Of a DNA stretch of 64,000 nt, positions 1-64,000 are shown piece after piece. The stretch spans positions 3,040,501-3,104,500 of the forward strand of contig NZ_CP019724.1 in the NCBI RefSeq assembly GCF_002005225.1, given 5' to 3'. Position numbers and translations under genes: made by a program. The stretch's first letter is position 1. Every line of letters starts with the position of its first letter. Source of the DNA: Streptomyces pactum (lineage in GTDB: Bacteria > Actinomycetota > Actinomycetes > Streptomycetales > Streptomycetaceae). The notes under the pieces were generated by a model, which saw nothing but the letters and a program-made list of their open reading frames with translations, did not search any database and had not been told where the DNA came from.

Positions 1-191
1 TCATGCGCGACCTCGCCGAGTCCGGCATGACGATGGTCGTCGTCACCCACGAGATGGGCTTCGCCCGGGAGGTCGGCGACAGCCTGGTCTTCATGGACGA
101 CGGCGTGGTGGTCGAGTCGGGCAACCCGCGCGACGTCCTGACCGACCCGCAGCACGAGCGGACGAAGGCGTTCCTGTCCAAGGTCCTCTGA
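1..191 (+). CDS. Amino-acid ABC transporter ATP-binding protein, C-terminal end (partial)
   Basis: Only the last 63 or so codons lie in the window; the gene begins upstream. The residues [17 protein letters not shown] are the H-loop region (switch histidine in VTHEM) of polar amino-acid uptake ATPases of the GlnQ/GluA type, and [11 protein letters not shown] followed by a phrase like [20 protein letters not shown] is the usual C-terminus of that subfamily. It would energise import of an amino acid across the membrane with permease and binding-protein partners that are not visible here. A strong hairpin follows the stop codon. Confidence 0.85.
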
Positions 192-228
192 ACGCCCGCG
201 AGGCGGCGGACCGCACGACGACAGGCCG

Positions 229-258
229 AGGGGCGGTACGGAGATCCGTACCGCCCCT
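229..258. terminator. Palindromic bidirectional terminator
   Basis: Perfect 14-bp inverted repeat (aggggcggtacgga, 2-nt centre, then its complement) lying between the convergent ABC ATPase gene and the methyltransferase gene. Its position and strength suit termination in both directions. Confidence 0.7.
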
Positions 259-274
259 TCGGGCTGCTCCCGGG

Positions 275-1054
275 CTACTTGAGGGCCAGCAGCAGCGTGT
301 CCGACGGCGAGCACCACACCGGCCGCACCTCGCCGAATCCCTTCTCGCGCAGCACGCGCGCGTGCCACGCCGCCGAGGGCGTGTCACCGTCGGCGTGCTC
401 GCCGTAGATCTCGAAGCGGCGGGCCGTGGGCCCGGCGAGGACCGGGTCCTTGGCGGCGAGCTGCCACCATTGGGCCCAGTCGAGCGCGCCGTCGCGCTTG
501 GCCGCCTCCATCTGCGCGTGCCGCTGGGCGCGCTCGGCCTCGTTGATCCGTGGCGTCGTCTCGTCGATCATGTGATCCGCGTTCATGAGGACACCACCGT
601 CGCGGACCAGTTCCGCGACCTGACCGTAGAGGGCCGCGAGGGGTTCGGCGTGGAGCCAGTGCAGGGCCGTGGCGGTCAGGACGGCGTCGTAGGAGCCGTA
701 AGGCAGTCGCGCCGTCCAGTCGGGGTCCTTCAGGTCGGCGGCGACCAGGGAGACTCGTTCGTCACCCGCGAAGGTGCCCTCGGCGATGGCCAGGAGCGCC
801 GGGTCGAGGTCCACGCCGGTGCTGGTGGCCCTGGGGAACCGGGCGAGCAGCCGGGCGGTGATGGTCCCGGTGCCGCAGGCGAGGTCGAGCACCCGCGGCG
901 CGGGGCCGACCAGGGCCTCGACCATGTCCAGCATGGTCCGGAAGCGTTGCTCGCGGTCCGGCATGTACCACTCCTGCTGCCGGTCCCAGCTCACCTGCCA
1001 GGCCCGCCAGTCAGCGGCGGTCGTGATGGTAGTGGTGGTGTCCGCGTCCGTCAT
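275..1054 (-). CDS. Class I SAM-dependent methyltransferase
   Basis: A 259-residue protein with the SAM-binding motif I VLDLACGTGTITARLL near residue 56 and acidic motif II (GVDLDPALL) about 20 residues later, typical of the Methyltransf_25/UbiE-like fold. The substrate cannot be read from sequence; the WQVSWDRQQEWYMPDREQRF start resembles small-molecule methyltransferases of actinomycetes. The ATG is preceded by GGAGGGG at good spacing. The gene is divergent from the CGNR-type gene, with a 100-bp shared upstream region containing a 7-7-7 inverted repeat. Confidence 0.8.
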   Translation of the reverse strand: MTDADTTTTITTAADWRAWQVSWDRQQEWYMPDREQRFRTMLDMVEALVGPAPRVLDLACGTGTITARLLARFPRATSTGVDLDPALLAIAEGTFAGDERVSLVAADLKDPDWTARLPYGSYDAVLTATALHWLHAEPLAALYGQVAELVRDGGVLMNADHMIDETTPRINEAERAQRHAQMEAAKRDGALDWAQWWQLAAKDPVLAGPTARRFEIYGEHADGDTPSAAWHARVLREKGFGEVRPVWCSPSDTLLLALK

Positions 1055-1096
1055 CGAGCCCCTCCGTCGCGTACGAGACGTAATACCCTGGAAGCA

Positions 1097-1117
1097 CGAT
1101 CAGCCGTTACCTGATCG
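1097..1117. promoter_or_regulatory. Inverted repeat in divergent promoter region
   Basis: cgatcag, 7-nt spacer, ctgatcg: a perfect 7-bp inverted repeat inside the 100-bp gap between the divergent methyltransferase and CGNR-type genes. A dyad of this size fits a dimeric regulator operator; the neighbouring CGNR protein is an obvious but untested candidate. Confidence 0.4.
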
Positions 1118-1154
1118 CAGGCACGACCATAGAGCCCCTTCGTAAGGACTACAA

Positions 1155-1784
1155 GTGGAACTGGCCTATTACTCGGATTACGCCGTACGTCTCGTCAACA
1201 CCGAGGAACCGGCCCGGGGGCAGGACTCACTGACCTCGGTCGAGGCCGTCCGCGAGCTCTTCGGCATCAACCAGTCGGCGGCCCGGCGCGCGACGGACGC
1301 GGACGTGACCCGGTTCCGTTCGGTGCGGGGACGGCTGCGCTCGGTCTTCGAGGCGGCCGACGGCGGCGACGAGACGCTTGCCGTGGACCTCCTCAACTCC
1401 CTCCTGCTGGAGTTCCCGGTGAGCCCGCAGATCTCCGGCCACGACCACCGCGACGACGACGGCAGCCCGCTGTGGCACATGCACCTGGCGGATCATCCGT
1501 CCAACGCGACGGCCGGTTTCGCCGCCATCGCGGCGATGGGCCTGGCCTTCCACCTCACCGAGTACGGCGTGGACCGCCTGGGCCTGTGCGAGGCCTCCCC
1601 CTGCCGCAACGCCTACCTGGACACCTCCACCAACCGCTCCCGGCGGTACTGCTCCGACCGCTGCGCCACCCGTGCCAACGTGGCGGCCTACCGCGCCCGC
1701 AAGCGCCTGGAGGCGGACCGGTCGGTCAGCACCGGCCTGAGCGCCGACAGCACCCAGCGGACCACGGCGAACGGCGAGCGCTGA
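1155..1784 (+). CDS. CGNR zinc-finger / ABATE-domain protein
   Basis: A 209-residue protein beginning at GTG with AAGGA just upstream. The N-terminal part (about residues 1-130) matches the ABATE (DUF1470) ligand-binding-like fold. The C-terminus carries four cysteines, C145, C150, C166 and C170, in the order C-x4-C...YCSDRC, followed by a basic helix (ANVAAYRARKRLE). This is the CGNR zinc finger, although the name-giving CGNR tetrad reads CATR here. Family members are thought to be stress-related transcription regulators. The last 97 bp overlap the 3' end of the convergent sodX gene. Confidence 0.75.
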   Translation: MELAYYSDYAVRLVNTEEPARGQDSLTSVEAVRELFGINQSAARRATDADVTRFRSVRGRLRSVFEAADGGDETLAVDLLNSLLLEFPVSPQISGHDHRDDDGSPLWHMHLADHPSNATAGFAAIAAMGLAFHLTEYGVDRLGLCEASPCRNAYLDTSTNRSRRYCSDRCATRANVAAYRARKRLEADRSVSTGLSADSTQRTTANGER

Positions 1785-2125
1785 CCCGGCCTGAGCGGCC
1801 GGTACCGCAGCCGCGCCCTGCCGAGCACGAGCTCCCCGGGGACCACCCCGTAGTCGGTGCTGTCCCCGCCCGCGAACGCGTTGTCCCCCAGTACCCACCA
1901 GCCGGTCCCGCGCCGCTCGACGGCGCGTTTGACCACGAGGAGGTCCTGCTGGAAGGGATGCCTCAGCACGACCACGTCACCGGGCCGCACCCTGGCCCCC
2001 CAGTGCACCAGGAGCACGTCCCCGTGGTGCAGCGTGGGCACCATGGACGGCCCGGTCACCTCGGCCGGCCCGAAGGGCAGGGCCCCTCTCGCACGTTCGC
2101 TCTCCTGCGACAACTGCTCCGGCAT
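1688..2125 (-). CDS. sodX: SodX, signal-peptidase-like maturation protease for Ni-SOD
   Basis: A 145-residue S26/S24-type serine peptidase with GPSMVPT (Ser27 nucleophile), VVKRAVE (Lys66 general base) and the GDNAFAGGDSTDYG box. It lacks an N-terminal membrane anchor, unlike ordinary type I signal peptidases. The family partner is the Ni-superoxide dismutase precursor, whose short propeptide must be removed so that His1 can bind nickel; sodN lies 145 bp away, divergently. I chose the ATG at 2125 because it precedes the domain directly; the frame is open for 106 more codons upstream, into sodN. The 3' end overlaps the convergent CGNR gene by 97 bp. Confidence 0.85.
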   Translation of the reverse strand: MPEQLSQESERARGALPFGPAEVTGPSMVPTLHHGDVLLVHWGARVRPGDVVVLRHPFQQDLLVVKRAVERRGTGWWVLGDNAFAGGDSTDYGVVPGELVLGRARLRYRPLRPGQRSPFAVVRWVLSALRPVLTDRSASRRLRAR

Positions 2126-2270
2126 GACCCGGCACCTCCCCGGTCTTTCCTCCACCAGTCTCAGTCTCACCCCGGACTTTTGTCCTAAGCCCACGGGGGC
2201 ACTCGCGAAATCGGGCCTCCCAGGGAGTAATGTCCCCCCTGAGAAGACGATCACGAGGAAGGAACGCTCC

Positions 2271-2666
2271 ATGCTTTCCCGCCTGTTTGCCCCCAAGGTC
2301 ACGGTCAGCGCCCACTGCGACCTGCCCTGCGGCGTGTACGACCCGGCCCAGGCCCGCATCGAGGCGGAGTCCGTGAAGGCCGTCCAGGAAAAGATGGCCG
2401 GTAACGACGACCCGCACTTCCAGGCTCGCGCCACGGTCATCAAGGAGCAGCGCGCCGAGCTCGCGAAGCACCACGTCTCCGTGCTGTGGAGCGACTACTT
2501 CAAGCCCCCGCACTTCGAGAAGTACCCGGAGCTGCACCAGCTCGTCAACGACACCCTGAAGGCCCTGTCGGCCGCCAAGGGTTCGACCGACCCGGCGACC
2601 GGCCAGAAGGCCCTGGACTACATCGCCCAGGTCGACAAGATCTTCTGGGAGACCAAGAAGGCCTGA
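2271..2666 (+). CDS. sodN: Nickel-containing superoxide dismutase (SodN) precursor
   Basis: A 131-residue protein with a 14-residue leader (MLSRLFAPKVTVSA), then the nickel-hook HCDLPCGVYDP at residues 15-25. After leader removal, His1, Cys2 and Cys6 bind nickel and dismutate superoxide in the cytoplasm as a homohexamer. The body contains the conserved helical segments (ARIEAESVKAVQEKM, WSDYFKPPHF). The ATG has GAGGAAGGAACG upstream. A plausible -10 (TAATGT, about 2228-2233) lies 38 bp upstream of the start. The divergent neighbour sodX supplies leader processing. In S. coelicolor the 3' UTR is processed into a small RNA; see the separate entry. Confidence 0.97.
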   Translation: MLSRLFAPKVTVSAHCDLPCGVYDPAQARIEAESVKAVQEKMAGNDDPHFQARATVIKEQRAELAKHHVSVLWSDYFKPPHFEKYPELHQLVNDTLKALSAAKGSTDPATGQKALDYIAQVDKIFWETKKA

Positions 2667-2778
2667 TCTTCGATCCCGCCGTTTGACCTGCGCTTTCCCT
2701 GGTCGCTGGGTCTTCCGGTCCGCACCCGGCCCGCGGTACGCCGAGCACGGCGTCCCTGACGGACCGGGTGCGGCCTTC
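2667..2778 (+). ncRNA. sodN 3' UTR, candidate s-SodF small RNA
   Basis: Between the sodN stop codon and the next gene lies a pyrimidine-rich stretch of about 55 nt, then a strong terminator structure at 2720-2773. In S. coelicolor the sodN 3' UTR is known to be processed into an sRNA of about 90 nt (s-SodF) that blocks the Fe-SOD mRNA when nickel is plentiful. The position, length and terminator fit; the pairing with sodF cannot be tested because sodF is not in the window. Confidence 0.55.
2720..2773. terminator. sodN terminator, branched hairpin
   Basis: Outer arms ccgcacccgg / ccgggtgcgg enclose a second hairpin, acgccg-agca-cggcgt (2738-2753). It is followed by ccttcttt on the plus strand. 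It sits between convergent sodN and the acetyltransferase gene. Confidence 0.75.
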
Positions 2779-2854
2779 TTTCACCGCCTCCTGCACGGAC
2801 TCGCGGACCCGGAAGCCGGCCTGGACGCCCGGTTCACGTAGCAGCGCGTCGCGG

Positions 2855-3502
2855 TCAGGCGGTCGCCGGTGTCCGGGGTTCGCGCCACATCGGCCACATC
2901 CGGGGGCCGTCCGGCAGGTCCAGGGGCCGGCCGGTGAACTCGAAGCCGAGGCGCTCGTACAGCCCCCGGCCGCGGGCACTGCTGGCCTCCAGGTACGCGG
3001 GCAGCCGCTCGCGGTCGCAGCGTTCCAGGACCGCTTCGATGAGCGCGGTGCCCAGGCCCTCGCCCTGCCGTCCGGGCAGGACGCCGATCATCCACAGGTA
3101 CTCGTGGGCCCGGCCGTACGGGTGGATGCCCTCCGTCAGCCGGGCTATCAGCTCGACTCGCTCGTTGTCCGGGTCGACCGCCTCGCGCACCTGGACGGAG
3201 CCGTCCTCGGCCCCGCCGCCGGTGTCACCGCCGGTGTCACCGCCGGGCTCGTCGCCGGTGTGCCCGTCCGCCGGCACGGGCAGCCACAGGGCGCAGGCCG
3301 CGCCGTCCTCGGTGAGATCGATGCGCCCGTCGGCCAGCACGGCGTCGGTGAAGGCCGCCATGAGCCGATGGTGCGTCCGGCGGCGGTACTCCTCGTCGGG
3401 AAAGACCCAGCCGCTCACCGGATCGTCCTGGAAGGCCTCGTCCAGCAGCCGCACGACCAGCTCCCGGTCGCCCTCCCCCGCCGTCCGGATCACCACACCC
3501 AT
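2855..3502 (-). CDS. GNAT-family N-acetyltransferase
   Basis: A 215-residue acetyl-CoA-dependent acetyltransferase. The acetyl-CoA pyrophosphate loop is GVLPGRQGEGLGTALIEAVL (motif A, Q/RxxGxG/A), followed by YLEASSARGRGLYERLGFEFTGRPLDLP near the C-terminus (motif B). A low-complexity acidic insert GDEPGGDTGGDTGGG interrupts the first half. The substrate is unknown. I start at ATG 3502 because GGGGCGGG precedes it; an in-frame GTG at 3529 is possible but lacks a clear ribosome binding site. Confidence 0.8.
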   Translation of the reverse strand: MGVVIRTAGEGDRELVVRLLDEAFQDDPVSGWVFPDEEYRRRTHHRLMAAFTDAVLADGRIDLTEDGAACALWLPVPADGHTGDEPGGDTGGDTGGGAEDGSVQVREAVDPDNERVELIARLTEGIHPYGRAHEYLWMIGVLPGRQGEGLGTALIEAVLERCDRERLPAYLEASSARGRGLYERLGFEFTGRPLDLPDGPRMWPMWREPRTPATA

Positions 3503-3784
3503 GTCCCGCCCGCCCCTTCGGCTCAACACCGCTCGTCCGTACGGCGGTTGAGCCTAGCCGCAGATGCCGGCGGAGGCGGGCGCCGGTCGGCGGCCCCCGG
3601 CCGTACGGCCGTACACCGGAAGGGGGCGGGCCCCGCACACCGTGGGGAAGTGCGGGACCCGCCGAACCGGAGCCCTCGGCGGTGCGGCCGTACGTCGGTC
3701 AGGTCCGTACGGTCCTGCACGGGCTCCGGGGTCTTGCGCGGCCGGCCGGGCGTCGCGCGCTCGCCGGGCCGGCCAGGGTGGCCG

Positions 3785-4951
3785 TCAGGCGCTGCGCCGG
3801 GTCACGAACTCGGCCAGCGCGAGCAGGCCGCCCGCCGCCTCCGGGTCGCGCACGGCCCGGGCCAGCTCCTGTACGGCCCGGGCCATCCGGTCGGCCGCCT
3901 GGACCTGCGCCCAGTCCCGGCCACCCGCCCGCTCCACGGCCAGTGCGGTGCGCTCCAGGTCCTCCTCGCCCTCCTCGTACGGCGCCGCGTACAACTCGGC
4001 GAGTTCGGCGGCGGCCGGGGTGCCGGAGGTGAGGGCGGCGACCACCGGCAGCGACTTCTTGCGGGCGGCCAGGTCCGCGCCGGCCGGCTTGCCGGTACGG
4101 CGCGGGTCGCCCCATATGCCGATGACGTCGTCGATGAGCTGGAAGGCGAGGCCCGCCTCGCGGCCGAAGGCGTCCAGGGCCTCGACGTCCTCGGCGGCGG
4201 CTCCGGCGTACAGCGCGCCGAGGGCGCAGGCGCATCCCAGCAGGGCGCCGGTCTTGGCCTCGGCCATGGCGAGCGTCTCGTCGAGGGTGACCTCGCCCGG
4301 GGCGCGCCGCTCCATGGCCGTGTCCGCGTGCTGGCCCTCGCAGAGTTCCATGACGCAGTCGGCGAGCCGGGCGGCGGCCGCCGGCGACGCCGGGTGGGGG
4401 TCGGCGGCGAGCAGCCGCAGGGCCAGCGCCTGGAGGGCGTCCCCGGCGAGGATCGCGTCGGCGTCGCCGAACACGGTCCACGCGGTGGGGCGGTGGCGCC
4501 GGGTGGTGTCACGGTCCATCACGTCGTCGTGCAGCAACGTGAAGTTGTGGACCAGCTCCACCGCCGCCGCGGCCCGCGCCGCCGCCGTCCGCGCCCCGGG
4601 TCCGCCGAGCGCGGCGGCCGAGGTGAGGACGAGCGCCGGGCGGATCGCCTTGCCCGCGTTGCCCCCCGCGGGCGTGCCGTCCGCGTGCTGCCAGCCGAAG
4701 TGGTAGAGCGCGATCCGGCGCATCGAGGCGGGCAGTGACGCGATGGCGGAGCGCAGTTCGGGGTCGACCGACGCCCGGGACTCCCGCAGGAGCACCGTCG
4801 CCTCGTGTCCGTCGGGCCCCGCCGGCCCCTGCCCGTCGGACAACGCCCCCGGCTTCTTCGGCCCCTGCTCCCGCTGCGTGCCGATGTGCCCGTGCCTTTC
4901 CAGCGTCCCGGCGGGGCGACGCGCCTCGGTGGCGTGCCGAGCCTCTGTCAT
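3785..4951 (-). CDS. Polyprenyl diphosphate synthase, likely cargo of the family 2B encapsulin
   Basis: A 388-residue isoprenyl diphosphate synthase with first Asp-rich motif LLHDDVMDRDTTRRHRPTAW and a second motif FQLIDDVIGIWGD, which binds Mg-diphosphate during chain elongation of IPP onto allylic diphosphates. GKAIRPALVL and the ARKKSLP loop are also typical. The first 60 or so residues are Gly/Pro/charged, probably disordered, and absent from ordinary FPP/GGPP synthases. Such tails carry the encapsulation signal in family 2 cargo proteins. It lies 87 bp downstream of and co-directional with the shell gene. The start ATG has a near-ideal GGGGGAGGTGA. Product chain length cannot be read with confidence. 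Confidence 0.9.
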   Translation of the reverse strand: MTEARHATEARRPAGTLERHGHIGTQREQGPKKPGALSDGQGPAGPDGHEATVLLRESRASVDPELRSAIASLPASMRRIALYHFGWQHADGTPAGGNAGKAIRPALVLTSAAALGGPGARTAAARAAAAVELVHNFTLLHDDVMDRDTTRRHRPTAWTVFGDADAILAGDALQALALRLLAADPHPASPAAAARLADCVMELCEGQHADTAMERRAPGEVTLDETLAMAEAKTGALLGCACALGALYAGAAAEDVEALDAFGREAGLAFQLIDDVIGIWGDPRRTGKPAGADLAARKKSLPVVAALTSGTPAAAELAELYAAPYEEGEEDLERTALAVERAGGRDWAQVQAADRMARAVQELARAVRDPEAAGGLLALAEFVTRRSA

Positions 4952-5038
4952 GGACTCACCTCCCCCATTCGCCCGTCTCCGCACCCCCGGGGTGTACCCG
5001 CCCGGGAGGGCGGGGACACGGCGTTCGGGAGACCGGCG

Positions 5039-6445
5039 TCACTGCCAGCGGCCGATCTCGACGTTCTCCAGGACGCCGAGCGCGTCGGGTACGAGGACCG
5101 CGGCCGAGTAGTAGGCCGTGACCAGGTACTTGATGATGGCCTGCTCGTTGATGCCCATGAAACGCACCGACAGACTCGGCTCGATCTCGTCGGGGATTCC
5201 GGTGGCACGGAGGCCGATGACGCCCTGGTCCTGTTCGCCGGTGCGCATCGCGATGATCGAGGACGTACGGGCCTCGGTGACCGGGATCTTGTTGCAGGGG
5301 TAGATCGGCACACCCCGCCAGGTCGGGATGCGGTTGCCCGCGATGTCGATCGTCTCGGGGACGAGCCCGCGCTTGTTGAGCTCCCGGCCGATCGCGGCGA
5401 TCGCGCGCGGGTGGGCGAGGAGCAGCTTGGTGCCGCGGCGGCGGCTCAGCAGCTCGTCCAGGTCGTCCGGGCCCGGCACGCCGTCGTGCGGCTGGATCCG
5501 CTGGTCGTACTCGCAGTTGTGCAGCAGGCCGAACTCGCGGTTGTTGACGAGCTCGTGCTCCTGACGTTCTTTCAGCGCCTCGACCGTCAGCCGGAGCTGC
5601 TGCTCGGTCTGGTTCATCGGCTGGTTGTAGAGATCGGCCACGCGGGAGTGGATGCGCAGCACGGTCTGGGCGACGCTCAGTTCGTACTCGCGGGGCCGGG
5701 CGTCGTAGTCGACGAAGGTGTGCGGGATGTCCGGCTCGCCGCTGTGACCGGCGGAGAGGTCGATCGCCTTCTCGCCGAGCCGGTTGGTGCGCTGCTCCGG
5801 GATCGAGCGCCGCTCCTCGAGGTGCGTGCGCAGTGATTCCGCGCGCTCCGCGACCTGCTCCACCTCCTGGCGGGGCAGCACGAGCACCGTGCAGGCGGTG
5901 ACGGTGCGGGCGGTGTACTCCCAGATGGCGTCCCCGTCGAGCAGCGCCTGGTCACCGAAGTAGGCGCCGTCGGCCAGGACCCCGAGCACCGCGTCGTCGC
6001 CGTAGGGGCCGGTGCCGACCTTCTCCACCTTGCCGTGCGCCAGCAGGTAGACCTCGTCGGCCTGGCCGCCGAACGAGGCGATCACCTCGCCCGGGCCGAA
6101 CTCACGCTGCTCACAGCGCTGCGCGAGTTCCGAGAGCACCTCCTCGTCCTCGTACGACCGCAGGGCCGGCAGCTCGCCCAGTTCGGCGGGGATGACCTCG
6201 ACCCGGTCGCCGGTCTTCACGAACGTCACCCGGCCGTCGCCGACGGCGAAGGTCATGCGCCGGTTCACCCGGTACGTGCCGCCCTGGATGTCCACCCACG
6301 GAAGCGTGCGCAGCAGCCAGCGGGAGCTGATCTCCTGCATCTGAGGAACGGACTTGGTCGTGGTGGCCAGGTTCCGCGCGGCCGCCGTGCCAAGACTCTG
6401 CTGCGGCCTGGCCTGCTCGGTGCGGACCTCTTCGCCTACCGACAT
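5039..6445 (-). CDS. Family 2B encapsulin nanocompartment shell protein with cyclic-nucleotide-binding domain (EshA-like)
   Basis: A 468-residue protein. An N-terminal arm (about 1-90) is followed by a Crp/cAMP-type domain (about 90-210), with the phosphate-binding-cassette-like stretch [20 protein letters not shown] and a preceding [20 protein letters not shown]. The rest (about 215-468: [79 protein letters not shown]) is the HK97-fold shell region found in EshA/MMPI-type proteins, now classed as family 2B encapsulins. These self-assemble into virus-like shells that hold an enzyme cargo, here presumably the polyprenyl synthase encoded next. The cassette lacks the usual Arg of true cAMP sites (DAIWEYTA in place of a canonical RAA), so ligand binding is uncertain. 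Confidence 0.92.
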
Positions 6446-6762
6446 AAGGAATTGCCCTCCCGGTCATGCCGGACGGCTGCGCCCGGCATCGATGTGCGTG
6501 AACCAGCCTTCCTCACGGAGAGTGCCGGTGCTATTACCCGAAAGAGCGGGAATGGATCAACGATGACCGGGGCAGAGAGGGGCAGCCCGTTCGGGTTCGC
6601 GGTTTCTTGTCGGTATCTGTTCAAAACTGTCGGTCGGGACGGGGTTGTCCGGATCGGATCGCACACGGACCGAACAGGTACTAGCGAGCACTCCGCTTAG
6701 GTACAAGCTCCCTACGAGGCGAACGCGCCGGGCGGTCGTCGCGCAGCGTGAAGGAGTCGGCC
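6446..6762. other. Divergent intergenic region, encapsulin / amidase
   Basis: 317 bp with no supportable gene. It should hold the promoters of the encapsulin unit (minus) and the amidase gene (plus). The stretch 6590-6700 is relatively AT-rich for this genome, with loosely matching arms ctgttc...cggtc and gaccgaacag, but I see no clear operator or terminator. Confidence 0.5.
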
Positions 6763-7353
6763 GTGGCGTCACCCATGTCCGCGAGCAGTTTCCTCAAGAC
6801 ACTGAAGGCGGAGGGCCTCACCGTCGTCCAGGTCGGCGACTGGCGGGACCACAACCGCAATCACAAAGGTCCCTGGGGACCCGTGCACGGCGTGATGATC
6901 CACCACACGGTCACCAAGGGCAGCGCGCGGACCGTGGAGATCTGCCGCAAGGGTTACGAAGGCCTGCCGGGGCCACTGTGCCACGGGGTCATCACCAAGG
7001 ACGGCAAGGTCCACCTGGTCGGGTACGGCCGGGCCAACCACGCCGGGCTCGGTGACGACGACGTGCTGCGCGCGGTGATCGCGGAGAAGGGGCTGCCCCG
7101 GGACAACGAGGCGAACACCGACGGCAACCGGCACTTCTACGGCTTCGAGTGCGAGAACCTGGGCGACGGCGACGATCCCTGGCCGACGGCGCAGTTGGAG
7201 GCGATCGAGCGGGCCGCCGCCGCGGTCTGCCGCCGCCACGGGTGGAACGAACGATCCGTCATCGGCCACCTCGAATGGCAGCCGGGGAAGGTCGATCCGC
7301 GGGGGTTCACGATGGCGTCGATGCGGGGACGGATCCGGGACCGGCTGAAGTGA
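6763..7353 (+). CDS. N-acetylmuramoyl-L-alanine amidase (Amidase_2/PGRP fold)
   Basis: A 196-residue type 2 amidase that would cut the bond between MurNAc and L-Ala in peptidoglycan. The zinc-site signatures are VMIHHTVT (first His), LCHGVITKDGKVHLVG, GYGRANHAG and HLEWQPGKVDPRGF, the last with the C-terminal His and the K/D residues of phage-endolysin relatives. There is no signal peptide, so it may be released by lysis, work by another route, or be of phage descent. I begin at GTG 6763 because GAAGGAG sits 6 nt upstream; an upstream ATG-free extension would lack this site. Confidence 0.85.
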   Translation: MASPMSASSFLKTLKAEGLTVVQVGDWRDHNRNHKGPWGPVHGVMIHHTVTKGSARTVEICRKGYEGLPGPLCHGVITKDGKVHLVGYGRANHAGLGDDDVLRAVIAEKGLPRDNEANTDGNRHFYGFECENLGDGDDPWPTAQLEAIERAAAAVCRRHGWNERSVIGHLEWQPGKVDPRGFTMASMRGRIRDRLK

Positions 7354-7389
7354 CGTGTCCGCTGTGCGCCGCGGCGTGACAATGGCGGG

Positions 7390-8298
7390 GTGACCGGCAC
7401 CGACACCCGCGGCCTCGCCGCCCTGCGCCCCCGCCTGCCCTCTCCTGTGCAGGAGGTCGCCGACGAGCGGTTCGGACGTCGCGGTGTCCGCCTGCTGCTG
7501 AAGCGGGACGATCTCATCCACCCCGAGCTGGTCGGCAACAAATGGCGCAAACTCGCACCGAATCTCACCACGGCGGACGGCCGTACCGTCCTCACGTTCG
7601 GTGGCGCCTACTCCAACCACCTGCGCGCCACGGCCGCCGCCGGCCGGCTGCTCGGCCTGTCCACCGTGGGCGTGGTCCGCGGCCAGGAACTGGCCGGCCG
7701 GCCGCTCAATCCCTCGCTGGCCCGGTGCGCGGCCGACGGCATGCGGCTGCACTTCGCCGACCGCTCGGCGTACCGCCGCAAGGCCGAACCGGAGATCCTG
7801 GCGGCCCTCCTGCGTGCGGCGGACGCCGAGGGCGCGGTCGTCGTCCCCGAGGGCGGCAGCAACCCGGAGGCAGTCCGCGGCTGCCGGGCCCTCGGCGAGG
7901 AGCTGGGCGAGCACGCCGACGTGGTCGCGCTCGCCTGCGGCACCGGCGGCACGCTCGCCGGGCTGGCCGCCGGCCTCCCGCCGGGCCGCCGGACGCTCGG
8001 GATACCCGTCCTCAAGGGCGGCTTCCTGGCCGACGACATACGGCGGCTCCAGGTCCGTGCCTTCGGCGGGCTCCGCGGCACCTGGAGCCTCGACGACCGC
8101 TTCCACCACGGCGGCTACGCCCGCACCACTCCGGAGCTCGACTCCTTCGCCGAAGACTTCGAACACCGCCACGGCCTCCCCGTGGAGCGCGTCTACGTCG
8201 CCAAGATGCTCCACGCCCTGCTCACGCTCGCCGAGGAGGGCGCCTTCCCGCGTGGCACGGCCCTGGCGGCCGTCATCACCGGCCGCCCCTTCCCCTGA
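7390..8298 (+). CDS. PLP-dependent enzyme, ACC deaminase / D-cysteine desulfhydrase family
   Basis: A 302-residue fold-type II PLP enzyme. KRDDLIHPELVGNKWRKL contains the internal-aldimine lysine in the NK context of this family; TFGGAYSNHLRATAAAG is the phosphate/carboxylate loop and ACGTGGTLAGLAAGL binds PLP phosphate. Substrate choice between 1-aminocyclopropane-1-carboxylate and D-cysteine cannot be made here; D-cysteine desulfhydrase-like is more common in streptomycetes. GTG start 37 bp after the amidase gene. Confidence 0.8.
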   Translation: MTGTDTRGLAALRPRLPSPVQEVADERFGRRGVRLLLKRDDLIHPELVGNKWRKLAPNLTTADGRTVLTFGGAYSNHLRATAAAGRLLGLSTVGVVRGQELAGRPLNPSLARCAADGMRLHFADRSAYRRKAEPEILAALLRAADAEGAVVVPEGGSNPEAVRGCRALGEELGEHADVVALACGTGGTLAGLAAGLPPGRRTLGIPVLKGGFLADDIRRLQVRAFGGLRGTWSLDDRFHHGGYARTTPELDSFAEDFEHRHGLPVERVYVAKMLHALLTLAEEGAFPRGTALAAVITGRPFP

Positions 8299-8466
8299 GC
8301 GGACGACGGACCCCGCCAGGCGTCGGGGGCGCCGCAGGGCCTCGTGGTCCCGCGTGCGGTACACCGCCGAACCGGCCGCCGCCGGCCTTCGGCCCCGGCG
8401 CACCCGGCCCCCGGCCGGCCCACGACCGGCGGGTCCCGGCGCCCTCGCGGAGTGGGACGCCTACCC

Positions 8467-8507
8467 GACCGCGAGGCCGCCCGGCGCGTTCGGGCGGCCT
8501 CGCGGTC
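8467..8507. terminator. Perfect 17-bp hairpin between convergent genes
   Basis: gaccgcgaggccgcccg, 7-nt loop, then its exact complement. It lies in the 397-bp gap (8299-8695) between the PLP enzyme and the antiporter, which are convergent. No gene is visible in that gap; the hairpin is its only strong feature. No T-run follows, as is usual for streptomycete terminators. Confidence 0.7.
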
Positions 8508-8695
8508 CCCGGACGGCCGGGACTCCCGACACGCTCTGCGGCTCCAACGGCCTCACCGACGCGTGCGCACGCCTCCGCGCCCTGGAGCACAGGGCCCGCC
8601 CCGCGCGTTCGGGCGAGGCCGGTTCGGTCTACGGGCGGGCGACGGGCCCTCGCACCGTTCCCCTCGCCCGGCACCTCACGCGCGCGTGGGCGCCG

Positions 8696-10288
8696 CTACG
8701 CCGCCTCCCGGTATGCCGCCGCCTCCTCCAGGTCCAGTCGGCGCAGCAGCGTCCGGAGCATCTCGTCGTCGATGTAGCGGCCGTCCCGGAGCCGGACGAA
8801 GACCTCGCGTTCGGCGCTGATCATCTCCCGCGACAGCCGCCGGTAGGTGTCGTCGACGGTCTCCCCGGTGACGGGGTTGACCTGTCCGAGCCGTTCCCAG
8901 ACGGCGTTGCGGCGCCGCTCCAGCACCGTGCGGAGGCGGTCGGCGAGCGGGGCCGGCAGGGCGTTGCGCTCGTCGGCGAGGAGGTCGTCCAGGCGCTGCT
9001 CGGCCGCCCGGGAGGCCTGCGCCTGCGCGTTGGCCTCCGCGAGCGTCTCGACCCGTACGTCGCGCGCGGGGAACTTCAGCAGGCTGATCAGCGGCGGCAG
9101 GGTGACGCCCTGGACGACGAGTGTCCCGATGACCGTGGTGAAGGTGAGGAACAGGATGAGGTTGCGCTCGGGGAAGGGATCGCCGCCGTGCACGGTGAGC
9201 GGGATGGAGAAGGCGATCGCCAGCGACACCACGCCCCGCATACCGGCCCAGCCGATCACGAACGGCACCTTCCAGGAGAGGTCGCCCTCACGCTCGCGTA
9301 CGCGTGCCGACAAGCGCGGCAGGAAGGTCGCCGGATACACCCACACGAACCTCGCCACGGCGACGACCAGGAAGACGGCGACCGCGTACCAGGCCGCGTC
9401 GGCGCCCTCGTAGTCACCGAGGCCCTTGAGGACGACGGGCAACTGGAGGCCGATCAGGGCGAACACGGCCGACTCCAGGACGAACGCGACCATCTTCCAC
9501 ACCGCCTCCTCCTGGAGACGGGTGGCGAAATCGACCTCCCACGCGCGGTGGCCGAGATAGAGCGCGACGACCACGACCGCGAGCACCCCGGAGGCGTGCA
9601 CCTGCTCGGCGACCGCGTAGGCGACGAACGGGATCAGCAGGGAGAGCGTGTTCTTGAGCAGCGCCTCGCTCACGTGCGTGCGCAGCCAGTGCAGCGGCAC
9701 CATCAGCACCAGCCCGACACCGACACCGCCGATGGCCGCGATCAGGAACTCCGCGATCCCGCCGGCCCACGTGGCGCCCTCGCCGACCGCCGCGGCGAGC
9801 GCCACCCTGAAGGCGGTGATGGCGGTGGCGTCGTTCACCAGGGACTCGCCCTGGAGGATCGTGGTGATGCGAGAGGGCAGCCCCACGCGGCGCGCGACCG
9901 CCGTGGCCGCGACGGCGTCCGGCGGCGCCACCACCGCGCCGAGCACCAGGGCCGCGGTCAGCGGCAGGCCCGGCACGATCAGGTACGCGGCGCAGCCGAC
10001 GACGAAGGTGGCGAACAGGACGTAGCCCACGGACAGCAGCGCCACGGGCCGCACCTGTGCCCGCAGATCGAGGTAGGAGCTGTCGGTGGCCGCCGTGTGG
10101 AGCAGCGGGGGCAGCAGCAGGGGCAGGACGATGTGCGGGTCGAGGGTGTAGTCCGGCACTCCGGGGACATAACTCACCGCCAGCCCCACCGCGACCAGCA
10201 GCAGCGGCGCCGGCACCGGCACGCGCCGGCCCGCCGCGGCGATCGCGGCGCTGCCCGCCACCAGCAGCAGCAGCGGCATCACGTCCAT
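8696..10288 (-). CDS. Na+/H+ antiporter, CPA1 family
   Basis: A 530-residue membrane protein with about 12 hydrophobic segments in the first 410 residues and a roughly 120-residue cytoplasmic tail rich in charged helices. The ion-site motif is GAVVAPPDAVAATAVARRVGLP followed by ILQGESLVNDATAITAF (ND pair of the transport site), as in NhaP/NhaG-type exchangers. It would expel Na+ or K+ in exchange for protons. I begin at MDVMPLLLLVAG (ATG 10288, GAGGACG upstream) rather than at the upstream in-frame codon, since the membrane segment starts there. Confidence 0.88.
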   Translation of the reverse strand: MDVMPLLLLVAGSAAIAAAGRRVPVPAPLLLVAVGLAVSYVPGVPDYTLDPHIVLPLLLPPLLHTAATDSSYLDLRAQVRPVALLSVGYVLFATFVVGCAAYLIVPGLPLTAALVLGAVVAPPDAVAATAVARRVGLPSRITTILQGESLVNDATAITAFRVALAAAVGEGATWAGGIAEFLIAAIGGVGVGLVLMVPLHWLRTHVSEALLKNTLSLLIPFVAYAVAEQVHASGVLAVVVVALYLGHRAWEVDFATRLQEEAVWKMVAFVLESAVFALIGLQLPVVLKGLGDYEGADAAWYAVAVFLVVAVARFVWVYPATFLPRLSARVREREGDLSWKVPFVIGWAGMRGVVSLAIAFSIPLTVHGGDPFPERNLILFLTFTTVIGTLVVQGVTLPPLISLLKFPARDVRVETLAEANAQAQASRAAEQRLDDLLADERNALPAPLADRLRTVLERRRNAVWERLGQVNPVTGETVDDTYRRLSREMISAEREVFVRLRDGRYIDDEMLRTLLRRLDLEEAAAYREAA

Positions 10289-10350
10289 CGTCCTCGCCCG
10301 CCCTCGTTTTTCCGCGCGGTGATCCGCACACCCGTCGTAACCTGGCAATC

Positions 10351-10611
10351 ATGAAACAGTGCACGCACGCCGACGCGCTGCCGCACCCGGAACCGGAACC
10401 GCGCGGCGAGACCTGCCCGGAGTGTCTGGCCGAGGGCACGGATCCGGTACAGCTCCGGCTGTGCCTCGTCTGCGGTCACGTCGGCTGCTGCGACTCCTCG
10501 CCGAGGCGGCACGCGACGGCGCACCACAAGGAGACGGGCCACCCTGTGATGCGCACCTTCGAGCCCGGGGAGAACTGGCGCTGGTGCTTCGTCGACCACG
10601 TCCTCGTGTGA
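10351..10611 (+). CDS. UBP-type zinc-finger protein
   Basis: An 86-residue stand-alone ZnF-UBP domain: CTHADALP, CPECLAEG, LCLVCGHVGCCDSSPRRHATAHHKETGHPVM and WRWCFVDH. The Cys/His pattern binds zinc as in eukaryotic ubiquitin-specific proteases, but no protease domain is present. Bacterial versions are of unknown role. It starts 62 bp from the divergent antiporter gene; such domains are often encoded beside CPA1 antiporters in actinomycetes, suggesting a functional tie (inference). Confidence 0.8.
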   Translation: MKQCTHADALPHPEPEPRGETCPECLAEGTDPVQLRLCLVCGHVGCCDSSPRRHATAHHKETGHPVMRTFEPGENWRWCFVDHVLV

Positions 10612-10626
10612 CCTCTGCCCGGGACG

Positions 10627-10651
10627 GTTCGACCGTCTGAGGCCTGGGTAC
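10627..10651 (+). promoter_or_regulatory. SigB/SigH-type promoter upstream of the anti-sigma/sigH operon
   Basis: GTT, 16 nt, GGGTAC: matches the streptomycete stress-sigma consensus (GNNTN, 14-16 nt, GGGTAC/T). It lies about 210 bp upstream of the anti-sigma gene. Known sigH transcription in S. coelicolor uses several promoters including a stress-sigma-dependent one, so autoregulation or cross-control is likely. Confidence 0.6.
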
Positions 10652-10861
10652 GTCAACCCGGCGCGCGCTCTTCCGATTTGGGCCCGCCGAACCCCTAGCC
10701 ACTGTGTGTGTTCATGTGTTTACTATGAGTGACAGCAAGGGGTTGGGGTCTCGGGGACAGGAAAGTTCGGAGCGCGATAACGTCACCGCTGAACCACGTA
10801 TCGCGTTATCCCGAGGGGCGACCCTCGGCCCTGTAACGCTTGTACCACCTTGGAGGTGAGG

Positions 10862-11275
10862 GTGTCCCAGATCGCAGGCGAGCCCGCGACCCAGGACTTC
10901 GTCGAAGTCCGGCTGCCGGCCGCGGGTGCCTACCTGTCGGTGCTGCGTACGGCGACGGCCGGCCTCGCAGCCCGCTTGGACTTCACCCTCGACGAGATCG
11001 AGGACCTGCGCATCGCAGTCGACGAGGCCTGCGCGATCCTGCTTCAGCAGGCCGTGCCCGGCTCGGTGCTCAGTTGTGTCTTCCGCCTCGTCGACGACTC
11101 GCTCGAGGTCACTGTCTCGGCGCCGACCACGGACGGCCACGCCCCGTCGCGGGACACCTTCGCCTGGACCGTGCTGTCCGCCCTCGCGGGCAAGGTGTCC
11201 TCCGCCGTGGACGAGGACAAAACCGTTTCGATCAGCCTCTACAAACAGCGCGGCGCGGGACCCGGGCCGACGTGA
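10862..11275 (+). CDS. prsH: Anti-sigma factor (RsbW-like serine kinase fold), regulator of SigH
   Basis: A 137-residue GHKL-ATPase-fold protein: FTLDEIEDLRIAVDEACAILLQQ holds the N-box, and the remainder is shortened compared with sensor kinases. By family it binds and silences its sigma partner and may phosphorylate an anti-anti-sigma factor. The GTG start follows GGAGGTGA. The stop overlaps the first GTG of sigH (GTGA), so the two are translationally coupled, the usual arrangement of PrsH (also called UshX) and SigH. Confidence 0.85.
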   Translation: MSQIAGEPATQDFVEVRLPAAGAYLSVLRTATAGLAARLDFTLDEIEDLRIAVDEACAILLQQAVPGSVLSCVFRLVDDSLEVTVSAPTTDGHAPSRDTFAWTVLSALAGKVSSAVDEDKTVSISLYKQRGAGPGPT

Positions 11276-12348
11276 GGAACGGGGACGGGCCGGTGCGGGA
11301 CGAAGAGCGCGGCACACGGGAGCTGCCGGCCGAGGGCACACGTTCTGAGAACGAGGCCCGGCGCACGGCGGACGGCATCGACGGCATCCCCGAGCAGGCC
11401 CGGCCGCATCCGGAGGACGAGGCCTCCCCCGAGGCCGTCGTCCCGGGCGACGGAGAGCGGACCGGGGACGCCCCCGTCCGGCCCGTCCGAGCGGAGGCGA
11501 AGGCTCGGGAAAGGGCAACGGGCGGGACGATGAGCGAGCACGAGCGACACTCCGAGGACGAAGCGCCGGGTGCACGGGGCACGCGGCACGACCCGCAGGA
11601 CCGCAGCGGGGCGCGCCTCCTGTTCGCCGAGCTGCGCACGCTGGAGAAGGACAGCCCCGAGTACGCGGAGCTGCGCAACCGGCTGGTCCGCATGCACCTG
11701 CCACTCGTCGAGCACCTCGCGCGCCGCTTCCGCAACCGCGGCGAGCCCCTGGACGACCTCACCCAGGTCGCCACCATCGGACTGATCAAGTCCGTCGACC
11801 GCTTCGATCCGGACCGCGGGGTGGAGTTCTCCACGTACGCGACCCCGACCGTCGTCGGCGAGATCAAGCGGCACTTCCGGGACAAGGGCTGGGCGGTGCG
11901 CGTCCCGCGGCGCCTGCAGGAGCTCCGCCTGGCGCTGACGACGGCCACGGCGGAACTCTCGCAGTTGCACGGGCGCTCCCCCACGGTCCACGAGCTCGCC
12001 GAGAAGCTGGCGATCTCGGAGGAGGAGGTCCTGGAGGGCCTGGAGTCGGCCAACGCGTACTCCACGCTGTCCCTGGACGTCCCGGACACCGACGACGAGT
12101 CCCCGGCGGTCGCGGACACCCTGGGCGCCGAGGACGAGGCCCTGGAGGGCGTCGAGTACCGGGAGTCCCTCAAGCCGCTGCTGGAGGACCTTCCGCCGCG
12201 GGAGAAGCGGATCCTGCTGCTGCGCTTCTTCGGCAACATGACCCAGTCGCAGATCGCGCAGGAGGTCGGGATCTCCCAGATGCACGTGTCGCGGCTGCTG
12301 GCCCGCACGCTGGCACAGCTACGGGAGAAGCTGCTGGTCGAGGAGTAG
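11272..12348 (+). CDS. sigH: Stress-response sigma factor SigH (SigB/F/G family)
   Basis: Region 2 is LPLVEHLARRFRNRGEPLDD through GVEFSTYATPTVVGEIKRHF; region 3 is VPRRLQELRLALTTATAELS; region 4 is LPPREKRILLLRFFGNMTQSQIAQEVGISQMHVSRLL. The first 85 or so residues are a charged, probably disordered extension. GTG 11272 overlaps the anti-sigma stop; GTG 11293 and ATG 11530 are further in-frame starts, in line with the several SigH isoforms reported in S. coelicolor. The 11272 form would be 358 residues and the 11530 form 272. It directs osmotic, heat and developmental stress genes. Confidence 0.92.
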   Translation: MRNGDGPVRDEERGTRELPAEGTRSENEARRTADGIDGIPEQARPHPEDEASPEAVVPGDGERTGDAPVRPVRAEAKARERATGGTMSEHERHSEDEAPGARGTRHDPQDRSGARLLFAELRTLEKDSPEYAELRNRLVRMHLPLVEHLARRFRNRGEPLDDLTQVATIGLIKSVDRFDPDRGVEFSTYATPTVVGEIKRHFRDKGWAVRVPRRLQELRLALTTATAELSQLHGRSPTVHELAEKLAISEEEVLEGLESANAYSTLSLDVPDTDDESPAVADTLGAEDEALEGVEYRESLKPLLEDLPPREKRILLLRFFGNMTQSQIAQEVGISQMHVSRLLARTLAQLREKLLVEE

Positions 12349-12403
12349 CCGCCGGACACCGGCCGGTGGTCGCTCACGCCACGGCCGGAGCACCGGGCGG
12401 CGC

Positions 12404-12850
12404 TTACTCCTCGGCGCTGCCGGGCCCCCGGATGCCGAGGGCCTGGGTGGTCGTGGGGTTCACGAGCAGCACCAGCGCCGTGACGGCGACGACGCCGAGC
12501 ACGATGCCTCCCGGGATGGCCACGCTGTCCGCCTGCAGCAGGTTGTAGGCCACGGGCAGCGCCATGATCTGCGTGATGACGGCGGGCCCCCGGCTCCATC
12601 CCCGCCGGCCGAGCAGTCCACGGGCGGCGAGCAGCGGCAGCAGGGCGAGGACGATCAGGGTGACGCCGCCGGTGATGGCCGAGGTCCGGTCGTCGGGGTG
12701 GCCGGTGAGGCCTCCCACGAGCATCCAGCCGCCGCCGACGACCAGCGCCAGCCCCTCCAGTGCGGCCAGCGCGGCCGCGGCGGTCAGCCTGCCGGGACGG
12801 GGGCCCGCCTCTTCGGCGGCTTCGGGGGTGGGGGTCTGCTCACTGCTCAC
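12404..12850 (-). CDS. Small integral membrane protein of unknown function
   Basis: A 148-residue protein with an acidic N-terminal stretch (about 25 residues) and four predicted membrane segments: LTAAAALAALEGLALVVGG, SAITGGVTLIVLALLPLLAA, AVITQIMALPVAYNLL and IPGGIVLGVVAVTALVLLV. I do not recognise a family with a known role; similar proteins sit beside sigH in streptomycetes. It converges on sigH with a 55-bp gap. GTG 12850 chosen because the region upstream is Arg-rich and lacks protein character. Confidence 0.7.
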   Translation of the reverse strand: MSSEQTPTPEAAEEAGPRPGRLTAAAALAALEGLALVVGGGWMLVGGLTGHPDDRTSAITGGVTLIVLALLPLLAARGLLGRRGWSRGPAVITQIMALPVAYNLLQADSVAIPGGIVLGVVAVTALVLLVNPTTTQALGIRGPGSAEE

Positions 12851-12975
12851 CCCTGCAGGGTAGCCCTCGGCGCACCGGCGCCCGCGGGCGCGTCCGGCGG
12901 ACCGCGCGCCGTGCGCCCGCGGTGATCTCCACCTCGGTCTGGGCCGGGTACCACTCAGTAGGTACCCTGCAAACC

Positions 12976-13944
12976 ATGCGTGCACTTCTCGTGGTCAATC
13001 CGGCGGCAACCACCACGAGTGCGCGCACGCGCGACGTGCTGATCCACGCGCTCGCGAGCGAGATGAAGCTGGAGGCGGTCACCACCGAGTACCGCGGCCA
13101 CGCGCGCGACCTCGGCCGGCAGGCGGCGCAGAGCGACGACATCGAGCTGGTGGTGGCCCTCGGCGGCGACGGCACGGTGAACGAGGTCGTCAACGGCCTG
13201 CTGCACGCCGGTCCCGACCCGGAGCACCTGCCTGGCCTCGCGGTGGTCCCCGGCGGTTCCACCAACGTCTTCGCCCGCGCCCTCGGCCTGCCCAACCACG
13301 CGGTGGAGGCCACCGGCGCCCTGCTGGACGCGCTGCGCGAGGGCAGCGAGCGGACCGTCGGACTGGGCCTGGCCTCGGGTGCGCCGGGCACCGAGGACGA
13401 GGCGGTCCCGGCCCGCTGGTTCACCTTCAACGCCGGGCTGGGTTTCGACGCCGGCGTGGTCGGCCGGGTCGAGCAGCACCGTGAGCGCGGGAAGAAGTCG
13501 ACGCACGCCCTCTATGTCCGCCAGGTGATGCGCGCGCTCATCGGCGAGCCGCACCGCCGCAGCGGGACGATCACCCTGGAGCGGGCGGGCGAGGATCCGA
13601 TCACCGATCTGGTGCTGTCCATAGTCTCGAACACGTGCCCCTGGACGTTTCTCGGCAATCGCCCGATCTATGCGTCACCTAAGGCCTCGTTCGATACCGG
13701 GCTCGACGTCTTCGGCCTCAGCCGCCTGTCGACGGCCGCGGTTGCCCGGTATGGCACCCAGTTGCTCACTTCGTCCCCCGAGCGCGGCCCCCGTGGCCGG
13801 CACGCCGTCTCCCTGCACGATATGACCGAGTTCACCTTGCATTCGAAGGTGCCGCTGCCCCTTCAGATGGACGGTGACCACCTGGGGCTGCGGACCAGCG
13901 TGGCGTTCACAGGCGTTCGCCGTGCACTGCGTGTGATTGTGTGA
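12976..13944 (+). CDS. Diacylglycerol/lipid kinase (DagK/YegS/BmrU family)
   Basis: A 322-residue lipid kinase. LVVNPAATTTSARTRDVL and VVALGGDGTVNEVVNGLL (nucleotide-binding GGDGT) with VVPGGSTNVFARALGLP define the DAGK catalytic fold. It would phosphorylate a lipid alcohol such as diacylglycerol, recycling it to phosphatidate. There is no ribosome binding site near the ATG, and a possible -10 (taggta) lies only 9 bp upstream, so the mRNA may be leaderless or nearly so. It is followed by the wblE upstream region. Confidence 0.87.
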   Translation: MRALLVVNPAATTTSARTRDVLIHALASEMKLEAVTTEYRGHARDLGRQAAQSDDIELVVALGGDGTVNEVVNGLLHAGPDPEHLPGLAVVPGGSTNVFARALGLPNHAVEATGALLDALREGSERTVGLGLASGAPGTEDEAVPARWFTFNAGLGFDAGVVGRVEQHRERGKKSTHALYVRQVMRALIGEPHRRSGTITLERAGEDPITDLVLSIVSNTCPWTFLGNRPIYASPKASFDTGLDVFGLSRLSTAAVARYGTQLLTSSPERGPRGRHAVSLHDMTEFTLHSKVPLPLQMDGDHLGLRTSVAFTGVRRALRVIV

Positions 13945-14265
13945 GCAGAAGGGGCGAAAGTCCTTTCACTCGAACGTTTAGACCAGGGTCCACCCCATGG
14001 AAGTACGGCTGTGACCTAGTCGACACCGAAGAATCAAAAAAAACTTTCCGGAAGGGGTTGTATCCGCCGCCGAGGTTTGCGAGTCTCTTCTTGGCGATCG
14101 GAACGGCCCGCAACACCGGCCTCCACAGATCACCAGAACCCCTCTTCAAATCACAGGACCACGCCAGGGCAACCTGACGGTAGGCCCTTCCCTTGTTGAG
14201 GGATTCGTGAAAGCGTTCACATTCACAAGCATCCCAGCATGTAATACCAAGGAGAGGTAGCAGCC
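13945..14265 (+). promoter_or_regulatory. wblE upstream region
   Basis: 321 bp without a gene. It contains a run of eight A residues (around 14036-14043) next to tttccgg, then ggttgtatccgcc and gcgagtctc, a layout I associate with promoters of actinobacterial whiB1-type genes. Closer in, gtgaaagcgttcacattcac (14206-14225) contains the inverted halves gtga/tcac. The ribosome binding site is aaggagaggtagcagcc. The long leader suggests regulation of this iron-sulfur regulator. Confidence 0.5.
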
Positions 14266-14523
14266 ATGGACTGGCGTCACCGCGCCGTTTGCCGCGAGGA
14301 AGACCCCGAGCTCTTCTTCCCCATCGGCAACACCGGTCCCGCGCTGCTGCAGATCGAGGAAGCCAAGGCCGTCTGCCGTCGCTGCCCTGTCATGGAGCAG
14401 TGCCTGCAGTGGGCGCTCGAGTCCGGCCAGGACTCCGGCGTCTGGGGTGGTCTCAGCGAGGACGAGCGCCGCGCAATGAAGCGCCGTGCCGCCCGCAACC
14501 GGGCTCGTCAGGCCTCCGCCTGA
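14266..14523 (+). CDS. wblE: WhiB-like [4Fe-4S] transcription regulator WblE (WhiB1 orthologue)
   Basis: An 85-residue Wbl protein with cluster ligands C9, C37, C40 and C46, the GVWGGLSEDERR turn (62-73) and a basic C-terminus (KRRAARNRARQ) for DNA contact. The short length without N-terminal extension and the neighbourhood with a PdtaS-type kinase match WblE of streptomycetes and WhiB1 of mycobacteria, which binds the housekeeping sigma factor and reacts with nitric oxide. It is a stand-alone transcript with a strong terminator 120 bp downstream. Confidence 0.93.
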   Translation: MDWRHRAVCREEDPELFFPIGNTGPALLQIEEAKAVCRRCPVMEQCLQWALESGQDSGVWGGLSEDERRAMKRRAARNRARQASA

Positions 14524-14643
14524 CCATCCACCCCTGCTGACAGCCTGAGCTTGGCGGCGTGTACAGCGAGTACACAACCCCCGCTCCCGAGCCGCAGCGC
14601 GCAGTACCCCCGATGCGCATCGGACGATGGATCGCACGAGCAC

Positions 14644-14673
14644 AAGCCCCGGACCCTCACCGGTCCGGGGCTT
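14644..14673. terminator. wblE terminator
   Basis: Perfect 12-bp stem (aagccccggacc / ggtccggggctt) with a 6-nt loop and trailing T residues on the plus strand. It separates convergent wblE and the histidine kinase gene. Confidence 0.85.
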
Positions 14674-14694
14674 TTTGCTGCCCGGCCCCGCTCC

Positions 14695-16161
14695 CTACTT
14701 GTCCGTGGGCACCGGGATGTCCAGGATCACCCGGGTGCCGCGCTCCGGAGCCGGGACCATGCCGAAGGCGCCGCCCAGCTCTCCCTCCACCAGTGTGCGG
14801 ACGATCTGCAGGCCGAGGTTGCCGGAGCGGTGCGGGTCGAAGTCCTCGGGCAGGCCGACGCCGTCGTCCTGGACGGTGACCAGGAGCCGGGCCTCCTTCG
14901 TCGTACCGCCACGGACCGCGGAGACCTCGACGGTGCCGGTGTCGCCGTCGCGGAAGCCGTGCTCCAGGGCGTTCTGCAACACCTCGGTCAGCACCATCGA
15001 CAGGGGGGTGGCGACCTCGGCGTCCAGGATGCCGAAGCGACCGGTGCGCCGGCCGGTGACCTTGCCCGGCGAGATCTCCGCCACCATCGCCAGCACACGG
15101 TCGGCGATCTCGTCGAACTCCACGCGCTCGTCCAGGTTCTGGGAGAGCGTCTCGTGCACGATCGCGATCGAACCGACCCGGCGTACGGCCTCCTCGAGCG
15201 CCTCGCGGCCCCGGTCGGACTCGATCCGCCGGGCCTGGAGGCGCAGCAGGGCCGCCACCGTCTGGAGGTTGTTCTTCACCCGGTGGTGGATCTCCCGGAT
15301 GGTGGCGTCCTTGGTGATCAACTCGCGCTCACGACGGCGCAGTTCCGTGACGTCGCGCAGGAGCACCAGCGAACCGATGCGCGTGCCCTTCGGCTTGAGC
15401 GGGATGGCGCGGAACTGGATCACCCCGTCGTGTGCCTCGATCTCGAACTCGCGCGGCGCCCAGCCGCTGGCCACCTTGGCGAGTGCCTCGTCCACGGGGC
15501 CGCGGGAGGGGGCCAGTTCGGCGGTGGTCCGGCCGAGGTGATGTCCGACCAGATCGGCGGCGAGCCCCATGCGGTGGTAGGCCGACAGGGCGTTCGGGGA
15601 CGCGTACTGGACGGTCCCGTCGGCGTCGAGCCGGATCAGTCCGTCGCCGACGCGGGGTGAGGCGTCCATGTCGACCTGCTGGTTCTCGAACGGGAAGGCG
15701 CCGGCCGCGATCATCTGCGCGAGGTCGGAGGCGCTCTGCAGGTACGTGAGTTCCAGGCGGCTCGGGGTGCGCACCGTGAGCAGGTTGGTGTTGCGGGCGA
15801 TGACGCCCAGGACACGTCCCTGGCGTCGAACGGGGATGGACTCGACGCGGACCGGTACCTCCTCGCGCCACTCCGGGTCGCCCTCGCGCACGATCCGGCC
15901 CTCGTCCAGGGCGGCGTCCAGCATGGGGCGCCGACCGCGCGGGACCAGGTGGCCGACCATGTCGTCCTGGTACGAGGTCGGCCCGGTGTTGGGCCGCATC
16001 TGGGCGACGGAGACGTAACGGGTGCCGTCCCGGGTGGGAACCCACAGGACCAGGTCGGCGAAGGAGAGGTCGGAGAGGAGCTGCCACTCCGAGACCAGCA
16101 GGTGGAGCCACTCGAGGTCGGAGTCGTCGAGCGCTGTGTGCTGGCGTACGAGTTCGTTCAT
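14695..16161 (-). CDS. Sensor histidine kinase, PdtaS-like (HisKA_2 family)
   Basis: A 488-residue cytosolic kinase. Residues up to about 150 form a GAF-like domain (VSVAQMRPNTGPTSYQDD, VRRQGRVLGVIARNTN). A PAS domain follows (LIRLDADGTVQYASPNALSAYHRMG), then REIHHRVKNNLQTVAALLRL with the phospho-accepting His, and an ATPase domain (LTEVLQNALEHGF, DDGVGLPEDFD, GNLGLQIVRTLV). There is no membrane segment. PdtaS kinases signal to ANTAR-type RNA-binding response regulators encoded elsewhere. Its place beside wblE mirrors mycobacteria, where whiB1 adjoins pdtaS. A dre-like DasR site lies about 360 bp upstream. Confidence 0.88.
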   Translation of the reverse strand: MNELVRQHTALDDSDLEWLHLLVSEWQLLSDLSFADLVLWVPTRDGTRYVSVAQMRPNTGPTSYQDDMVGHLVPRGRRPMLDAALDEGRIVREGDPEWREEVPVRVESIPVRRQGRVLGVIARNTNLLTVRTPSRLELTYLQSASDLAQMIAAGAFPFENQQVDMDASPRVGDGLIRLDADGTVQYASPNALSAYHRMGLAADLVGHHLGRTTAELAPSRGPVDEALAKVASGWAPREFEIEAHDGVIQFRAIPLKPKGTRIGSLVLLRDVTELRRRERELITKDATIREIHHRVKNNLQTVAALLRLQARRIESDRGREALEEAVRRVGSIAIVHETLSQNLDERVEFDEIADRVLAMVAEISPGKVTGRRTGRFGILDAEVATPLSMVLTEVLQNALEHGFRDGDTGTVEVSAVRGGTTKEARLLVTVQDDGVGLPEDFDPHRSGNLGLQIVRTLVEGELGGAFGMVPAPERGTRVILDIPVPTDK

Positions 16162-16522
16162 GGAGGGCACGTGGCTGAGCGTACCTGGCGGTTCGGACAG
16201 CGATCGAAACCAGCCAGATCCCACCGGCTTCGGTCCCGGCCCGGGTCCCGGGCCCCTGGCCCTCTGGACCCCTGGCCCCAAGGACACCCGCGGGCCGCGG
16301 CGCCTGAGAGGGACCCTCAACCCTCCCGGCACCGCAGCCCGGAGCAACAACGGCCGTGGGGTGTGCGGTCCCGGTCGGCCGAAGGATGAGGAGCCGGGGC
16401 AGTCAGGGCAGAGAGCTCCGGTTCCTCGGTCCGCCCTCCTGTGCGGGGAGGGCGGAAGCCTGCGATCACCCTGCCCGAGTGTCACGGCAAGGGTCTCGGT
16501 GCAAGTGTCTCAGTCGCCATTG

Positions 16523-16534
16523 TGGACTAGACCA
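16523..16534. promoter_or_regulatory. dre-like site (DasR binding) upstream of the histidine kinase gene
   Basis: tggactagacca differs from the ideal dre core TGGTCTAGACCA at one of 12 positions and is identical to the core found in front of dasR in this window (24574-24585). It lies in the 484-bp gap 16162-16645, which holds no gene. Confidence 0.65.
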
Positions 16535-16596
16535 CTCATCGTGTCCATGCGAGGGACGGTGTTTGTGGTTGTCGCGTTCGTCGTTGCCGCGTTCCG

Positions 16597-16624
16597 CCGA
16601 CTGCTCGGACGTCCGAGCAGTCGG
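16597..16624. terminator. 28-bp perfect palindrome downstream of the TetR gene
   Basis: ccgactgctcggac followed directly by its complement, 22 bp past the TetR stop codon (minus strand). It is most simply a terminator for that gene, though a gapless palindrome could also be an operator. Confidence 0.6.
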
Positions 16625-16645
16625 CCAAAGCCTAACCCCGTTGGC

Positions 16646-17290
16646 TCACGGGCGGGGCCAGACGGCCAGGGCAATTTCCGCGAGCGCCGCGAGCTCCGCC
16701 CGGCCCGCACCGTCGCGCGCCTGCTGCGACATGCCCTGGATCACGGCGCCGGCGTACCGGGCGAGAGCCGCCGCATCGGTGTCCGGCGGCAGCACGCCCG
16801 CGGACACGTCGGCCCCGATCCTTTCCTCGATCGCGGCGATGTTGGCGTTGCGCCGCTCGCGCAGGGACTCCTCGACCTCGGCGGTCGAACAGTTGGCGGC
16901 CGCGTGGATGACGAGACAGCCGTGCGGCCGGCCGGGGGCGGTGTACTCGACGGCGGCCTCGCGCAGCATCCGCTCCACACCGGCGCGGGCGGTCGGCTCC
17001 TCGGCGAGGGCGCGGCTGCCGAACGAGCCGTACCGCTCGCCGTACACCTGGACGACCTCCTCGAAGAGCGAGCGCTTGTCGCCGAAGGCGGCGTACAGGC
17101 TCGGAGCCCCGATGTCCATGACCCTCGTGAGATCGGAGACCGACGTGGCCTCGTAACCGCGCTCCCAGAAGGCCATCAGCGCCTTCTCCAGGGCCGTCGC
17201 CCGGTCGAAGGAGCGGGGGCGGCCCCGGGTCCTGGCCGCGCCGCCCCGCGCGGGCGCCCCCTCCTGTCCACTCTTCCCACCGCTCACCAT
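16646..17290 (-). CDS. TetR/AcrR-family transcription regulator
   Basis: A 214-residue repressor-type protein. The helix-turn-helix region is ALMAFWERGYEATSVSDLTRVMDIGAPSLYAAFGDKRSLFEEVV, preceded by a low-complexity basic arm (ARGGAARTRGRPRSFDR). The C-terminal domain (HGCLVIHAAANCS, ERRNANIAAIEERI) resembles TetR_C_16-like regulators of oxidoreductase genes. It is divergent from the SDR gene, and two copies of a 12-bp dyad occupy the 97-bp gap, so it very likely controls itself and the SDR. ATG 17290 chosen; ATG 17299 is three codons upstream. Confidence 0.87.
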   Translation of the reverse strand: MVSGGKSGQEGAPARGGAARTRGRPRSFDRATALEKALMAFWERGYEATSVSDLTRVMDIGAPSLYAAFGDKRSLFEEVVQVYGERYGSFGSRALAEEPTARAGVERMLREAAVEYTAPGRPHGCLVIHAAANCSTAEVEESLRERRNANIAAIEERIGADVSAGVLPPDTDAAALARYAGAVIQGMSQQARDGAGRAELAALAEIALAVWPRP

Positions 17291-17303
17291 GGAGTGCATT
17301 TTA

Positions 17304-17363
17304 TAGCGGGCACTAGTGAAATGTCGCCGACCTGCTGTACGGTCATATCTGTAGCGACCGCTA
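17304..17363. promoter_or_regulatory. Twin TetR operators (TAGYG-N2-CRCTA)
   Basis: tagcgggcacta (17304-17315) and tagcgaccgcta (17352-17363) are two copies of one dyad, 48 bp apart, flanking the divergent promoters. Paired identical dyads next to a divergent TetR gene are the standard operator layout. Confidence 0.7.
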
Positions 17364-17387
17364 GATAAATACGAAGGGGGCGCCGGC

Positions 17388-18149
17388 ATGGGCGTGCAGG
17401 GGGTACTCGCGGGCAGGACGGCTCTTGTCACGGGGGCGAGCAGGGGCATCGGTCGAGGGATCGCGGAGCGGCTGGGACGCGACGGCGCCCGGGTCGCGGT
17501 GCACTACGGCAGGAACGAGGCGGCGGCGAAGGAGACGGTCGCCGCGATCGAGACGGCGGGCGGCTCGGCGTTCGCGATCGGGGCCGACCTGAGCACCTCC
17601 GGGGCAGCCGAGGCCCTGTGGGAGGAGTTCGACCGGCACGCCGACGGCCTGGAGGTCCTGGTGAACAACGCCGGAATCGGCAGCACGCCCCCCATCGGCG
17701 AGATAGGGGAGGCGGAGTACGACGCGGTCTTCACCGTCAACGTGAAGGCGCCGTTCTTCATCCTCAAGCACGGCATGGGCCGGCTGCGCGACGGCGGCCG
17801 GGTCATCAACATCTCGTCGGGGCTGTCCCGCACCGCGGTGATGCCGGACAACATGGCGTACGCGATGACGAAGGGCGCGCTGGACGTGTTCTCGCGCGAC
17901 CTCTCCAAGGTGCTGGGCGCCCGCGGCATCACGGTGAACTCGGTGGCACCCGGCATCATCGAGACGGACAACACGGCCGAGCTGCTGCACGGGAGCGCGG
18001 ACGGCTGGGACCGGGCGGCGGCGCTCTCCGCGCTGGGCGGGGTGGGGACGCCCGCCGAGGTGGCCGATGTGGTCGCGTTCCTCGCCTCGCACGGGGGCCG
18101 GTGGGTCACCGGAAGCTGGATGGACGCGACGGGAGGTTCGCTGACCTGA
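17388..18149 (+). CDS. Short-chain dehydrogenase/reductase (SDR)
   Basis: A 253-residue classical SDR with cofactor motif TGASRGIG (residues 17-24), NNAGIG, the catalytic Ser in NISSGLSR and YAMTKG with catalytic Tyr and Lys. The RVAVHYGRNEAAAK stretch after the second strand suggests NADP(H). The C-terminal WMDATGGSL is typical of 3-oxoacyl-ACP-reductase-like SDRs. The substrate is unknown; control by the divergent TetR suggests a detoxification role (inference). Confidence 0.85.
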   Translation: MGVQGVLAGRTALVTGASRGIGRGIAERLGRDGARVAVHYGRNEAAAKETVAAIETAGGSAFAIGADLSTSGAAEALWEEFDRHADGLEVLVNNAGIGSTPPIGEIGEAEYDAVFTVNVKAPFFILKHGMGRLRDGGRVINISSGLSRTAVMPDNMAYAMTKGALDVFSRDLSKVLGARGITVNSVAPGIIETDNTAELLHGSADGWDRAAALSALGGVGTPAEVADVVAFLASHGGRWVTGSWMDATGGSLT

Positions 18150-18204
18150 CGGCGCCACCCACCTGACCGTTTCGACGCGCCCGCCGGGCCCGACTCTGTT
18201 AGAT

Positions 18205-18216
18205 TGGTCTAAACCA
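18205..18216. promoter_or_regulatory. dre site upstream of nagB
   Basis: tggtctaaacca (11 of 12 to the dre core) 66 bp upstream of the nagB start. DasR control of nagB through such a site is established in S. coelicolor; glucosamine-6-phosphate relieves it. Confidence 0.85.
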
Positions 18217-18281
18217 CATAGGGCGCCACACAGCCAGTCCCGGACCCCGGGTGAGTCCCCTCTTCGAAACGGCAGGCAAGC

Positions 18282-19067
18282 GTGGAAGTTGTCATCGTTC
18301 CGGAAGCCAAGGCAGGCGGCGAGCTGATAGCCGAAGCCATGGCGCTGCTGCTCCGGCGCAAGCCCGACGCCCTGCTCGGCGTGGCCACCGGCTCGACGCC
18401 GCTGCCCGTGTACGAGGCACTGGCGGCCAAGGTGCGCTCGGGTGCCGTGGACACCGCGCAGGCGCGGATCGCCCAGCTCGACGAGTATGTGGGGCTCCCC
18501 GCCGAGCACCCGGAGTCGTACCGCTCGGTGCTGCGGCGCGAGGTGCTCGAACCGCTGGGGATCGGCATGGACGCGTTCATGGGCCCCGACGGCACGGCCG
18601 CGGACGTGCAGGGGGCGTGCGAGGCGTACGACAAGGCGCTGGGCGGGGCCGGCGGGGTCGACCTCCAACTGCTGGGCATCGGCACCGACGGGCACATCGG
18701 TTTCAACGAGCCGTGCTCCTCGCTCGCCTCGCGGACCCGGATCAAGACGCTCACCGAGCAGACCCGCGTCGACAACGCGCGCTTCTTCGACGGTGACATC
18801 GAGCAGGTTCCGCACCACGTGATCACGCAGGGCATCGGCACCATCCTGCAAGCCCGGCACGTGGTGCTGCTCGCCACGGGCGAGGGCAAGGCGGACGCCG
18901 TCGCCGCCAGCGTCGAGGGCCCGGTCGCGGCCGTGTGCCCGGCCTCCGCACTCCAGCTCCACCCGCACGCCACGGTCGTCGTCGACGAGGCCGCCGCCGC
19001 CAAGCTGAAGCTCGCCGACTACTTCCGGCACACGTACGCACACAAGCCCGACTGGCAGGGAATCTGA
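18282..19067 (+). CDS. nagB: Glucosamine-6-phosphate deaminase NagB
   Basis: A 261-residue enzyme converting glucosamine-6-phosphate to fructose-6-phosphate and ammonia, the step that brings GlcNAc into glycolysis. Signatures: LGVATGSTPLPVYEAL (phosphate loop), QLDEYVGL (catalytic Asp), LGIGTDGHIGFNEP, and RVDNARFF. GTG start with GGCAGGC upstream. It is a single-gene transcript under a dre site and followed by a terminator hairpin; its substrate is the DasR effector. Confidence 0.95.
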   Translation: MEVVIVPEAKAGGELIAEAMALLLRRKPDALLGVATGSTPLPVYEALAAKVRSGAVDTAQARIAQLDEYVGLPAEHPESYRSVLRREVLEPLGIGMDAFMGPDGTAADVQGACEAYDKALGGAGGVDLQLLGIGTDGHIGFNEPCSSLASRTRIKTLTEQTRVDNARFFDGDIEQVPHHVITQGIGTILQARHVVLLATGEGKADAVAASVEGPVAAVCPASALQLHPHATVVVDEAAAAKLKLADYFRHTYAHKPDWQGI

Positions 19068-19112
19068 TCCCGAGCGGGCCCTGACCCGCCGGACACGGAC
19101 AGCCGCGCGCGA

Positions 19113-19147
19113 AAGGCGCCGATCCCTTCCACGGGGTTCGGCGCCTT
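19113..19147. terminator. nagB terminator
   Basis: Near-perfect hairpin, aaggcgccga-tccc against gggg-ttcggcgcctt, 46 bp past the nagB stop. Confidence 0.75.
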
Positions 19148-19305
19148 CTCCGTACCGGCGAGCGGGACACGGTGCCGCACGGCTCGTGGCCTTACGGCCT
19201 CACGGCCATCGCCGCCTCACGGCCAACGCCGTTCGTGTACGCCCGGCGTGCACCACCCCCCGGCGCGCGAGTCCGGCGTACGCGCCCATGCGCCACCTCG
19301 CACGA

Positions 19306-19340
19306 AAGGCGCCGGTCCCCGCCAAGAGGACCGGCGCCTT
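19306..19340. terminator. Second hairpin in the nagB / glycosidase gap
   Basis: Perfect 13-bp stem aaggcgccggtcc / ggaccggcgcctt with 9-nt loop. Its left arm and 5' flank nearly duplicate those of the nagB terminator (gaaaggcgccg). It may stop transcription coming from the minus-strand glycosidase gene. Confidence 0.65.
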
Positions 19341-19355
19341 GTCGTACCGACGGGA

Positions 19356-19570
19356 GCCCCGGCTGGAGCCCGACGGAAGCTAGCAGGAGCCGACGAAAGC
19401 CCGGCGGAAACCCGGCGGGAGCCCGGCACAGACCCCGGCGGAAACTCGGCACGGGCCCCGGCGGGATCCCGGCGGAAACCCGTGGGGAGCCCGACACAGG
19501 CCCGACACAGGCCCGGCAGAGGCCCGGCGGAAGCCCGGCACAGACCCGGCGGAAACCCGGCGGAAAGGGC
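19356..19570. repeat. Degenerate 11-bp tandem repeat array
   Basis: About 18 head-to-tail units near the consensus cccggcrgaag (variants cccggcggaaa, cccggcacaga, cccgacacagg) fill the gap 19068-19575 between convergent nagB and the family 3 glycosidase. An 11-bp period is not a multiple of three, so the array is unlikely to encode protein, but it is close to one helical turn. Confidence 0.8.
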
Positions 19571-19575
19571 ACCCG

Positions 19576-21066
19576 CTACGCGCCCGCGATCGCCTCCGCC
19601 GCCGCCCGGCCGCAGACCCGGGCCGCGCCGTGGGTGGCCAGGTGGAGGGCGCCCCGGGGCTCGGCACGGGGGACGCCCATCTCGACCACGATCGTGTCGG
19701 GGCGGGCCGCCAGCAAGGTGTCGAGGGCCGCCGCCATCCACGGGTGGCGGTGCTCGTCGCGGACGACGGCCACGACGCGGCGCGAACCGGCCGCGGCCAG
19801 CACGTCGTTCCCGGCGTCCGGGCCGGTGAAACTGCCGGTCTCCGTGCCGGGCAGCAGCCGGAAGAGCTCGGCGGCGATGCCCCAGGGCGTCTCGTCGCCG
19901 ACCGCGATGTTCGCGACGGGAGTGAGGGCGGCGACGTACGGCGGTTCGGTGAGGGGGGCGAAGCCGTCGGCCGCGGTGACGCGCACGGCGCGGCGGGCCG
20001 CGCGCAGGCCCACGTCGCCGTCCGCGGTGTCCCCGGCCCGGGCCGCGGCCCGGTGCGCCGCGGTCCAGCCGGCCAGGGCGCGGACGCGTTCCGCCGCGTC
20101 GGCCAGGCGTTCCTCGGGCAGCTCACCCGAGCGGACGGCCTCGACCAGGGCGTCGCACAGCCGCCGCACGGTGCCCTCGTCGGACAGCCCGCCGCCCACG
20201 CAGATCGCGTCGGCGCCGGACGCGACCGCCAGGACGCTGCCGCGTTCGATGCCGTACGTGCCCGCGATGGCCCGCATCTCCATGCCGTCGGTGACGATCA
20301 GACCGTCGTAGCCCAGCTCACCGCGGAGGAGGTCGGTCAGGATGCGGCGGGACAACGTTGCCGGGCGGTCCGGATCCAGGGCCGGGACCAGGATGTGGGC
20401 GCTCATCACCGCGCGGCTGCCGGCGGCGATGGCCGCGCGGAACGGGATCAGGTCACGCTCGGCCAGCACGTCGGCGCCCACGTCGATGCGCGGCATGGCG
20501 TGGTGGGAGTCGACGCCGGTGTCCCCGTGGCCCGGGAAGTGCTTGGTGCAGGCGGCGACACCCGCCGACTGCATGCCGGTGACATAGGCGGCGGTGTGCC
20601 GGGCGACCAGGCCGGTGCCGGCGCCGAAGGAGCGCACGCCGATGACCGGGTTGTCGGGGTTGGAGTTGACGTCGGCGGACGGGGCCCAGTTGAAGTTGAC
20701 CCCGCAGTCCGCGAGCCGGCGGCCGAGTTCCGCGGCCACCTCCCGGGTGAGCCCCACGTCGTCCACCGCGCCGAGGGCGAGGTTGCCGGGGAAGGAGGAA
20801 CCGGTGCGCACCTCCAGCCGGGTGACGTCGCCGCTCTCCTCGTCGATGGCGACGAGGACGTCCTCGCGTTCGGCGCGCAACTGCGCGGTCAGCGCGGCCA
20901 CCTGCTCGGCCGAGGCGATGTTGCGCCCGAACAGGCCGACGGAGGCCAGTCCCTCACCGAGGCGGCGCAGCAGCCAGTCGGGGGCGGTGGTGCCGGTGAA
21001 CCCGGGCTGGAGGACGGTGAGCGCGTCGCGGGTGAGGGTGTCGGTGGCCCTGGCGATGGTCGTCAT
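19576..21066 (-). CDS. Family 3 glycoside hydrolase, beta-N-acetylglucosaminidase (NagZ-like)
   Basis: A 496-residue enzyme with KHFPGHGDTGVDSHHAMP, the NagZ-type loop with the Asp/His dyad for acid-base catalysis, and GYDGLIVTDGMEMRAI with the nucleophile Asp. The C-terminal 150 residues form a second alpha/beta domain. No signal peptide is seen, so it would act in the cytoplasm on chito-oligosaccharides brought in by DasABC, releasing GlcNAc. It starts 8 bp after the dasC stop, and its ribosome binding site (AAGGGA) lies inside the dasC end, so it is the last gene of the das transporter operon. Confidence 0.9.
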   Translation of the reverse strand: MTTIARATDTLTRDALTVLQPGFTGTTAPDWLLRRLGEGLASVGLFGRNIASAEQVAALTAQLRAEREDVLVAIDEESGDVTRLEVRTGSSFPGNLALGAVDDVGLTREVAAELGRRLADCGVNFNWAPSADVNSNPDNPVIGVRSFGAGTGLVARHTAAYVTGMQSAGVAACTKHFPGHGDTGVDSHHAMPRIDVGADVLAERDLIPFRAAIAAGSRAVMSAHILVPALDPDRPATLSRRILTDLLRGELGYDGLIVTDGMEMRAIAGTYGIERGSVLAVASGADAICVGGGLSDEGTVRRLCDALVEAVRSGELPEERLADAAERVRALAGWTAAHRAAARAGDTADGDVGLRAARRAVRVTAADGFAPLTEPPYVAALTPVANIAVGDETPWGIAAELFRLLPGTETGSFTGPDAGNDVLAAAGSRRVVAVVRDEHRHPWMAAALDTLLAARPDTIVVEMGVPRAEPRGALHLATHGAARVCGRAAAEAIAGA

Positions 21067-21074
21067 CGGTGGCG

Positions 21075-21905
21075 TTATCCCTTCACGGCGCCGGCGGTCA
21101 GGCCGCTGACGGCCTTGCGCTGCAGGTAGACGAAGAGGATCAGGATCGGGACGGCGAAGAGGGACGAGGCGGCCATGGTGGCACCCCAGTCGTCACCGAA
21201 GACGGTCTGGAAGCTGGTCAGCCACAGCGGCAGTGTCTGGGCCTCGGCGTCCTTGTTCAGCACCAGGACCAGGGCGAACTCGTTCCAGGCGGTGATGAAG
21301 CCGAACAGCGAGGTCGACATCAGCCCCGGCGCGAGCAGCGGCAGGATGACCCGGCGGAAGGCCTGGGCGCGGGTGCAGCCGTCGACCATCGCCGACTCCT
21401 CCAGTTCCTTCGGCACGGCGGCGACGAAGCCGCGCAGCGTCAGGATGGTGAAGGGGAGGATCATCATCATGTAGAAGAGCGTCAGCGGCACGAGGCTGTT
21501 CAGCATGGACGCGTCCCGCACGATCATGTACATCGCGATGATCATGACTTCCCAGGGCGCCATCTGGGCGAGCATGAAGCCGATGACGAAGCCGCGCCGT
21601 CCCTTGAACCGCATCCGCGCCAGGGCGAAGGAACCGGCCAGCGCGATGATCAGCGAGAAGACGACGGCGAGGACGGTGACGGTCAGCGAGTTGGTGACGA
21701 ACGTCCAGAAGTGGTCGGCCTCGGTCGCCGTCTTGAAGTGTTCGAAGGTGAAGTCGGTCGGGAACCAGACCGGGTCCTCCGTGATGATGTCGCCGGTCGG
21801 CTTGAAGGCCGTGGAGAACATCCAGTACACGGGGAAGACGAAGCCGATGAACAGGACGACGGCCGTGGCGTTGGGCCACAGACGGCCGAAGAGCGAGCGC
21901 TTCAC
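21075..21905 (-). CDS. dasC: ABC sugar transporter permease DasC
   Basis: A 276-residue MalG-type permease with six predicted membrane helices and the cytoplasmic EAA loop around ELEESAMVDGCTRAQAFRRVILPLLAPG. It forms the membrane channel for N,N'-diacetylchitobiose with DasB; the ATPase MsiK is supplied from elsewhere. The start overlaps the dasB stop by 4 bp (ATGA). Confidence 0.93.
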   Translation of the reverse strand: MKRSLFGRLWPNATAVVLFIGFVFPVYWMFSTAFKPTGDIITEDPVWFPTDFTFEHFKTATEADHFWTFVTNSLTVTVLAVVFSLIIALAGSFALARMRFKGRRGFVIGFMLAQMAPWEVMIIAMYMIVRDASMLNSLVPLTLFYMMMILPFTILTLRGFVAAVPKELEESAMVDGCTRAQAFRRVILPLLAPGLMSTSLFGFITAWNEFALVLVLNKDAEAQTLPLWLTSFQTVFGDDWGATMAASSLFAVPILILFVYLQRKAVSGLTAGAVKG

Positions 21906-22888
21906 AGCTCGTCCTCCCCTTGCTTGAGCACGATCCTGAGGTAGTAGGAGGTCAGACCGAGCATGATCAGAATGGTCAGCACGGCGATCGCCGCACCCAT
22001 GCCGTAGTGCTGGTTGCCGACGCCCTCGACGTAGGCGTAGACGGGCAGGATCTCGGTGAGCCGGTCAGGTCCGCCCTGGTTGTAGACGTACACCTGGACG
22101 AATGCCTTGAAGACCCAGATGATCTCCAGGAAGGTCGTCGCGTAGAGGAACGGCCGCAGGAACGGCATGGTGACCGTGGTGAAGCTCCGCCAGGCGCCGG
22201 CTCCGTCCAGGGACGCCGCCTCGTAGAGCTCCTTCGGGATGGTGGTGGTCGCCGCGTAGAGGTTGATCGCGACGAACGGGATGGACATCCAGACGATCAG
22301 CAGGGTGACGACGAAGAAGGTCGACATCTGACTGCTGGTCCAGCTGTAGTCGGCCATGGAGTGCCAGCCGAGCTTGTCCAGGACCCAGTTGACGACGCCG
22401 AAGCGCTCGGCGAACAGCCACTTGTAGACGGTGGTGGCGGCCACGATCGGCATGGCCCAGGCCAGCACCAGGCCGGTCAGCAGGGTGAACCGCATCCACT
22501 TGCCGAGGCGGGCGAGCAGCAGGCCAATCAAGGTGCCCAGGATCATGATCAGGCCGACGTTGACCGCCGCGAACAGGATCGAGCGCAGGGTGACCCGCCA
22601 GAAGTGCTCGCTGGTGAGGGTCTCCTGGTAGTTGTCGACGCCGTTCCACTCGGTGACGTGCTGGATCAGCTGCGTCATGTTGAGGTTCTGGAAGGACAGC
22701 AGGAGGTCCTTCAGCAGCGGCCAGCCGAGCAGCAGCACGGTGGCCGCGCAGGCGGGCAGCAGCAGCAGGTACGGGACGAGCGCGCCGGTGCGCGACGCGG
22801 CTCTCTGTTTCGGCCCGCCGCTGCCCTCGTCGTCCGACTTGCGGACGCCCGCCGGGCCGGAGGGCGGCCGTTCGGTCTGCACGGTCAT
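21902..22888 (-). CDS. dasB: ABC sugar transporter permease DasB
   Basis: A 328-residue MalF-type permease. A cytoplasmic N-terminus of about 35 residues precedes six membrane helices; the EAA loop is ELYEAASLDGAGAWRSFTTVTMPFL. It pairs with DasC. A 97-bp gap separates it from dasA, wider than between the other das genes, as is usual when the binding protein is made in excess. Confidence 0.93.
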   Translation of the reverse strand: MTVQTERPPSGPAGVRKSDDEGSGGPKQRAASRTGALVPYLLLLPACAATVLLLGWPLLKDLLLSFQNLNMTQLIQHVTEWNGVDNYQETLTSEHFWRVTLRSILFAAVNVGLIMILGTLIGLLLARLGKWMRFTLLTGLVLAWAMPIVAATTVYKWLFAERFGVVNWVLDKLGWHSMADYSWTSSQMSTFFVVTLLIVWMSIPFVAINLYAATTTIPKELYEAASLDGAGAWRSFTTVTMPFLRPFLYATTFLEIIWVFKAFVQVYVYNQGGPDRLTEILPVYAYVEGVGNQHYGMGAAIAVLTILIMLGLTSYYLRIVLKQGEDEL

Positions 22889-22985
22889 GCTCGCGATCTC
22901 TCTTCTCGACCTGTGTACGTCGACCCGCGTACGGTCGCCGGGGCGGGAGCCGTCGTCCGGCCACCCCGCCCCGGCTCGCCCGGTG

Positions 22986-24266
22986 TTACTGCTGCTGCGA
23001 CAGGCGCTTGTTGAACTCTTCCTCGACCTGCTCGGCCGCCTCGGCCGGGGACTTCCCCTTCAGCACGGCGGTCATGTAGGTCTTGATCGGGTTGGGCGCG
23101 TTCTCGACCGCGGCCCACTCCGGGATCAGCGGGGTGGTGCCACCGGAGGCGACGGCCGGCGAGCCGGCCTCGGCGGCCGGGTTGCCCTCCAGGTTGCTCA
23201 CCAGCGACTCCTTGTTCGGAGTGACGCCGTTGGCCTTGGCGAGCCGGCCCTCGAACTTGTCGGAGAGCGCGATCTTCAGAAACTCCTTGGCGAGCTCCTG
23301 CTTCTTGCTGCCCGCGGCGACGGCCAGGTTGGAGCCGCCGAGGAAGACGCCCTCGGGCTTGGCGGCCGTCTCACCCGGGATGGTGAAGTAGCCGATGTCC
23401 TTCTCGATCTTCGGGTTGGCCTTGATCGCGGTGGCGGCTTCCCAGCCCATGCCGATGAAGGCGCCGACGTTCCCCTTGGCGAAGACCTCACCCTGCTGCG
23501 GGGTGGCCTCGTCCTTGTCCTTCGGCGCCTTGGACAGGGACTGGAACTTCTTGTAGGTCTCCATCGCGGCGGCGATCTTCGGGTCGTCGAGGTTGGAGAC
23601 GTACTTGTCGCCGTCCTTCTTGACCAGTTCGGCGCCCTCGCCGATCGCCAGGCCGACGAAGTGGTACCAGTTCTGGCCCGGCAGGTAGATCGGCTCGGCG
23701 TCGGTCTTCTCACCGATCGTCTTGAGGGCGTCGTAGAACTCGTCGCGGGTCTTGGGCGTCTCCTTGATGCCCGCGTCCGCCCAGACCTTCTTGTTGTAGA
23801 CGACCACGCGGTTGACCACGAACCACGGCGCCGCGTACTGCTTGCCCTCGAAGACGGAGGACTCGTTGATGGACTCGGTCCAGTCCTTGCCGATCTCGGC
23901 CTTGAGGTCGGTCAGGTCCGCGAGGCCGCCGGTCTTGGCGTACGCCGGGGTCTGGGTGTTGCCCACCTCGAAGACGTCCGGGGGGTTCTCCTCGGAGAGC
24001 GCGGTGGTCAGCTTCTGCTGGATACCGTTCCACGTCTGGACCTCGAACTCGACCTCGGCCTTGGTCTTCGCCTCGAACTCCTTGGCGAGCTCGGCCTGCC
24101 AGTCGTCCGGCGAGGACCCGTCCATCACCCACACGGTGAGCGTCTCGCCGGCGTAACCGTCCGCCCCGGCCTTCTTGCCGTCGTCGTCGCCGCTGTCGCC
24201 CCCGCACGCCGCGATCGAGACCATCATGCCCGCGATACCGATCGCGGCTATCAGCTTGCGCTTCAC
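22986..24266 (-). CDS. dasA: Chito-oligosaccharide-binding lipoprotein DasA
   Basis: A 426-residue extracytoplasmic family 1 binding protein. The signal peptide MKRKLIAAIGIAGMMVSIAAC ends in a lipobox (SIAAC), so it is a lipoprotein. The mature part shows WVMDGSSPDDWQAELAKEFE, then TPAYAKTGGLADLT and FIGMGWEAATAIKANP. DasA captures N,N'-diacetylchitobiose and related GlcNAc oligomers for DasBC. GTG start after GAGGAGGG. Two dre sites upstream show DasR control. Confidence 0.95.
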   Translation of the reverse strand: MKRKLIAAIGIAGMMVSIAACGGDSGDDDGKKAGADGYAGETLTVWVMDGSSPDDWQAELAKEFEAKTKAEVEFEVQTWNGIQQKLTTALSEENPPDVFEVGNTQTPAYAKTGGLADLTDLKAEIGKDWTESINESSVFEGKQYAAPWFVVNRVVVYNKKVWADAGIKETPKTRDEFYDALKTIGEKTDAEPIYLPGQNWYHFVGLAIGEGAELVKKDGDKYVSNLDDPKIAAAMETYKKFQSLSKAPKDKDEATPQQGEVFAKGNVGAFIGMGWEAATAIKANPKIEKDIGYFTIPGETAAKPEGVFLGGSNLAVAAGSKKQELAKEFLKIALSDKFEGRLAKANGVTPNKESLVSNLEGNPAAEAGSPAVASGGTTPLIPEWAAVENAPNPIKTYMTAVLKGKSPAEAAEQVEEEFNKRLSQQQ

Positions 24267-24357
24267 GCCACCCTCCTCAGGGATGCCACAAAACCCCCCT
24301 GCCTCCCCGCGGTTGCTCGTCGACGCGGACCGCCCATGGGGCCGGGACCTGGACCAA

Positions 24358-24369
24358 TGGTGTAGACCA
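24358..24369. promoter_or_regulatory. dre site 1 upstream of dasA
   Basis: tggtgtagacca, 11 of 12 to the dre core, about 92 bp upstream of dasA in the 453-bp dasA-dasR gap (24267-24719). It should block dasA transcription when DasR is free of phosphorylated aminosugar. Confidence 0.85.
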
Positions 24370-24381
24370 GTACGGGGAGCT

Positions 24382-24393
24382 TGGCCCAGACCA
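24382..24393. promoter_or_regulatory. dre site 2 upstream of dasA
   Basis: tggcccagacca, 10 of 12 to the dre core, 24 bp (about two helical turns) from dre site 1, so two DasR dimers could bind on the same face. Confidence 0.75.
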
Positions 24394-24573
24394 ATAGGGC
24401 TGTCAAGGGTGTGCAAGCGCGCTCTCCGTGTCCGTGATGCGACCGAGATATGCAGGGACCTTTCATTGCGCAAGCGGCAGATCGGACGGACCGGGACCGG
24501 GTGTACCACCACCCACCGAATGGCATGCCGACACCGTTCCGAACGCGCGTACCAGCGGCATCGAGCGGCGCTG

Positions 24574-24585
24574 TGGACTAGACCA
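24574..24585. promoter_or_regulatory. dre site upstream of dasR
   Basis: tggactagacca, 11 of 12 to the dre core, 135 bp upstream of dasR; fits negative autoregulation. Confidence 0.8.
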
Positions 24586-24683
24586 ACGGGGGTCCCGGAG
24601 GTATACAGAAGGGATCACGGAGCGTGCGGGGCCAGCCCGGCACCAAGCCGTGCCACGATGTGAGCCGTGGCCGACAGGGATAG

Positions 24684-25484
<801 letters not shown>

Positions 25485-25596
25485 CGCCGGCCGTAGGGCG
25501 TATCGGGCAAACTCCCCCGCGCGTGACCGCGAAGTTGCAGTTGAGGACCGATATGCGGACGAGGGCTTCCGCTGTCTCGACACCGTCACCTACATT

Positions 25597-25613
25597 TCGT
25601 GCGCACTGCACGA
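25597..25613. promoter_or_regulatory. Inverted repeat upstream of the symporter operon
   Basis: tcgtgc-gcact-gcacga, a perfect 6-5-6 dyad 30 bp upstream of the DUF3311 gene, in the position of an operator at or just past the promoter. Confidence 0.45.
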
Positions 25614-25642
25614 GGTGATCAGCGAGGGGACGGAGCCACCGC

Positions 25643-25900
25643 ATGTCACAAGCCCCAGAAGTGAGCAGAGGGCCGGTGGTGACGCCGGTGCGCGTCGTCA
25701 TCGGCCTCTGCCTTGTCGCACCGTTCGTCGCCATGCTGTGGGTCGGTTCGTACGCGAAGACGGACCCGGCCTTCATCGGCATCCCGTTCTTCTACTGGTA
25801 CCAGATGGCATGGGTGCTCATCTCCACCGTGCTCACGGTGATCGCGTACCAGCTCTGGCAGCGTGACCAGCGCGCCCGCCGGGAAGGCGGGGCCAAGTGA
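25643..25900 (+). CDS. DUF3311 small membrane protein, symporter partner
   Basis: An 85-residue protein with two membrane helices (VRVVIGLCLVAPFVAMLWVG and FYWYQMAWVLISTVLTVIAY), matching DUF3311. This family is nearly always encoded directly before a sodium-solute symporter, as here, with a 4-bp overlap (GTGA). It is presumably a small subunit or assembly partner, by analogy with the YhjB/YhjC-like pairs; the exact role is unknown. Confidence 0.8.
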   Translation: MSQAPEVSRGPVVTPVRVVIGLCLVAPFVAMLWVGSYAKTDPAFIGIPFFYWYQMAWVLISTVLTVIAYQLWQRDQRARREGGAK

Positions 25901-27507
25901 ACGACGGCGTGAACGGCGTCGCACTCGCCGTCTTCATCTTCTTCTTCGTCCTCGTCACCGCCATGGGCTTCCTGGCCGCCCGCTGGCGCCGTGCCGCGAA
26001 CGACCAGAGCCTCGACGAGTGGGGCCTCGGCGGCCGCTCGTTCGGCACCTGGGTCACCTGGTTCCTGCTCGGCGGCGACCTGTACACGGCGTACACCTTC
26101 GTGGCCGTCCCCGCGGCGATCTACGCGGCGGGCGCGGCCGGCTTCTTCGCGGTGCCGTACACGATCCTGGTCTACCCGCTGATCTTCACCTTCCTGCCGC
26201 GGCTGTGGTCGGTCTCCCACAAACACGGGTACGTGACGACCTCGGACTTCGTGCGCGGCCGGTTCGGCTCGAAGGGGCTGTCACTGGCGGTCGCCGTCAC
26301 CGGCATCCTGGCGACGATGCCCTACATCGCACTCCAGTTGGTCGGCATCCAGGCCGTGCTGGACGTGATGGGGGTCGGCGGCGGCAAGGACACCAACTGG
26401 TTCATCAAGGACCTCCCCCTGCTGATCGCCTTCGGTGTGCTGGCGGCGTACACCTACTCGTCGGGGCTGCGCGCGCCCGCGCTGATCGCGTTCGTGAAGG
26501 ACACGCTGATCTACATCGTGATCGCGGTGGCGATCATCTACATCCCGATCAAGCTGGGCGGGTTCGACGACATCTTCGCCTCGGCGAGCGACAAGTTCAC
26601 CGAGTCCGGCAAGGGCGGGCTGGTGCCGGACCACGGCGGCCAGTGGACGTACGCCACGCTGGCGCTCGGCTCGGCGCTGGCGCTGTTCATGTACCCGCAC
26701 TCGATCACCGCGACGCTGTCCTCGCGCAGCCGTGAGGTGATCCGCCGCAACACCACGATCCTGCCGCTGTACTCGCTGATGCTCGGCCTGCTCGCGCTGC
26801 TGGGCTTCATGGCGATCGCGGCCGGGGTCAAGGTGGAGAACGGGCAGTTGGCGATCCCCCAGTTGTTCGAGAACATGTTCCCGGACTGGTTCGCCGGCGT
26901 GGCCTTCGCGGCGATCGGCATCGGCGCCCTGGTCCCGGCGGCGATCATGTCGATCGCGGCCGCGAACCTCTTCACCCGCAACATCTACAAGGACTTCATC
27001 AGGCCGGACGCCACCCCGGCCCAGGAGACGAAGGTCTCCAAGCTGGTGTCCCTGCTGGTGAAGGTGGGCGCGCTGGTCTTCGTCCTCGGCATGGACAAGA
27101 CGGTCGCGATCAACTTCCAGTTGCTCGGCGGCATCTGGATCCTGCAGACCTTCCCGGCCCTGGTCGGCGGCCTGTTCACCCGCTGGTTCCACCGCTGGGC
27201 GCTGCTCGGCGGCTGGGCGGTCGGCATGATCTACGGCACCGTCGCCGCGTACGGTGTCGCCTCGCCGACGCAGAAGCACTTCGGCGGCTCCTCCAAGGAG
27301 ATCCCGGGCATCGGGGAGATCGGCTACATCGGCCTCACCGCCTTCGTGCTGAACGTCCTGGTCACCGTGGTCCTGACCTTCGTCATGAGGGCGGTCAAGG
27401 CGCCCGACGGCATCGACGAGACCAAGCCGGGCGACTACACGGCGGACGCGGGCGACCCGGGCGTCGAGGTGGAGCTGCCGCCGGCCACGGCGGGCACGTC
27501 GCACTAG
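25897..27507 (+). CDS. Sodium:solute symporter (SSS family)
   Basis: A 536-residue carrier with about 13 membrane helices. GGRSFGTWVTWFLLGGDLYTAYTFVAVPAAIYA near residue 45 is the family start; the sodium-site region with VTTSDFVRGRFGSK and MSIAAANLFTRNIYKDF is conserved. The substrate is probably a carboxylate or related small solute, but the sequence does not show which. It follows DUF3311 by overlap and ends in a hairpin. It lies next to dasR without a visible dre site. Confidence 0.85.
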   Translation: MNDGVNGVALAVFIFFFVLVTAMGFLAARWRRAANDQSLDEWGLGGRSFGTWVTWFLLGGDLYTAYTFVAVPAAIYAAGAAGFFAVPYTILVYPLIFTFLPRLWSVSHKHGYVTTSDFVRGRFGSKGLSLAVAVTGILATMPYIALQLVGIQAVLDVMGVGGGKDTNWFIKDLPLLIAFGVLAAYTYSSGLRAPALIAFVKDTLIYIVIAVAIIYIPIKLGGFDDIFASASDKFTESGKGGLVPDHGGQWTYATLALGSALALFMYPHSITATLSSRSREVIRRNTTILPLYSLMLGLLALLGFMAIAAGVKVENGQLAIPQLFENMFPDWFAGVAFAAIGIGALVPAAIMSIAAANLFTRNIYKDFIRPDATPAQETKVSKLVSLLVKVGALVFVLGMDKTVAINFQLLGGIWILQTFPALVGGLFTRWFHRWALLGGWAVGMIYGTVAAYGVASPTQKHFGGSSKEIPGIGEIGYIGLTAFVLNVLVTVVLTFVMRAVKAPDGIDETKPGDYTADAGDPGVEVELPPATAGTSH

Positions 27508-27521
27508 CCGGCTCCACGTCA

Positions 27522-27551
27522 GCGGGCCGTCGGGCGAATCCGGCGGCCCGT
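27522..27551. terminator. Symporter operon terminator
   Basis: 12-bp stem gcgggccgtcgg / ccggcggcccgt (two G-U pairs) with a 6-nt loop, 14 bp after the symporter stop. Confidence 0.6.
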
Positions 27552-27580
27552 TGTCGTACCCGTCGGGCACACTCGGCGGC

Positions 27581-28087
27581 ATGGACTTCGTGATCCGGCA
27601 GGCGGCGACGGACGAGTACGCGACCCTCGGTGAGATCACCGCGCAGGCCTATCTGCGGGACGGTCTCCTCGACTTCGGGGAGAGCGACGCGTACCTCGGC
27701 GAGCTGAGGGACGTGACCAAGCGGGCGGCCGCCGCCGAGGTGCTGGTCGCCGCGGCGGAGGGCCGGGTGCTCGGCGGCGTGACCTTCGTGCCGTCCGGCG
27801 GCCCCATGGCCGACATCGCCCGGCCCGAAGAGGCCGAGATACGGATGCTCGCCGTCGCCCGCGAGGCACGCGGACGCGGGGTGGGCGAGGCCCTCGTGCG
27901 GGCCTGCGTCGACCGGGCCCGGACCGTCGAGGGCTGCACGCGGGTCGTGCTGTCGACCCAGCGCACCATGCGCCCCGCCCATCGCCTCTACGAACGGATG
28001 GGCTTCGTCCGCACCCCCGACCGCGACTGGAACCCGCTGCCCGAGCTCGACGACATCACCCTTCTCACCTATGAACTGACGCTCTGA
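27581..28087 (+). CDS. GNAT-family N-acetyltransferase
   Basis: A 168-residue acetyltransferase with acetyl-CoA motif MLAVAREARGRGVGEALVRACVDRA and C-terminal RPAHRLYERMGFVRTPDRDW. Beginning at ATG 27581 gives MDFVIRQAATDEYATLGEIT, the usual GNAT start; no ribosome binding site precedes it, so it may be leaderless. The substrate is unknown. It ends 35 bp before the NrdR boxes of nrdA. Confidence 0.8.
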   Translation: MDFVIRQAATDEYATLGEITAQAYLRDGLLDFGESDAYLGELRDVTKRAAAAEVLVAAAEGRVLGGVTFVPSGGPMADIARPEEAEIRMLAVAREARGRGVGEALVRACVDRARTVEGCTRVVLSTQRTMRPAHRLYERMGFVRTPDRDWNPLPELDDITLLTYELTL

Positions 28088-28122
28088 CACCAGTGCGACC
28101 TTTCCGCGGCGCTCCGTCCACG

Positions 28123-28169
28123 ACACAACATCTGGGGGTGCTCACCGAACGCGGCACAAGATGTATGCT
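28123..28169 (+). promoter_or_regulatory. Paired NrdR boxes and nrdABS promoter
   Basis: Box 1 acacaacatctggggg (28123-28138) and box 2 gcacaagatgtatgct (28154-28169) resemble the NrdR consensus acaCwAtATaTwGtgt. Their starts are 31 bp apart, three helical turns, the standard spacing. A -10 (TATGCT, 28164-28169) lies within box 2, so NrdR bound with dATP would occlude the promoter. Confidence 0.8.
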
Positions 28170-28175
28170 CATGCT

Positions 28176-28315
28176 CGCTGTCGCCGCAGGGGAATCCGGT
28201 GCGAATCCGGAACTGTCCCGCAACGGTGTACTTGTGCGTGTTCGCGTGTCCGTGTGGTCGCGTGAGCGCGCACGGGCTTCAGTCCGAGGACCTGCCGACA
28301 GTGCGCCCGTACCGT
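28176..28315 (+). ncRNA. Adenosylcobalamin riboswitch upstream of nrdA
   Basis: The core ggggaatccggtgcgaatcc followed by aactgtcccgcaacggt, and the B12 box cagtccgaggacctgccga (28280-28298), match the cobalamin riboswitch class. It sits in the 350-bp leader between the acetyltransferase and nrdA. In S. coelicolor this riboswitch turns off the oxygen-dependent class Ia reductase genes when B12, needed by the class II enzyme NrdJ, is available. The 5' limit is set from the promoter and is approximate. Confidence 0.93.
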
Positions 28316-28437
28316 CCCGGTCCGGGTGCCTGACGTCCGGGCCTCGTGGAGTGGGCCGGTGGACGCGACGCCGCGTGCGCTCGTGAGCTGCCCCCGCCCT
28401 CCCCCAGGCCCCGTGCCGAGCGAGGGAGTGCCCCTAC

Positions 28438-30825
28438 GTGACCATCGCGCCAGCCGACCCGGTTTCAGCGACCCCGGTGACGACTTCAGCGGTCCCGGTG
28501 ACCGAGGAGCCCGACGGGCCCGGTGCCGCGTTGCTGCGGACCCTGACCGAGCTGACCGCCGACCTCCCCGACGCCGACCCGGGCCGGGTCGCCGCCGCCG
28601 CGCTGCGCGGCCGGTCCGCCCGTGCGGACGGGACGGAGCTGCGGGAGCTCGCCACGGAGGCGGCGGCCGGGCTCATCTCGGAGGACCCGGTCTACTCCAG
28701 GCTGGCCGCCCGGCTGCTGACCGTCGCCATCCGCGCCGAGGCCGCCTCGCAGGGTGTCACCTCCTTCACCGAGTCGGTCGCCACCGGTCACCGCGAGGGC
28801 CTGATCGCCGACCGCACCGCCGAGTTCGTCCGGCTGCACGCGGACCGCCTGGACGCGCTGATCGACCCGGCCGCCGACGACCGCTTCGGCTACTTCGGGC
28901 TGCGCACCCTGCACAGCCGCTACCTGCTCCGGCACCCGATCACCCGCAAGGTCGTCGAGACGCCCCAGCACTTCCTGCTGCGCGTCGCCGCCGGACTCGC
29001 CGAGGACGACACCGTACGGTCCCTCGACGAGGTGGCCGCGCTCTACGGGCTGATGAGCCGCCTCGACTACCTGCCCTCCTCCCCCACCCTGTTCAACTCC
29101 GGCACCCGGCACGCCCAGATGTCGTCCTGCTACCTCCTCGACTCCCCCAAGGACGAGCTGGACTCCCTCTACGACCGCCTCCACCAGGTCGCCCGCCTCT
29201 CCAAGCACGCCGGCGGCATCGGCATCGCCTACTCCCGCGTCCGCGCCCGGGGTTCCCTGATCCGCGGCACCAACGGGCACTCCAACGGCATCGTGCCGTT
29301 CCTGAAGACGCTGGACGCCTCGGTCGCCGCCGTGAACCAGGGCGGCCGGCGCAAGGGCGCGGCGGCGGTCTACCTGGAGACCTGGCACGCGGACATCGAG
29401 GAGTTCCTGGAGCTGCGGGACAACACCGGTGAGGACGCCCGCCGCACGCACAACCTGAACCTGGCGCACTGGATCCCCGACGAGTTCATGCGCCGGGTGG
29501 ACGCCGACGGGCAGTGGTCACTGTTCTCCCCCGTCGACGTGCCCGGGCTGACCGACCTGTGGGGCGCGGAGTTCGACGCGGCGTACCGCGAGGCGGAGGA
29601 GGCGGGGCTGGCCCGCAAGACGCTTCCCGCCCGTGAGCTGTACGGCCGCATGATGCGCACCCTCGCGCAGACCGGCAACGGCTGGATGACCTTCAAGGAC
29701 ACCGCCAACCGCACCGCCAACCAGACCGCGGAACCCGGTCACGTGATCCACTCCTCCAACCTCTGCACGGAGATCCTGGAGGTCACGGACGACGGGGAGA
29801 CGGCGGTCTGCAACCTGGGCTCGGTCAACCTGGGCGCCTTCGTGGACCCCGCCGGGCAGGACATCGACTGGGAGCGCCTGGACGCCACCGTCCGCACCGC
29901 CGTCACCTTCCTGGACCGGGTCGTCGACATCAACTTCTACCCGACCGAGCAGGCAGGCCGCTCCAACGCCCGATGGCGCCCGGTCGGCCTCGGCGCGATG
30001 GGCCTCCAGGACGTCTTCTTCCAGCTCCGTCTGCCCTTCGACTCGCCCGAGGCCAAGGCCCTCTCCACCCGCGTCGCCGAACGGATCATGCTCGCCGCGT
30101 ACGAGACGTCCGCCGACCTCGCCGAGCGGAGCGGGCCGCTGCCGGCCTGGGAGAAGACCCGCACCGCCCGGGGCGTGCTGCACCCCGACCACTACGGCGT
30201 CGAGCCCACCTGGCCGGAGCGCTGGGCGGCCCTGCGCGAGCGCATCGCCACGACCGGCCTGCGCAACTCCCTGCTCCTCGCGATCGCGCCGACCGCGACC
30301 ATCGCCTCCATCGCGGGCGCCTACGAGTGCATCGAGCCGCAGGTGTCCAACCTGTTCAAGCGCGAGACACTGTCCGGCGAGTTCCTCCAGGTCAACTCAT
30401 ACCTGGTGAACGACCTCAAGCGGCTCGGCGTGTGGGACGCCCGCACCCGCGAGGCGCTGCGCGAGGCGGGCGGCTCGGTGCAGGGCTTCTCCTGGATCCC
30501 CGAGGACGTCCGCGCGCTGTACCGCACCGCCTGGGAGATTCCGCAGCGCGGCCTGATCGACATGGCCGCGGCCCGCACCCCGTACCTCGACCAGGCCCAG
30601 TCCCTGAACCTGTTCCTGGAGACGCCGACCATCGGGAAGCTCTCCTCGATGTACGCGTACGCCTGGAAGCAGGGCCTGAAGACCACGTACTACCTGCGCT
30701 CGCGCCCGGCGACCCGCATCGCCCGCGCCGCCGCCCGAGCCATCGTCCCCGTGCAGGCCACCCCGGACCCCGACGCGGTCGCCTGCTCCCTGGAAAACCC
30801 CGAGTCCTGCGAGGCCTGCCAGTAA
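28438..30825 (+). CDS. nrdA: Class Ia ribonucleotide reductase large subunit NrdA
   Basis: A 795-residue alpha subunit reducing ribonucleoside diphosphates. Active-site signatures: SSPTLFNSGTRHAQMSSCYL, KHAGGIGIAYSRVRARG, SSNLCTEILEV, TAVCNLGSVNLGAF, PTATIASIAGAYECIEP. The C-terminal ESCEACQ supplies the CxxC pair re-reduced by thioredoxin. The first 90 or so residues hold an ATP-cone-like region. GTG start with GAGGGAG upstream. First gene of nrdABS; the TAATG junction couples it to nrdB. Confidence 0.95.
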   Translation: MTIAPADPVSATPVTTSAVPVTEEPDGPGAALLRTLTELTADLPDADPGRVAAAALRGRSARADGTELRELATEAAAGLISEDPVYSRLAARLLTVAIRAEAASQGVTSFTESVATGHREGLIADRTAEFVRLHADRLDALIDPAADDRFGYFGLRTLHSRYLLRHPITRKVVETPQHFLLRVAAGLAEDDTVRSLDEVAALYGLMSRLDYLPSSPTLFNSGTRHAQMSSCYLLDSPKDELDSLYDRLHQVARLSKHAGGIGIAYSRVRARGSLIRGTNGHSNGIVPFLKTLDASVAAVNQGGRRKGAAAVYLETWHADIEEFLELRDNTGEDARRTHNLNLAHWIPDEFMRRVDADGQWSLFSPVDVPGLTDLWGAEFDAAYREAEEAGLARKTLPARELYGRMMRTLAQTGNGWMTFKDTANRTANQTAEPGHVIHSSNLCTEILEVTDDGETAVCNLGSVNLGAFVDPAGQDIDWERLDATVRTAVTFLDRVVDINFYPTEQAGRSNARWRPVGLGAMGLQDVFFQLRLPFDSPEAKALSTRVAERIMLAAYETSADLAERSGPLPAWEKTRTARGVLHPDHYGVEPTWPERWAALRERIATTGLRNSLLLAIAPTATIASIAGAYECIEPQVSNLFKRETLSGEFLQVNSYLVNDLKRLGVWDARTREALREAGGSVQGFSWIPEDVRALYRTAWEIPQRGLIDMAAARTPYLDQAQSLNLFLETPTIGKLSSMYAYAWKQGLKTTYYLRSRPATRIARAAARAIVPVQATPDPDAVACSLENPESCEACQ

Positions 30826-31901
30826 TGACCACCCAGCCCCCCGCGGCCACCGAGGCCCCCGCGACCCCCGCGACCCCCGCGACCCCCGCGACCCCCGCGA
30901 CGAAGAACCTGCTCGACCCCGGCTTCGAGCTGACCCTGCGCCCCATGCGCTATCCGGACTTCTACGAGCGCTACCGGGACGCGATCAAGAACACCTGGCA
31001 CGTGGAGGAGGTCGACCTCCACTCGGACGTCGCCGACCTGGCGAAGCTCAGCCCCATGGAGCAGCACCTGATCGGCCGGCTGGTGGCCTTCTTCGCCACC
31101 GGCGACTCGATCGTCGCGAACAACCTGGTGCTCACCCTCTACAAGCACATCAACTCCCCCGAGGCGCGGCTGTACCTGAGCCGGCAGCTCTTCGAGGAGG
31201 CCGTCCACGTCCAGTTCTACCTGACGCTGCTGGACACCTATCTGCCCGACCCGGACGACCGCGCCGCCGCCTTCGCCGCCGTGGAGAACATCCCCTCCAT
31301 CCGCGAGAAGGCCGGGTTCTGCTTCAAGTGGATGGACTCGGTCGAGTCGATCGACCGTCTGGAGACCAAGGCCGACCGCCGCCGTTTCCTGCTCAACCTC
31401 ATCTGTTTCGCCGCCTGCATCGAGGGCCTCTTCTTCTACGGCGCCTTCGCCTACGTCTACTGGTTCCGCAGCCGGGGCCTGCTGCACGGCCTGGCCACCG
31501 GCACCAACTGGGTGTTCCGGGACGAGACGATGCACATGTCCTTCGCCTTCGACGTCGTCGACACCGTGCGCAAGGAGGAGCCGGAGCTGTTCGACGACGC
31601 GCTCCGGCAGCAGGTCACCGACATGCTGCGGGAGGCCGTCGAGGCCGAGCTGCAGTTCGCGCGCGACCTGTGCGGTGACGGCCTCCCGGGCATGAACACC
31701 GACTCGATGCGGCAGTACCTGGAGTGCGTGGCCGACCAGCGCCTGACGCGTCTCGGCTTCGCCCCGGTGTACGGCTCCGAGAACCCCTTCTCCTTCATGG
31801 AGCTGCAGGGCGTTCAGGAGTTGACCAACTTCTTCGAGCGGCGCCCCTCGGCGTACCAGGTGGCGGTGGAGGGCACCGTCGACCTGTCCGAGGACTTCTG
31901 A
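30825..31901 (+). CDS. nrdB: Class Ia ribonucleotide reductase small subunit NrdB
   Basis: A 358-residue ferritin-fold beta subunit that holds the diiron-tyrosyl radical. Iron ligands appear in QLFEEAVHVQFYLTLLD and FRDETMHMSFAFDVVD; the radical Tyr is in CIEGLFFYGAFAYVYWF. The N-terminus contains the repeat ATPATPATPATPATK, encoded by a 9-bp DNA tandem (30858-30900), a probable disordered tail. Its ATG overlaps the nrdA stop by one base. Confidence 0.95.
   Translation: MTTQPPAATEAPATPATPATPATPATKNLLDPGFELTLRPMRYPDFYERYRDAIKNTWHVEEVDLHSDVADLAKLSPMEQHLIGRLVAFFATGDSIVANNLVLTLYKHINSPEARLYLSRQLFEEAVHVQFYLTLLDTYLPDPDDRAAAFAAVENIPSIREKAGFCFKWMDSVESIDRLETKADRRRFLLNLICFAACIEGLFFYGAFAYVYWFRSRGLLHGLATGTNWVFRDETMHMSFAFDVVDTVRKEEPELFDDALRQQVTDMLREAVEAELQFARDLCGDGLPGMNTDSMRQYLECVADQRLTRLGFAPVYGSENPFSFMELQGVQELTNFFERRPSAYQVAVEGTVDLSEDF
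30858..30900 (+). repeat. 9-bp tandem repeat within nrdB
   Basis: Almost five copies of gcgacccccgcg-type units (period 9 bp, ACCCCCGCG) encode Ala-Thr-Pro repeats at residues 12-26 of NrdB. Copy number could vary by slippage without breaking the frame. Confidence 0.85.
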
Positions 31902-32059
31902 GTCTCCTTCCCCGCACTCACCGCCTCCTGGGCCTCCCTGAGCTGACGGTCGACGCGCCGGTCGCGCACGATGCCGATCACCGAGGGGAGGACCATGAGG
32001 ACCAGGAGTCCGAAGGTCACGAGCATTCCGAACAGGGCTTCCGTCTGGTTTCCGGTCAT
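31814..32059 (-). CDS. Putative small single-pass membrane protein, antisense to the nrdB end
   Basis: An 81-residue frame from ATG 32059: MTGNQTEALFGMLVTFGLLV begins a membrane helix that continues to LPSVIGIV. It is followed by a strongly charged stretch (RDRRVDRQLREAQEAVSAGKE). Third codon positions are GC-rich as in real genes here, and the membrane segment lies wholly outside nrdB. Its last 88 bp overlap the end of nrdB, and it separates nrdB from nrdS. Function unknown. Confidence 0.6.
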   Translation of the reverse strand: MTGNQTEALFGMLVTFGLLVLMVLPSVIGIVRDRRVDRQLREAQEAVSAGKETQKSSDRSTVPSTATWYAEGRRSKKLVNS

Positions 32060-32151
32060 GACACCACTGTCGCGCCCCAGACTCCTTACCGGGAGTGGCA
32101 GGACTGCCGTAGGGCCTCGATTTCCTGCCACTTCCGAGGCACACTGGCGGC

Positions 32152-33120
32152 ATGCTGCAGAACGTGGCCGCCGTCCTGCTGGACGGCGCGCACCCCTTTG
32201 AACTAGGCGTCATCTGCGAGGTCTTCGGCATCGACCGGAGCGACGAGGGCCTGCCGGAGTACGACTTCGCGGTGGTCTCCGCCGAGGGCCCGAAGCTGAG
32301 CACCCATGTCGGCGGGCTCTCCGTCTCCACGCCGTACGGGCTGGACCGGCTGGAGGAGGCCGACCTGATCGCCGTGCCGGCCGGGAGCGACTACGTCCGC
32401 CGGGAGTACCCGCCCGAGCTGCTGGACGCCCTGCGCCGGGCGGTGGACCGGGGTGCGCGCGTGCTGAGCGTGTGCTCCGGGGTGTTCGTGCTGGGCGCCG
32501 CCGGGCTGCTGGACGGGCGGCGGTGCGCGGTGCACTGGCACCAGGCGGCCGAGCTGGCCCGGCAGTACCCGCGGGTGACCGTCTCACCCGACGTGCTCTA
32601 CGTCGACGAGGACCCGGTGATCACCAGCGCCGGCACCGCCGCCGGCATCGACGCCTGCCTGCACCTCGTCCGCAAGGAACAGGGCACGGACGTCGCCAAC
32701 AAGATCGCCCGGCGCATGGTCGTACCGCCGCACCGGGACGGCGGGCAGGCGCAGTACATCGAACGGCCGCTGCCGCGCTCCCGCTGCGACACCGTCGGCG
32801 AGGTGCTGGCCTGGATGGAACAGCACCTCGACGAGGAGGTCACCGTCGAGCAGCTCGCGGCCCGCGCGCACATGTCCCCGCGCACCTTCGCCCGCCGCTT
32901 CCAGCAGGAGACGGGTACGACTCCCTACCGCTGGGTCCTGCGCCAGCGCGTGCTGCTGGCCCAGCGGCTGCTGGAGGCGACGGACGAGACGATGGACGCG
33001 GTCGCGTGGCGCACCGGTTTCGGCACGGCGGCGGCACTGAGACACCAGTTCGTCAGGGCCCTGGGCACCACTCCGCACGCCTACCGGCGCACCTTCCGGG
33101 GCCCGGAGGCCGTCGCCTGA
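32152..33120 (+). CDS. nrdS: NrdS, AraC-family regulator with DJ-1/PfpI-like domain
   Basis: A 322-residue GlxA-type protein. The N-terminal class I glutamine amidotransferase-like domain (about 1-185) has VLSVCSGVFVLGAAGLLDGR with the nucleophile-elbow Cys. The C-terminal AraC domain has two helix-turn-helix units (EEVTVEQLAARAHMSPRTFARRFQQETG; WRTGFGTAAALRHQF). It is the third gene of the nrdABS set. In S. coelicolor nrdS is transcribed with nrdAB but is not essential for the reductase. Here a small opposed gene lies in the 250-bp gap. Confidence 0.88.
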   Translation: MLQNVAAVLLDGAHPFELGVICEVFGIDRSDEGLPEYDFAVVSAEGPKLSTHVGGLSVSTPYGLDRLEEADLIAVPAGSDYVRREYPPELLDALRRAVDRGARVLSVCSGVFVLGAAGLLDGRRCAVHWHQAAELARQYPRVTVSPDVLYVDEDPVITSAGTAAGIDACLHLVRKEQGTDVANKIARRMVVPPHRDGGQAQYIERPLPRSRCDTVGEVLAWMEQHLDEEVTVEQLAARAHMSPRTFARRFQQETGTTPYRWVLRQRVLLAQRLLEATDETMDAVAWRTGFGTAAALRHQFVRALGTTPHAYRRTFRGPEAVA

Positions 33121-33138
33121 ACCACGTCACCGCGCCGC

Positions 33139-34515
33139 TCACCGCACGACGGGCCTGACCAGCAGGTCGTGCGGGCGGAGCGTGATGCCCACCCGGACCG
33201 CGTCGTTCGAGCCCGCCACCTGCTCGAAGCGGTACTTCGTGGCGAGCGCCGCCGTGATCAGCGTGAGCTGCGCCATCGAGAAGTGGTCACTGGGGCACTT
33301 GCGATTGCCCACGCTGAACGGCTTCATGGCGAATCTCGGCACATCCGTCGCACGGTCCGGAAGCCAGCGGTCCGGGTCGAACTCCAGGTTGTCCGCGTAC
33401 GACTTCGGATCGCGTTGGATTGCGTACGGACTGTAGATGATGTCCGACCCGGCCGGAATGCGATAGCCACCGAGTTCGGTCTCGACGACCGCGCGCCGCG
33501 TCAATACCCATACCGCGGGACGCAAACGCATGGCCTCCACGATGACATTGCCGGTGTGCGTGAGCTTGCGGACGTCCTCGAATGCCACAGGACGGCCGCC
33601 GGTGACCGCTTCGACTTCGTCGCGTATGCGGTCGGCATGTTCCGGGTGTTCGGCAAGTGCCTGCAGCAACCACATGATCGTGGAGGCGATGGTTTCACTG
33701 CCGGGGGTGAGTATCGCGACGACCTGGTCGTGGATCTCCTGTTCCCCGATGGGGTCGCCATTGTCGTCCTTTGCTTCCAGCAATGCTGTCAGCAAATCGT
33801 CCGGCTTTTGACCGGATGTGCGGCGCTCGGCGATGATCTCGTCCACCAGCAGGTGCAGATCGGCCAGCGCGTTGTTGAATTCGCGATTAGCCGGGAGCGG
33901 CAGCCGGTAGAGCGGTCCGAGCGGGACCACCATGCGCCGGTACATGCCCCGGAAGACGGTGGCGAGCGCGACGCACAGCCGCTCTGCCCGCTCGTCCATG
34001 TACTGGCCGCGCAGCAGACAGCGGGCGGCGACGCGCACGGCGACCCGGAAGGACTCGGAGGTGGCGTCGACGGTCCGCCCCGGCTGCCAGCGCTCGGTGA
34101 GGGCGTGCGCCTCCTCCTCCATGATCGGCCCGTAGGCGGGGATGGCGTCGAGCTTGAACGCCGGCTGGATGGTGCGCCGCTGGCGGCGGTGGAGCGGGCC
34201 GTTGGCGGTCGCCACGCCCTCCTTGCCGAGCAGGCCCTCCAGCGACTCCCACAGCGGACCCGCTATGTGGAAGTCGGGGCTCAGGGCCAGGGCGCCGGTG
34301 AGCTCCGGGGTGGTGACCGCGTAGACGGTCTTCGGTCCGAGCTTGATGCGCACGATGTCGCCGTGGTCGCGCAACTGCGACATGTAGGCCAGCGGGTCGC
34401 GGGCCAGCTTCCAGCCGTGGCCGAGGAGCGGGACGCCGCCGCCCGCCACGGGCGGCACGCGCAGCTCACGTGTCTCTTCGGTCCGGGTCTCGGGGTTGAC
34501 GGACTCGACGGTCAT
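33139..34515 (-). CDS. cyp170A1: Cytochrome P450 CYP170A1, albaflavenone synthase
   Basis: A 458-residue P450 converting epi-isozizaene through albaflavenols to albaflavenone. The haem loop [14 protein letters not shown] holds the axial Cys; helix K has ExxR in IVEAMRLRP; the I-helix reads [15 protein letters not shown]. The stretch [13 protein letters not shown] near residue 250 contains the DDxxD-type motif linked in the S. coelicolor enzyme to a second, farnesene synthase activity. Its ATG overlaps the eizS stop by 4 bp (ATGA). Codons in the middle of the gene are less GC-rich at third positions than its neighbours. Confidence 0.95.
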
Positions 34516-35603
34516 TTCTCACCTGTCGCTTCGTTGTTGACGTACGGGGGCGTGGACCGGTCGTCCCAGTTGTCGACCATGTAACGGCCGGACTCGTGGT
34601 GGAACCAGTAGACGGAACTGAACCAGTTCCGCATATTGCCGACGTTCGCCCGCACGGCGCCGCTCAGTTCCTTTCCGCGTACGGTCCCGTCGTCGAGTTC
34701 GTCGGCGAACCGCAACGCGTCCTGTTCCACGGCGAGAAATTCGTTAATGCATTCCTCGACGCGCCGCCGGACTTCTCCGATTGCTTCTTCCAGGGTCAGC
34801 CCGTGATGGGCGATGAGACTGATTCCGAGATTGTGCACCTCGTCGCCCGCTATTTCCTTGGGCAGCGAGCAGAGGTCGTTGTACCAGGCGGCGAATTCCT
34901 GGCTGAGCAGCGCCGCCCTGCGGTATGCCGGGTGCTTTCGAACGGTGTCCGGCAGCTCGCACCCCGCGCTCGGCTCGAGCAGGTCGGTCCAGATCCAGTG
35001 CGCGAAGGTGAGCCGGCGCAGTTCGAGGTACTCCTCGACACCGGGCACGATTCCACGGGTGCGGTTGTGGAATTCCCGGTCGTACGCCTCGATCACCGCG
35101 TGGAAGTGCCGGGCGAACCGGGCGTTCCACGTCGCCGGCGGCGGCAGGAAGGCGTAGAGCCGCCGCACGCTGTCCGCGAACCCCGCAACCAGCGTGTCCT
35201 CGTGGTGCAGGTGGTCCTCCGGCGAGTCGAGTGCCGTGTGCAGTCGGCTCCGCAGTCGCCGCCAGGCGGCCGGACGGCCGTGGACGATGTCCCGGTCGTG
35301 CCGGTCGTCCCAGACGAAGAACCACGCGCTGTAGTCCGCTATCGCCTGCATGACCTCGTCGGGGGCGCCCAGGTAGTACCCCGCCATGAGGTCCGTGTAG
35401 CACAGGCCATCGGCATATTCCTCGATCTTGTCCGCCGGCATGAGCCGTTTTTCGAGCAGCCAGGTACGGGTCTTCTCCTGGAGCTTCGGCCAATACGGGT
35501 GCAGTTGCCGGGGAAATGCCGCCTCGATCACCGGAAGGCGCAGTGATGGCGGTACTGCGACCGCGGTCGGTGTCGCTGTGGTGCCGTGTGAGAAAGCATG
35601 CAC
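34512..35603 (-). CDS. eizS: epi-Isozizaene synthase (sesquiterpene cyclase)
   Basis: A 363-residue class I terpene cyclase turning farnesyl diphosphate into epi-isozizaene. The Asp-rich motif DDRHD is at residues 99-103 and the NSE motif NDLCSLPKE at 242-250 (N242, S246, E250). It is two residues longer than the 361-residue S. coelicolor enzyme as I recall it, because of a PPP insertion in FLPPPATWN (153-160). GTG 35603 with GAGAGGGG upstream gives the known N-terminus (MHAF...). First gene of the two-gene albaflavenone operon. Confidence 0.96.
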
Positions 35604-35782
35604 GAACAAACCCCTCTCAGCCGCCGGTGGCGCACCCCTCGCGCTGAGCGGGGCGTGCGCCGTTGCGTATCCCCGCACTTCCCATTCAGCACCACAACTG
35701 ACCGTTCTGGGAACGGATTTGCTTCATTCGCCACCCCCCGGTGCCGGAATTCTCCTGGTGTGTGGCAGGTTCCGGCAGACGA

Positions 35783-35820
35783 ACGGCGCCCGCTCGGGGT
35801 GAACCCCGAACGGGCGCCGT
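35783..35820. terminator. def terminator
   Basis: 17-bp arms with one mismatch (acggcgcccg-ctcgggg against ccccgaacgggcgccgt), 4-nt loop. It lies between the def stop and the eizS promoter region. Confidence 0.8.
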
Positions 35821-35853
35821 ACGCACGGTGGTTGTGGGACCGCTGACGCGGCG

Positions 35854-36504
35854 TCAGTCGTTCGCGACCACGGGGTAGCGCGGCTCGTTCTCGGCCATCT
35901 GCCGCAGCGCGTCCTTGCGTTCGCGCTTGGAGAGCCGGTCGATGTACAGGTACCCGTACAGGTGGTCCGTCTCGTGCTGCAAACACCGTGCGAAGTATCC
36001 GGTGCCGCGCACCCTGATCGGGTTGCCCTTCTCGTCCTGCCCGGTCACCTCGGCGTAGTCGGGGCGGGCGAGCGGCGCGTACGCGGTCGGCACGGACAGG
36101 CAGCCCTCGTTGCTGTCGTCCAGGCGGCGCCGGTCGGCGGGCAGTTCGACGAGGACCGGGTTGCAGACCACGCCGACGTGGCGGACGCCCTCGTCGTCGG
36201 GGCAGTCGTAGACGAAGACCTTCCTGCCGACACCGATCTGGTTGGCGGCGAGGCCCACGCCCTCGGCGGTGCGCTGGCTGGCGAACATGTCCGCGACCAA
36301 CTGCTGGAACTCATCGCCGAAGTCGGTGACGTCCTCGCACTCCTTGTGCAGCACCGGGTTGCCGACCACCGTGATCGGACGCGAGGTGCCGCGCTCACGC
36401 CAGGCCGCCTCGCGCTCCTCGCAGTCCTCGGTGTCGACGACGAACCCCTCGTCGTCCACGGGGAGCACGCCCGCGTGCTGCTGATCGGTGTCCTGCTGGG
36501 CCAT
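35854..36504 (-). CDS. def: Peptide deformylase
   Basis: A 216-residue iron/zinc enzyme removing the formyl group from nascent N-termini. Motif 1 [19 protein letters not shown], motif 2 EGCLSVP (metal Cys), motif 3 [11 protein letters not shown] (HExxH metal site; the usual Phe/Leu at the second variable position is Asp-preceded Thr). A 50-residue acidic N-terminal extension precedes the conserved domain. Streptomycetes carry several deformylases, so this may not be the only one. Confidence 0.93.
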
Positions 36505-36592
36505 GACCGACGTATGCCTTCCTCGAACAACTAAGGGGTGATGCTGCTGGCGACCGCTGCCGCGGAGGCCCTGGTAAAGACTACGGGGCCGC

Positions 36593-37573
36593 TCAGCAGA
36601 CCTCTTCCAGGTCCCGCCAGTCCCGGGAGTCGGGGCTGTCGGCGACCCACCCGTCCAGCAGCCCCTTCACCAGCGCGGCCGGCGCGGCCACCCCGCACTC
36701 TCGCTCGGGCACCCATAGCTGCCCGTCGGTCCGGTGGCCCAGCGGCCCCGGGTGCCCCGGTTCGCTGTGGTCGTGCGGGTCGAGGTGTTCTCCCTCGCCC
36801 TCGTCGGACGGCATCCGTGACTCCGAGCACATCCGGCACAGCAGCCGGACCGACGACGACCAGTCCTCGGCGGCGAACCCGGCGTCGGCGGCGAGCTGCT
36901 CCAGGGCGTCCCGGTCGGACTCGGTGGCGGCCTCCAGGAGCACCACCCAGGTGGGCACGGGCGACGGTGCCCACAACTCGATCTCGTCGAAGACGGGGTA
37001 GGCGTGCCCGGCGGTGGTGGTGCGCTCCCCGTGCGGCACCCCGTCGTGCAGGACGACCTCGCCCCAACGCCGCCCGGAGGACGGCAGCGGGATGGACAGC
37101 ACCTCGATACGGGCGGGGTCCAGCCGCCGCCCCCACACGACCTCGGCCTCCCCTTCCGGGGACAGCCGTACGGCCGCGCTGCCGAGGTCCATGCCGAGCG
37201 GCTCACCGGCGTCCGTCGCGTCCCCGGGGGTGCGCAGCCCGTAGGCCTGCCAGGCCCGGCGGGCCAGCGGCCAGTCCTGCAGGGCGGTCGCGGCGATGCC
37301 GACGTTCCACCAGTCGGGCGCACCGATGTCCCGGTCGAGCAGCGCCACCGCCCTCAGACCCGCCGCCCTGGCCTGCTCCCAGTCGTGCCGGAACTTGTGC
37401 AGCAGGGCGAGGTTGAACCACGACTCCGACAGCCAGGGTTCCAGGTCGGCGGCGCGCGTCAGCAGCGCGCCCGCGTCCTCGTAGCGACCGTCGCCGATCA
37501 GCGTGAACGCACGGTCGGTGGCCTGCCGCCAGGAGGCGGAGGGCCGGTGCCGTCCCTTGCCGAAGATCCTCAC
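36593..37573 (-). CDS. Tetratricopeptide-repeat protein of unknown function
   Basis: A 326-residue protein. TPR-like helices occupy about residues 15-110 ([51 protein letters not shown]). The rest is a beta-rich domain ([34 protein letters not shown]) with a cysteine pair LLCRMCSES and an acidic His/Asp patch, possibly metal-binding. I do not recognise the C-terminal family. GTG 37573 selected with GGCGGGAA upstream; a longer frame opens from 37684. Confidence 0.75.
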
Positions 37574-37687
37574 GATTCCCGCCTGCCAGTTCCGTTCTGT
37601 GGGCTGGCTGTGCCTTCCCGCGCCCCCGGACACCTTCTCCTTCGCATCCAACCACGTACGGCTGGAGGGGCGCTCATTACCCATGGG

Positions 37688-39112
37688 TTACCCAGCCGCG
37701 GGCGAGGTAAGGCTGCCGCGAGCGAGCACCCGGGCCAGCGCTTCCACGACGTCCGGAGCGTAGTCGCCCGCGGTGGCCAGGCGCAGCTCCTCAAGCGCCG
37801 TGAGGCCGCCGCCGGGCCCGGCGCCCCGCGCCTTCTCCTCGTAGGCGTTCACGGCCCGCACGATCCGGGCGGCGACCGGCTGCTCCCGGCAGGGGTCGGC
37901 CTGCCGCTCCACCACCACCGCGACGGCCGAGTCCACCCCGGTCTGGCGGACGACGGCCCCGCCTAGCAGCGCGATCCGCCGCTGTTCCGCGGCGGGCAGG
38001 CCGGCGGTGGCCCCGCCCGGTACGGGGTCGACCAGGCTGAGCTGGCCGATGTCGTGCATGAGGGCCGCGTACTCCAGCACGTTCAGCTCGGCCCCGGACA
38101 GTCCCATGTCACGCCCGACGGCGCCGCTGAGTTCGGCGACGCGGCGGGCGTGCCCGGCCGGGGTGTACCCGGCGATCTCGGTGGCGCGGGCCAGGGAGGC
38201 GATGGTCTGCCGGTAGGTGGCCCGGACAGCCGTGTAGCGCCGGTAGGACAGTTGGGTGAGCAGCAGCGGCACGCAGAAGACGGGGAGCGCCCACAGTCCC
38301 GCGACGCCCACCGCGAGCGCCATCACCGCCCCGGTCGCGCACACCGCGGACGTGATCCCGACCATGCCGCGCAGTTCCTCGCGCAGCAGCGGGCCGAAGG
38401 GCCACCCGGTGCGCGCGTGCGCGGGTGCCGCGGCGAGCACGGCGTCGCACAGCGTGGTCAGGGCGAGCAGCGCGATCAGCAGCAGCGCGTGGGCGGGGCC
38501 GCTCCAGTCCTGGAAGACGCCCCGGTTGAACAGCGGCTGGAAGCACACGGCGGCGAAGGCGACGGTGAGCACCCGCCGCGCCAGGTGGTCCAGCACGGGC
38601 CCGCTGCCTCGCGCGATGTAGGGCACGCTGCCGAGCAGCGAGGCGGCGAGCACGACGGTGACGGTCTGGGCGACGCCGTGGTGCGTGGGCCGTCCGGCGA
38701 CGTCCCCGAGCAGCGCGTACGCCAGCGCCCCGGCGGCCCCGAGCGGCGCGGCCTCCCGGACCTCGGCCCCGGCCCGCCGGGTGAGCTCGCCGAGGGCGAC
38801 GAGGACACCGAAGGCGAGCGCGACGGGCCGCTCCGCCATTCCCGACCACAGCACGGAGGCGAGGCAGGCGAGCGCGAGGATCCCCGCTCCGACGGGGAGC
38901 AGCGGTAGGGCCGCCGGGGACCCGGTGGTGGGCCGTGGCCCTGCCGGGGGCGGCGGCCAGGACTGCGGCGGCGCGAACCGGGGGTGGAGCCGGCTCCGGG
39001 GCTCGGATCGGGGCTGGGACTGGGGCTCTGACCGGGACTGAGGCTCTGACCGGGGCTCGGGCGCTGACCGGGGCTGGGACTGCGGCTCGAACCGGGACTC
39101 GTGAGACGTCAT
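37688..39112 (-). CDS. Membrane HD-domain protein (HD-GYP relative)
   Basis: A 474-residue protein with a repetitive Gln/Ser/Pro/Arg/Glu tail (about 1-45, units like PQSQPRSEPRS). Then come about seven to eight membrane helices (roughly 65-295) and an HD domain, YTPAGHARRVAELSGAVGRD and ALMHDIGQLSLVDP. The later HD-GYP signature (HHERxxGxGYP) is lost, so c-di-GMP hydrolysis is doubtful. Next gene upstream is a full HD-GYP paralogue; the pair probably arose by duplication and may work together. Confidence 0.8.
   Translation of the reverse strand: MTSHESRFEPQSQPRSAPEPRSEPQSRSEPQSQPRSEPRSRLHPRFAPPQSWPPPPAGPRPTTGSPAALPLLPVGAGILALACLASVLWSGMAERPVALAFGVLVALGELTRRAGAEVREAAPLGAAGALAYALLGDVAGRPTHHGVAQTVTVVLAASLLGSVPYIARGSGPVLDHLARRVLTVAFAAVCFQPLFNRGVFQDWSGPAHALLLIALLALTTLCDAVLAAAPAHARTGWPFGPLLREELRGMVGITSAVCATGAVMALAVGVAGLWALPVFCVPLLLTQLSYRRYTAVRATYRQTIASLARATEIAGYTPAGHARRVAELSGAVGRDMGLSGAELNVLEYAALMHDIGQLSLVDPVPGGATAGLPAAEQRRIALLGGAVVRQTGVDSAVAVVVERQADPCREQPVAARIVRAVNAYEEKARGAGPGGGLTALEELRLATAGDYAPDVVEALARVLARGSLTSPAAG
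39007..39110 (-). repeat. Imperfect tandem repeat coding the N-terminal tail of the HD protein
   Basis: Units of about 12-24 bp such as gggctctgaccgggactgag recur through this stretch and encode the QPRSEPQSR-like tail. The adjacent gap 39113-39350 (no supportable gene) continues the low-complexity character with cgcaccc and ccctgtccctg runs. Confidence 0.7.
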
Positions 39113-39350
39113 GGTGCATACCCGCCGGCGTGGTCCCGCGGTTCCTCACCACGGCCGGCCGTCGGCGGCCACGGCCGGCCGTGGCCCCTGCTCGTGCCGG
39201 TGCCCATGTCCGCACCCGTGTCCATGGCCATGTCCGCGCCAGCGCCCCGGTCCCTGCCCCTGTCCCTGTCCGCACCCGCACCCGCACCCGCGAGGGCGGT
39301 GGCCCCTCGCCGCCCCGGCACGGTCGGCACGCGGTGCGCCCCCGGCCCCC

Positions 39351-40676
39351 TCATGGCGCCCCCTTCCCGACACTGTTCCGCGTGTCCTCGCCGCGGGCCG
39401 GGATCACGTCGGCGGGGAGGGCCGCCGTGTCGTCCGCCGTCACCGCCGGACGCCAGCCGTGACGTCCCAGGGACCGGACCAGTGCTCGGACCATCCGTGG
39501 GTCGAACTGCGCCCCGGCACACCGTTGTAGCTCCTCCACCGCCACCGCGACAGGACGGGCCCTGCGGTAGGAGCGGGTGGAGGTCATCGCGTCGAAGGCG
39601 TCGGCGACGGCCACCACCCGGGCCGATTCCGGGATCCGGTCGCCGACCAGGCCGTAGGGGTAGCCGCTGCCGTCCAGCCGTTCGTGGTGGTGGAGGACGG
39701 CGGCCCGGGCCTCGCCCAGGAAGCGGATGCCGCGCACCATCTCGTGCCCGTACTCGGGATGCAGTTCGATCACCCGGCGCTCCTCGGGCGTCAGCGGCCC
39801 GTCCTTGCGCAGCAGCCGGGTGGGCACCCCGAGTTTGCCGACGTCGTGCAGGATGCCGGCGAAGCGGAGCGTCTCGACGCGCTCGTCGTCCATGCCCAGC
39901 TCGCGGGCGATCATCATCGAGGCCTGGCCGACCCGCTCGCTGTGCCCTCGCGTGTAGCCGTCCTTGATGTCGACGGCCTGGACCAGCGCGCGGATGGTCG
40001 CCTGGTACGCGGCCCGCTCCCGGTGGTACTGGGCGAACGCCCACCACGCCACGCACATCGGCAGCAGCACCAGCATCGCGGTGACGGGGCCGTACGGGCT
40101 GCGCCACAGGACGGCCATCATCAGCCCGGCGAGCCCGTGCACGGCGATCGGCGCGAGCGACCGGGAGAACAGCCCCCGCCACGCCCGTCGCACCGGCACA
40201 CGGTCGGCGAGCGCCAGGATGCCGCCGTCCAGCAGGGTCAGCACCAGGCAGAACGCCAGTACCGCGGCCCCGGCCGGCACGAGCGCGTACGGGAAGTCGG
40301 GTGCGACAACGGCGTCACGCCCCCCGAGCTCCCGGTGCACCCGGGCGGCGGCCCACACGGCGAGCGTGAGCTGGGCGGCCCGCCAGACGCGCCGCAGGGC
40401 GGAGGGCCGCTGTGCCACCGGGGACAGCAGCGCCCCGGGCAGCGCCACGAGCGCGGCGGCGGGCGGCGGCAGCAGGAACGCCCCGGCGAGCAGTACGGGA
40501 TAGCAGGTCCCGACGAGACGGGACCGGGCGACCAGTTCGGAGCCCGCGTACAGCCCGGCGAGCAGCAGCACGGCCCACCAGGACGGGTGTATGTGGGGCA
40601 GCGGGCGCAGGCAGAGCAGGGCGGCGAGGACGACGGCGGCGACGTACGCGCGTGCCCGCGCCGGTACCGCGTCCAT
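39351..40676 (-). CDS. Membrane-bound HD-GYP domain protein (putative c-di-GMP phosphodiesterase)
   Basis: A 441-residue protein with about seven to eight membrane helices in residues 1-215 and a complete HD-GYP domain: YTRGHSERVGQASMMIAREL, GILHDVGKLGVP, HPEYGHEMV and LHHHERLDGSGYPYGL. This domain hydrolyses cyclic di-GMP; in streptomycetes that dinucleotide holds back sporulation through BldD. ATG with GGGGAGGGG upstream. Downstream lies the degenerate HD paralogue, co-directional. Confidence 0.88.
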   Translation of the reverse strand: MDAVPARARAYVAAVVLAALLCLRPLPHIHPSWWAVLLLAGLYAGSELVARSRLVGTCYPVLLAGAFLLPPPAAALVALPGALLSPVAQRPSALRRVWRAAQLTLAVWAAARVHRELGGRDAVVAPDFPYALVPAGAAVLAFCLVLTLLDGGILALADRVPVRRAWRGLFSRSLAPIAVHGLAGLMMAVLWRSPYGPVTAMLVLLPMCVAWWAFAQYHRERAAYQATIRALVQAVDIKDGYTRGHSERVGQASMMIARELGMDDERVETLRFAGILHDVGKLGVPTRLLRKDGPLTPEERRVIELHPEYGHEMVRGIRFLGEARAAVLHHHERLDGSGYPYGLVGDRIPESARVVAVADAFDAMTSTRSYRRARPVAVAVEELQRCAGAQFDPRMVRALVRSLGRHGWRPAVTADDTAALPADVIPARGEDTRNSVGKGAP

Positions 40677-40806
40677 GCACCCCTCCCCCGGCCACGCCTG
40701 TCAGGCTCCGGAGCCTAGGACGACGGCAGGGGGTACGCGGGCAGATAACCCGTGGATTAGCACGTACGGGTGACGTGACACGGTGCGTGAGGCGTCGCGT
40801 GCCGAC

Positions 40807-40822
40807 CCGGTCGGGAGACCGG
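40807..40822. terminator. Short hairpin downstream of rsrA
   Basis: ccggtc-ggga-gaccgg, 12 bp past the rsrA stop codon (minus strand). Short stem, so a modest terminator. Confidence 0.45.
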
Positions 40823-40833
40823 CCGGCAGCGGC

Positions 40834-41145
40834 TCAGGACTCCTGCGGAGTCGGCGGCGCGGCCGTGACGTCGTGCTCGGGCACCGACTGCCCCGAGCGG
40901 ATGAGGTCGATCCGGCCCATCACCTTGGAACGCAGGTCACCCGGCACGTCGTCGTGTCCGCAGCACCGCTTGACCAGCTTCTTCACGGCTTGCTCCAGCC
41001 CGTACTTCTCCAGGCAGGGCGAGCACTCCTCGAAGTGGTGCTCGAACTTCACGCAGTCCGAGTCCGGCATCTCTTTGTCGAGGAACTCGTAGAGATGATC
41101 GAGGATTTCGCTGCAATCCGTCTCGTGCGGCTCTCCGCAGCTCAT
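40834..41145 (-). CDS. rsrA: Redox-sensing zinc anti-sigma factor RsrA
   Basis: A 103-residue ZAS protein with C3, H7, C11, C31, H37, C41, C44 and the CC pair near residue 61. H37, C41 and C44 with C11 form the zinc site. Disulfide stress oxidises the cysteines, zinc is lost and SigR is freed. Its ATG overlaps the end of sigR by 4 bp (ATGA), so the two are made together. Confidence 0.97.
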
Positions 41146-41825
41146 GACCCCGAGCCTTTCGCTTCGTTCGACTCTCCGGCGCCGGCCGGGACCAACCCGC
41201 GGTCGCGGGCGTAGTCCTCCAGCATGCCGCGTAGCTGACGGCGTCCACGGTGCAGCCGGGACATCACCGTACCGATGGGTGTCCCCATGATGTCGGCGAT
41301 CTCCTTGTAGGCAAAGCCTTCGACGTCCGCCAGATAAACGGCGATGCGGAACTCCTCGGGGATCGCCTGGAGCGCCTGCTTCACGTCCGAGTCGGGCAGG
41401 TGGTCGAGCGCCTGCGACTCCGCGGAGCGCAGACCCGTCGACATGTGCGACTCGGCGCGCGCGAGCTGCCAGTCCTCGATCTCCTCCGCCGCGCTGCGCT
41501 GGGGCTCGCGCTGCTTCTTGCGGTACGAGTTGATGAAGGTGTTGGTGAGGATGCGGTACAGCCACGCCTTGAGGTTGGTGCCCTCGCGGAACTGGTGGAA
41601 GGACGCGTACGCCTTGGCGTAGGTCTCCTGCACCAGGTCCTCGGCATCGGCCGGATTACGCGTCATGCGCAGCGCGGCCGAGTACATCTGGTCGAGGAAC
41701 TCGAGCGCGTCCCGCTCGAAGCGCGCGCTGCGCTCCGCGGTCGACTCCGCGCCCGTGCCCCGGCCCTCGGGCTGCTCCGCCTGGCCGTGTTCGGTCCCTG
41801 CGTCGGTCCCAGTGACCGGACCCAC
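41142..41825 (-). CDS. sigR: ECF sigma factor SigR, thiol-oxidative stress
   Basis: A 227-residue group 4 sigma factor. Region 2: [31 protein letters not shown]; region 4: [44 protein letters not shown]. It switches on thioredoxin, mycothiol and protease genes. GTG 41825 gives the standard form; GTG 41816 has better spacing to GGAGGAGG. The frame stays open upstream to ATG 42050, giving a 302-residue form equivalent to the unstable SigR-prime made from the stress-induced promoter. That extension contains a 21-bp tandem repeat. Confidence 0.97.
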
Positions 41826-41884
41826 CTCCTCCAGTGTCGTCGTGAGACCGAGACCGGTCCCACTCGAATCGGAGGATAGACGAC

Positions 41885-41951
41885 CTACGGTCGGGGGCGC
41901 TTGTCCTACGGTCGGGGACGCTTGTCCCGCGGTCGGGGACGCTTGCCGATC
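41885..41951 (-). repeat. 21-bp tandem repeat in the SigR N-terminal extension
   Basis: Three copies of a unit near acggtcggggacgcttgtcc. In the long sigR frame they encode [19 protein letters not shown], so the repeat preserves the frame between ATG 42050 and GTG 41825. Confidence 0.85.
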
Positions 41952-42109
41952 CGGTCCGCCCGCCGCCCGAATGGGGGCGGTCTTCGCCGCGTGCAGCACC
42001 GTCCAGTCCAAGTCGGCGCGGCCACGACTGGGGCAGAAGGCTGAACCCATGCGGCGGACTTCCTCTCCTACGGCGTCGGTGCTGATTCTCAGCAGCGTAT
42101 GTCCGCCAC

Positions 42110-42136
42110 AACAGTGGGCGCACTCCGGTCATTCCC
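42110..42136 (-). promoter_or_regulatory. SigR-dependent promoter of sigR-rsrA
   Basis: On the minus strand: GGGAAT (42136-42131), 18 nt, GTT (42112-42110). This is an exact match to the SigR consensus GGAAT-N18-GTT. It lies about 55 bp upstream of ATG 42050, so this transcript can encode the long SigR form. It marks the known positive feedback loop. Confidence 0.88.
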
Positions 42137-42142
42137 GGGCGT

Positions 42143-42799
42143 TCACCCGAGTGAGCCGACCCACTCCGCGACACCCTCGGTGATCAGTTCCAGGGCCCGT
42201 TCCTGTGTGATCGCGGCCCGTTTGGGCACGGCGAATCCGTGGTCGCCGTACGGCACCTCGAGGAGCTCGTACGTCTTCCCCGGGGCCTCGGGGAACTCCT
42301 CCGGCCTGCCGAAGGGGTCGTTGCCGCCCTGGACGACGAGGGTGGGCACGCCGGCCGCGAGCAGTTCGTCGGCGCGGGACTTCTCCGGCTTGCCCGGTGG
42401 GTGCAGCGGGAAGCTCAGGGCGAGGACGGCGTGGGCGCCCAGTTCGGTGGCGGTGCGGCAGGCGACGCGGGCGCCGGCGCTGCGGCCGCCCGAGACCACC
42501 GGCAGTCCCGGCGCGGCGACCGCGGGCCAGATGCCCCGCCAGCCGGCGTCCAGGGTCTTGGGCGCCGGTGCCAGTTTCTTGCCGGCCACCCGCCAGGGCT
42601 GCTCCACGAGGGCGACACTGACGCCGTGCGCGGGCAGGGCGGCCGCCAGCGCCCGCAGGTCACGCGCCTCGATGCCGCCGCCCGCGCCGTGGCTCACGGC
42701 GAGGACGAGGCGGGGCTTCTCGGCCGGGTGCCAGGTGACGCGGGCGGGGCCCGCGTCCGTCTCGACGACCTCTGTCACATCCGTTGTCGCATCCGTCAC
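42143..42799 (-). CDS. Alpha/beta hydrolase, KANL3/Tex30-like
   Basis: A 218-residue hydrolase with SHGAGGG near residue 37 (oxyanion region), the nucleophile elbow GGRSAGARVA, Asp in VVQGGNDPFG and His in YGDHGFAVP. The substrate is unknown. It begins 1 bp after the stop of the SRAP gene and is co-directional, so the two likely share an mRNA that also runs towards sigR. Confidence 0.8.
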   Translation of the reverse strand: MTDATTDVTEVVETDAGPARVTWHPAEKPRLVLAVSHGAGGGIEARDLRALAAALPAHGVSVALVEQPWRVAGKKLAPAPKTLDAGWRGIWPAVAAPGLPVVSGGRSAGARVACRTATELGAHAVLALSFPLHPPGKPEKSRADELLAAGVPTLVVQGGNDPFGRPEEFPEAPGKTYELLEVPYGDHGFAVPKRAAITQERALELITEGVAEWVGSLG

Positions 42800-42800
42800 A

Positions 42801-43616
42801 TCAGAAGAGTGTGCCCTCTTCCGGCCCCTCCAGCTCCTTCAGCAGCTCCGGGCCGTTGTTGCGGACGCTGCTCACGGCCGTGGAGACGGGGAACGCCCGC
42901 ATCAGCCCGGCGGGCGGGGGCGCCAGCAGGGAGGTCAGCTCGTCCGGGTCGGTGCGCGCGGGGTCGAGCCAGTCGTCCCACCGGTCCGGTGTCAGCATCA
43001 GCGGCATCCGCGGGTGGATGTCGGCCAGGGCGTGCGGCCCGTCGGCCGGGGCGACGGCGAGCGGCGTGGTCTCCGCCTCGGTGGTGATCACCGAGCACGT
43101 CACCCACCAGGATCGCGGGTGGTCGTCCGGCAGCGTCCGGTCCCGCCAGAACTCGTACAGCCCCGCCATGGCGAACACGGACCCGTCGGCCGGGGTCACG
43201 AAGTACGGCTGCTTGCGCGGCCGCTTCTTGCGCCCCTCGACCTCCAGGTCGCGCTCCTGCTTGCCGGTGACCCACTCGTAGTAGCCGTCGGCGGGAAGGA
43301 TGCAGCGCCGGGTGGCGAAGGCGCGGCGGTAGGACGGCTTCTCGTGGACGGTCTCCGCGCGCGCGTTGATCATCCGGGCGCCGCCCTCGGGCGTCTTGGA
43401 CCAGGAGGGGACGAGCCCCCATTTGAGCTTGCGGAGCTGACGAACCGGCTTCGGGTCCTCGACGTCTTTCAGGGGACGGTCCAGGACGGCGTAGACCTCC
43501 TTGGTGGGAGCCACGTTGTAGTCGGGCTCCAGGGTCTCCTCCGGCTCCCACTTCTCGATCTCGAAGATTCCCGCGAGATCCTCGGGTCCACGACTCGCCG
43601 CATACCGTCCGCACAT
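42801..43616 (-). CDS. SRAP-domain protein (DUF159, HMCES/YedK family)
   Basis: A 271-residue protein beginning MCGRYAAS, where Cys2 becomes the N-terminal residue after Met removal and bonds to abasic sites in single-stranded DNA. Other family signatures are PDYNVAPTKEVYAVL, KWGLVPSW, MINARAETVHEKPSYRRAF, RRCILPADGYYEW and the His in DIHPRMPLML. It shields abasic sites from error-prone cutting. Start ATG 43616 is fixed by the required MCGRY. Confidence 0.93.
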   Translation of the reverse strand: MCGRYAASRGPEDLAGIFEIEKWEPEETLEPDYNVAPTKEVYAVLDRPLKDVEDPKPVRQLRKLKWGLVPSWSKTPEGGARMINARAETVHEKPSYRRAFATRRCILPADGYYEWVTGKQERDLEVEGRKKRPRKQPYFVTPADGSVFAMAGLYEFWRDRTLPDDHPRSWWVTCSVITTEAETTPLAVAPADGPHALADIHPRMPLMLTPDRWDDWLDPARTDPDELTSLLAPPPAGLMRAFPVSTAVSSVRNNGPELLKELEGPEEGTLF

Positions 43617-43719
43617 ACGTGCCACACTGCCAGGCCCGCCCGCCTCCCGACCACCACCTTCGGACAGGCGCTGCGCGCCACACCCGTCGATTCGCGCATA
43701 CGAGGAGCCCTCACCGAAC

Positions 43720-44442
43720 ATGGACCACCTCGCAACGGCCTCGCTCACCTCCCTCTGGGACGAGGTCTCCGGCACCCAGACCGATCCCGACCTGTGGGTG
43801 GTGATCGCGACCCTGGTCGCCGCGCTCGCCGTCGTCGTACCGCGCGGGCTGTGGCGGATAGCGCGCAACGCGATCACCATCGCCCACGAGGGCGGCCACG
43901 GGCTCGTGGCTCTGCTCACCGGGCGCACGCTGACCGGCATCACCCTCCACTCGGACACCAGCGGCCTGACCGTCAGCCGCGGCAAGCCGCACGGGCTCGG
44001 GATGATCATGACGGCGGTCTCCGGTTACACCGCTCCTCCGCTGCTCGGCCTGGGCGGCGCCGCACTGCTGGCCTCGGGGCGCATCACGCTGCTGCTGTGG
44101 CTGGCGACGGCGCTGCTCGTCGCCCTGCTGGTGATGGTGCGCAACGCGTACGGGGTGCTGACGGTGGTGCTCACCGGCGCCACGTTCGTCCTGGTGTCCT
44201 GGCTGGCCGGGCCGCAGGTGCAGGCGGCGTTCGCGTACGCGGTGGTGTGGTTCCTGCTGCTCGGCGGGGTGCGGCCGGCGTTCGAACTGCAGGCCAAGCG
44301 GGCGCGGGGCGGCGCCGGGGACTCGGACGCGGACCAGTTGGCCCGCCTCACCCACGCGCCGGCGGGGGTGTGGTTCTTCCTGTTCCACGCGGTGTCGCTG
44401 TGCTCGCTGATCGGCGGGGGGCGCTGGTTGCTGGAGTTGTGA
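43720..44442 (+). CDS. M50-family membrane metallopeptidase
   Basis: A 240-residue protein with about six membrane helices. IAHEGGHGLVALLTGR holds the HExxH zinc site, and SGYTAPPLLGLGGAALL corresponds to the second conserved region of this actinobacterial M50B-like family. It would act as an intramembrane or membrane-embedded peptidase; the substrate is unknown. Divergent from the SRAP gene. Confidence 0.82.
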   Translation: MDHLATASLTSLWDEVSGTQTDPDLWVVIATLVAALAVVVPRGLWRIARNAITIAHEGGHGLVALLTGRTLTGITLHSDTSGLTVSRGKPHGLGMIMTAVSGYTAPPLLGLGGAALLASGRITLLLWLATALLVALLVMVRNAYGVLTVVLTGATFVLVSWLAGPQVQAAFAYAVVWFLLLGGVRPAFELQAKRARGGAGDSDADQLARLTHAPAGVWFFLFHAVSLCSLIGGGRWLLEL

Positions 44443-44580
44443 ACCGGCGGCGTCCCGCCCCCAGGCTTCCGCATATATGCGCGGCAATTGCACACTCGCT
44501 TTGCACTGTCACGCTTTCGGTCAGGTTTCGCCGCTTTTGATCAAGATCTCCGATCGTCCTCAGCCATTAAAGTGGGGGCC

Positions 44581-45897
44581 ATGACCGTGAAACCCGCGCA
44601 CACCGCCCTCTGGCCCGCCCCGCTCGCGAGCGGAGCCGTCGACGCGACCGTCCACGTGCCCGGGTCCAAGTCGGTCACCAACCGCGCCCTGGTACTGGCC
44701 GCCCTCGCTTCCGAGCCCGGCTGGCTGCGCCGCCCGCTGCGCTCGCGCGACACCCTGCTGATGGCCGGTGCCCTGCGCGCGATGGGCGTCGAGATCGAGG
44801 AGGGCGTGGGCCCGGACGGCACCGGTGAGTTCTGGCGGGTCATCCCGGCCGGCCTGCGCGGCCCGGCCACGGTCGACGTCGGCAACGCCGGCACGGTCAT
44901 GCGCTTCCTGCCACCGGTCGCCACGCTCGCCGACGGCGCCATCCGCTTCGACGGCGACCCGCGCTCGTACGAGCGTCCGCTGCACGGCGTCATCGACGCC
45001 CTCCGCGCCCTGGGCGCCCGCGTCGACGACGACGGGCGCGGCGCCCTTCCGATGACCGTGCACGGCGGCGGCGCCCTGGAGGGCGGCCCGGTCGAGATCG
45101 ACGCGTCGTCGTCCTCGCAGTTCGTCAGTGCCCTGCTGCTGTCCGGGCCGCGCTTCAACCAGGGCGTAGAGGTCCGCCACACCGGCTCGGCGCTGCCGTC
45201 CGTGCCGCACATCCGTATGACCGTCGACATGCTGCGCTCGGTCGGCGCCCAGGTCGACACCCCGGAGTCCGGCGGCGAGCCGAACGTGTGGCGGGTCACG
45301 CCGGGCGCGCTGCTCGGCCGCGACCTGACGGTCGAGCCGGACCTGTCCAACGCCCAGCCCTTCCTGGCGGCGGCGCTGGTGACCGGCGGCAAGGTCGTCG
45401 TTCCCGACTGGCCGTCCCGCACCACCCAGCCCGGTGACCGGCTCCGCGAGATCTTCACCGAGATGGGTGGTTCCTGCGAACTGACCGACTACGGACTCGT
45501 CTTCACCGGATCGGGTGCCGTGCACGGCATCGACGTCGACCTCGGCGAGGTCGGCGAGCTGACGCCGGGCATCGCGGCCGTCGCCGCCCTCGCGGACTCC
45601 CCGTCGACCCTGCGCGGGGTGGCACACCTGCGCCTGCACGAGACGGACCGCCTGGCCGCGCTCACCAAGGAGATCAACGAACTCGGCGGCGACGTCACCG
45701 AGACCGCCGACGGCCTGCACATCCGCCCGCGCCCCCTGCACGGCGGGGTCTTCCACACCTACGAGGACCACCGCATGGCCACCGCCGGCGCGATCATCGG
45801 TCTCGGAGTCGAGGGCGTGGAGATCGAGAACGTGGCGACGACCGCCAAGACCCTGCCCGAATTCCCCGACCTGTGGACCGGGATGCTCGGGGCGTAG
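44581..45897 (+). CDS. aroA: 3-Phosphoshikimate 1-carboxyvinyltransferase (EPSP synthase)
   Basis: A 438-residue shikimate-pathway enzyme joining PEP and shikimate-3-phosphate. Signatures: [65 protein letters not shown] and [13 protein letters not shown]. The position normally filled by the second Gly of the glyphosate-sensitive LGNAGT motif reads VGNAGT, unremarkable. ATG 44581 with GTGGGGG upstream; a cattaaagt -10 candidate lies just before. Followed by rsgA 12 bp on. Confidence 0.96.
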
Positions 45898-45909
45898 GGA
45901 CGGATCGCC

Positions 45910-46923
45910 ATGCGCCGCTACGGCAAGCACACCGACGAGGACGACATCCGCTCCCGCCCCAACCGCAAGGGCAACCGGCCGCGCACCCACACCCGGCCCA
46001 AGCACGAGGACGCCGCCGAGGGCCTGGTCCTCACCGTGGACCGGGGCCGGCTGACCTGTCTCGTCGAGGACCGGGTCGTCATGGCGATGAAGGCACGGGA
46101 ACTCGGCCGCAAGGCCGCGATCGTCGGTGACCGGGTGGCGCTGGTCGGCGACCTCACCGGCAAGAAGGACACGCTCGCGCGCATCGTCCGCATCGAGGAA
46201 CGCACCTCCGTCCTGCGCCGCACGGCGGACGACGACGACCCCTACGAGCGCGTGGTCGTCGCCAACGCCGACCAGCTCGCCATCGTCACCGCACTCGCCG
46301 ACCCCGAGCCGCGCCCCCGCCTGATCGACCGCTGCCTGGTCGCGGCGTTCGACGGCGGCCTGACCCCGCTGCTGGTCATGACCAAGTCGGACCTCGCGCC
46401 GCCTGACGAACTCCTGGAGCTGTACGGCGCGTTGGACATTCCCTACGTCGTCACCAGCCGCGAGGGGCTGGAGAACGGCGCCGCGGCCGACCTCGTGCGG
46501 GAACATCTGGACGGCAAGATCACGGCCTTCGTCGGCCACTCCGGCGTCGGCAAGACGACCCTCGTCAACACACTGGTGCCCTGGGACCGCCGCCGGGTGA
46601 CGGGGCACGTCAACGCGGTGACGGGACGCGGCCGGCACACGACGACCTCGGCGCTCGCCCTGCCGCTGTCCTCGAAGGCGGGCGGCTGGGTCGTCGACAC
46701 CCCGGGCGTACGGTCGTTCGGGCTGGCGCACATCGACCCGTTCCGGGTGATCAACGCCTTCCCCGACCTGGTGCCCGGCACGGAGGGCTGCCCGCGCGCG
46801 TGCAGCCATGACGAACCCGACTGCGCTCTGGACACCTGGGTCGCCGAGGGACACGCCGACCCGGCGCGGCTGTACTCGCTGCGCCGGCTGCTGTCGACGC
46901 GGGAACGCAAGGAAGGCGACTGA
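45910..46923 (+). CDS. rsgA: Ribosome small-subunit-dependent GTPase RsgA
   Basis: A 337-residue circularly permuted GTPase helping late 30S maturation. OB-like N-terminal domain; G4 as MTKSDLAPP, G1 as GHSGVGKTTLVNTL, G3 as DTPGVRSFGL; a C-terminal zinc motif CPRACSHDEPDC. The very basic first 40 residues (RPNRKGNRPRTHTRPKH) fit RNA contact. The aroA-rsgA order is conserved with mycobacteria. Confidence 0.93.
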   Translation: MRRYGKHTDEDDIRSRPNRKGNRPRTHTRPKHEDAAEGLVLTVDRGRLTCLVEDRVVMAMKARELGRKAAIVGDRVALVGDLTGKKDTLARIVRIEERTSVLRRTADDDDPYERVVVANADQLAIVTALADPEPRPRLIDRCLVAAFDGGLTPLLVMTKSDLAPPDELLELYGALDIPYVVTSREGLENGAAADLVREHLDGKITAFVGHSGVGKTTLVNTLVPWDRRRVTGHVNAVTGRGRHTTTSALALPLSSKAGGWVVDTPGVRSFGLAHIDPFRVINAFPDLVPGTEGCPRACSHDEPDCALDTWVAEGHADPARLYSLRRLLSTRERKEGD

Positions 46924-47070
46924 CCTTCGCGTTGTTTGCCGTGCCGCGGTACCGGCAAGTGCATAATCGCACCAAGCCGGAACCAAGCCCGAGCAAAGCC
47001 GGGCGAAGCGACCGGGTAACGACGGCAAGGCGACGCAGCGGTCACGGTACGGACTACGGGAGGACAAGAC

Positions 47071-47394
47071 ATGGCGTGGCTGCTGGTCATAGTGGCCGGG
47101 GTGCTCGAAACCGGCTTCGCCGTCTGCCTGAAGCTGTCGCACGGCTTCACCCGGCTCTGGCCCACCGTTGCCTTCTGTGTCTTCGCGCTGGGCAGTTTCG
47201 GCCTGCTGACGATGTCCCTGAAGAAGCTCGACGTCGGTCCGGCGTACGCGGTGTGGACCGGAATCGGCGCGGCGGGCACCGCCATCTACGGCATGGTCTT
47301 CCTCGGCGACCTGGTGTCGACCCTGAAGATCGTCTCGATCAGCCTCGTCATCATCGGCGTGATCGGACTCCAGTTGTCCGGCTCGGCGCACTGA
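47071..47394 (+). CDS. Small multidrug resistance transporter, SugE/Gdx type
   Basis: A 107-residue four-helix SMR protein. Glu13 in VAGVLETGFAV is the proton/substrate residue. LKLSHGFTRL and GPAYAVWTGIGAAGTAIYG are diagnostic of the SugE/Gdx branch, which exports guanidinium. The Trp usual three residues after Glu13 in that branch is Phe16 here, so the specificity may differ. GGGAGGA lies 7 nt before the ATG. The 147-bp leader does not show a guanidine riboswitch I can defend. Confidence 0.85.
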   Translation: MAWLLVIVAGVLETGFAVCLKLSHGFTRLWPTVAFCVFALGSFGLLTMSLKKLDVGPAYAVWTGIGAAGTAIYGMVFLGDLVSTLKIVSISLVIIGVIGLQLSGSAH

Positions 47395-47405
47395 CGCGTG
47401 AGCCG

Positions 47406-48023
47406 CTAGGCCGTCAACTGGCGCGGCAGGGCGGTGCGTACGAGCTCCGCCACCCCGCCCTCGGCGGGCGGCGCCGCGACGCAGGACAGCGCCAGCCGCA
47501 CGGCCAGTTCACAGGAGCGGGCCAGTTCGGGAGCGTTCGGGCGCGCGAGCGTGCCGGCTCCGTTCAGGACGGCCACGGCCCGGTCGCGCACGAGGGCGAC
47601 GAGATCTCCGGGCGAGGGCAGCGGGCCGTCGGCCCGGCGCTGGGCAGGCACGGCGGAGGAGGACGGCACCGCCATCAGGGTCGGGGAGGGCAGCCGCTCG
47701 CTCCAGCAGCCCGTGAGCATGGCCCGCACCAGCGCGTTCTCGCGGGCGGCGGACGTGGTCCACTCGGCGGTGGCGGTGAGCCGTTCCCGAGGATCGCCGC
47801 ACCCACCGGCAAGCGCACGCTCCACGCCGGCCAGATACCCGTCCGCCTCCCTGCGGACGAGCGCCCGGGCGAGGCCCTCCTTGCTGCCGAACTCGTTGTA
47901 CAGCGTCTGCCGGGACACCCCGGCCGCCGCCGCCACGTCCACCATCCGCACAGCGGACCACGGCCGGCGCGCCAACGCCGTGTAGGCGGCATCGAGCAGG
48001 GACTCCCGGGCTGCAGGCACCAT
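47406..48023 (-). CDS. TetR-family transcription regulator
   Basis: A 205-residue regulator. Helix-turn-helix: SLLDAAYTALARRPWSAVRMVDVAAAAGVSRQTLYNEFGSKEGLARALV. The C-terminal domain gives no ligand clue. It converges on the SMR gene with an 11-bp gap, so it may or may not regulate it. Its upstream region holds ttgac...gtcaa arms (48059-48083) that may be its operator or -35, then a 45-bp tandem repeat. Confidence 0.85.
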   Translation of the reverse strand: MVPAARESLLDAAYTALARRPWSAVRMVDVAAAAGVSRQTLYNEFGSKEGLARALVRREADGYLAGVERALAGGCGDPRERLTATAEWTTSAARENALVRAMLTGCWSERLPSPTLMAVPSSSAVPAQRRADGPLPSPGDLVALVRDRAVAVLNGAGTLARPNAPELARSCELAVRLALSCVAAPPAEGGVAELVRTALPRQLTA

Positions 48024-48115
48024 CGCCTCCCTCGGGCCGAGCGACTTGGTGCCCAGATTTGACGGGTATGGGGGCACTGTCAAGAGCCCTCGCGCCGTAT
48101 ACCGCCGCGGGCAAT

Positions 48116-48315
48116 CGCCGCCACAACCGCGGACACCCGCACGCCACCACCGCACACAACCGCCGCCACAACCGCGGACACCCGCACGCCACCACCGCAC
48201 ACAACCGCCGCCACAACCGCGGACACCCGCACGCCACCACCGCACACAACCGCCGCCACAACCGCGGACACCCGCACGCCACCACCGCACACAACCGCCG
48301 CCACATCCGTGGGCA
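48116..48315. repeat. Perfect 45-bp tandem repeat, four copies plus a decaying edge
   Basis: Copies at 48121-48165, 48166-48210, 48211-48255 and 48256-48300 are identical; unit begins ccacaaccgcggacacccgc and ends cgccg. A fifth copy decays after ccaca. It lies in the 530-bp gap 48024-48553 between the divergent TetR and hisN genes. As 45 is a multiple of three, every frame stays open across it, producing spurious frames, but codon patterns and composition do not suggest a gene. The rest of the gap, 48316-48553, is C-rich without clear signals. Confidence 0.95.
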
Positions 48316-48553
48316 GTCGCGCCGCCGGGGCGGCACGGGCGGGCGACGGGGCACCGGCTCGAGCTGAGCCGAGAGCCGGGGGCGCCCCCGCCACGCCAGG
48401 CCGCGAGAGCCACCCCCGCTCGGCACCGACGGACCCGCGCCCCGCCAACACCGGGCCGCACACCCGCCCGTCACCACCATCCGCCCCCGGATTCCGCTCC
48501 ACCCCGCCAAACCCTGGTAGCCCCGCCCCACCCCCGGCAGATACCGTGACCGC

Positions 48554-49354
48554 ATGCCCGACTACCTCGACGACCTCCGCCTCGCCCACGTCCTCGCGGA
48601 CGCCGCCGACGCCGCGACGATGGAACGCTTCAAGGCCCTCGATCTGAAGGTCGAGACCAAGCCGGACATGACCCCGGTGAGCGAGGCGGACAAGGCCGCC
48701 GAGGAACTCATCCGCGGCCACCTCGCCCGCGCCCGCCCCCGCGACGCGGTCCTCGGCGAGGAGTACGGCGTCGAGGGCACCGGCCCCCGCCGCTGGATCA
48801 TCGACCCGATCGACGGCACCAAGAACTACGTCCGCGGCGTCCCCGTCTGGGCCACCCTCATCGCGCTCATGGAGGCGGGCGAGGGCGGCTACCAGCCCGT
48901 CGTCGGCCTCGCCTCCGCCCCGGCCCTCGGCCGCCGCTGGTGGGCGGTGAAGGACCACGGCGCGTTCACCGGCCGCAGCCTGACCTCGGCCTCCCGGCTG
49001 CGGGTCTCCCAGGTCTCCGCGCTCTCCGACGCCTCCTTCGCGTACTCCTCGCTCAGCGGCTGGGAGGAGCAGGGCCGGCTGGACGGCTTCCTCGACCTGA
49101 CCCGTGAGGTGTGGCGCACGCGCGCGTACGGCGACTTCTGGCCGTACATGATGGTCGCCGAGGGATCGGTCGACATCTGCGCCGAACCCGAGCTCTCCCT
49201 CTGGGACATGGCCGCGAACTCGATCATCGTCACGGAGGCCGGCGGCACCTTCACCGGCCTCGACGGCCGCCCGGGCCCGAACAGCGGTAACGCGGCGGCG
49301 TCGAACGGCCGGCTCCACGACGAGTTGCTCGGGTATCTCAACCAGCGCTACTGA
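48554..49354 (+). CDS. hisN: Histidinol-phosphate phosphatase HisN (inositol monophosphatase family)
   Basis: A 266-residue Mg-dependent phosphatase. Metal motifs: GEEYG (Glu), [14 protein letters not shown] and [15 protein letters not shown]. In S. coelicolor the IMPase-family protein of this neighbourhood supplies the histidinol-phosphate phosphatase step of histidine synthesis. No ribosome binding site is evident before the ATG; its upstream region is the C-rich repeat gap. Confidence 0.85.
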
Positions 49355-49452
49355 GCGCCCTCCTGGCGCCCGTCGCACGCTCCCTCCGCCCTCTTGTTGA
49401 CCTGTGCTTTGCCTGCCACTCTGAGAGTCCCCCCACTTGTGAACTTGTGAAT

Positions 49453-49470
49453 CCATGAACTAACTCATGG
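49453..49470. promoter_or_regulatory. Inverted repeat upstream of the CBS gene
   Basis: ccatga-actaac-tcatgg, a perfect 6-6-6 dyad 27 bp before the CBS-protein start, in an AT-richer promoter stretch that also has ttgacc at about 49397. Confidence 0.45.
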
Positions 49471-49496
49471 ATCACCGGCAGGAGGTGGCTCCACCC

Positions 49497-49904
49497 ATGC
49501 TCGTCCGCGAAGTCATGAGCACGGTCGTCCTCACCATCGGTCCCGCCCACACCCTCCGCCAGGCCGCCGCCCTGATGTCCGCGCGTCGCGTCGGCGCGGC
49601 CGTGGTGTACGACCCCGACGCCGGCGGCATCGGCATTCTCACCGAACGCGACGTGCTCGTCTCCCTGGGCCTGGGCCAGGACCCGGACACCGAACGGGCC
49701 CACGCCCACACCACTACCGACGTCGTGTTCGCCGCGCCGTCCTGGACCGTGGAGGAGGCGGCCGGGGCGATGGCGCACGGCGGCTTCCGCCACCTCATCG
49801 TCCTCGACCACGACGAGCCCGCGGGCATCGTCTCGGTCCGCGACATCATCCGCTGCTGGGCACCGGAGCGCTCGCGGCCACAGGCACCGGCGGTGATCGC
49901 CTGA
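49497..49904 (+). CDS. CBS-pair domain protein
   Basis: A 135-residue protein made only of two CBS motifs (VREVMSTVVLTIGPAHTLRQAAALMSARRVGAAVV...GILTERDVLVS and TTDVVFAAPSWTVEEAAGAMAHGGFRHLIVLD...GIVSVRDIIRC). Such modules bind adenosyl nucleotides and form dimers. Stand-alone versions are common in stress regulons of actinomycetes. Start ATG 49497 with GGAGGTGG upstream; an in-frame ATG at 49467 lacks one. Confidence 0.85.
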   Translation: MLVREVMSTVVLTIGPAHTLRQAAALMSARRVGAAVVYDPDAGGIGILTERDVLVSLGLGQDPDTERAHAHTTTDVVFAAPSWTVEEAAGAMAHGGFRHLIVLDHDEPAGIVSVRDIIRCWAPERSRPQAPAVIA

Positions 49905-50015
49905 CGGCGGCGCGCCAGGCGTCACGTTCGACGGCACTTCCGGCGACAGACCCGATGGCACCCCCGGTGGCACCCCGGTGACACTCGCGGCGGCACTGCC
50001 GCCTGCACGACGAAC

Positions 50016-50047
50016 GGGCCGGACCCCCGTACCCGGGGATCCGGCCC
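50016..50047. terminator. Bidirectional terminator, CBS gene / catalase
   Basis: 14-bp arms gggccggacccccg / cggggatccggccc with one mismatch and a 4-nt loop, 31 bp from the catalase stop, between convergent genes. Degenerate ggcaccccggt repeats (49935-49975) precede it. Confidence 0.75.
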
Positions 50048-50078
50048 GCCGCTACGACAAGCGGTCCAGTGCTGGACG

Positions 50079-51530
50079 TCAGCCGCGCAGGGCCTGGACC
50101 GCGGCCTCCAGCCGCTTGCCGAAGTCGCCGTCGGCCTGACGGAAGTTGTTGACCGCACGCTCGATGATGTCGTCGCGCGAGACTCCGGAGAGGGCACCGG
50201 CCAGGTTGTTGATCAGCCGCTCCTTCTCCTCGTCCGTCATCAGCCGGTAGAGGTTGCCCGCCTGGACGAAGTCGTTGTCCTCGGCGTGCGACGGGGCCTC
50301 GGTCTCGCCGGTGACGCCGGAGACCGCGACCGGCTGCCACAGTGCCTTGTCCGTCTGGAACGGGCCGCCGAAGCTGTTCGGCTCGTAGTTCTTCGCACCC
50401 TTGTGGCGGCCGTCGTACAGGTAGCCGTCACGGGAGTTGGTGCGCGCCTCGGTGGCGTGCGGGCGGTTCACCGGCAGGTGGTCGGCGTTGATGCCGACGC
50501 GGTAGCGGTGGGCGTCGCCGTAGGCGAACAGACGGCCCTGGAGCATCTTGTCCGGGGACGGACCGATGCCGGGCACGAAGTGCGCCGGGGAGAAGATCGA
50601 CTGCTCGACCTCGGCGAAGACGTTCTCCGGGTTGCGGTTGAGCTCCAGCTTGCCGAATTCGATGACCGGGTAGTCCGCGTGCGGCCACACCTTGGTCAGG
50701 TCGAACGGGTTGAAGCGGTACTTCGCGGCCTCGGCGACGGGCATGATCTGCACGCCGACGGTCCAGGACGGGAACTCCCCACGCTCGATGGCCTGACGCA
50801 GGTCGCGCTGGTGGGAGTCGGGGTCCTCACCGGCGAGCTTGTCGGCCTCGGCCTGCGTGAGGGTCTTGATGCCCTGGTCGGTCTTGAAGTGGTACTTGAC
50901 CCAGAATGCCTCGCCGGCCTCGTTGTTCCACTGGTAGGTGTGCGAACCGAAGCCGTCCATGTGGCGGTACGACGCCGGGATGCCGCGGTCACCGAACAGC
51001 CAGGTCACCTGGTGCGTGGACTCGGGCGACAGGCTCCAGAAGTCCCAGACGTTGTCCATCTCCGTCGAGCCCGTGTAGGGGTCGCGCTTCTGGGTGTGGA
51101 TGAAGTCGGGGAACTTGATGGCGTCCTTGATGAAGAACACCGGGGTGTTGTTGCCGACGAGGTCGTAGTTGCCCTCTTCGGTGTAGAACTTCAGCGCGAA
51201 GCCGCGCGGGTCGCGGACGGCGTCCGCCGCGCCCAGGTTGCCCGCCACGGTCGAGAAGCGGAGGAAGGTCTCCGTCTGCTTGCCGACCTCGGAGAGGAAC
51301 TTGGCCCGCGTGTACTTGGTGACATCGGCGGTGACCGTGAAGGTGCCGTAGGCGCCGGCGCCGCGGGCGTGCACGACACGCTCCGGAATGCGCTCACGGT
51401 TGAAGTGGGCCAGCTTCTCCAGCAGAAGCTGGTCCTGCACGAGCACGGGGCCGCCGACGCCCGCGGTCTCACTGTTCTGGTTGTCGGCTACCGGAGCACC
51501 GGTCTCTGTAGTGAGCGGTCCCTGAGTCAC
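50079..51530 (-). CDS. catA: Monofunctional haem catalase
   Basis: A 483-residue clade 3 small-subunit catalase. Distal His in [15 protein letters not shown], Asn in [19 protein letters not shown], haem-ligand Tyr in [15 protein letters not shown]. It breaks down hydrogen peroxide. GTG 51530 after AGGAGGCG. It is divergent from a Fur-family gene, the arrangement of catA/catR in S. coelicolor, in which CatR represses the catalase until oxidised by peroxide. The symbol rests on that arrangement. Confidence 0.9.
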
Positions 51531-51590
51531 GTACGCCTCCTGCGCCAATCCTGCAAAACCTGTCCCTTGGCTAATGCCACTACCGATCCT

Positions 51591-51605
51591 ACAATGGACA
51601 ATGTC
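51591..51605. promoter_or_regulatory. Candidate CatR operator
   Basis: acaatggacaatgtc contains the dyad gaca-a-tgtc (51597-51605) with an overlapping acaat direct copy, in the AT-rich part of the catA-catR gap. Fur-family peroxide sensors bind AT-rich dyads at this position. Confidence 0.45.
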
Positions 51606-51674
51606 TAAGTCAAGTAAGCCTCCAAAGTCACACACGTTCGGGACCTGGTCCCCCTTGCTGTTAGGCTGGTCTGT

Positions 51675-52091
51675 ATGAGTGACCTACTGGAACGGCTGCG
51701 TGGACGCGGCTGGCGCATGACCGCGCAAAGGCGCGTCGTGGCCGAGGTCCTCGACGGCGAACACGTCCACCTGACGGCCGACGAGGTGCATGCCAGGGCA
51801 GTGGACAAGCTCCCCGAGATTTCCCGGGCGACCGTCTACAACACCCTGGGCGAGCTCGTATCGCTCGGTGAGGTGCTGGAAGTCGCGACGGACAAGCGCG
51901 CCAAGCGCTATGACCCGAACGCGCACCAGCCGCACCACCACCTGGTCTGCGCCCGGTGCGGCGCGATCCGCGACGTCCACCCGATCGGCAACCCGCTGGC
52001 CGACCTCCCAGACTCGGAGCGCTTCGGCTTCACCGTCTCGGACGTCGAGGTGACGTACCGCGGCACCTGCCCGAACTGCGCGGCGGCGTAA
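51675..52091 (+). CDS. catR: Fur-family peroxide-responsive repressor CatR
   Basis: A 138-residue Fur protein. Winged helix: [54 protein letters not shown]. Metal site [15 protein letters not shown] plus the C-terminal CPNC gives two CxxC pairs for structural zinc. It would represses catA and itself. Followed by a strong terminator. Confidence 0.9.
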
Positions 52092-52110
52092 GCCCTTCCG
52101 CTCACACGAG

Positions 52111-52139
52111 AGCCCCGGCACCGACAGGTGCCGGGGCTT
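52111..52139. terminator. catR terminator
   Basis: Perfect 12-bp stem agccccggcacc / ggtgccggggct, 5-nt loop, trailing ttt, 19 bp past the catR stop. Confidence 0.85.
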
Positions 52140-52223
52140 TCGGCGTGGGCCGTTGGGGCAGTGGGCCGTTGAGGCCGGGGGGCAGTGGGGCAGTGGGGAA
52201 ACCGAGTAGCCCTGGTGAACGCA

Positions 52224-52259
52224 CCGAGGGCCGGAACCCTTTCGGATTCCGGCCCTCGG
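52224..52259. terminator. Initiator tRNA (copy 1) terminator
   Basis: Perfect 13-bp stem ccgagggccggaa / ttccggccctcgg, 10-nt loop, 7 bp past the tRNA 3' end on the minus strand. Confidence 0.75.
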
Positions 52260-52266
52260 CCTTCAG

Positions 52267-52340
52267 TAGCGGGGACAGGATTTGAACCTGCGACCTCTGG
52301 GTTATGAGCCCAGCGAGCTACCGAGCTGCTCCACCCCGCG
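52267..52340 (-). tRNA. tRNA-fMet (CAT), initiator, copy 1
   Basis: 74 nt on the minus strand, anticodon CAT in ctcataa. The anticodon stem has three consecutive G-C pairs (ctGGG / CCCag), and nucleotide 1 (C) does not pair with nucleotide 72 (T), the two identity marks of an initiator tRNA. CCA is not encoded. A TTGCTT...TAATGT promoter-like pair lies 20-45 bp upstream. Confidence 0.96.
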
Positions 52341-52650
52341 TCGATGAATGGAACATTACGTCAACCCCACAACCAGAAGCAAATCACTTCCCGCCCGCCC
52401 CCTCACTGCGGGCAGTCGCGCCTCCCCGCAGCGCGTGAACGGCGCGGCAGGTACCGCCAGGGGCGGCACGGAGGGCGCCGCTGGAGGCACCCCCCGAGGG
52501 GGGCGCACCCGCGCGGCACCGGCCCACGCGCCTCACCCGCCCAGCGACCACGTCGGTGCCTTCAAGGAGCGCCCGAGCCGAGCCCGGCGTCACGCCTCAC
52601 AGCGACGCCTCACAGCGACGCCTCACGCGACACAAGTCGCGCGGCAGGCG
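52341..52650. other. Gap between tRNA-fMet copy 1 and the Sel1 gene
   Basis: 310 bp without a gene. It holds the tRNA promoter near 52345-52380 and, at 52593-52630, three tandem copies of a 13-bp unit (cgcctcacagcga), the last one shortened. Confidence 0.7.
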
Positions 52651-54477
52651 TCACGCCGACAGCTCCTGCCGCAAGGCATCCCGCAACCGAGCCGCCCGCT
52701 CCCCCACTTCCCGCGGCCCCAGCGACACCGCCCGGTCCGCCCACCGCTGCCCCTCGGCCAGCTCCCCCCGCCGCGCACAGACCAGCGCGAGCCGCAGCGC
52801 CGCCCGCCCGTGCCCGGCGTCGGCCGCCCGGCGCCACCACACGACGGCCTCCGGATCGCTCCCCTCCCGGGCGAGCAGCAACCCCAGGTTGAACGCGCCG
52901 TTGCGGGACCCGGCCTCGGCCGCCTCCCGGTACCACCGGGCCGCCTCCACCACCTCGCCCCGCGCCGCGGCCAGCATCCCGACCCGCACCTGCGCCCGCC
53001 GGTGCCCCTGGGAGGCCGCCCGCTCGTACCACTCCTCGCACTCGGACTTCTCCTGTGCCGTCTCCCCGAGCTCGTGCGCGGGCGCGGGCGGCCGGCGCGC
53101 GTCGAGCACCGCCGCCAGCCGGTAGGCGGCCTCCGCGCTGCCGCCCCCCGCCGCACACCGCAGGAACCGCTCGGCCTCCCGCTCGTCCCCGTCGCGCAGG
53201 CGCGCCATCCCCACCTGCAGCGCCGCCTCGGTGTGCCCTGCGGCGGCGGCCCGCTCGTACCAGCGCAGCGCCGTCCGGTCCTCGCCCCGTCCCGCGTGCA
53301 GGATCCCGAGGTTGAAGGCGGCGTCGACGCTGCCCGCCTCGGCGGCCTTGGAGAACCAGGGCTCGGCACCGGTCTCGTCCCCGCCGCGCAGCAGCAGGAT
53401 GGCCAGCGCGTTGGAGGCCTCCCGGTGACCGGCGTAGGCGGCCCGGCGGTACCACTGCTCGGCCTGGGTGGTGCGGCCCTGTTCGGCGCAGAGCAGCCCG
53501 AGGTTGTACGCCCCGTTGTCGTCCCCGGCGTCCATCGCGGCCCGGTACCAGCGTTCGGCGGTCTGGGTCTCGCCGCGCTCGGCATGCAGCGCGCCCAGTG
53601 CGTTGGCCGCGTTGCCGTCGCCGTCCTGGGCGGCCCGCAGCCACCACACGGCGGCGCTCTCCGTGTCCCCGGCGTCGCGCAGCAGGAAGCCGAGCGCGCA
53701 GGCCGCGCGGGCCTCGCCGTCCTTGGCGGAGGTCAGGTACCAGCGGCCGGCCTCCTTGAGCTCGCCCCGCTTCTCCAGGATCGTCCCGAGGTGCAGTGCG
53801 GCCCGCCGGTGACCGCGTGCGGCGGCCTGCCGGTACCACTGCTCGGCCTCCTCGGCCGCGGGGGCGGTCGCATTGCCGTCGCCGTCACGGTCCCGCCCGG
53901 CGCGCCGGTCCAGCGTCCGTGCCAGCCGGTACGCGGCCTCCCGGTGCCCTCGGTCGGCCGCGGCCCGCATCCACCGCTCGGCGCCGGCGTCGTCACCGCG
54001 GTGCTCCAGCAGGTCGGCGAGCGCATAGGCGCCCAGCACGTGGCCCTGTTCGGCGGACTGGCACAGCCAGTACCCGGCGGCGGGCTCGTCGCCGCGCTCG
54101 CGGAAGTGCCGCCCCAGCGCGTGGGCGGCCGCCGCGGACCCGGCGACGGCGGCGATCCGCCACCATCCGGCGGCCTCGTCGGCGTATCCCCGATGGTGCA
54201 GCAGGACGCCCAGGTTGTTGGCTGCGGCCCGGTCACCGGCTGCGGTGGCGGCACGCAGGTGGGACTCGGCTCCGTCGAAGTCGCCGCGGCGCAGCAGCAT
54301 CGCACCGAGGACGCTCATCGCCTCGACGTCGCCGGCGTCGACGGCAAGCCGCAGGCGCACTTCCTCGGCGGCCTCGTCGGCGGCCTCCTGGGCCTCGTCC
54401 GCGGCTTCCTCCTGACCGGACGGCTGCGCAAAACGCCCTGTCCCGAACAGATTTGCCATGTCCCCCATAACGTCCAT
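52651..54477 (-). CDS. Sel1/TPR-repeat protein
   Basis: A 608-residue protein made almost wholly of about 14-15 Sel1-like repeats of 36 residues (for example WYRRAAYAGHREASNALAILL, WYERAAAAGHTEAALQVGM, WYREAAEAGSRNGAFNLGLLL). They form an alpha-alpha superhelix for protein contacts. No signal peptide or membrane segment is seen. An acidic Glu/Ala stretch (22-40) precedes the repeats. Function unknown. ATG 54477 is used; ATG 54468 or 54459 are alternatives. The gene is framed by two identical initiator tRNA genes. Confidence 0.85.
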   Translation of the reverse strand: MDVMGDMANLFGTGRFAQPSGQEEAADEAQEAADEAAEEVRLRLAVDAGDVEAMSVLGAMLLRRGDFDGAESHLRAATAAGDRAAANNLGVLLHHRGYADEAAGWWRIAAVAGSAAAAHALGRHFRERGDEPAAGYWLCQSAEQGHVLGAYALADLLEHRGDDAGAERWMRAAADRGHREAAYRLARTLDRRAGRDRDGDGNATAPAAEEAEQWYRQAAARGHRRAALHLGTILEKRGELKEAGRWYLTSAKDGEARAACALGFLLRDAGDTESAAVWWLRAAQDGDGNAANALGALHAERGETQTAERWYRAAMDAGDDNGAYNLGLLCAEQGRTTQAEQWYRRAAYAGHREASNALAILLLRGGDETGAEPWFSKAAEAGSVDAAFNLGILHAGRGEDRTALRWYERAAAAGHTEAALQVGMARLRDGDEREAERFLRCAAGGGSAEAAYRLAAVLDARRPPAPAHELGETAQEKSECEEWYERAASQGHRRAQVRVGMLAAARGEVVEAARWYREAAEAGSRNGAFNLGLLLAREGSDPEAVVWWRRAADAGHGRAALRLALVCARRGELAEGQRWADRAVSLGPREVGERAARLRDALRQELSA

Positions 54478-54643
54478 CGTCGCACCACCTGCAACCTGGG
54501 TACATCCGGTATACCGCAGCCAGTGAGGTCACTTCAGCGTTTTGTCGACATGCCCACAGGGAGACAAGTCAAACACAGATCTCCCCAACTCCCAGTGGCG
54601 GCGCGGCCGTAGATCTCACCGGTACATGCGTTCGCACATCACA

Positions 54644-54675
54644 AAGGCCCGGATTCCCTTGGGAATCCGGGCCTT
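54644..54675. terminator. Initiator tRNA (copy 2) terminator
   Basis: Perfect 15-bp inverted repeat aaggcccggattccc / gggaatccgggcctt just past the tRNA 3' end on the minus strand. Confidence 0.8.
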
Positions 54676-54707
54676 CATGGTCGCTCGCACGTAGCTGACG
54701 ACTTCAG

Positions 54708-54781
54708 TAGCGGGGACAGGATTTGAACCTGCGACCTCTGGGTTATGAGCCCAGCGAGCTACCGAGCTGCTCCACCCCGCG
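54708..54781 (-). tRNA. tRNA-fMet (CAT), initiator, copy 2
   Basis: Identical over all 74 nt to the copy at 52267-52340, and the identity extends into cttcag beyond the 3' end. Same initiator marks (unpaired 1-72, three G-C pairs in the anticodon stem). On the minus strand a promoter tcaaag (54824-54819), 17 bp, tagggt (54801-54796) precedes it. Confidence 0.96.
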
Positions 54782-54795
54782 CCGTTGTGTTCACA

Positions 54796-54824
54796 ACCCT
54801 AGCACGGCGCGGGATGGGCTTTGA
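54796..54824 (-). promoter_or_regulatory. Promoter of tRNA-fMet copy 2
   Basis: -35 TCAAAG and -10 TAGGGT separated by 17 bp, with an extended TGC before the -10; the -10 ends 15 bp before the tRNA. Confidence 0.55.
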
Positions 54825-54856
54825 CCAGCTCTAACGCTCGGTACGAAGCAACGGGG

Positions 54857-57850
54857 TCAGCCGCTGTCCGAGCCTGCGCCGGAGTCTTTGGCCGGGCTCG
54901 GACTCGGACTGGCCTTGCCGTCCTCGCCCTTGTCCCCGCTCTTGTCGTCGCCGTTCTTGCCGCCGGTCTCGTCGACCTTGGTCTGCGCCTCCTCGGCGCG
55001 CTGCAGGGCCTCCTCCAGATCCTTCTGCGCCTCCGCGTAAGCGGCGAGGTCCTTCTGTTCCAGCGCCTTCTGGCCGGCGTCGAAGGCCTTCTGCGCGTCG
55101 CTCAGCGCTTCCCGGACCGTCGGGTTGGTGGAGGTCGGCGGCGGCTCGGTGGTGCCCTCGCCCTCGTCCGTTGGCGGTTCGGTCGTGGGATCCTGCGCTC
55201 CGAAGACCTTGGCGAGGGCCTCGTCGAGGGTGTTCTCGAAGGCGGTGTTGCCTCCGTAGCTCACCAGCACCTTGCGCAGCAGGGGGTACTTGAGGTCGCC
55301 ACCGCGCACGTAGACCGGCTCGACGTACAGCAGTCCTCCGTCGAGCGGCACCGTCAGCAGGTTGCCGTACTCGACCTCGGAGTCGCCACCTCTCAGCAGC
55401 CTGATGGTCTCGGCGATGTCCTGCTCGGAGTTCAACTGGCTCTGGACCTGTTTCGGTCCGTTGACGGTCGTACTCGTCGGCAGTTTCAGAATTCTGATCT
55501 TGCCGTAGCCGTCTGTCCCGGCCTCGGCGTCCACCGCCATGAACGCGCTGATGTTGTCGCGTCCGTTGGGCGTGAACGTCGTCGTCAGCGAGAACGCCTG
55601 CTGATCCTGGTCCGGCATCTTCATGCTCAGGTAGTACGGCGGCACCGCGTCGCCCGACTTGTTGGTCGGGTCGTCCGGCACCTGCCACACCTCGCTACCG
55701 CTCAGGAACGTGTTGGCGTCCTTCACGTGGTAGCGCGTGAGCAGTTCGCGCTGGACCTTGAACAGGTCCTGCGGATAGCGCAGATGCGCCATCAGCGCGT
55801 CGGAGATCTCGCTCTTGTCCTTCACCGTGTCCGGGAACGCCTTCATCCAGGTCTTCAGGACCGGGTCCTTGGTGTCCCACTGGTACAGCTTGACGTCGCC
55901 GGTGTACGCGTCGACGGTCGCCTTCACGGAGTTGCGGATGTAGTTGACCTGGTTCTGCTGGGCCACCACCGCGCGTGAGTTGTTGTTCGCGGTCAGGGAG
56001 TCGGCCGTGGTGTCGCCGAGCGTCGTACGGGAGGCGTACGGGTAGCCGTTCGTCGTCGTGTACGCGTCGACGATCCACTGGATACGGCCGTCCACGACCG
56101 CCGGGTAGGCGTCGCCGTCGATGGTCAGCCACGGTGCGACGGCCTCGACGCGCTCCTTGGGCGTGCGGTTGTAGAGAATCCGCGAGCCCTCGCCGATCGC
56201 ACCGGAGTACAGGATCTGCGGCTCGCTGAACGCTGCCGCGTACGCCGCCCGGTTGACCGCGTTGGAGAGGTCGATCCCGCCGTCACCCTTGTAGCTGAAC
56301 GTCTTCTCCCCACTGTCGTCGGAGTAGTCGATCTCCTTCTGGGGGCCGCCCACGATCGAGTAGGTGGTGGTCTTCTCGCCGTAGTAGATCCGCTGTTCGT
56401 ACGTCCCGAGATCGCCCTGGGACGGCAGGTCGGACTCGGTGAAGACCGGGCGGCCCTCGGAGTCGACCTCGGTTCCCTTGGCCGCGACGACGCCGTATCC
56501 GTGGGTGTAGCGGAAGTGGTTGTTGATCCAGTTCTTCTTCGGGATGCCGGCCAGGTTCAGCTCACGCAGACCGATGACCGTGTCCTGGTCCTTGCCGTCC
56601 TTCGAGTAACGGTCGACGTCCAGGTTGTTGGGGAACGCGTAGTAGTTCCTCATCTGCTGGAGCTGCTGGAACGTCGGCGAGATGACGTTCGGGTCCATGA
56701 TCCGGATGGACGCGGCGGCGTCCACGTCGTCCCGGAGCTTGGTCTTGTCCTTGGTCTGGCTCACGCCCGGGTACTCGGTGACCTGGGTGCCCTCGATGCC
56801 GTAGGCCTCGCGCGTCGCCTTGAGGTTCTTCTCGACGTACGGCGCCTCCTTGGCCTGCTCGTTCGGCTGGACCTGGAACTTCTGGACCAGTGCCGGGTAC
56901 AGGCCGCCGATGAGGATCGCGGAGAGCACCATCAGGCCGAAACCGATCACGGGGAGCTGCCAGGTGCGGCGCCACAGCGTCGCGAAGAACAGCAGCGCGC
57001 AGATGACGGCGATGCAGAACAGGATTGTCTTGGCCGGCAGGTAGGCGTTGGCGTCGACGTACCGCAGACCCGTCCAGCTATCGGTGGCCTTGAAGTCGCT
57101 GGACTTCACCGCCAGCCCGTACCGGTCGAGCCAGTAGGCGACCGCCTTGAGGGCGACGAAGACGCCGATGAGCACCGACAGGTGCCCGGTGGCCGCGGCC
57201 GTGGCGCGCGCACCCGGGCTGGTGACGCGGAGCCCGCCGTACAGGTAGTGGGTGAGCGCGGCGGCGATCACCGAGATGATCACAGCGGCGAAGCCGAAGC
57301 CGAGCAGGAACCGGTACCAGGGCAGGTCGAAGGCGTAGAAGGAGACGTCCAGCTTGAACTGCGGGTCCTTCTGCCCGAAGGGCACGCCGTTGACCCACAT
57401 GAGCCAGGTCCGCCACTGGCCGGACGCGGAAGCGCCGGCGATCAGGCCGACCAGGGCCGTGATGCCGAGCAGCAGCCACTTCTTGTACGGGGCGATACCC
57501 ATCCGGTACCGGTCGAGGTTCTGCTGCTCCATCGACATGGCGCTCAGCGGCGGCCGCAGCCGGTGGGCCAGCCAGATGTTGAACCCGACGGCGAGTGCCA
57601 TCAGCAGACCGAACACGAAGAAGAGTCCGATCTTGGTCCACAGGGTCGTCGTGAACACCGACGAGTAGTGGACCGACCTGTACCACAGCCAGTCCGTCCA
57701 GAATCCCGCGAACATGGTGAACGCCATGCCGAGCACGGCGAGGACACCAAGTGTCATCAGCAGGGTTCGGACACGCCGGGACGGGCGGCCCACTCTGATC
57801 CGCGGCCCCGTCGGGGGGCCTCCGCCGCGGTCCGGCATCTGGAAAGCCAA
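54857..57850 (-). CDS. UPF0182 family large membrane protein
   Basis: A 997-residue protein with seven membrane helices in the first 330 residues (first [21 protein letters not shown]), a large extracytoplasmic part of about 560 residues ([29 protein letters not shown] and so on) and a Glu/Lys-rich C-terminus ([13 protein letters not shown], ending with a Lys/Gly/Asp tail). The family is conserved in actinobacteria and function is unknown. The start is TTG 57850 with GAGGTG upstream; an in-frame ATG lies four codons later. Divergent from the PPA1309 gene. Confidence 0.92.
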
Positions 57851-58001
57851 GGTGGCACCTCGAAGTTCGCTGTTGATCCGTCAGGCCCTCGGGTTCGCGG
57901 GCCCCCCGTGCGCCCCCGTGTTCGCGGGCCCACACCTATGCAACTTACTCATCGTTTACTCGGTTCCCGATTCGGGCCAGTAACGAGGCAGGATTGTGAC
58001 C

Positions 58002-58544
58002 ATGTCCAACACCCCCATGGCAGCGAGCCCCCTCACCCGGGCCGTACTCGAGATCGACGAGTACGTCTCCGGCCTCGGCTGGGACCAGCCCGCACGCCTC
58101 TTCGCACTTGTCGACACCGCACGGTTGAGGGCCGATCAGCCCTCACTCGCGGACCGGCTCGGTCTGCGGGACGAGCCGGAGATCACCGGCCTGACCCCGA
58201 TCGAGCAGGACGAAATTCCAACGGACCAGCCGCTCGACGAGTTCCTGGGCACCATCGCCTGGCCGGACGCCGTGGTCGGCTGCGCGCTCGCGGTGGAGCG
58301 CCTGATGCTGCCGCCCTCGGCCGAGGCCCAGGTCCCGGAGGGCCTGAACGAGACGAAGCTGGCGCAGTGGGTGGCGGAGCACCCGGACCGCCAGGAGGTC
58401 CGCATGACGGTCGCGGTCCTGCGGGACGGCACCCGCGACTCGGCGCTGCGGCTGCGGGAGAAGGACGCCGCCACGGAGGTCCTCACGGGCTCCGACCTGG
58501 TGCCGGGTCTGGCCCAGGCACTGACGGCGACCTTCGAGGATTGA
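58002..58544 (+). CDS. PPA1309-family protein, function unknown
   Basis: A 180-residue soluble protein matching the actinobacterial PPA1309 family (LTRAVLEIDEYVSGLGWDQPARLFALVDT, LGTIAWPDAVVGCALAVERLMLP, EHPDRQEVRMTVAVLRDGTRDSALRLR). It is always near UPF0182 and the PDZ protease gene in this phylum, which hints at a linked role. ATG 58002 is used; GTG 57996 would add two residues. Confidence 0.82.
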   Translation: MSNTPMAASPLTRAVLEIDEYVSGLGWDQPARLFALVDTARLRADQPSLADRLGLRDEPEITGLTPIEQDEIPTDQPLDEFLGTIAWPDAVVGCALAVERLMLPPSAEAQVPEGLNETKLAQWVAEHPDRQEVRMTVAVLRDGTRDSALRLREKDAATEVLTGSDLVPGLAQALTATFED

Positions 58545-58615
58545 GGAGTAGCCCCGCGGCTCGCGTAGCCCTCCGGCTCGCGTAACCCCGCGGCTCTACC
58601 CGGCTGCCCGCTCCG

Positions 58616-59710
58616 TCATCCCGTCGTGCACTTCGGCAGGCCCGAGGAGTCTCCCGAGCGGATGTCCTTCAGTGCGCCGAGGGCGTCGTCGATGGTGTCC
58701 ACCTTCACGAGGGTGAGCCCGTCGGGGACGTCCTCGGCGGCCGCCGCGCAGTTGTCGGCGGGCGTCAGGAAGTACCGGGCGCCCTTGTCCCGCGCGCCGA
58801 TGGTCTTCATCCCGATGCCGCCGATCGGTCCGACCTTGCCGTTGTCGGCGATCGTCCCGGTGCCGGCGACGAACTTGCCGCCGGTCAGGTCGCCTGGCGT
58901 GAGCTTGTCGTAGATGCCGAGGGCGAACATCAGACCGGCGCTCGGGCCGCCGACGTCGGCCAGCTTGATGTCGATGGAGAACGGGAACGTGTGATCGGTC
59001 CCGGCGGAGATCCCGACGATGGCGCGCTTCTCGCCGGCGTCGTCGGAGGTCGCGGTGGTGATCGTGACCTCCTGCGTCTTGGTGGGCGTCCGGCCCTCCT
59101 TCTCCGCGGCGGCCTGCTCCTTGGCGGGCACGATCGTGAAGACGACGTCCTGTCCGGGCCTGTGCTCGGTCACCAGCTCGGCGACGTCCGCGGGCTTCTT
59201 GACCGGTGTGCCGTCCACCGCCTTGATCACGTCTCCGGCGTGCAGCCTGCCCTCGGACGGTGAGTCCTTGACGACCGTGGAGACGACCACCCAGGACTTC
59301 ACCGGGATGCCGAGCGCCTTGAGGGCGGCGACCTTGGCGCTCTCCTGGGACTGGCTGAACTCCTCCGCGTTCTCCTGGGTGGCTTCTTCCTCGGTCTTGC
59401 CGTCCGGGTAGAGGGTCTCGTGCGGCACCACGCGGTTGTCGTGTGCCAGCCAGCCGTAGACCGCTTCCACGAGGTTCATCTTGTACTCGGCGCTGGTGAC
59501 CCGGACGGTGGTCATGTTCAGATGGCCACTCGCCTCGTAGGTCTTGTGCCCGTCGATCTGCAGCACCGGCTCGCCATCGTGGTCCCCGAGGGTGTTCACC
59601 GTCGGCCCCGGGGACATCTCCGAGTAGGGCACGGGGATGAACACACCCGCGCACAGGAGCGCGATCAGCATCAGGGTGGAGGCGAGCATCGTCGCGGTGC
59701 GGCGTGGCAT
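58616..59710 (-). CDS. PDZ and Lon-type (S16) membrane-anchored protease, YlbL-like
   Basis: A 364-residue protein. One N-terminal membrane anchor (TATMLASTLMLIALLCAGVF), a PDZ domain (about 125-200: VVKDSPSEGRLHAGDVIKAVDGTPV) and a Lon-like catalytic domain with Ser in DVGGPSAGLMFALGIYD and Lys in IGGIGMKTIGARDKGA. It would act outside the membrane on secreted or envelope proteins. Conserved neighbour of UPF0182 in actinobacteria. Confidence 0.9.
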   Translation of the reverse strand: MPRRTATMLASTLMLIALLCAGVFIPVPYSEMSPGPTVNTLGDHDGEPVLQIDGHKTYEASGHLNMTTVRVTSAEYKMNLVEAVYGWLAHDNRVVPHETLYPDGKTEEEATQENAEEFSQSQESAKVAALKALGIPVKSWVVVSTVVKDSPSEGRLHAGDVIKAVDGTPVKKPADVAELVTEHRPGQDVVFTIVPAKEQAAAEKEGRTPTKTQEVTITTATSDDAGEKRAIVGISAGTDHTFPFSIDIKLADVGGPSAGLMFALGIYDKLTPGDLTGGKFVAGTGTIADNGKVGPIGGIGMKTIGARDKGARYFLTPADNCAAAAEDVPDGLTLVKVDTIDDALGALKDIRSGDSSGLPKCTTG

Positions 59711-59765
59711 GGCACGACAGTACGGGACCGGGCTGTCAGAACACCGTCAGGGCTGCGCCGTCCGG

Positions 59766-59930
59766 TCAGGCTCCGGTGCGGGGCCTCTCCATGGCCTCGC
59801 GGAAGCGGGCGTACCCGTCCAGCTCCGGCCCGTCACCCCGTGTCCTACGGGTCCGGTTGGCCCAACTGCCCCACAGACCCGCGCCGACAGCCGCCACAAG
59901 CGGAATCAGCAACCAGGCAAGCGCTGCCAT
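59766..59930 (-). CDS. Small single-pass membrane protein (54 aa)
   Basis: MAALAWLLIPLVAAVGAGLW forms one membrane helix, followed by GSWANRTRRTRG and an acidic/aromatic end (PELDGYARFREAMERP). The ATG is preceded by GGGAGGTCGGC, a strong ribosome binding site, and third positions are GC-rich. The stop codon lies 55 bp before the start of the PDZ protease gene, same strand, so the two probably form an operon. Function unknown. Confidence 0.8.
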   Translation of the reverse strand: MAALAWLLIPLVAAVGAGLWGSWANRTRRTRGDGPELDGYARFREAMERPRTGA

Positions 59931-60073
59931 GCCGACCTCCCAACCCCATGAGCGTCCGCGACTGACTGATCAGCAGATTAACCATCCGCAGTGACAACGC
60001 TCACGCCGGGGGGTCGGTCACGCAACCGGAGCGACAAGGGGGACGCGGGAGCGCGCAGGGCCGTCTGCCGCCT

Positions 60074-60535
60074 TCAGCAGGCGCCCACCCACTCCTCGGT
60101 ACCGTCGGAGAAGGACTGGTGCTTCCAGATCGGCACCTCGTGCTTCAGGTCGTCGATCAGCTTCCGGCAGGCGTCGAAGGCCTCGCCCCGGTGCGGGCAG
60201 GACACGGCGACGACCACGGCGAGATCCCCGACCTCCAGGTCACCCACCCGGTGCACCGCGGCGAGCGCCCGCACGGGGTACTCCGCGACGACCTTCTCGG
60301 CGATGCGCCGCATCTCGGCCTCGGCGCTGGGGTGGCACGAGTACCCGAGCCGATCGACGTCGGTCCCCCCGTCGTGGTTGCGCACCGTCCCCACGAAGAG
60401 CGCGGTGCCGCCGGCCGCGTCGTCCCCGACGGCCCGGAAGACCTCGTCCACGGAGAGGGGCGTCTCCCGGATGCCGATCAGCTTGACGGGGTCCGGCGCG
60501 GCCAGCTCACCGGGGTGGTCGTTCGTGGTTGCCAT
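60074..60535 (-). CDS. moaE: Molybdopterin synthase catalytic subunit MoaE
   Basis: A 153-residue protein with GGTALFVGTVRNHDGG, the Arg/His turn SCPHRGEAFDACRKLIDDLK and the active-site lysines in KHEVPIWKHQSF. With MoaD it inserts sulfur into precursor Z to make molybdopterin. No other moa gene lies nearby in the window. The ATG start is clear but lacks a strong ribosome binding site. Confidence 0.92.
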   Translation of the reverse strand: MATTNDHPGELAAPDPVKLIGIRETPLSVDEVFRAVGDDAAGGTALFVGTVRNHDGGTDVDRLGYSCHPSAEAEMRRIAEKVVAEYPVRALAAVHRVGDLEVGDLAVVVAVSCPHRGEAFDACRKLIDDLKHEVPIWKHQSFSDGTEEWVGAC

Positions 60536-60675
60536 ACGCCCATCGTGCCGCACGGCACGGACGGCGCGGAACAGCGCCATCACCCGGCACGCGCGCGTAC
60601 CGCCCTGGAGCCTCCTACAGGGGGCGCGGCCGGCCGGTACGGGGCCGGGAGTCCGGCGTCGGCCCGGCCCCCGCC

Positions 60676-61797
60676 TCAGATCCGCCGCCGGGCCTTGCGC
60701 GCCCGCCGCACCACTGCGGCCGCGCCCAGCAGCGCCACCGTCGCGCCCGCGGCTCCCGCCGCCGTCGCGTCCTTGCGCCCGAGGCGCCGCCCGGCGACGG
60801 TGTGGCGCCCGGAGACCTCCTCCAGCAGCTCCTCGAGCACCTCCTCGTTGGTGTACTTCGGCCGCCATCCGGCGTCGTGCAGCCGGCTGCCGCTCACCAC
60901 CCAGGGATACATCGTGTAGGCCAGGTCCCCGGCCGGTGAGGGCGTCAGCCCGATCCGGTGCAGCCGGGCCGCCGCACCGAGCGCGACCGCCGACGGCAGC
61001 TCCATCCGCCGGATCCCGCTGAGCTCCTCGACCTCCTCCTGCTCCAGCCACCCGTCGCAGCCGACGGCCAGTTCCCCGTCGGCCTTCTCCAGCACGGCGT
61101 ACTCCAGGGCACTGCACAGGTCGTCGACGTGGCAGAACTGCCAGGCCGGCCGCGAACCGGCCACGACAAGCAGCCGAGGCGACTCGAAGTACCTGGTCAG
61201 CGCGGTGTCCATGCCTCCGACCAGCACCGCCGGCCGGACGACGGTCACATTGAGGCCGGGATGCGCCCGAGGTGCGCGACGCGCGAGCCGCTCGATCTCC
61301 AGCAGGTCCCCGACTCCGGTGGCCTCGGCCGTGGCGCGCAGCTCGGCGTCCTCGGACAGCGGCAGCTCGTTGTCCGGGAGGGCCCCGTAGACCATCGCGG
61401 AGGTGCACAGCACGACCCGGTGCACGCCGGCCGCCGCGGCGGCGGTCAGGACGGTCTGCGTCCCCCGGACGTTGTAAGCCGTCCGGGCGGCCGCGTCGGT
61501 CTCCAGGTCGAGGTCGAGCGCGAGGTGCACGACCACGTCCGCACCACGCAGTTTCTCGGCGATGGCCGGGTCCCGTACGTCCAGGATCTGCCACCGTGCC
61601 GCGGTGCACTCACCGCGCCGTTCGTCGATGGCCACGACCTGTTTGACCTCGTCGGACGCGGCGAGCCGCTCGATGAGCAGCGCCCCGATCCCGGACGCGG
61701 CACCGGTGACCGCGACGACGGGGCCGCGCGCGCCGGGGCGGGCGGAACTGGTTGACTGGTTTCGCGCTGCGCGAACCTGCGGATCTGGGGAACTCAC
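60676..61797 (-). CDS. NAD-dependent epimerase/dehydratase-like SDR
   Basis: A 373-residue extended SDR: VVAVTGAASGIGALLIERLA (cofactor loop), LALDLDLETDAAARTAYNVRGTQTVL and VLCTSAMVYGALPDN. The catalytic Tyr in the usual YxxxK is not visible (the region reads ELRATAEATGVGD), so enzyme activity is uncertain. A C-terminal Ala-rich hydrophobic segment (TAAGAAGATVALLGAAAVV) with RRARKARRR may anchor it to the membrane. GTG 61797 with GGAGACG upstream. Confidence 0.8.
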   Translation of the reverse strand: MSSPDPQVRAARNQSTSSARPGARGPVVAVTGAASGIGALLIERLAASDEVKQVVAIDERRGECTAARWQILDVRDPAIAEKLRGADVVVHLALDLDLETDAAARTAYNVRGTQTVLTAAAAAGVHRVVLCTSAMVYGALPDNELPLSEDAELRATAEATGVGDLLEIERLARRAPRAHPGLNVTVVRPAVLVGGMDTALTRYFESPRLLVVAGSRPAWQFCHVDDLCSALEYAVLEKADGELAVGCDGWLEQEEVEELSGIRRMELPSAVALGAAARLHRIGLTPSPAGDLAYTMYPWVVSGSRLHDAGWRPKYTNEEVLEELLEEVSGRHTVAGRRLGRKDATAAGAAGATVALLGAAAVVRRARKARRRI

Positions 61798-61989
61798 CGG
61801 GCGTCTCCAGCGGTTGTCTTCAGTACGGGCGCGAGCGACGCGTACGTACCAGGTGGCATCCATCCTGCCGCAGGCCGTCAGTCGGCGAAGCACCGAGGCC
61901 CGAACCGCCGCAGGTGTCTACGCTGGGTGGTGAAGTCGGGCAGCCGTGCCGCCGGAAAGAACCGGCGGCCCTACCAGCCGAGGAACCCC

Positions 61990-63435
61990 GTGAGTGACAC
62001 CCCATTCGGATTCGGCCTTCCGCCGGAGGAGCCGGACGACGGCGACGAGGGCAAGAAGAAGGACCAGCAGGGCGGCGGTGGTCAGGGACCGGCCAACCCG
62101 TTCGGATTCGGGTCCGGAGCCGGCGGCCTTGGCGGCCCCGGCGCGGACAACCCGTTCGCTGCCATGTTCGGTTCCATGAACCCCAACGACCTGGGCGCCG
62201 CGTTCCAGCAGCTCGGCCAGATGCTCTCCTACGAGGGCGGTCCGGTGAACTGGGACATGGCCAAGCAGATCGCCCGCCAGACGGTCTCCCAGGGCACACC
62301 GGACGGCACGAAGGACGCCAGCGTCGGCCCCGCCGAGCGCAATGCCGTCCAGGAGGCCGTCCGCCTGGCCGACCTGTGGCTGGACGACGCCACCGCCCTG
62401 CCCTCCGGCGCCGGTACCGCGGTGGCCTGGAGCCGCGCGGAGTGGGTCGAGGCGACCCTGCCCGCCTGGCGGGAACTCGTCGACCCGGTCGCCGAGCGCG
62501 TCGGCACCGCCATGGGCGACGTGCTGCCCGAGGAGATGCAGGCCATGGCCGGCCCGCTGATCGGCATGATGCGTTCCATGGGTGGCGCCATGTTCGGCAC
62601 GCAGATCGGGCAGGCCGTCGGTGTGCTCGCCGGCGAGGTCGTCGGCTCGACCGACGTGGGCCTGCCGCTCGGCCCGGCCGGCAAGGCCGCGCTGCTGCCG
62701 GTGAACGTCGAGGCGTTCGGCAAGGACCTCGGCGTGCCGCAGGAGGAGGTGCGGCTGTATCTCGCCCTGCGCGAGGCCGCCCACCAGCGCCTCTTCGCGC
62801 ACGTGCCGTGGCTGCGCTCGCATCTGTTCGGCGCGGTCGAGGGTTACGCCCGCGGGATCAAGGTCGACACGGCCAAGCTGGAGGACGTGGTCGGCCAGTT
62901 CGACCCGCAGAACCCCGAGCAGTTGCAGGAGGCTCTCCAGCAGGGCATGTTCCAGCCGGAGGACACCCCGGAACAGAAGGCGGCGCTGGCCCGTCTGGAG
63001 ACGGCTCTGGCGCTCGTCGAGGGCTGGGTGGACGCGGTGGTGCACACCGCCGCCAAGCCGCGCCTGTCCTCCGCCGACGCGCTGCGCGAGACGCTGCGCC
63101 GCCGTCGCGCCTCGGGCGGTCCCGCGGAGCAGACGTTCGCCACGCTCATCGGGCTGGAGCTGCGCCCGCGCCGCCTGCGCGACGCTTCCCGTCTGTGGGC
63201 GTCCCTGACGGACGCGCGTGGTGTCGACGGCCGGGACGGCCTGTGGGCCCACCCGGACATGCTGCCGACCGCGACCGACCTGGACGACCCGGACGGCTTC
63301 GTGCACCGCGAGCAGCTCGACTTCTCCGAGCTGGACAAGATGCTCGGTGAGGCGGCCGGCAAGCCCGATCTCAAGAAGAAGGACGACGAGAAGGGCCAGG
63401 GCGGGGCCGACGGCAAGGGCGACGACACCGAGTGA
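61990..63435 (+). CDS. DUF2342 zincin-like protein
   Basis: A 481-residue protein. The N-terminal 100 residues are Gly/Pro-rich (FGFGLPPEEPDDGDEGKKK...). The core matches DUF2342, with LREAAHQRLFAHVPWLRSHL carrying the AHxRLF motif and PLIGMMRSMGGAMFGTQIGQAVG. This family is listed as a zinc-dependent metalloprotease with a zincin-like fold, but activity is unproven. The C-terminus is acidic/Lys-rich. GTG 61990 with GAGGAA upstream; divergent from the SDR gene. Confidence 0.82.
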   Translation: MSDTPFGFGLPPEEPDDGDEGKKKDQQGGGGQGPANPFGFGSGAGGLGGPGADNPFAAMFGSMNPNDLGAAFQQLGQMLSYEGGPVNWDMAKQIARQTVSQGTPDGTKDASVGPAERNAVQEAVRLADLWLDDATALPSGAGTAVAWSRAEWVEATLPAWRELVDPVAERVGTAMGDVLPEEMQAMAGPLIGMMRSMGGAMFGTQIGQAVGVLAGEVVGSTDVGLPLGPAGKAALLPVNVEAFGKDLGVPQEEVRLYLALREAAHQRLFAHVPWLRSHLFGAVEGYARGIKVDTAKLEDVVGQFDPQNPEQLQEALQQGMFQPEDTPEQKAALARLETALALVEGWVDAVVHTAAKPRLSSADALRETLRRRRASGGPAEQTFATLIGLELRPRRLRDASRLWASLTDARGVDGRDGLWAHPDMLPTATDLDDPDGFVHREQLDFSELDKMLGEAAGKPDLKKKDDEKGQGGADGKGDDTE

Positions 63436-63947
63436 GCCTCCACGACGACGCCGTCCTGGTCCTGAAGGGGTGCGAGGGCCAGGACGAGCTGCGCCAGATC
63501 TACCTGGACCATCTCGCGACGTACCCGGACGGCATGTGGAAGGCCTGCGCGGACGGGCACATCACGGCGAGCGTCATGGTGATCGACCCGTCGCGCGGGC
63601 GGGTCCTGCTGACCCTCCACAGGAAGTTGCGCATGTGGCTGCAGATGGGCGGCCACTGCGAGCCGGGCGACGAGACGCTGGCGCGGGCGGCCCTGCGCGA
63701 GGGCACGGAGGAGTCGGGCATCGCCGGACTGGCCCTGCTGCCCGGCGGTCCCGTGCGGCTGGACCGCCACCACACGCCCTGCGCCTGGCATCTGGACGTC
63801 CAGTACGCGGCGCTGGCTCCGGAGGGGGCCGTCGAGGCGATCAGCGACGAGTCCCTGGACCTGCGCTGGTTCCCGTACGCCGAGGTCGCGGACGTGGCCG
63901 ACGAGTCGGTCGTACGCCTGCTGGAGGCGACCCGCGCCCGGCTCTGA
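63432..63947 (+). CDS. Nudix hydrolase
   Basis: A 171-residue protein with the Nudix box GHCEPGDETLARAALREGTEESGI (G-x5-E-x7-REGTEE), which binds Mg and cleaves nucleoside-diphosphate-linked compounds. The substrate is unknown. The GTG overlaps the stop of the DUF2342 gene (GTGA), so they are coupled; the order DUF2342-Nudix is conserved in actinobacteria. Confidence 0.88.
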   Translation: MSLHDDAVLVLKGCEGQDELRQIYLDHLATYPDGMWKACADGHITASVMVIDPSRGRVLLTLHRKLRMWLQMGGHCEPGDETLARAALREGTEESGIAGLALLPGGPVRLDRHHTPCAWHLDVQYAALAPEGAVEAISDESLDLRWFPYAEVADVADESVVRLLEATRARL

Positions 63948-63952
63948 ACCGG

Positions 63953-63986
63953 GTAAGGGGTGACCGCCCTAGCGATCACCCCTTAC
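63953..63986. terminator. Terminator after the Nudix gene
   Basis: Perfect 11-bp stem gtaaggggtga / tcaccccttac with a 12-nt loop, 6 bp after the Nudix stop. The last 14 bp of the window hold nothing further. Confidence 0.8.
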
Positions 63987-64000
63987 AAAGCGTGCGGCGC

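Follow-up and report, generated by a model that had tools for sequence, protein, structure and literature searches.

The window analysed here, a stretch of 64,000 nucleotides of the Streptomyces pactum genome, carries a family 2B encapsulin shell gene and, behind it on the same strand, a gene for a polyprenyl transferase (Table 1). The shell protein scores 768.7 bits against the curated family 2B model NF041163 (cut-off 400) and spans model positions 1-450 of 450. The synthase reaches 487.7 bits on the curated polyprenyl transferase cargo model NF041169 (cut-off 450) and 201 bits on PF00348. The longest frame of the synthase covers positions 3785-4984 with a GTG start and 399 aa. The ATG at 4951 is preceded by a strong Shine-Dalgarno sequence (GGAGGTGA) at a spacing of 6 nt. 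Counted from this ATG, the gap between the two genes is 87 bp, and together with the two synthase profiles this confirms the co-directional polyprenyl synthase that an earlier note on the same DNA had placed 87 bp downstream of the shell gene. With the automatic choice of start, 82 residues precede the conserved YHFGW in this protein. The S. pactum genome contains a single PF19307 match and six polyprenyl synthase matches. Flanking genes of the pair include an acetyltransferase, a nickel superoxide dismutase frame and an amidase, and no terpenoid partner was found among the conserved flanking genes.

Table 1. Features of the shell-synthase locus and of the eizS region in the window, with the basis of each assignment.
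Feature	Position	Strand	Basis
Family 2B encapsulin shell gene, 468 aa, ATG start	5039..6445	(-)	NF041163 profile
Shell N-arm, residues 14-36	6338..6406	(-)	column entropy; comparable stretch in family 2A chain 8t6r
Cyclic-nucleotide-binding-like domain within shell, residues 91-212	5810..6175	(-)	PF00027, entropy
Trp175 codon, tip of phosphate-binding cassette	5921..5923	(-)	W in 40/43 dereplicated shells
HK97-type shell domain, residues 216-466	5048..5800	(-)	PF19307
Polyprenyl transferase, putative cargo, 388 aa from ATG 4951	3785..4951	(-)	NF041169
Low-complexity, probably disordered synthase tail, residues 1-47	4811..4951	(-)	charge-hydropathy; length highly variable across orthologues
Candidate docking block, residues 11-27 (RRPAGTLERHGHIGTQR)	4871..4921	(-)	dN/dS; pattern recurrence
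First aspartate-rich motif DDVMD, Phe five residues ahead	4514..4528	(-)	motif scan
eizS	34512-35678	(-)	NF045483, 742 bits, cut-off 675
eizS and its P450 together	33139-35678	(-)	profile matches

The C-terminal half of the shell protein matches the sequence profile of the SrpI-like, HK97-type family PF19307 with 453.6 bits (cut-off 22.8). Among solved structures, the chains 9bhu, 9bix and 9bje come closest, with alignments starting at residues 6-15 and ending at residues 465-467, and chain 9bhu_A alone aligns with 662 bits across residues 6-467. The N-arm, inserted domain and HK97 domain of these solved family 2B shells are colinear with those of the window's shell. Conservation was assessed in 43 shells of less than 85% identity, comprising 39 from the collected loci, the window's own and the three solved chains. 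Mean column entropy in this set was 0.70 for the N-arm versus 2.55 for residues 1-13, 1.51 for the inserted domain and 0.77 for residues 232-467. Some database records name homologues of the shell Crp/Fnr regulators. The likelihood that the protein is such a regulator, or the relic of a phage capsid, is negligible though, given that the NF041163 cut-off is exceeded while the CRP model reaches just 23 bits versus 266 and the phage capsid model 32 versus 75.

The N-arm pattern SLGTxAARxLATTTK is near-invariant in the 43 shells and can also be made out in a family 2A chain. Its resemblance to the terpene-cyclase motif GPTGLGTSAAR has a shuffle p of 0.004-0.006 for one hand-made form and 0.11-0.15 for the other, both forms having been picked post hoc. 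Cargo proteins may imitate the N-arm of the shell. A text search of the accessible parts of PMC8346489 and PMC12407261 returned no mention of such imitation.

The inserted domain of the shell matches PF00027 (cNMP_binding) with 65 bits at residues 114-201, as an insertion colinear with that of 9bhu. Arginine is absent from residues 165-179 in the phosphate-binding cassette, as the earlier note had observed; the tip arginine associated with cAMP binding is therefore missing. The arginine of cGMP-dependent protein kinase aligns with shell residue 173, and counted from CRP the equivalent position is residue 175, the site of the conserved tryptophan. Residue 165 is acidic (D or E) in 36 of the 43 shells. 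The accessible text of PMC12407261 states, second-hand from an earlier preprint, that family 2B inserted domains bind no cyclic nucleotide. Judging from the residues of the cassette, a working cAMP pocket is unlikely, and the domain probably senses no cAMP. The suggestion of the earlier note that the ligand might be something other than cAMP thus gains support. Conservation of Trp175 suggests a different ligand or a structural role above the pore.

Pairing of an encapsulin with a prenyl synthase is common in the genus and of an already published kind. Among 150 Streptomyces genomes sampled, 147 contain a shell match above the NF041163 cut-off and 114 a synthase match above the NF041169 cut-off. 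In 14 named control genomes, weak shell matches (9 genomes) and weak cargo matches (all 14) were found, none of them over either cut-off. The synthase lies directly behind the shell gene in 112 of the 114 genomes, 97 of these from listed places and 15 by inspection of fetched stretches. The remaining two synthases are one at a contig end and one lacking a shell in the fetched stretch. Similarly, of 81 loci made up of the best 80 of 584 matches plus the S. pactum locus, 80 have the synthase downstream of the shell gene. These include 78 frames and two contig-end cuts (L068, L077), and at L048 the synthase is split over two frames. On a metagenome-assembled Streptomyces contig (L018, 3361-11360), the 8 kb downstream of a family 2B shell gene contain no polyprenyl transferase. 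The 4.6 kb fetched at one locus (L095, genome G076) contain a synthase exceeding the cargo cut-off but no shell; shell matches occur elsewhere in that genome. No shell was present in the fetched stretches of 6-7 kb that hold 20 below-cut-off synthase paralogues from 19 genomes. Across the phylum, 13 of 246 genomes have a shell at E 1e-60.

The accessible text of PMC8346489 reports 900 family 2B operons with polyprenyl transferases, 888 of them in Actinobacteria. Like the window, these combine a shell containing a cNMP domain with a neighboring synthase; their synthases have a disordered N-terminus, which is probable for the window's synthase as well. The proposal of a family 2B shell and polyprenyl synthase operon is therefore supported, as both dedicated cut-offs are exceeded and the type is published. 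The available portion of PMC12407261 describes a family 2B shell that has T=1 symmetry and measures 28 nm, the inserted domains lying above the two-fold pores. The Streptomyces lydicus system covered there has two shells, in contrast to the one shell gene found in S. pactum. Terpene cyclase encapsulins of family 2B share the shell family with the window but have as cargo a terpene cyclase with GPxGLGT-like motifs instead. Screening titles and abstracts, we recognized no experiment on polyprenyl transferase cargo, which is weak evidence of absence as preprints and most subscription papers lay outside the coverage.

The synthase retains its catalytic motifs. The first aspartate-rich motif (FARM) lies in the context NFTLLHDDVMD, with an aromatic residue at position -5 and no insertion. 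This corresponds to the pattern of type-I (archaeal-type) GGPP synthases, an aromatic residue five positions before a FARM without insertion, in the available portions of PMC9385802 and PMC4244643. DDxxD was matched in 116 of 118 operon-linked synthases and Phe occupies position -5 in all 116, with a search pattern that itself excludes insertions. The same signature (Phe at -5 plus DDxxD) occurs in most of the paralogues examined, and some database records label close homologues FPP synthase. The signature points to a short prenyl diphosphate as product, with GGPP (C20) more likely than FPP.

The window's synthase begins with a tail of 47 residues on the disordered side of the charge-hydropathy boundary, in which VILMFYWC residues make up 9% versus 26% in the remainder, a statement about composition only. 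The length of such tails was compared across the 118 operon-linked synthases by taking the best start according to Shine-Dalgarno score and counting residues ahead of the conserved 37-residue stretch in front of YHFGW. After exclusion of seven unusable starts, 111 synthases were left: 21 with tails of at most 12 residues, 20 with tails of 13-25 and 70 with longer ones. In a tree of 39 synthases and an outgroup, 17 short-tail proteins with predicted tails of 4-9 residues form a single clade (support 100/99, with a bootstrap not fully settled). The synthases of L063 and L077, not included in the tree, likewise have very short predicted tails. Within the short-tail clade, 7 of 17 starts are without a Shine-Dalgarno match, but these lie just 0-50 nt from the stop of the shell gene. 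Unlinked paralogues (four from S. pactum and 20 others) have fewer residues before YHFGW than the window's synthase, yet overlap the operon-linked range, and the N-termini of the 20 paralogues whose fetched stretches contain no shell overlap those of short-tail synthases. Since both short and long tails occur in operon-linked synthases and paralogues overlap with them, a long tail is not a defining feature of the operon-linked enzymes. The earlier note had described a long disordered tail absent from ordinary synthases. By composition, the window's synthase has a low-complexity tail of 47 residues, whereas tails of such length are not universal among orthologues.

Tail-mediated loading of cargo, which the earlier note extended from family 2 to this locus, is established in the accessible literature for cysteine desulfurase, whereas for terpene cyclases it is a proposal. 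The extension to polyprenyl transferases is not supported in that form, as the accessible text of PMC8346489 describes their N-terminal regions as disordered, 50-100 residues long and without a conserved targeting motif. Our data differ from that description in two respects, namely predicted tails of just 4-9 residues in some operon-linked orthologues and a constrained block in one clade. Operon-linked orthologues with tiny tails imply that, provided all of these enzymes are cargo, loading must involve something besides the tail. The synthase could also be an operon partner acting in the cytosol, with the shell enclosing something else. This would accommodate a clade that retains the operon with almost no tail, as well as the missing motif, and according to the same accessible text the cargo assignment was based on gene neighborhood. 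Yet adjacency of synthase and shell in 112 of 114 genomes and a constrained block within the otherwise drifting tail of the window's clade make a cytosolic partner unlikely.

The constrained block comprises residues 11-27 of the tail. Within the group of the window's closest relatives, eight sequences gave a dN/dS of 0.33 in the block, 1.59 before it, 0.90 after it and 0.17 in the core, these being short segments compared without a significance test. The block has a pS of 0.367, so synonymous change is not reduced and the constraint seems to act on the protein. Of 37 held-out tails, 16 contain a strict pattern of the block, compared with a mean of 0.02 after shuffling, and 18 contain a loose one, compared with 0.87. 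In simple identity to the window's synthase, the 37 held-out sequences reach 0.57 within the block, modestly more than the 0.48 of the preceding stretch, with 0.36 for the stretch that follows. Several long-tail lineages lack the block. We regard residues 11-27 as a candidate docking motif of the window's clade, identified by comparing sequences. Alternatively, the tail could be a neutral extension without a loading role, any loading being left to the (D/E)G(H/Q)EA segment or the folded core. The flanking tail indeed evolves with dN/dS near or above one, 21 of the 111 synthases with a usable start have hardly any tail, and EA at residues 50-51 is present in 37 of 37 held-out sequences, with unlinked paralogues differing there by eye. 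The low dN/dS of the block at an unreduced pS and its recurrence in held-out sequences speak against neutrality of the entire tail, which we consider improbable overall, though a serious contender.

A general targeting motif for the tails of polyprenyl transferases was rejected. An unbiased gapped search for four-residue patterns in 27 dereplicated long tails yielded a best pattern shared by 6, within the range of maxima from 20 shuffles (4-6). A hand-made ERxxIG pattern is present in 9 of the 27 long tails versus 1.2 expected, with the pattern chosen post hoc. A relationship between the tail block and the GPxGLGT motif of terpene cyclases was likewise rejected, the shuffle p being 0.09-0.7 when the consensus was compared and 0.4-0.7 with the tail of the window's synthase.

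The window also encodes EizS, as the earlier note had recognized, along with the associated P450 (NF051859, 864 bits, cut-off 700). EizS uses FPP. The gene is real, but its link to the shell-synthase pair is weak because eizS lies ~28 kb from the shell gene, EizS has no cargo signature (62 bits against a cut-off of 1200 on one cyclase cargo model and 36 against 400 on the other) and an FPP-using enzyme faces a synthase with a GGPP-type signature. In-frame stops were flagged in 9 of the 64 eizS matches listed for the genus sample. The distance between eizS and the synthase is 22-39 kb in all 56 genomes with both on the same contig, and four more pairs are on different contigs. The synthase is present in 60 of 63 eizS genomes versus 54 of 87 eizS-less genomes, counts uncorrected for kinship. 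Short-tail genomes are mostly without eizS and long-tail genomes mostly with it. Tail length was rejected as support for a partnership with EizS, because 17 of 18 short rows belong to one clade and the association is thus close to a single event.

S. pactum has five terpene-synthase domain matches, and no NF041167 match was found in the genome at 1e-50. A geosmin-synthase-like two-domain cyclase (L088, 1255-3444, (-)) scores 1123 bits on the encapsulin cargo model NF041168, just below the cut-off of 1200, and lies ~1 Mb from the sole shell gene. A motif scan of the fetched S. pactum cyclase loci, including this one, revealed no GPTGLGT- or LGTSAAR-like strings. Cargo-family terpene synthases from other loci (L122, L126, L127, L129, L132, L193-L212) carry a GPxGLGT-like motif followed by SAAR or an AGLH-like string. 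The scan required such a motif, so the count of 25 out of 25 is not independent. A second cargo encoded in trans is possible but unsupported. EizS or the geosmin-synthase-like cyclase might serve as second cargo or as dedicated user of the synthase product, which the steady distance, the co-occurrence with the synthase, the near-cut-off score of the two-domain cyclase and the single shell of the genome would favor. We consider this very unlikely given the low scores of EizS on the cargo models, the lack of cargo-like strings in the scanned loci and the 54 of 114 synthase genomes without eizS. The steady distance fits plain synteny.

We suggest that the locus is quite probably a family 2B encapsulin operon of the type that combines one shell with a polyprenyl transferase. 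By analogy with the published shell, 60 copies would assemble into a T=1 particle measuring ~28 nm, the cNMP-like domains being exposed on the exterior above the two-fold pores. The synthase would be the native cargo and make a short prenyl diphosphate inside the shell; the gating of this reaction by a ligand, which the earlier note envisaged, is a conjecture. More tentatively, the tail might help loading in the window's clade through residues 11-27. If related lineages take up this enzyme even though it has no long tail there, another surface must contribute. A broader scheme would combine two modes of loading with a family-wide pocket. The window's clade would rely on RRPxGTxERHxxIGTQR in a drifting tail, a sister clade that lost or never had the tail would rely on the folded enzyme, and the Trp-tipped pocket would receive another ligand. 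We put this scheme forward as a speculative and rather doubtful extension.

What is new is limited in extent: a long tail is not found in all orthologues, a single block of it is constrained in the window's clade, and the tip of the cassette is a conserved tryptophan. Operons with and without a tail constitute a natural experiment on cargo loading. The comparison yields a block of 17 residues and one conserved pocket residue as targets for experiments.
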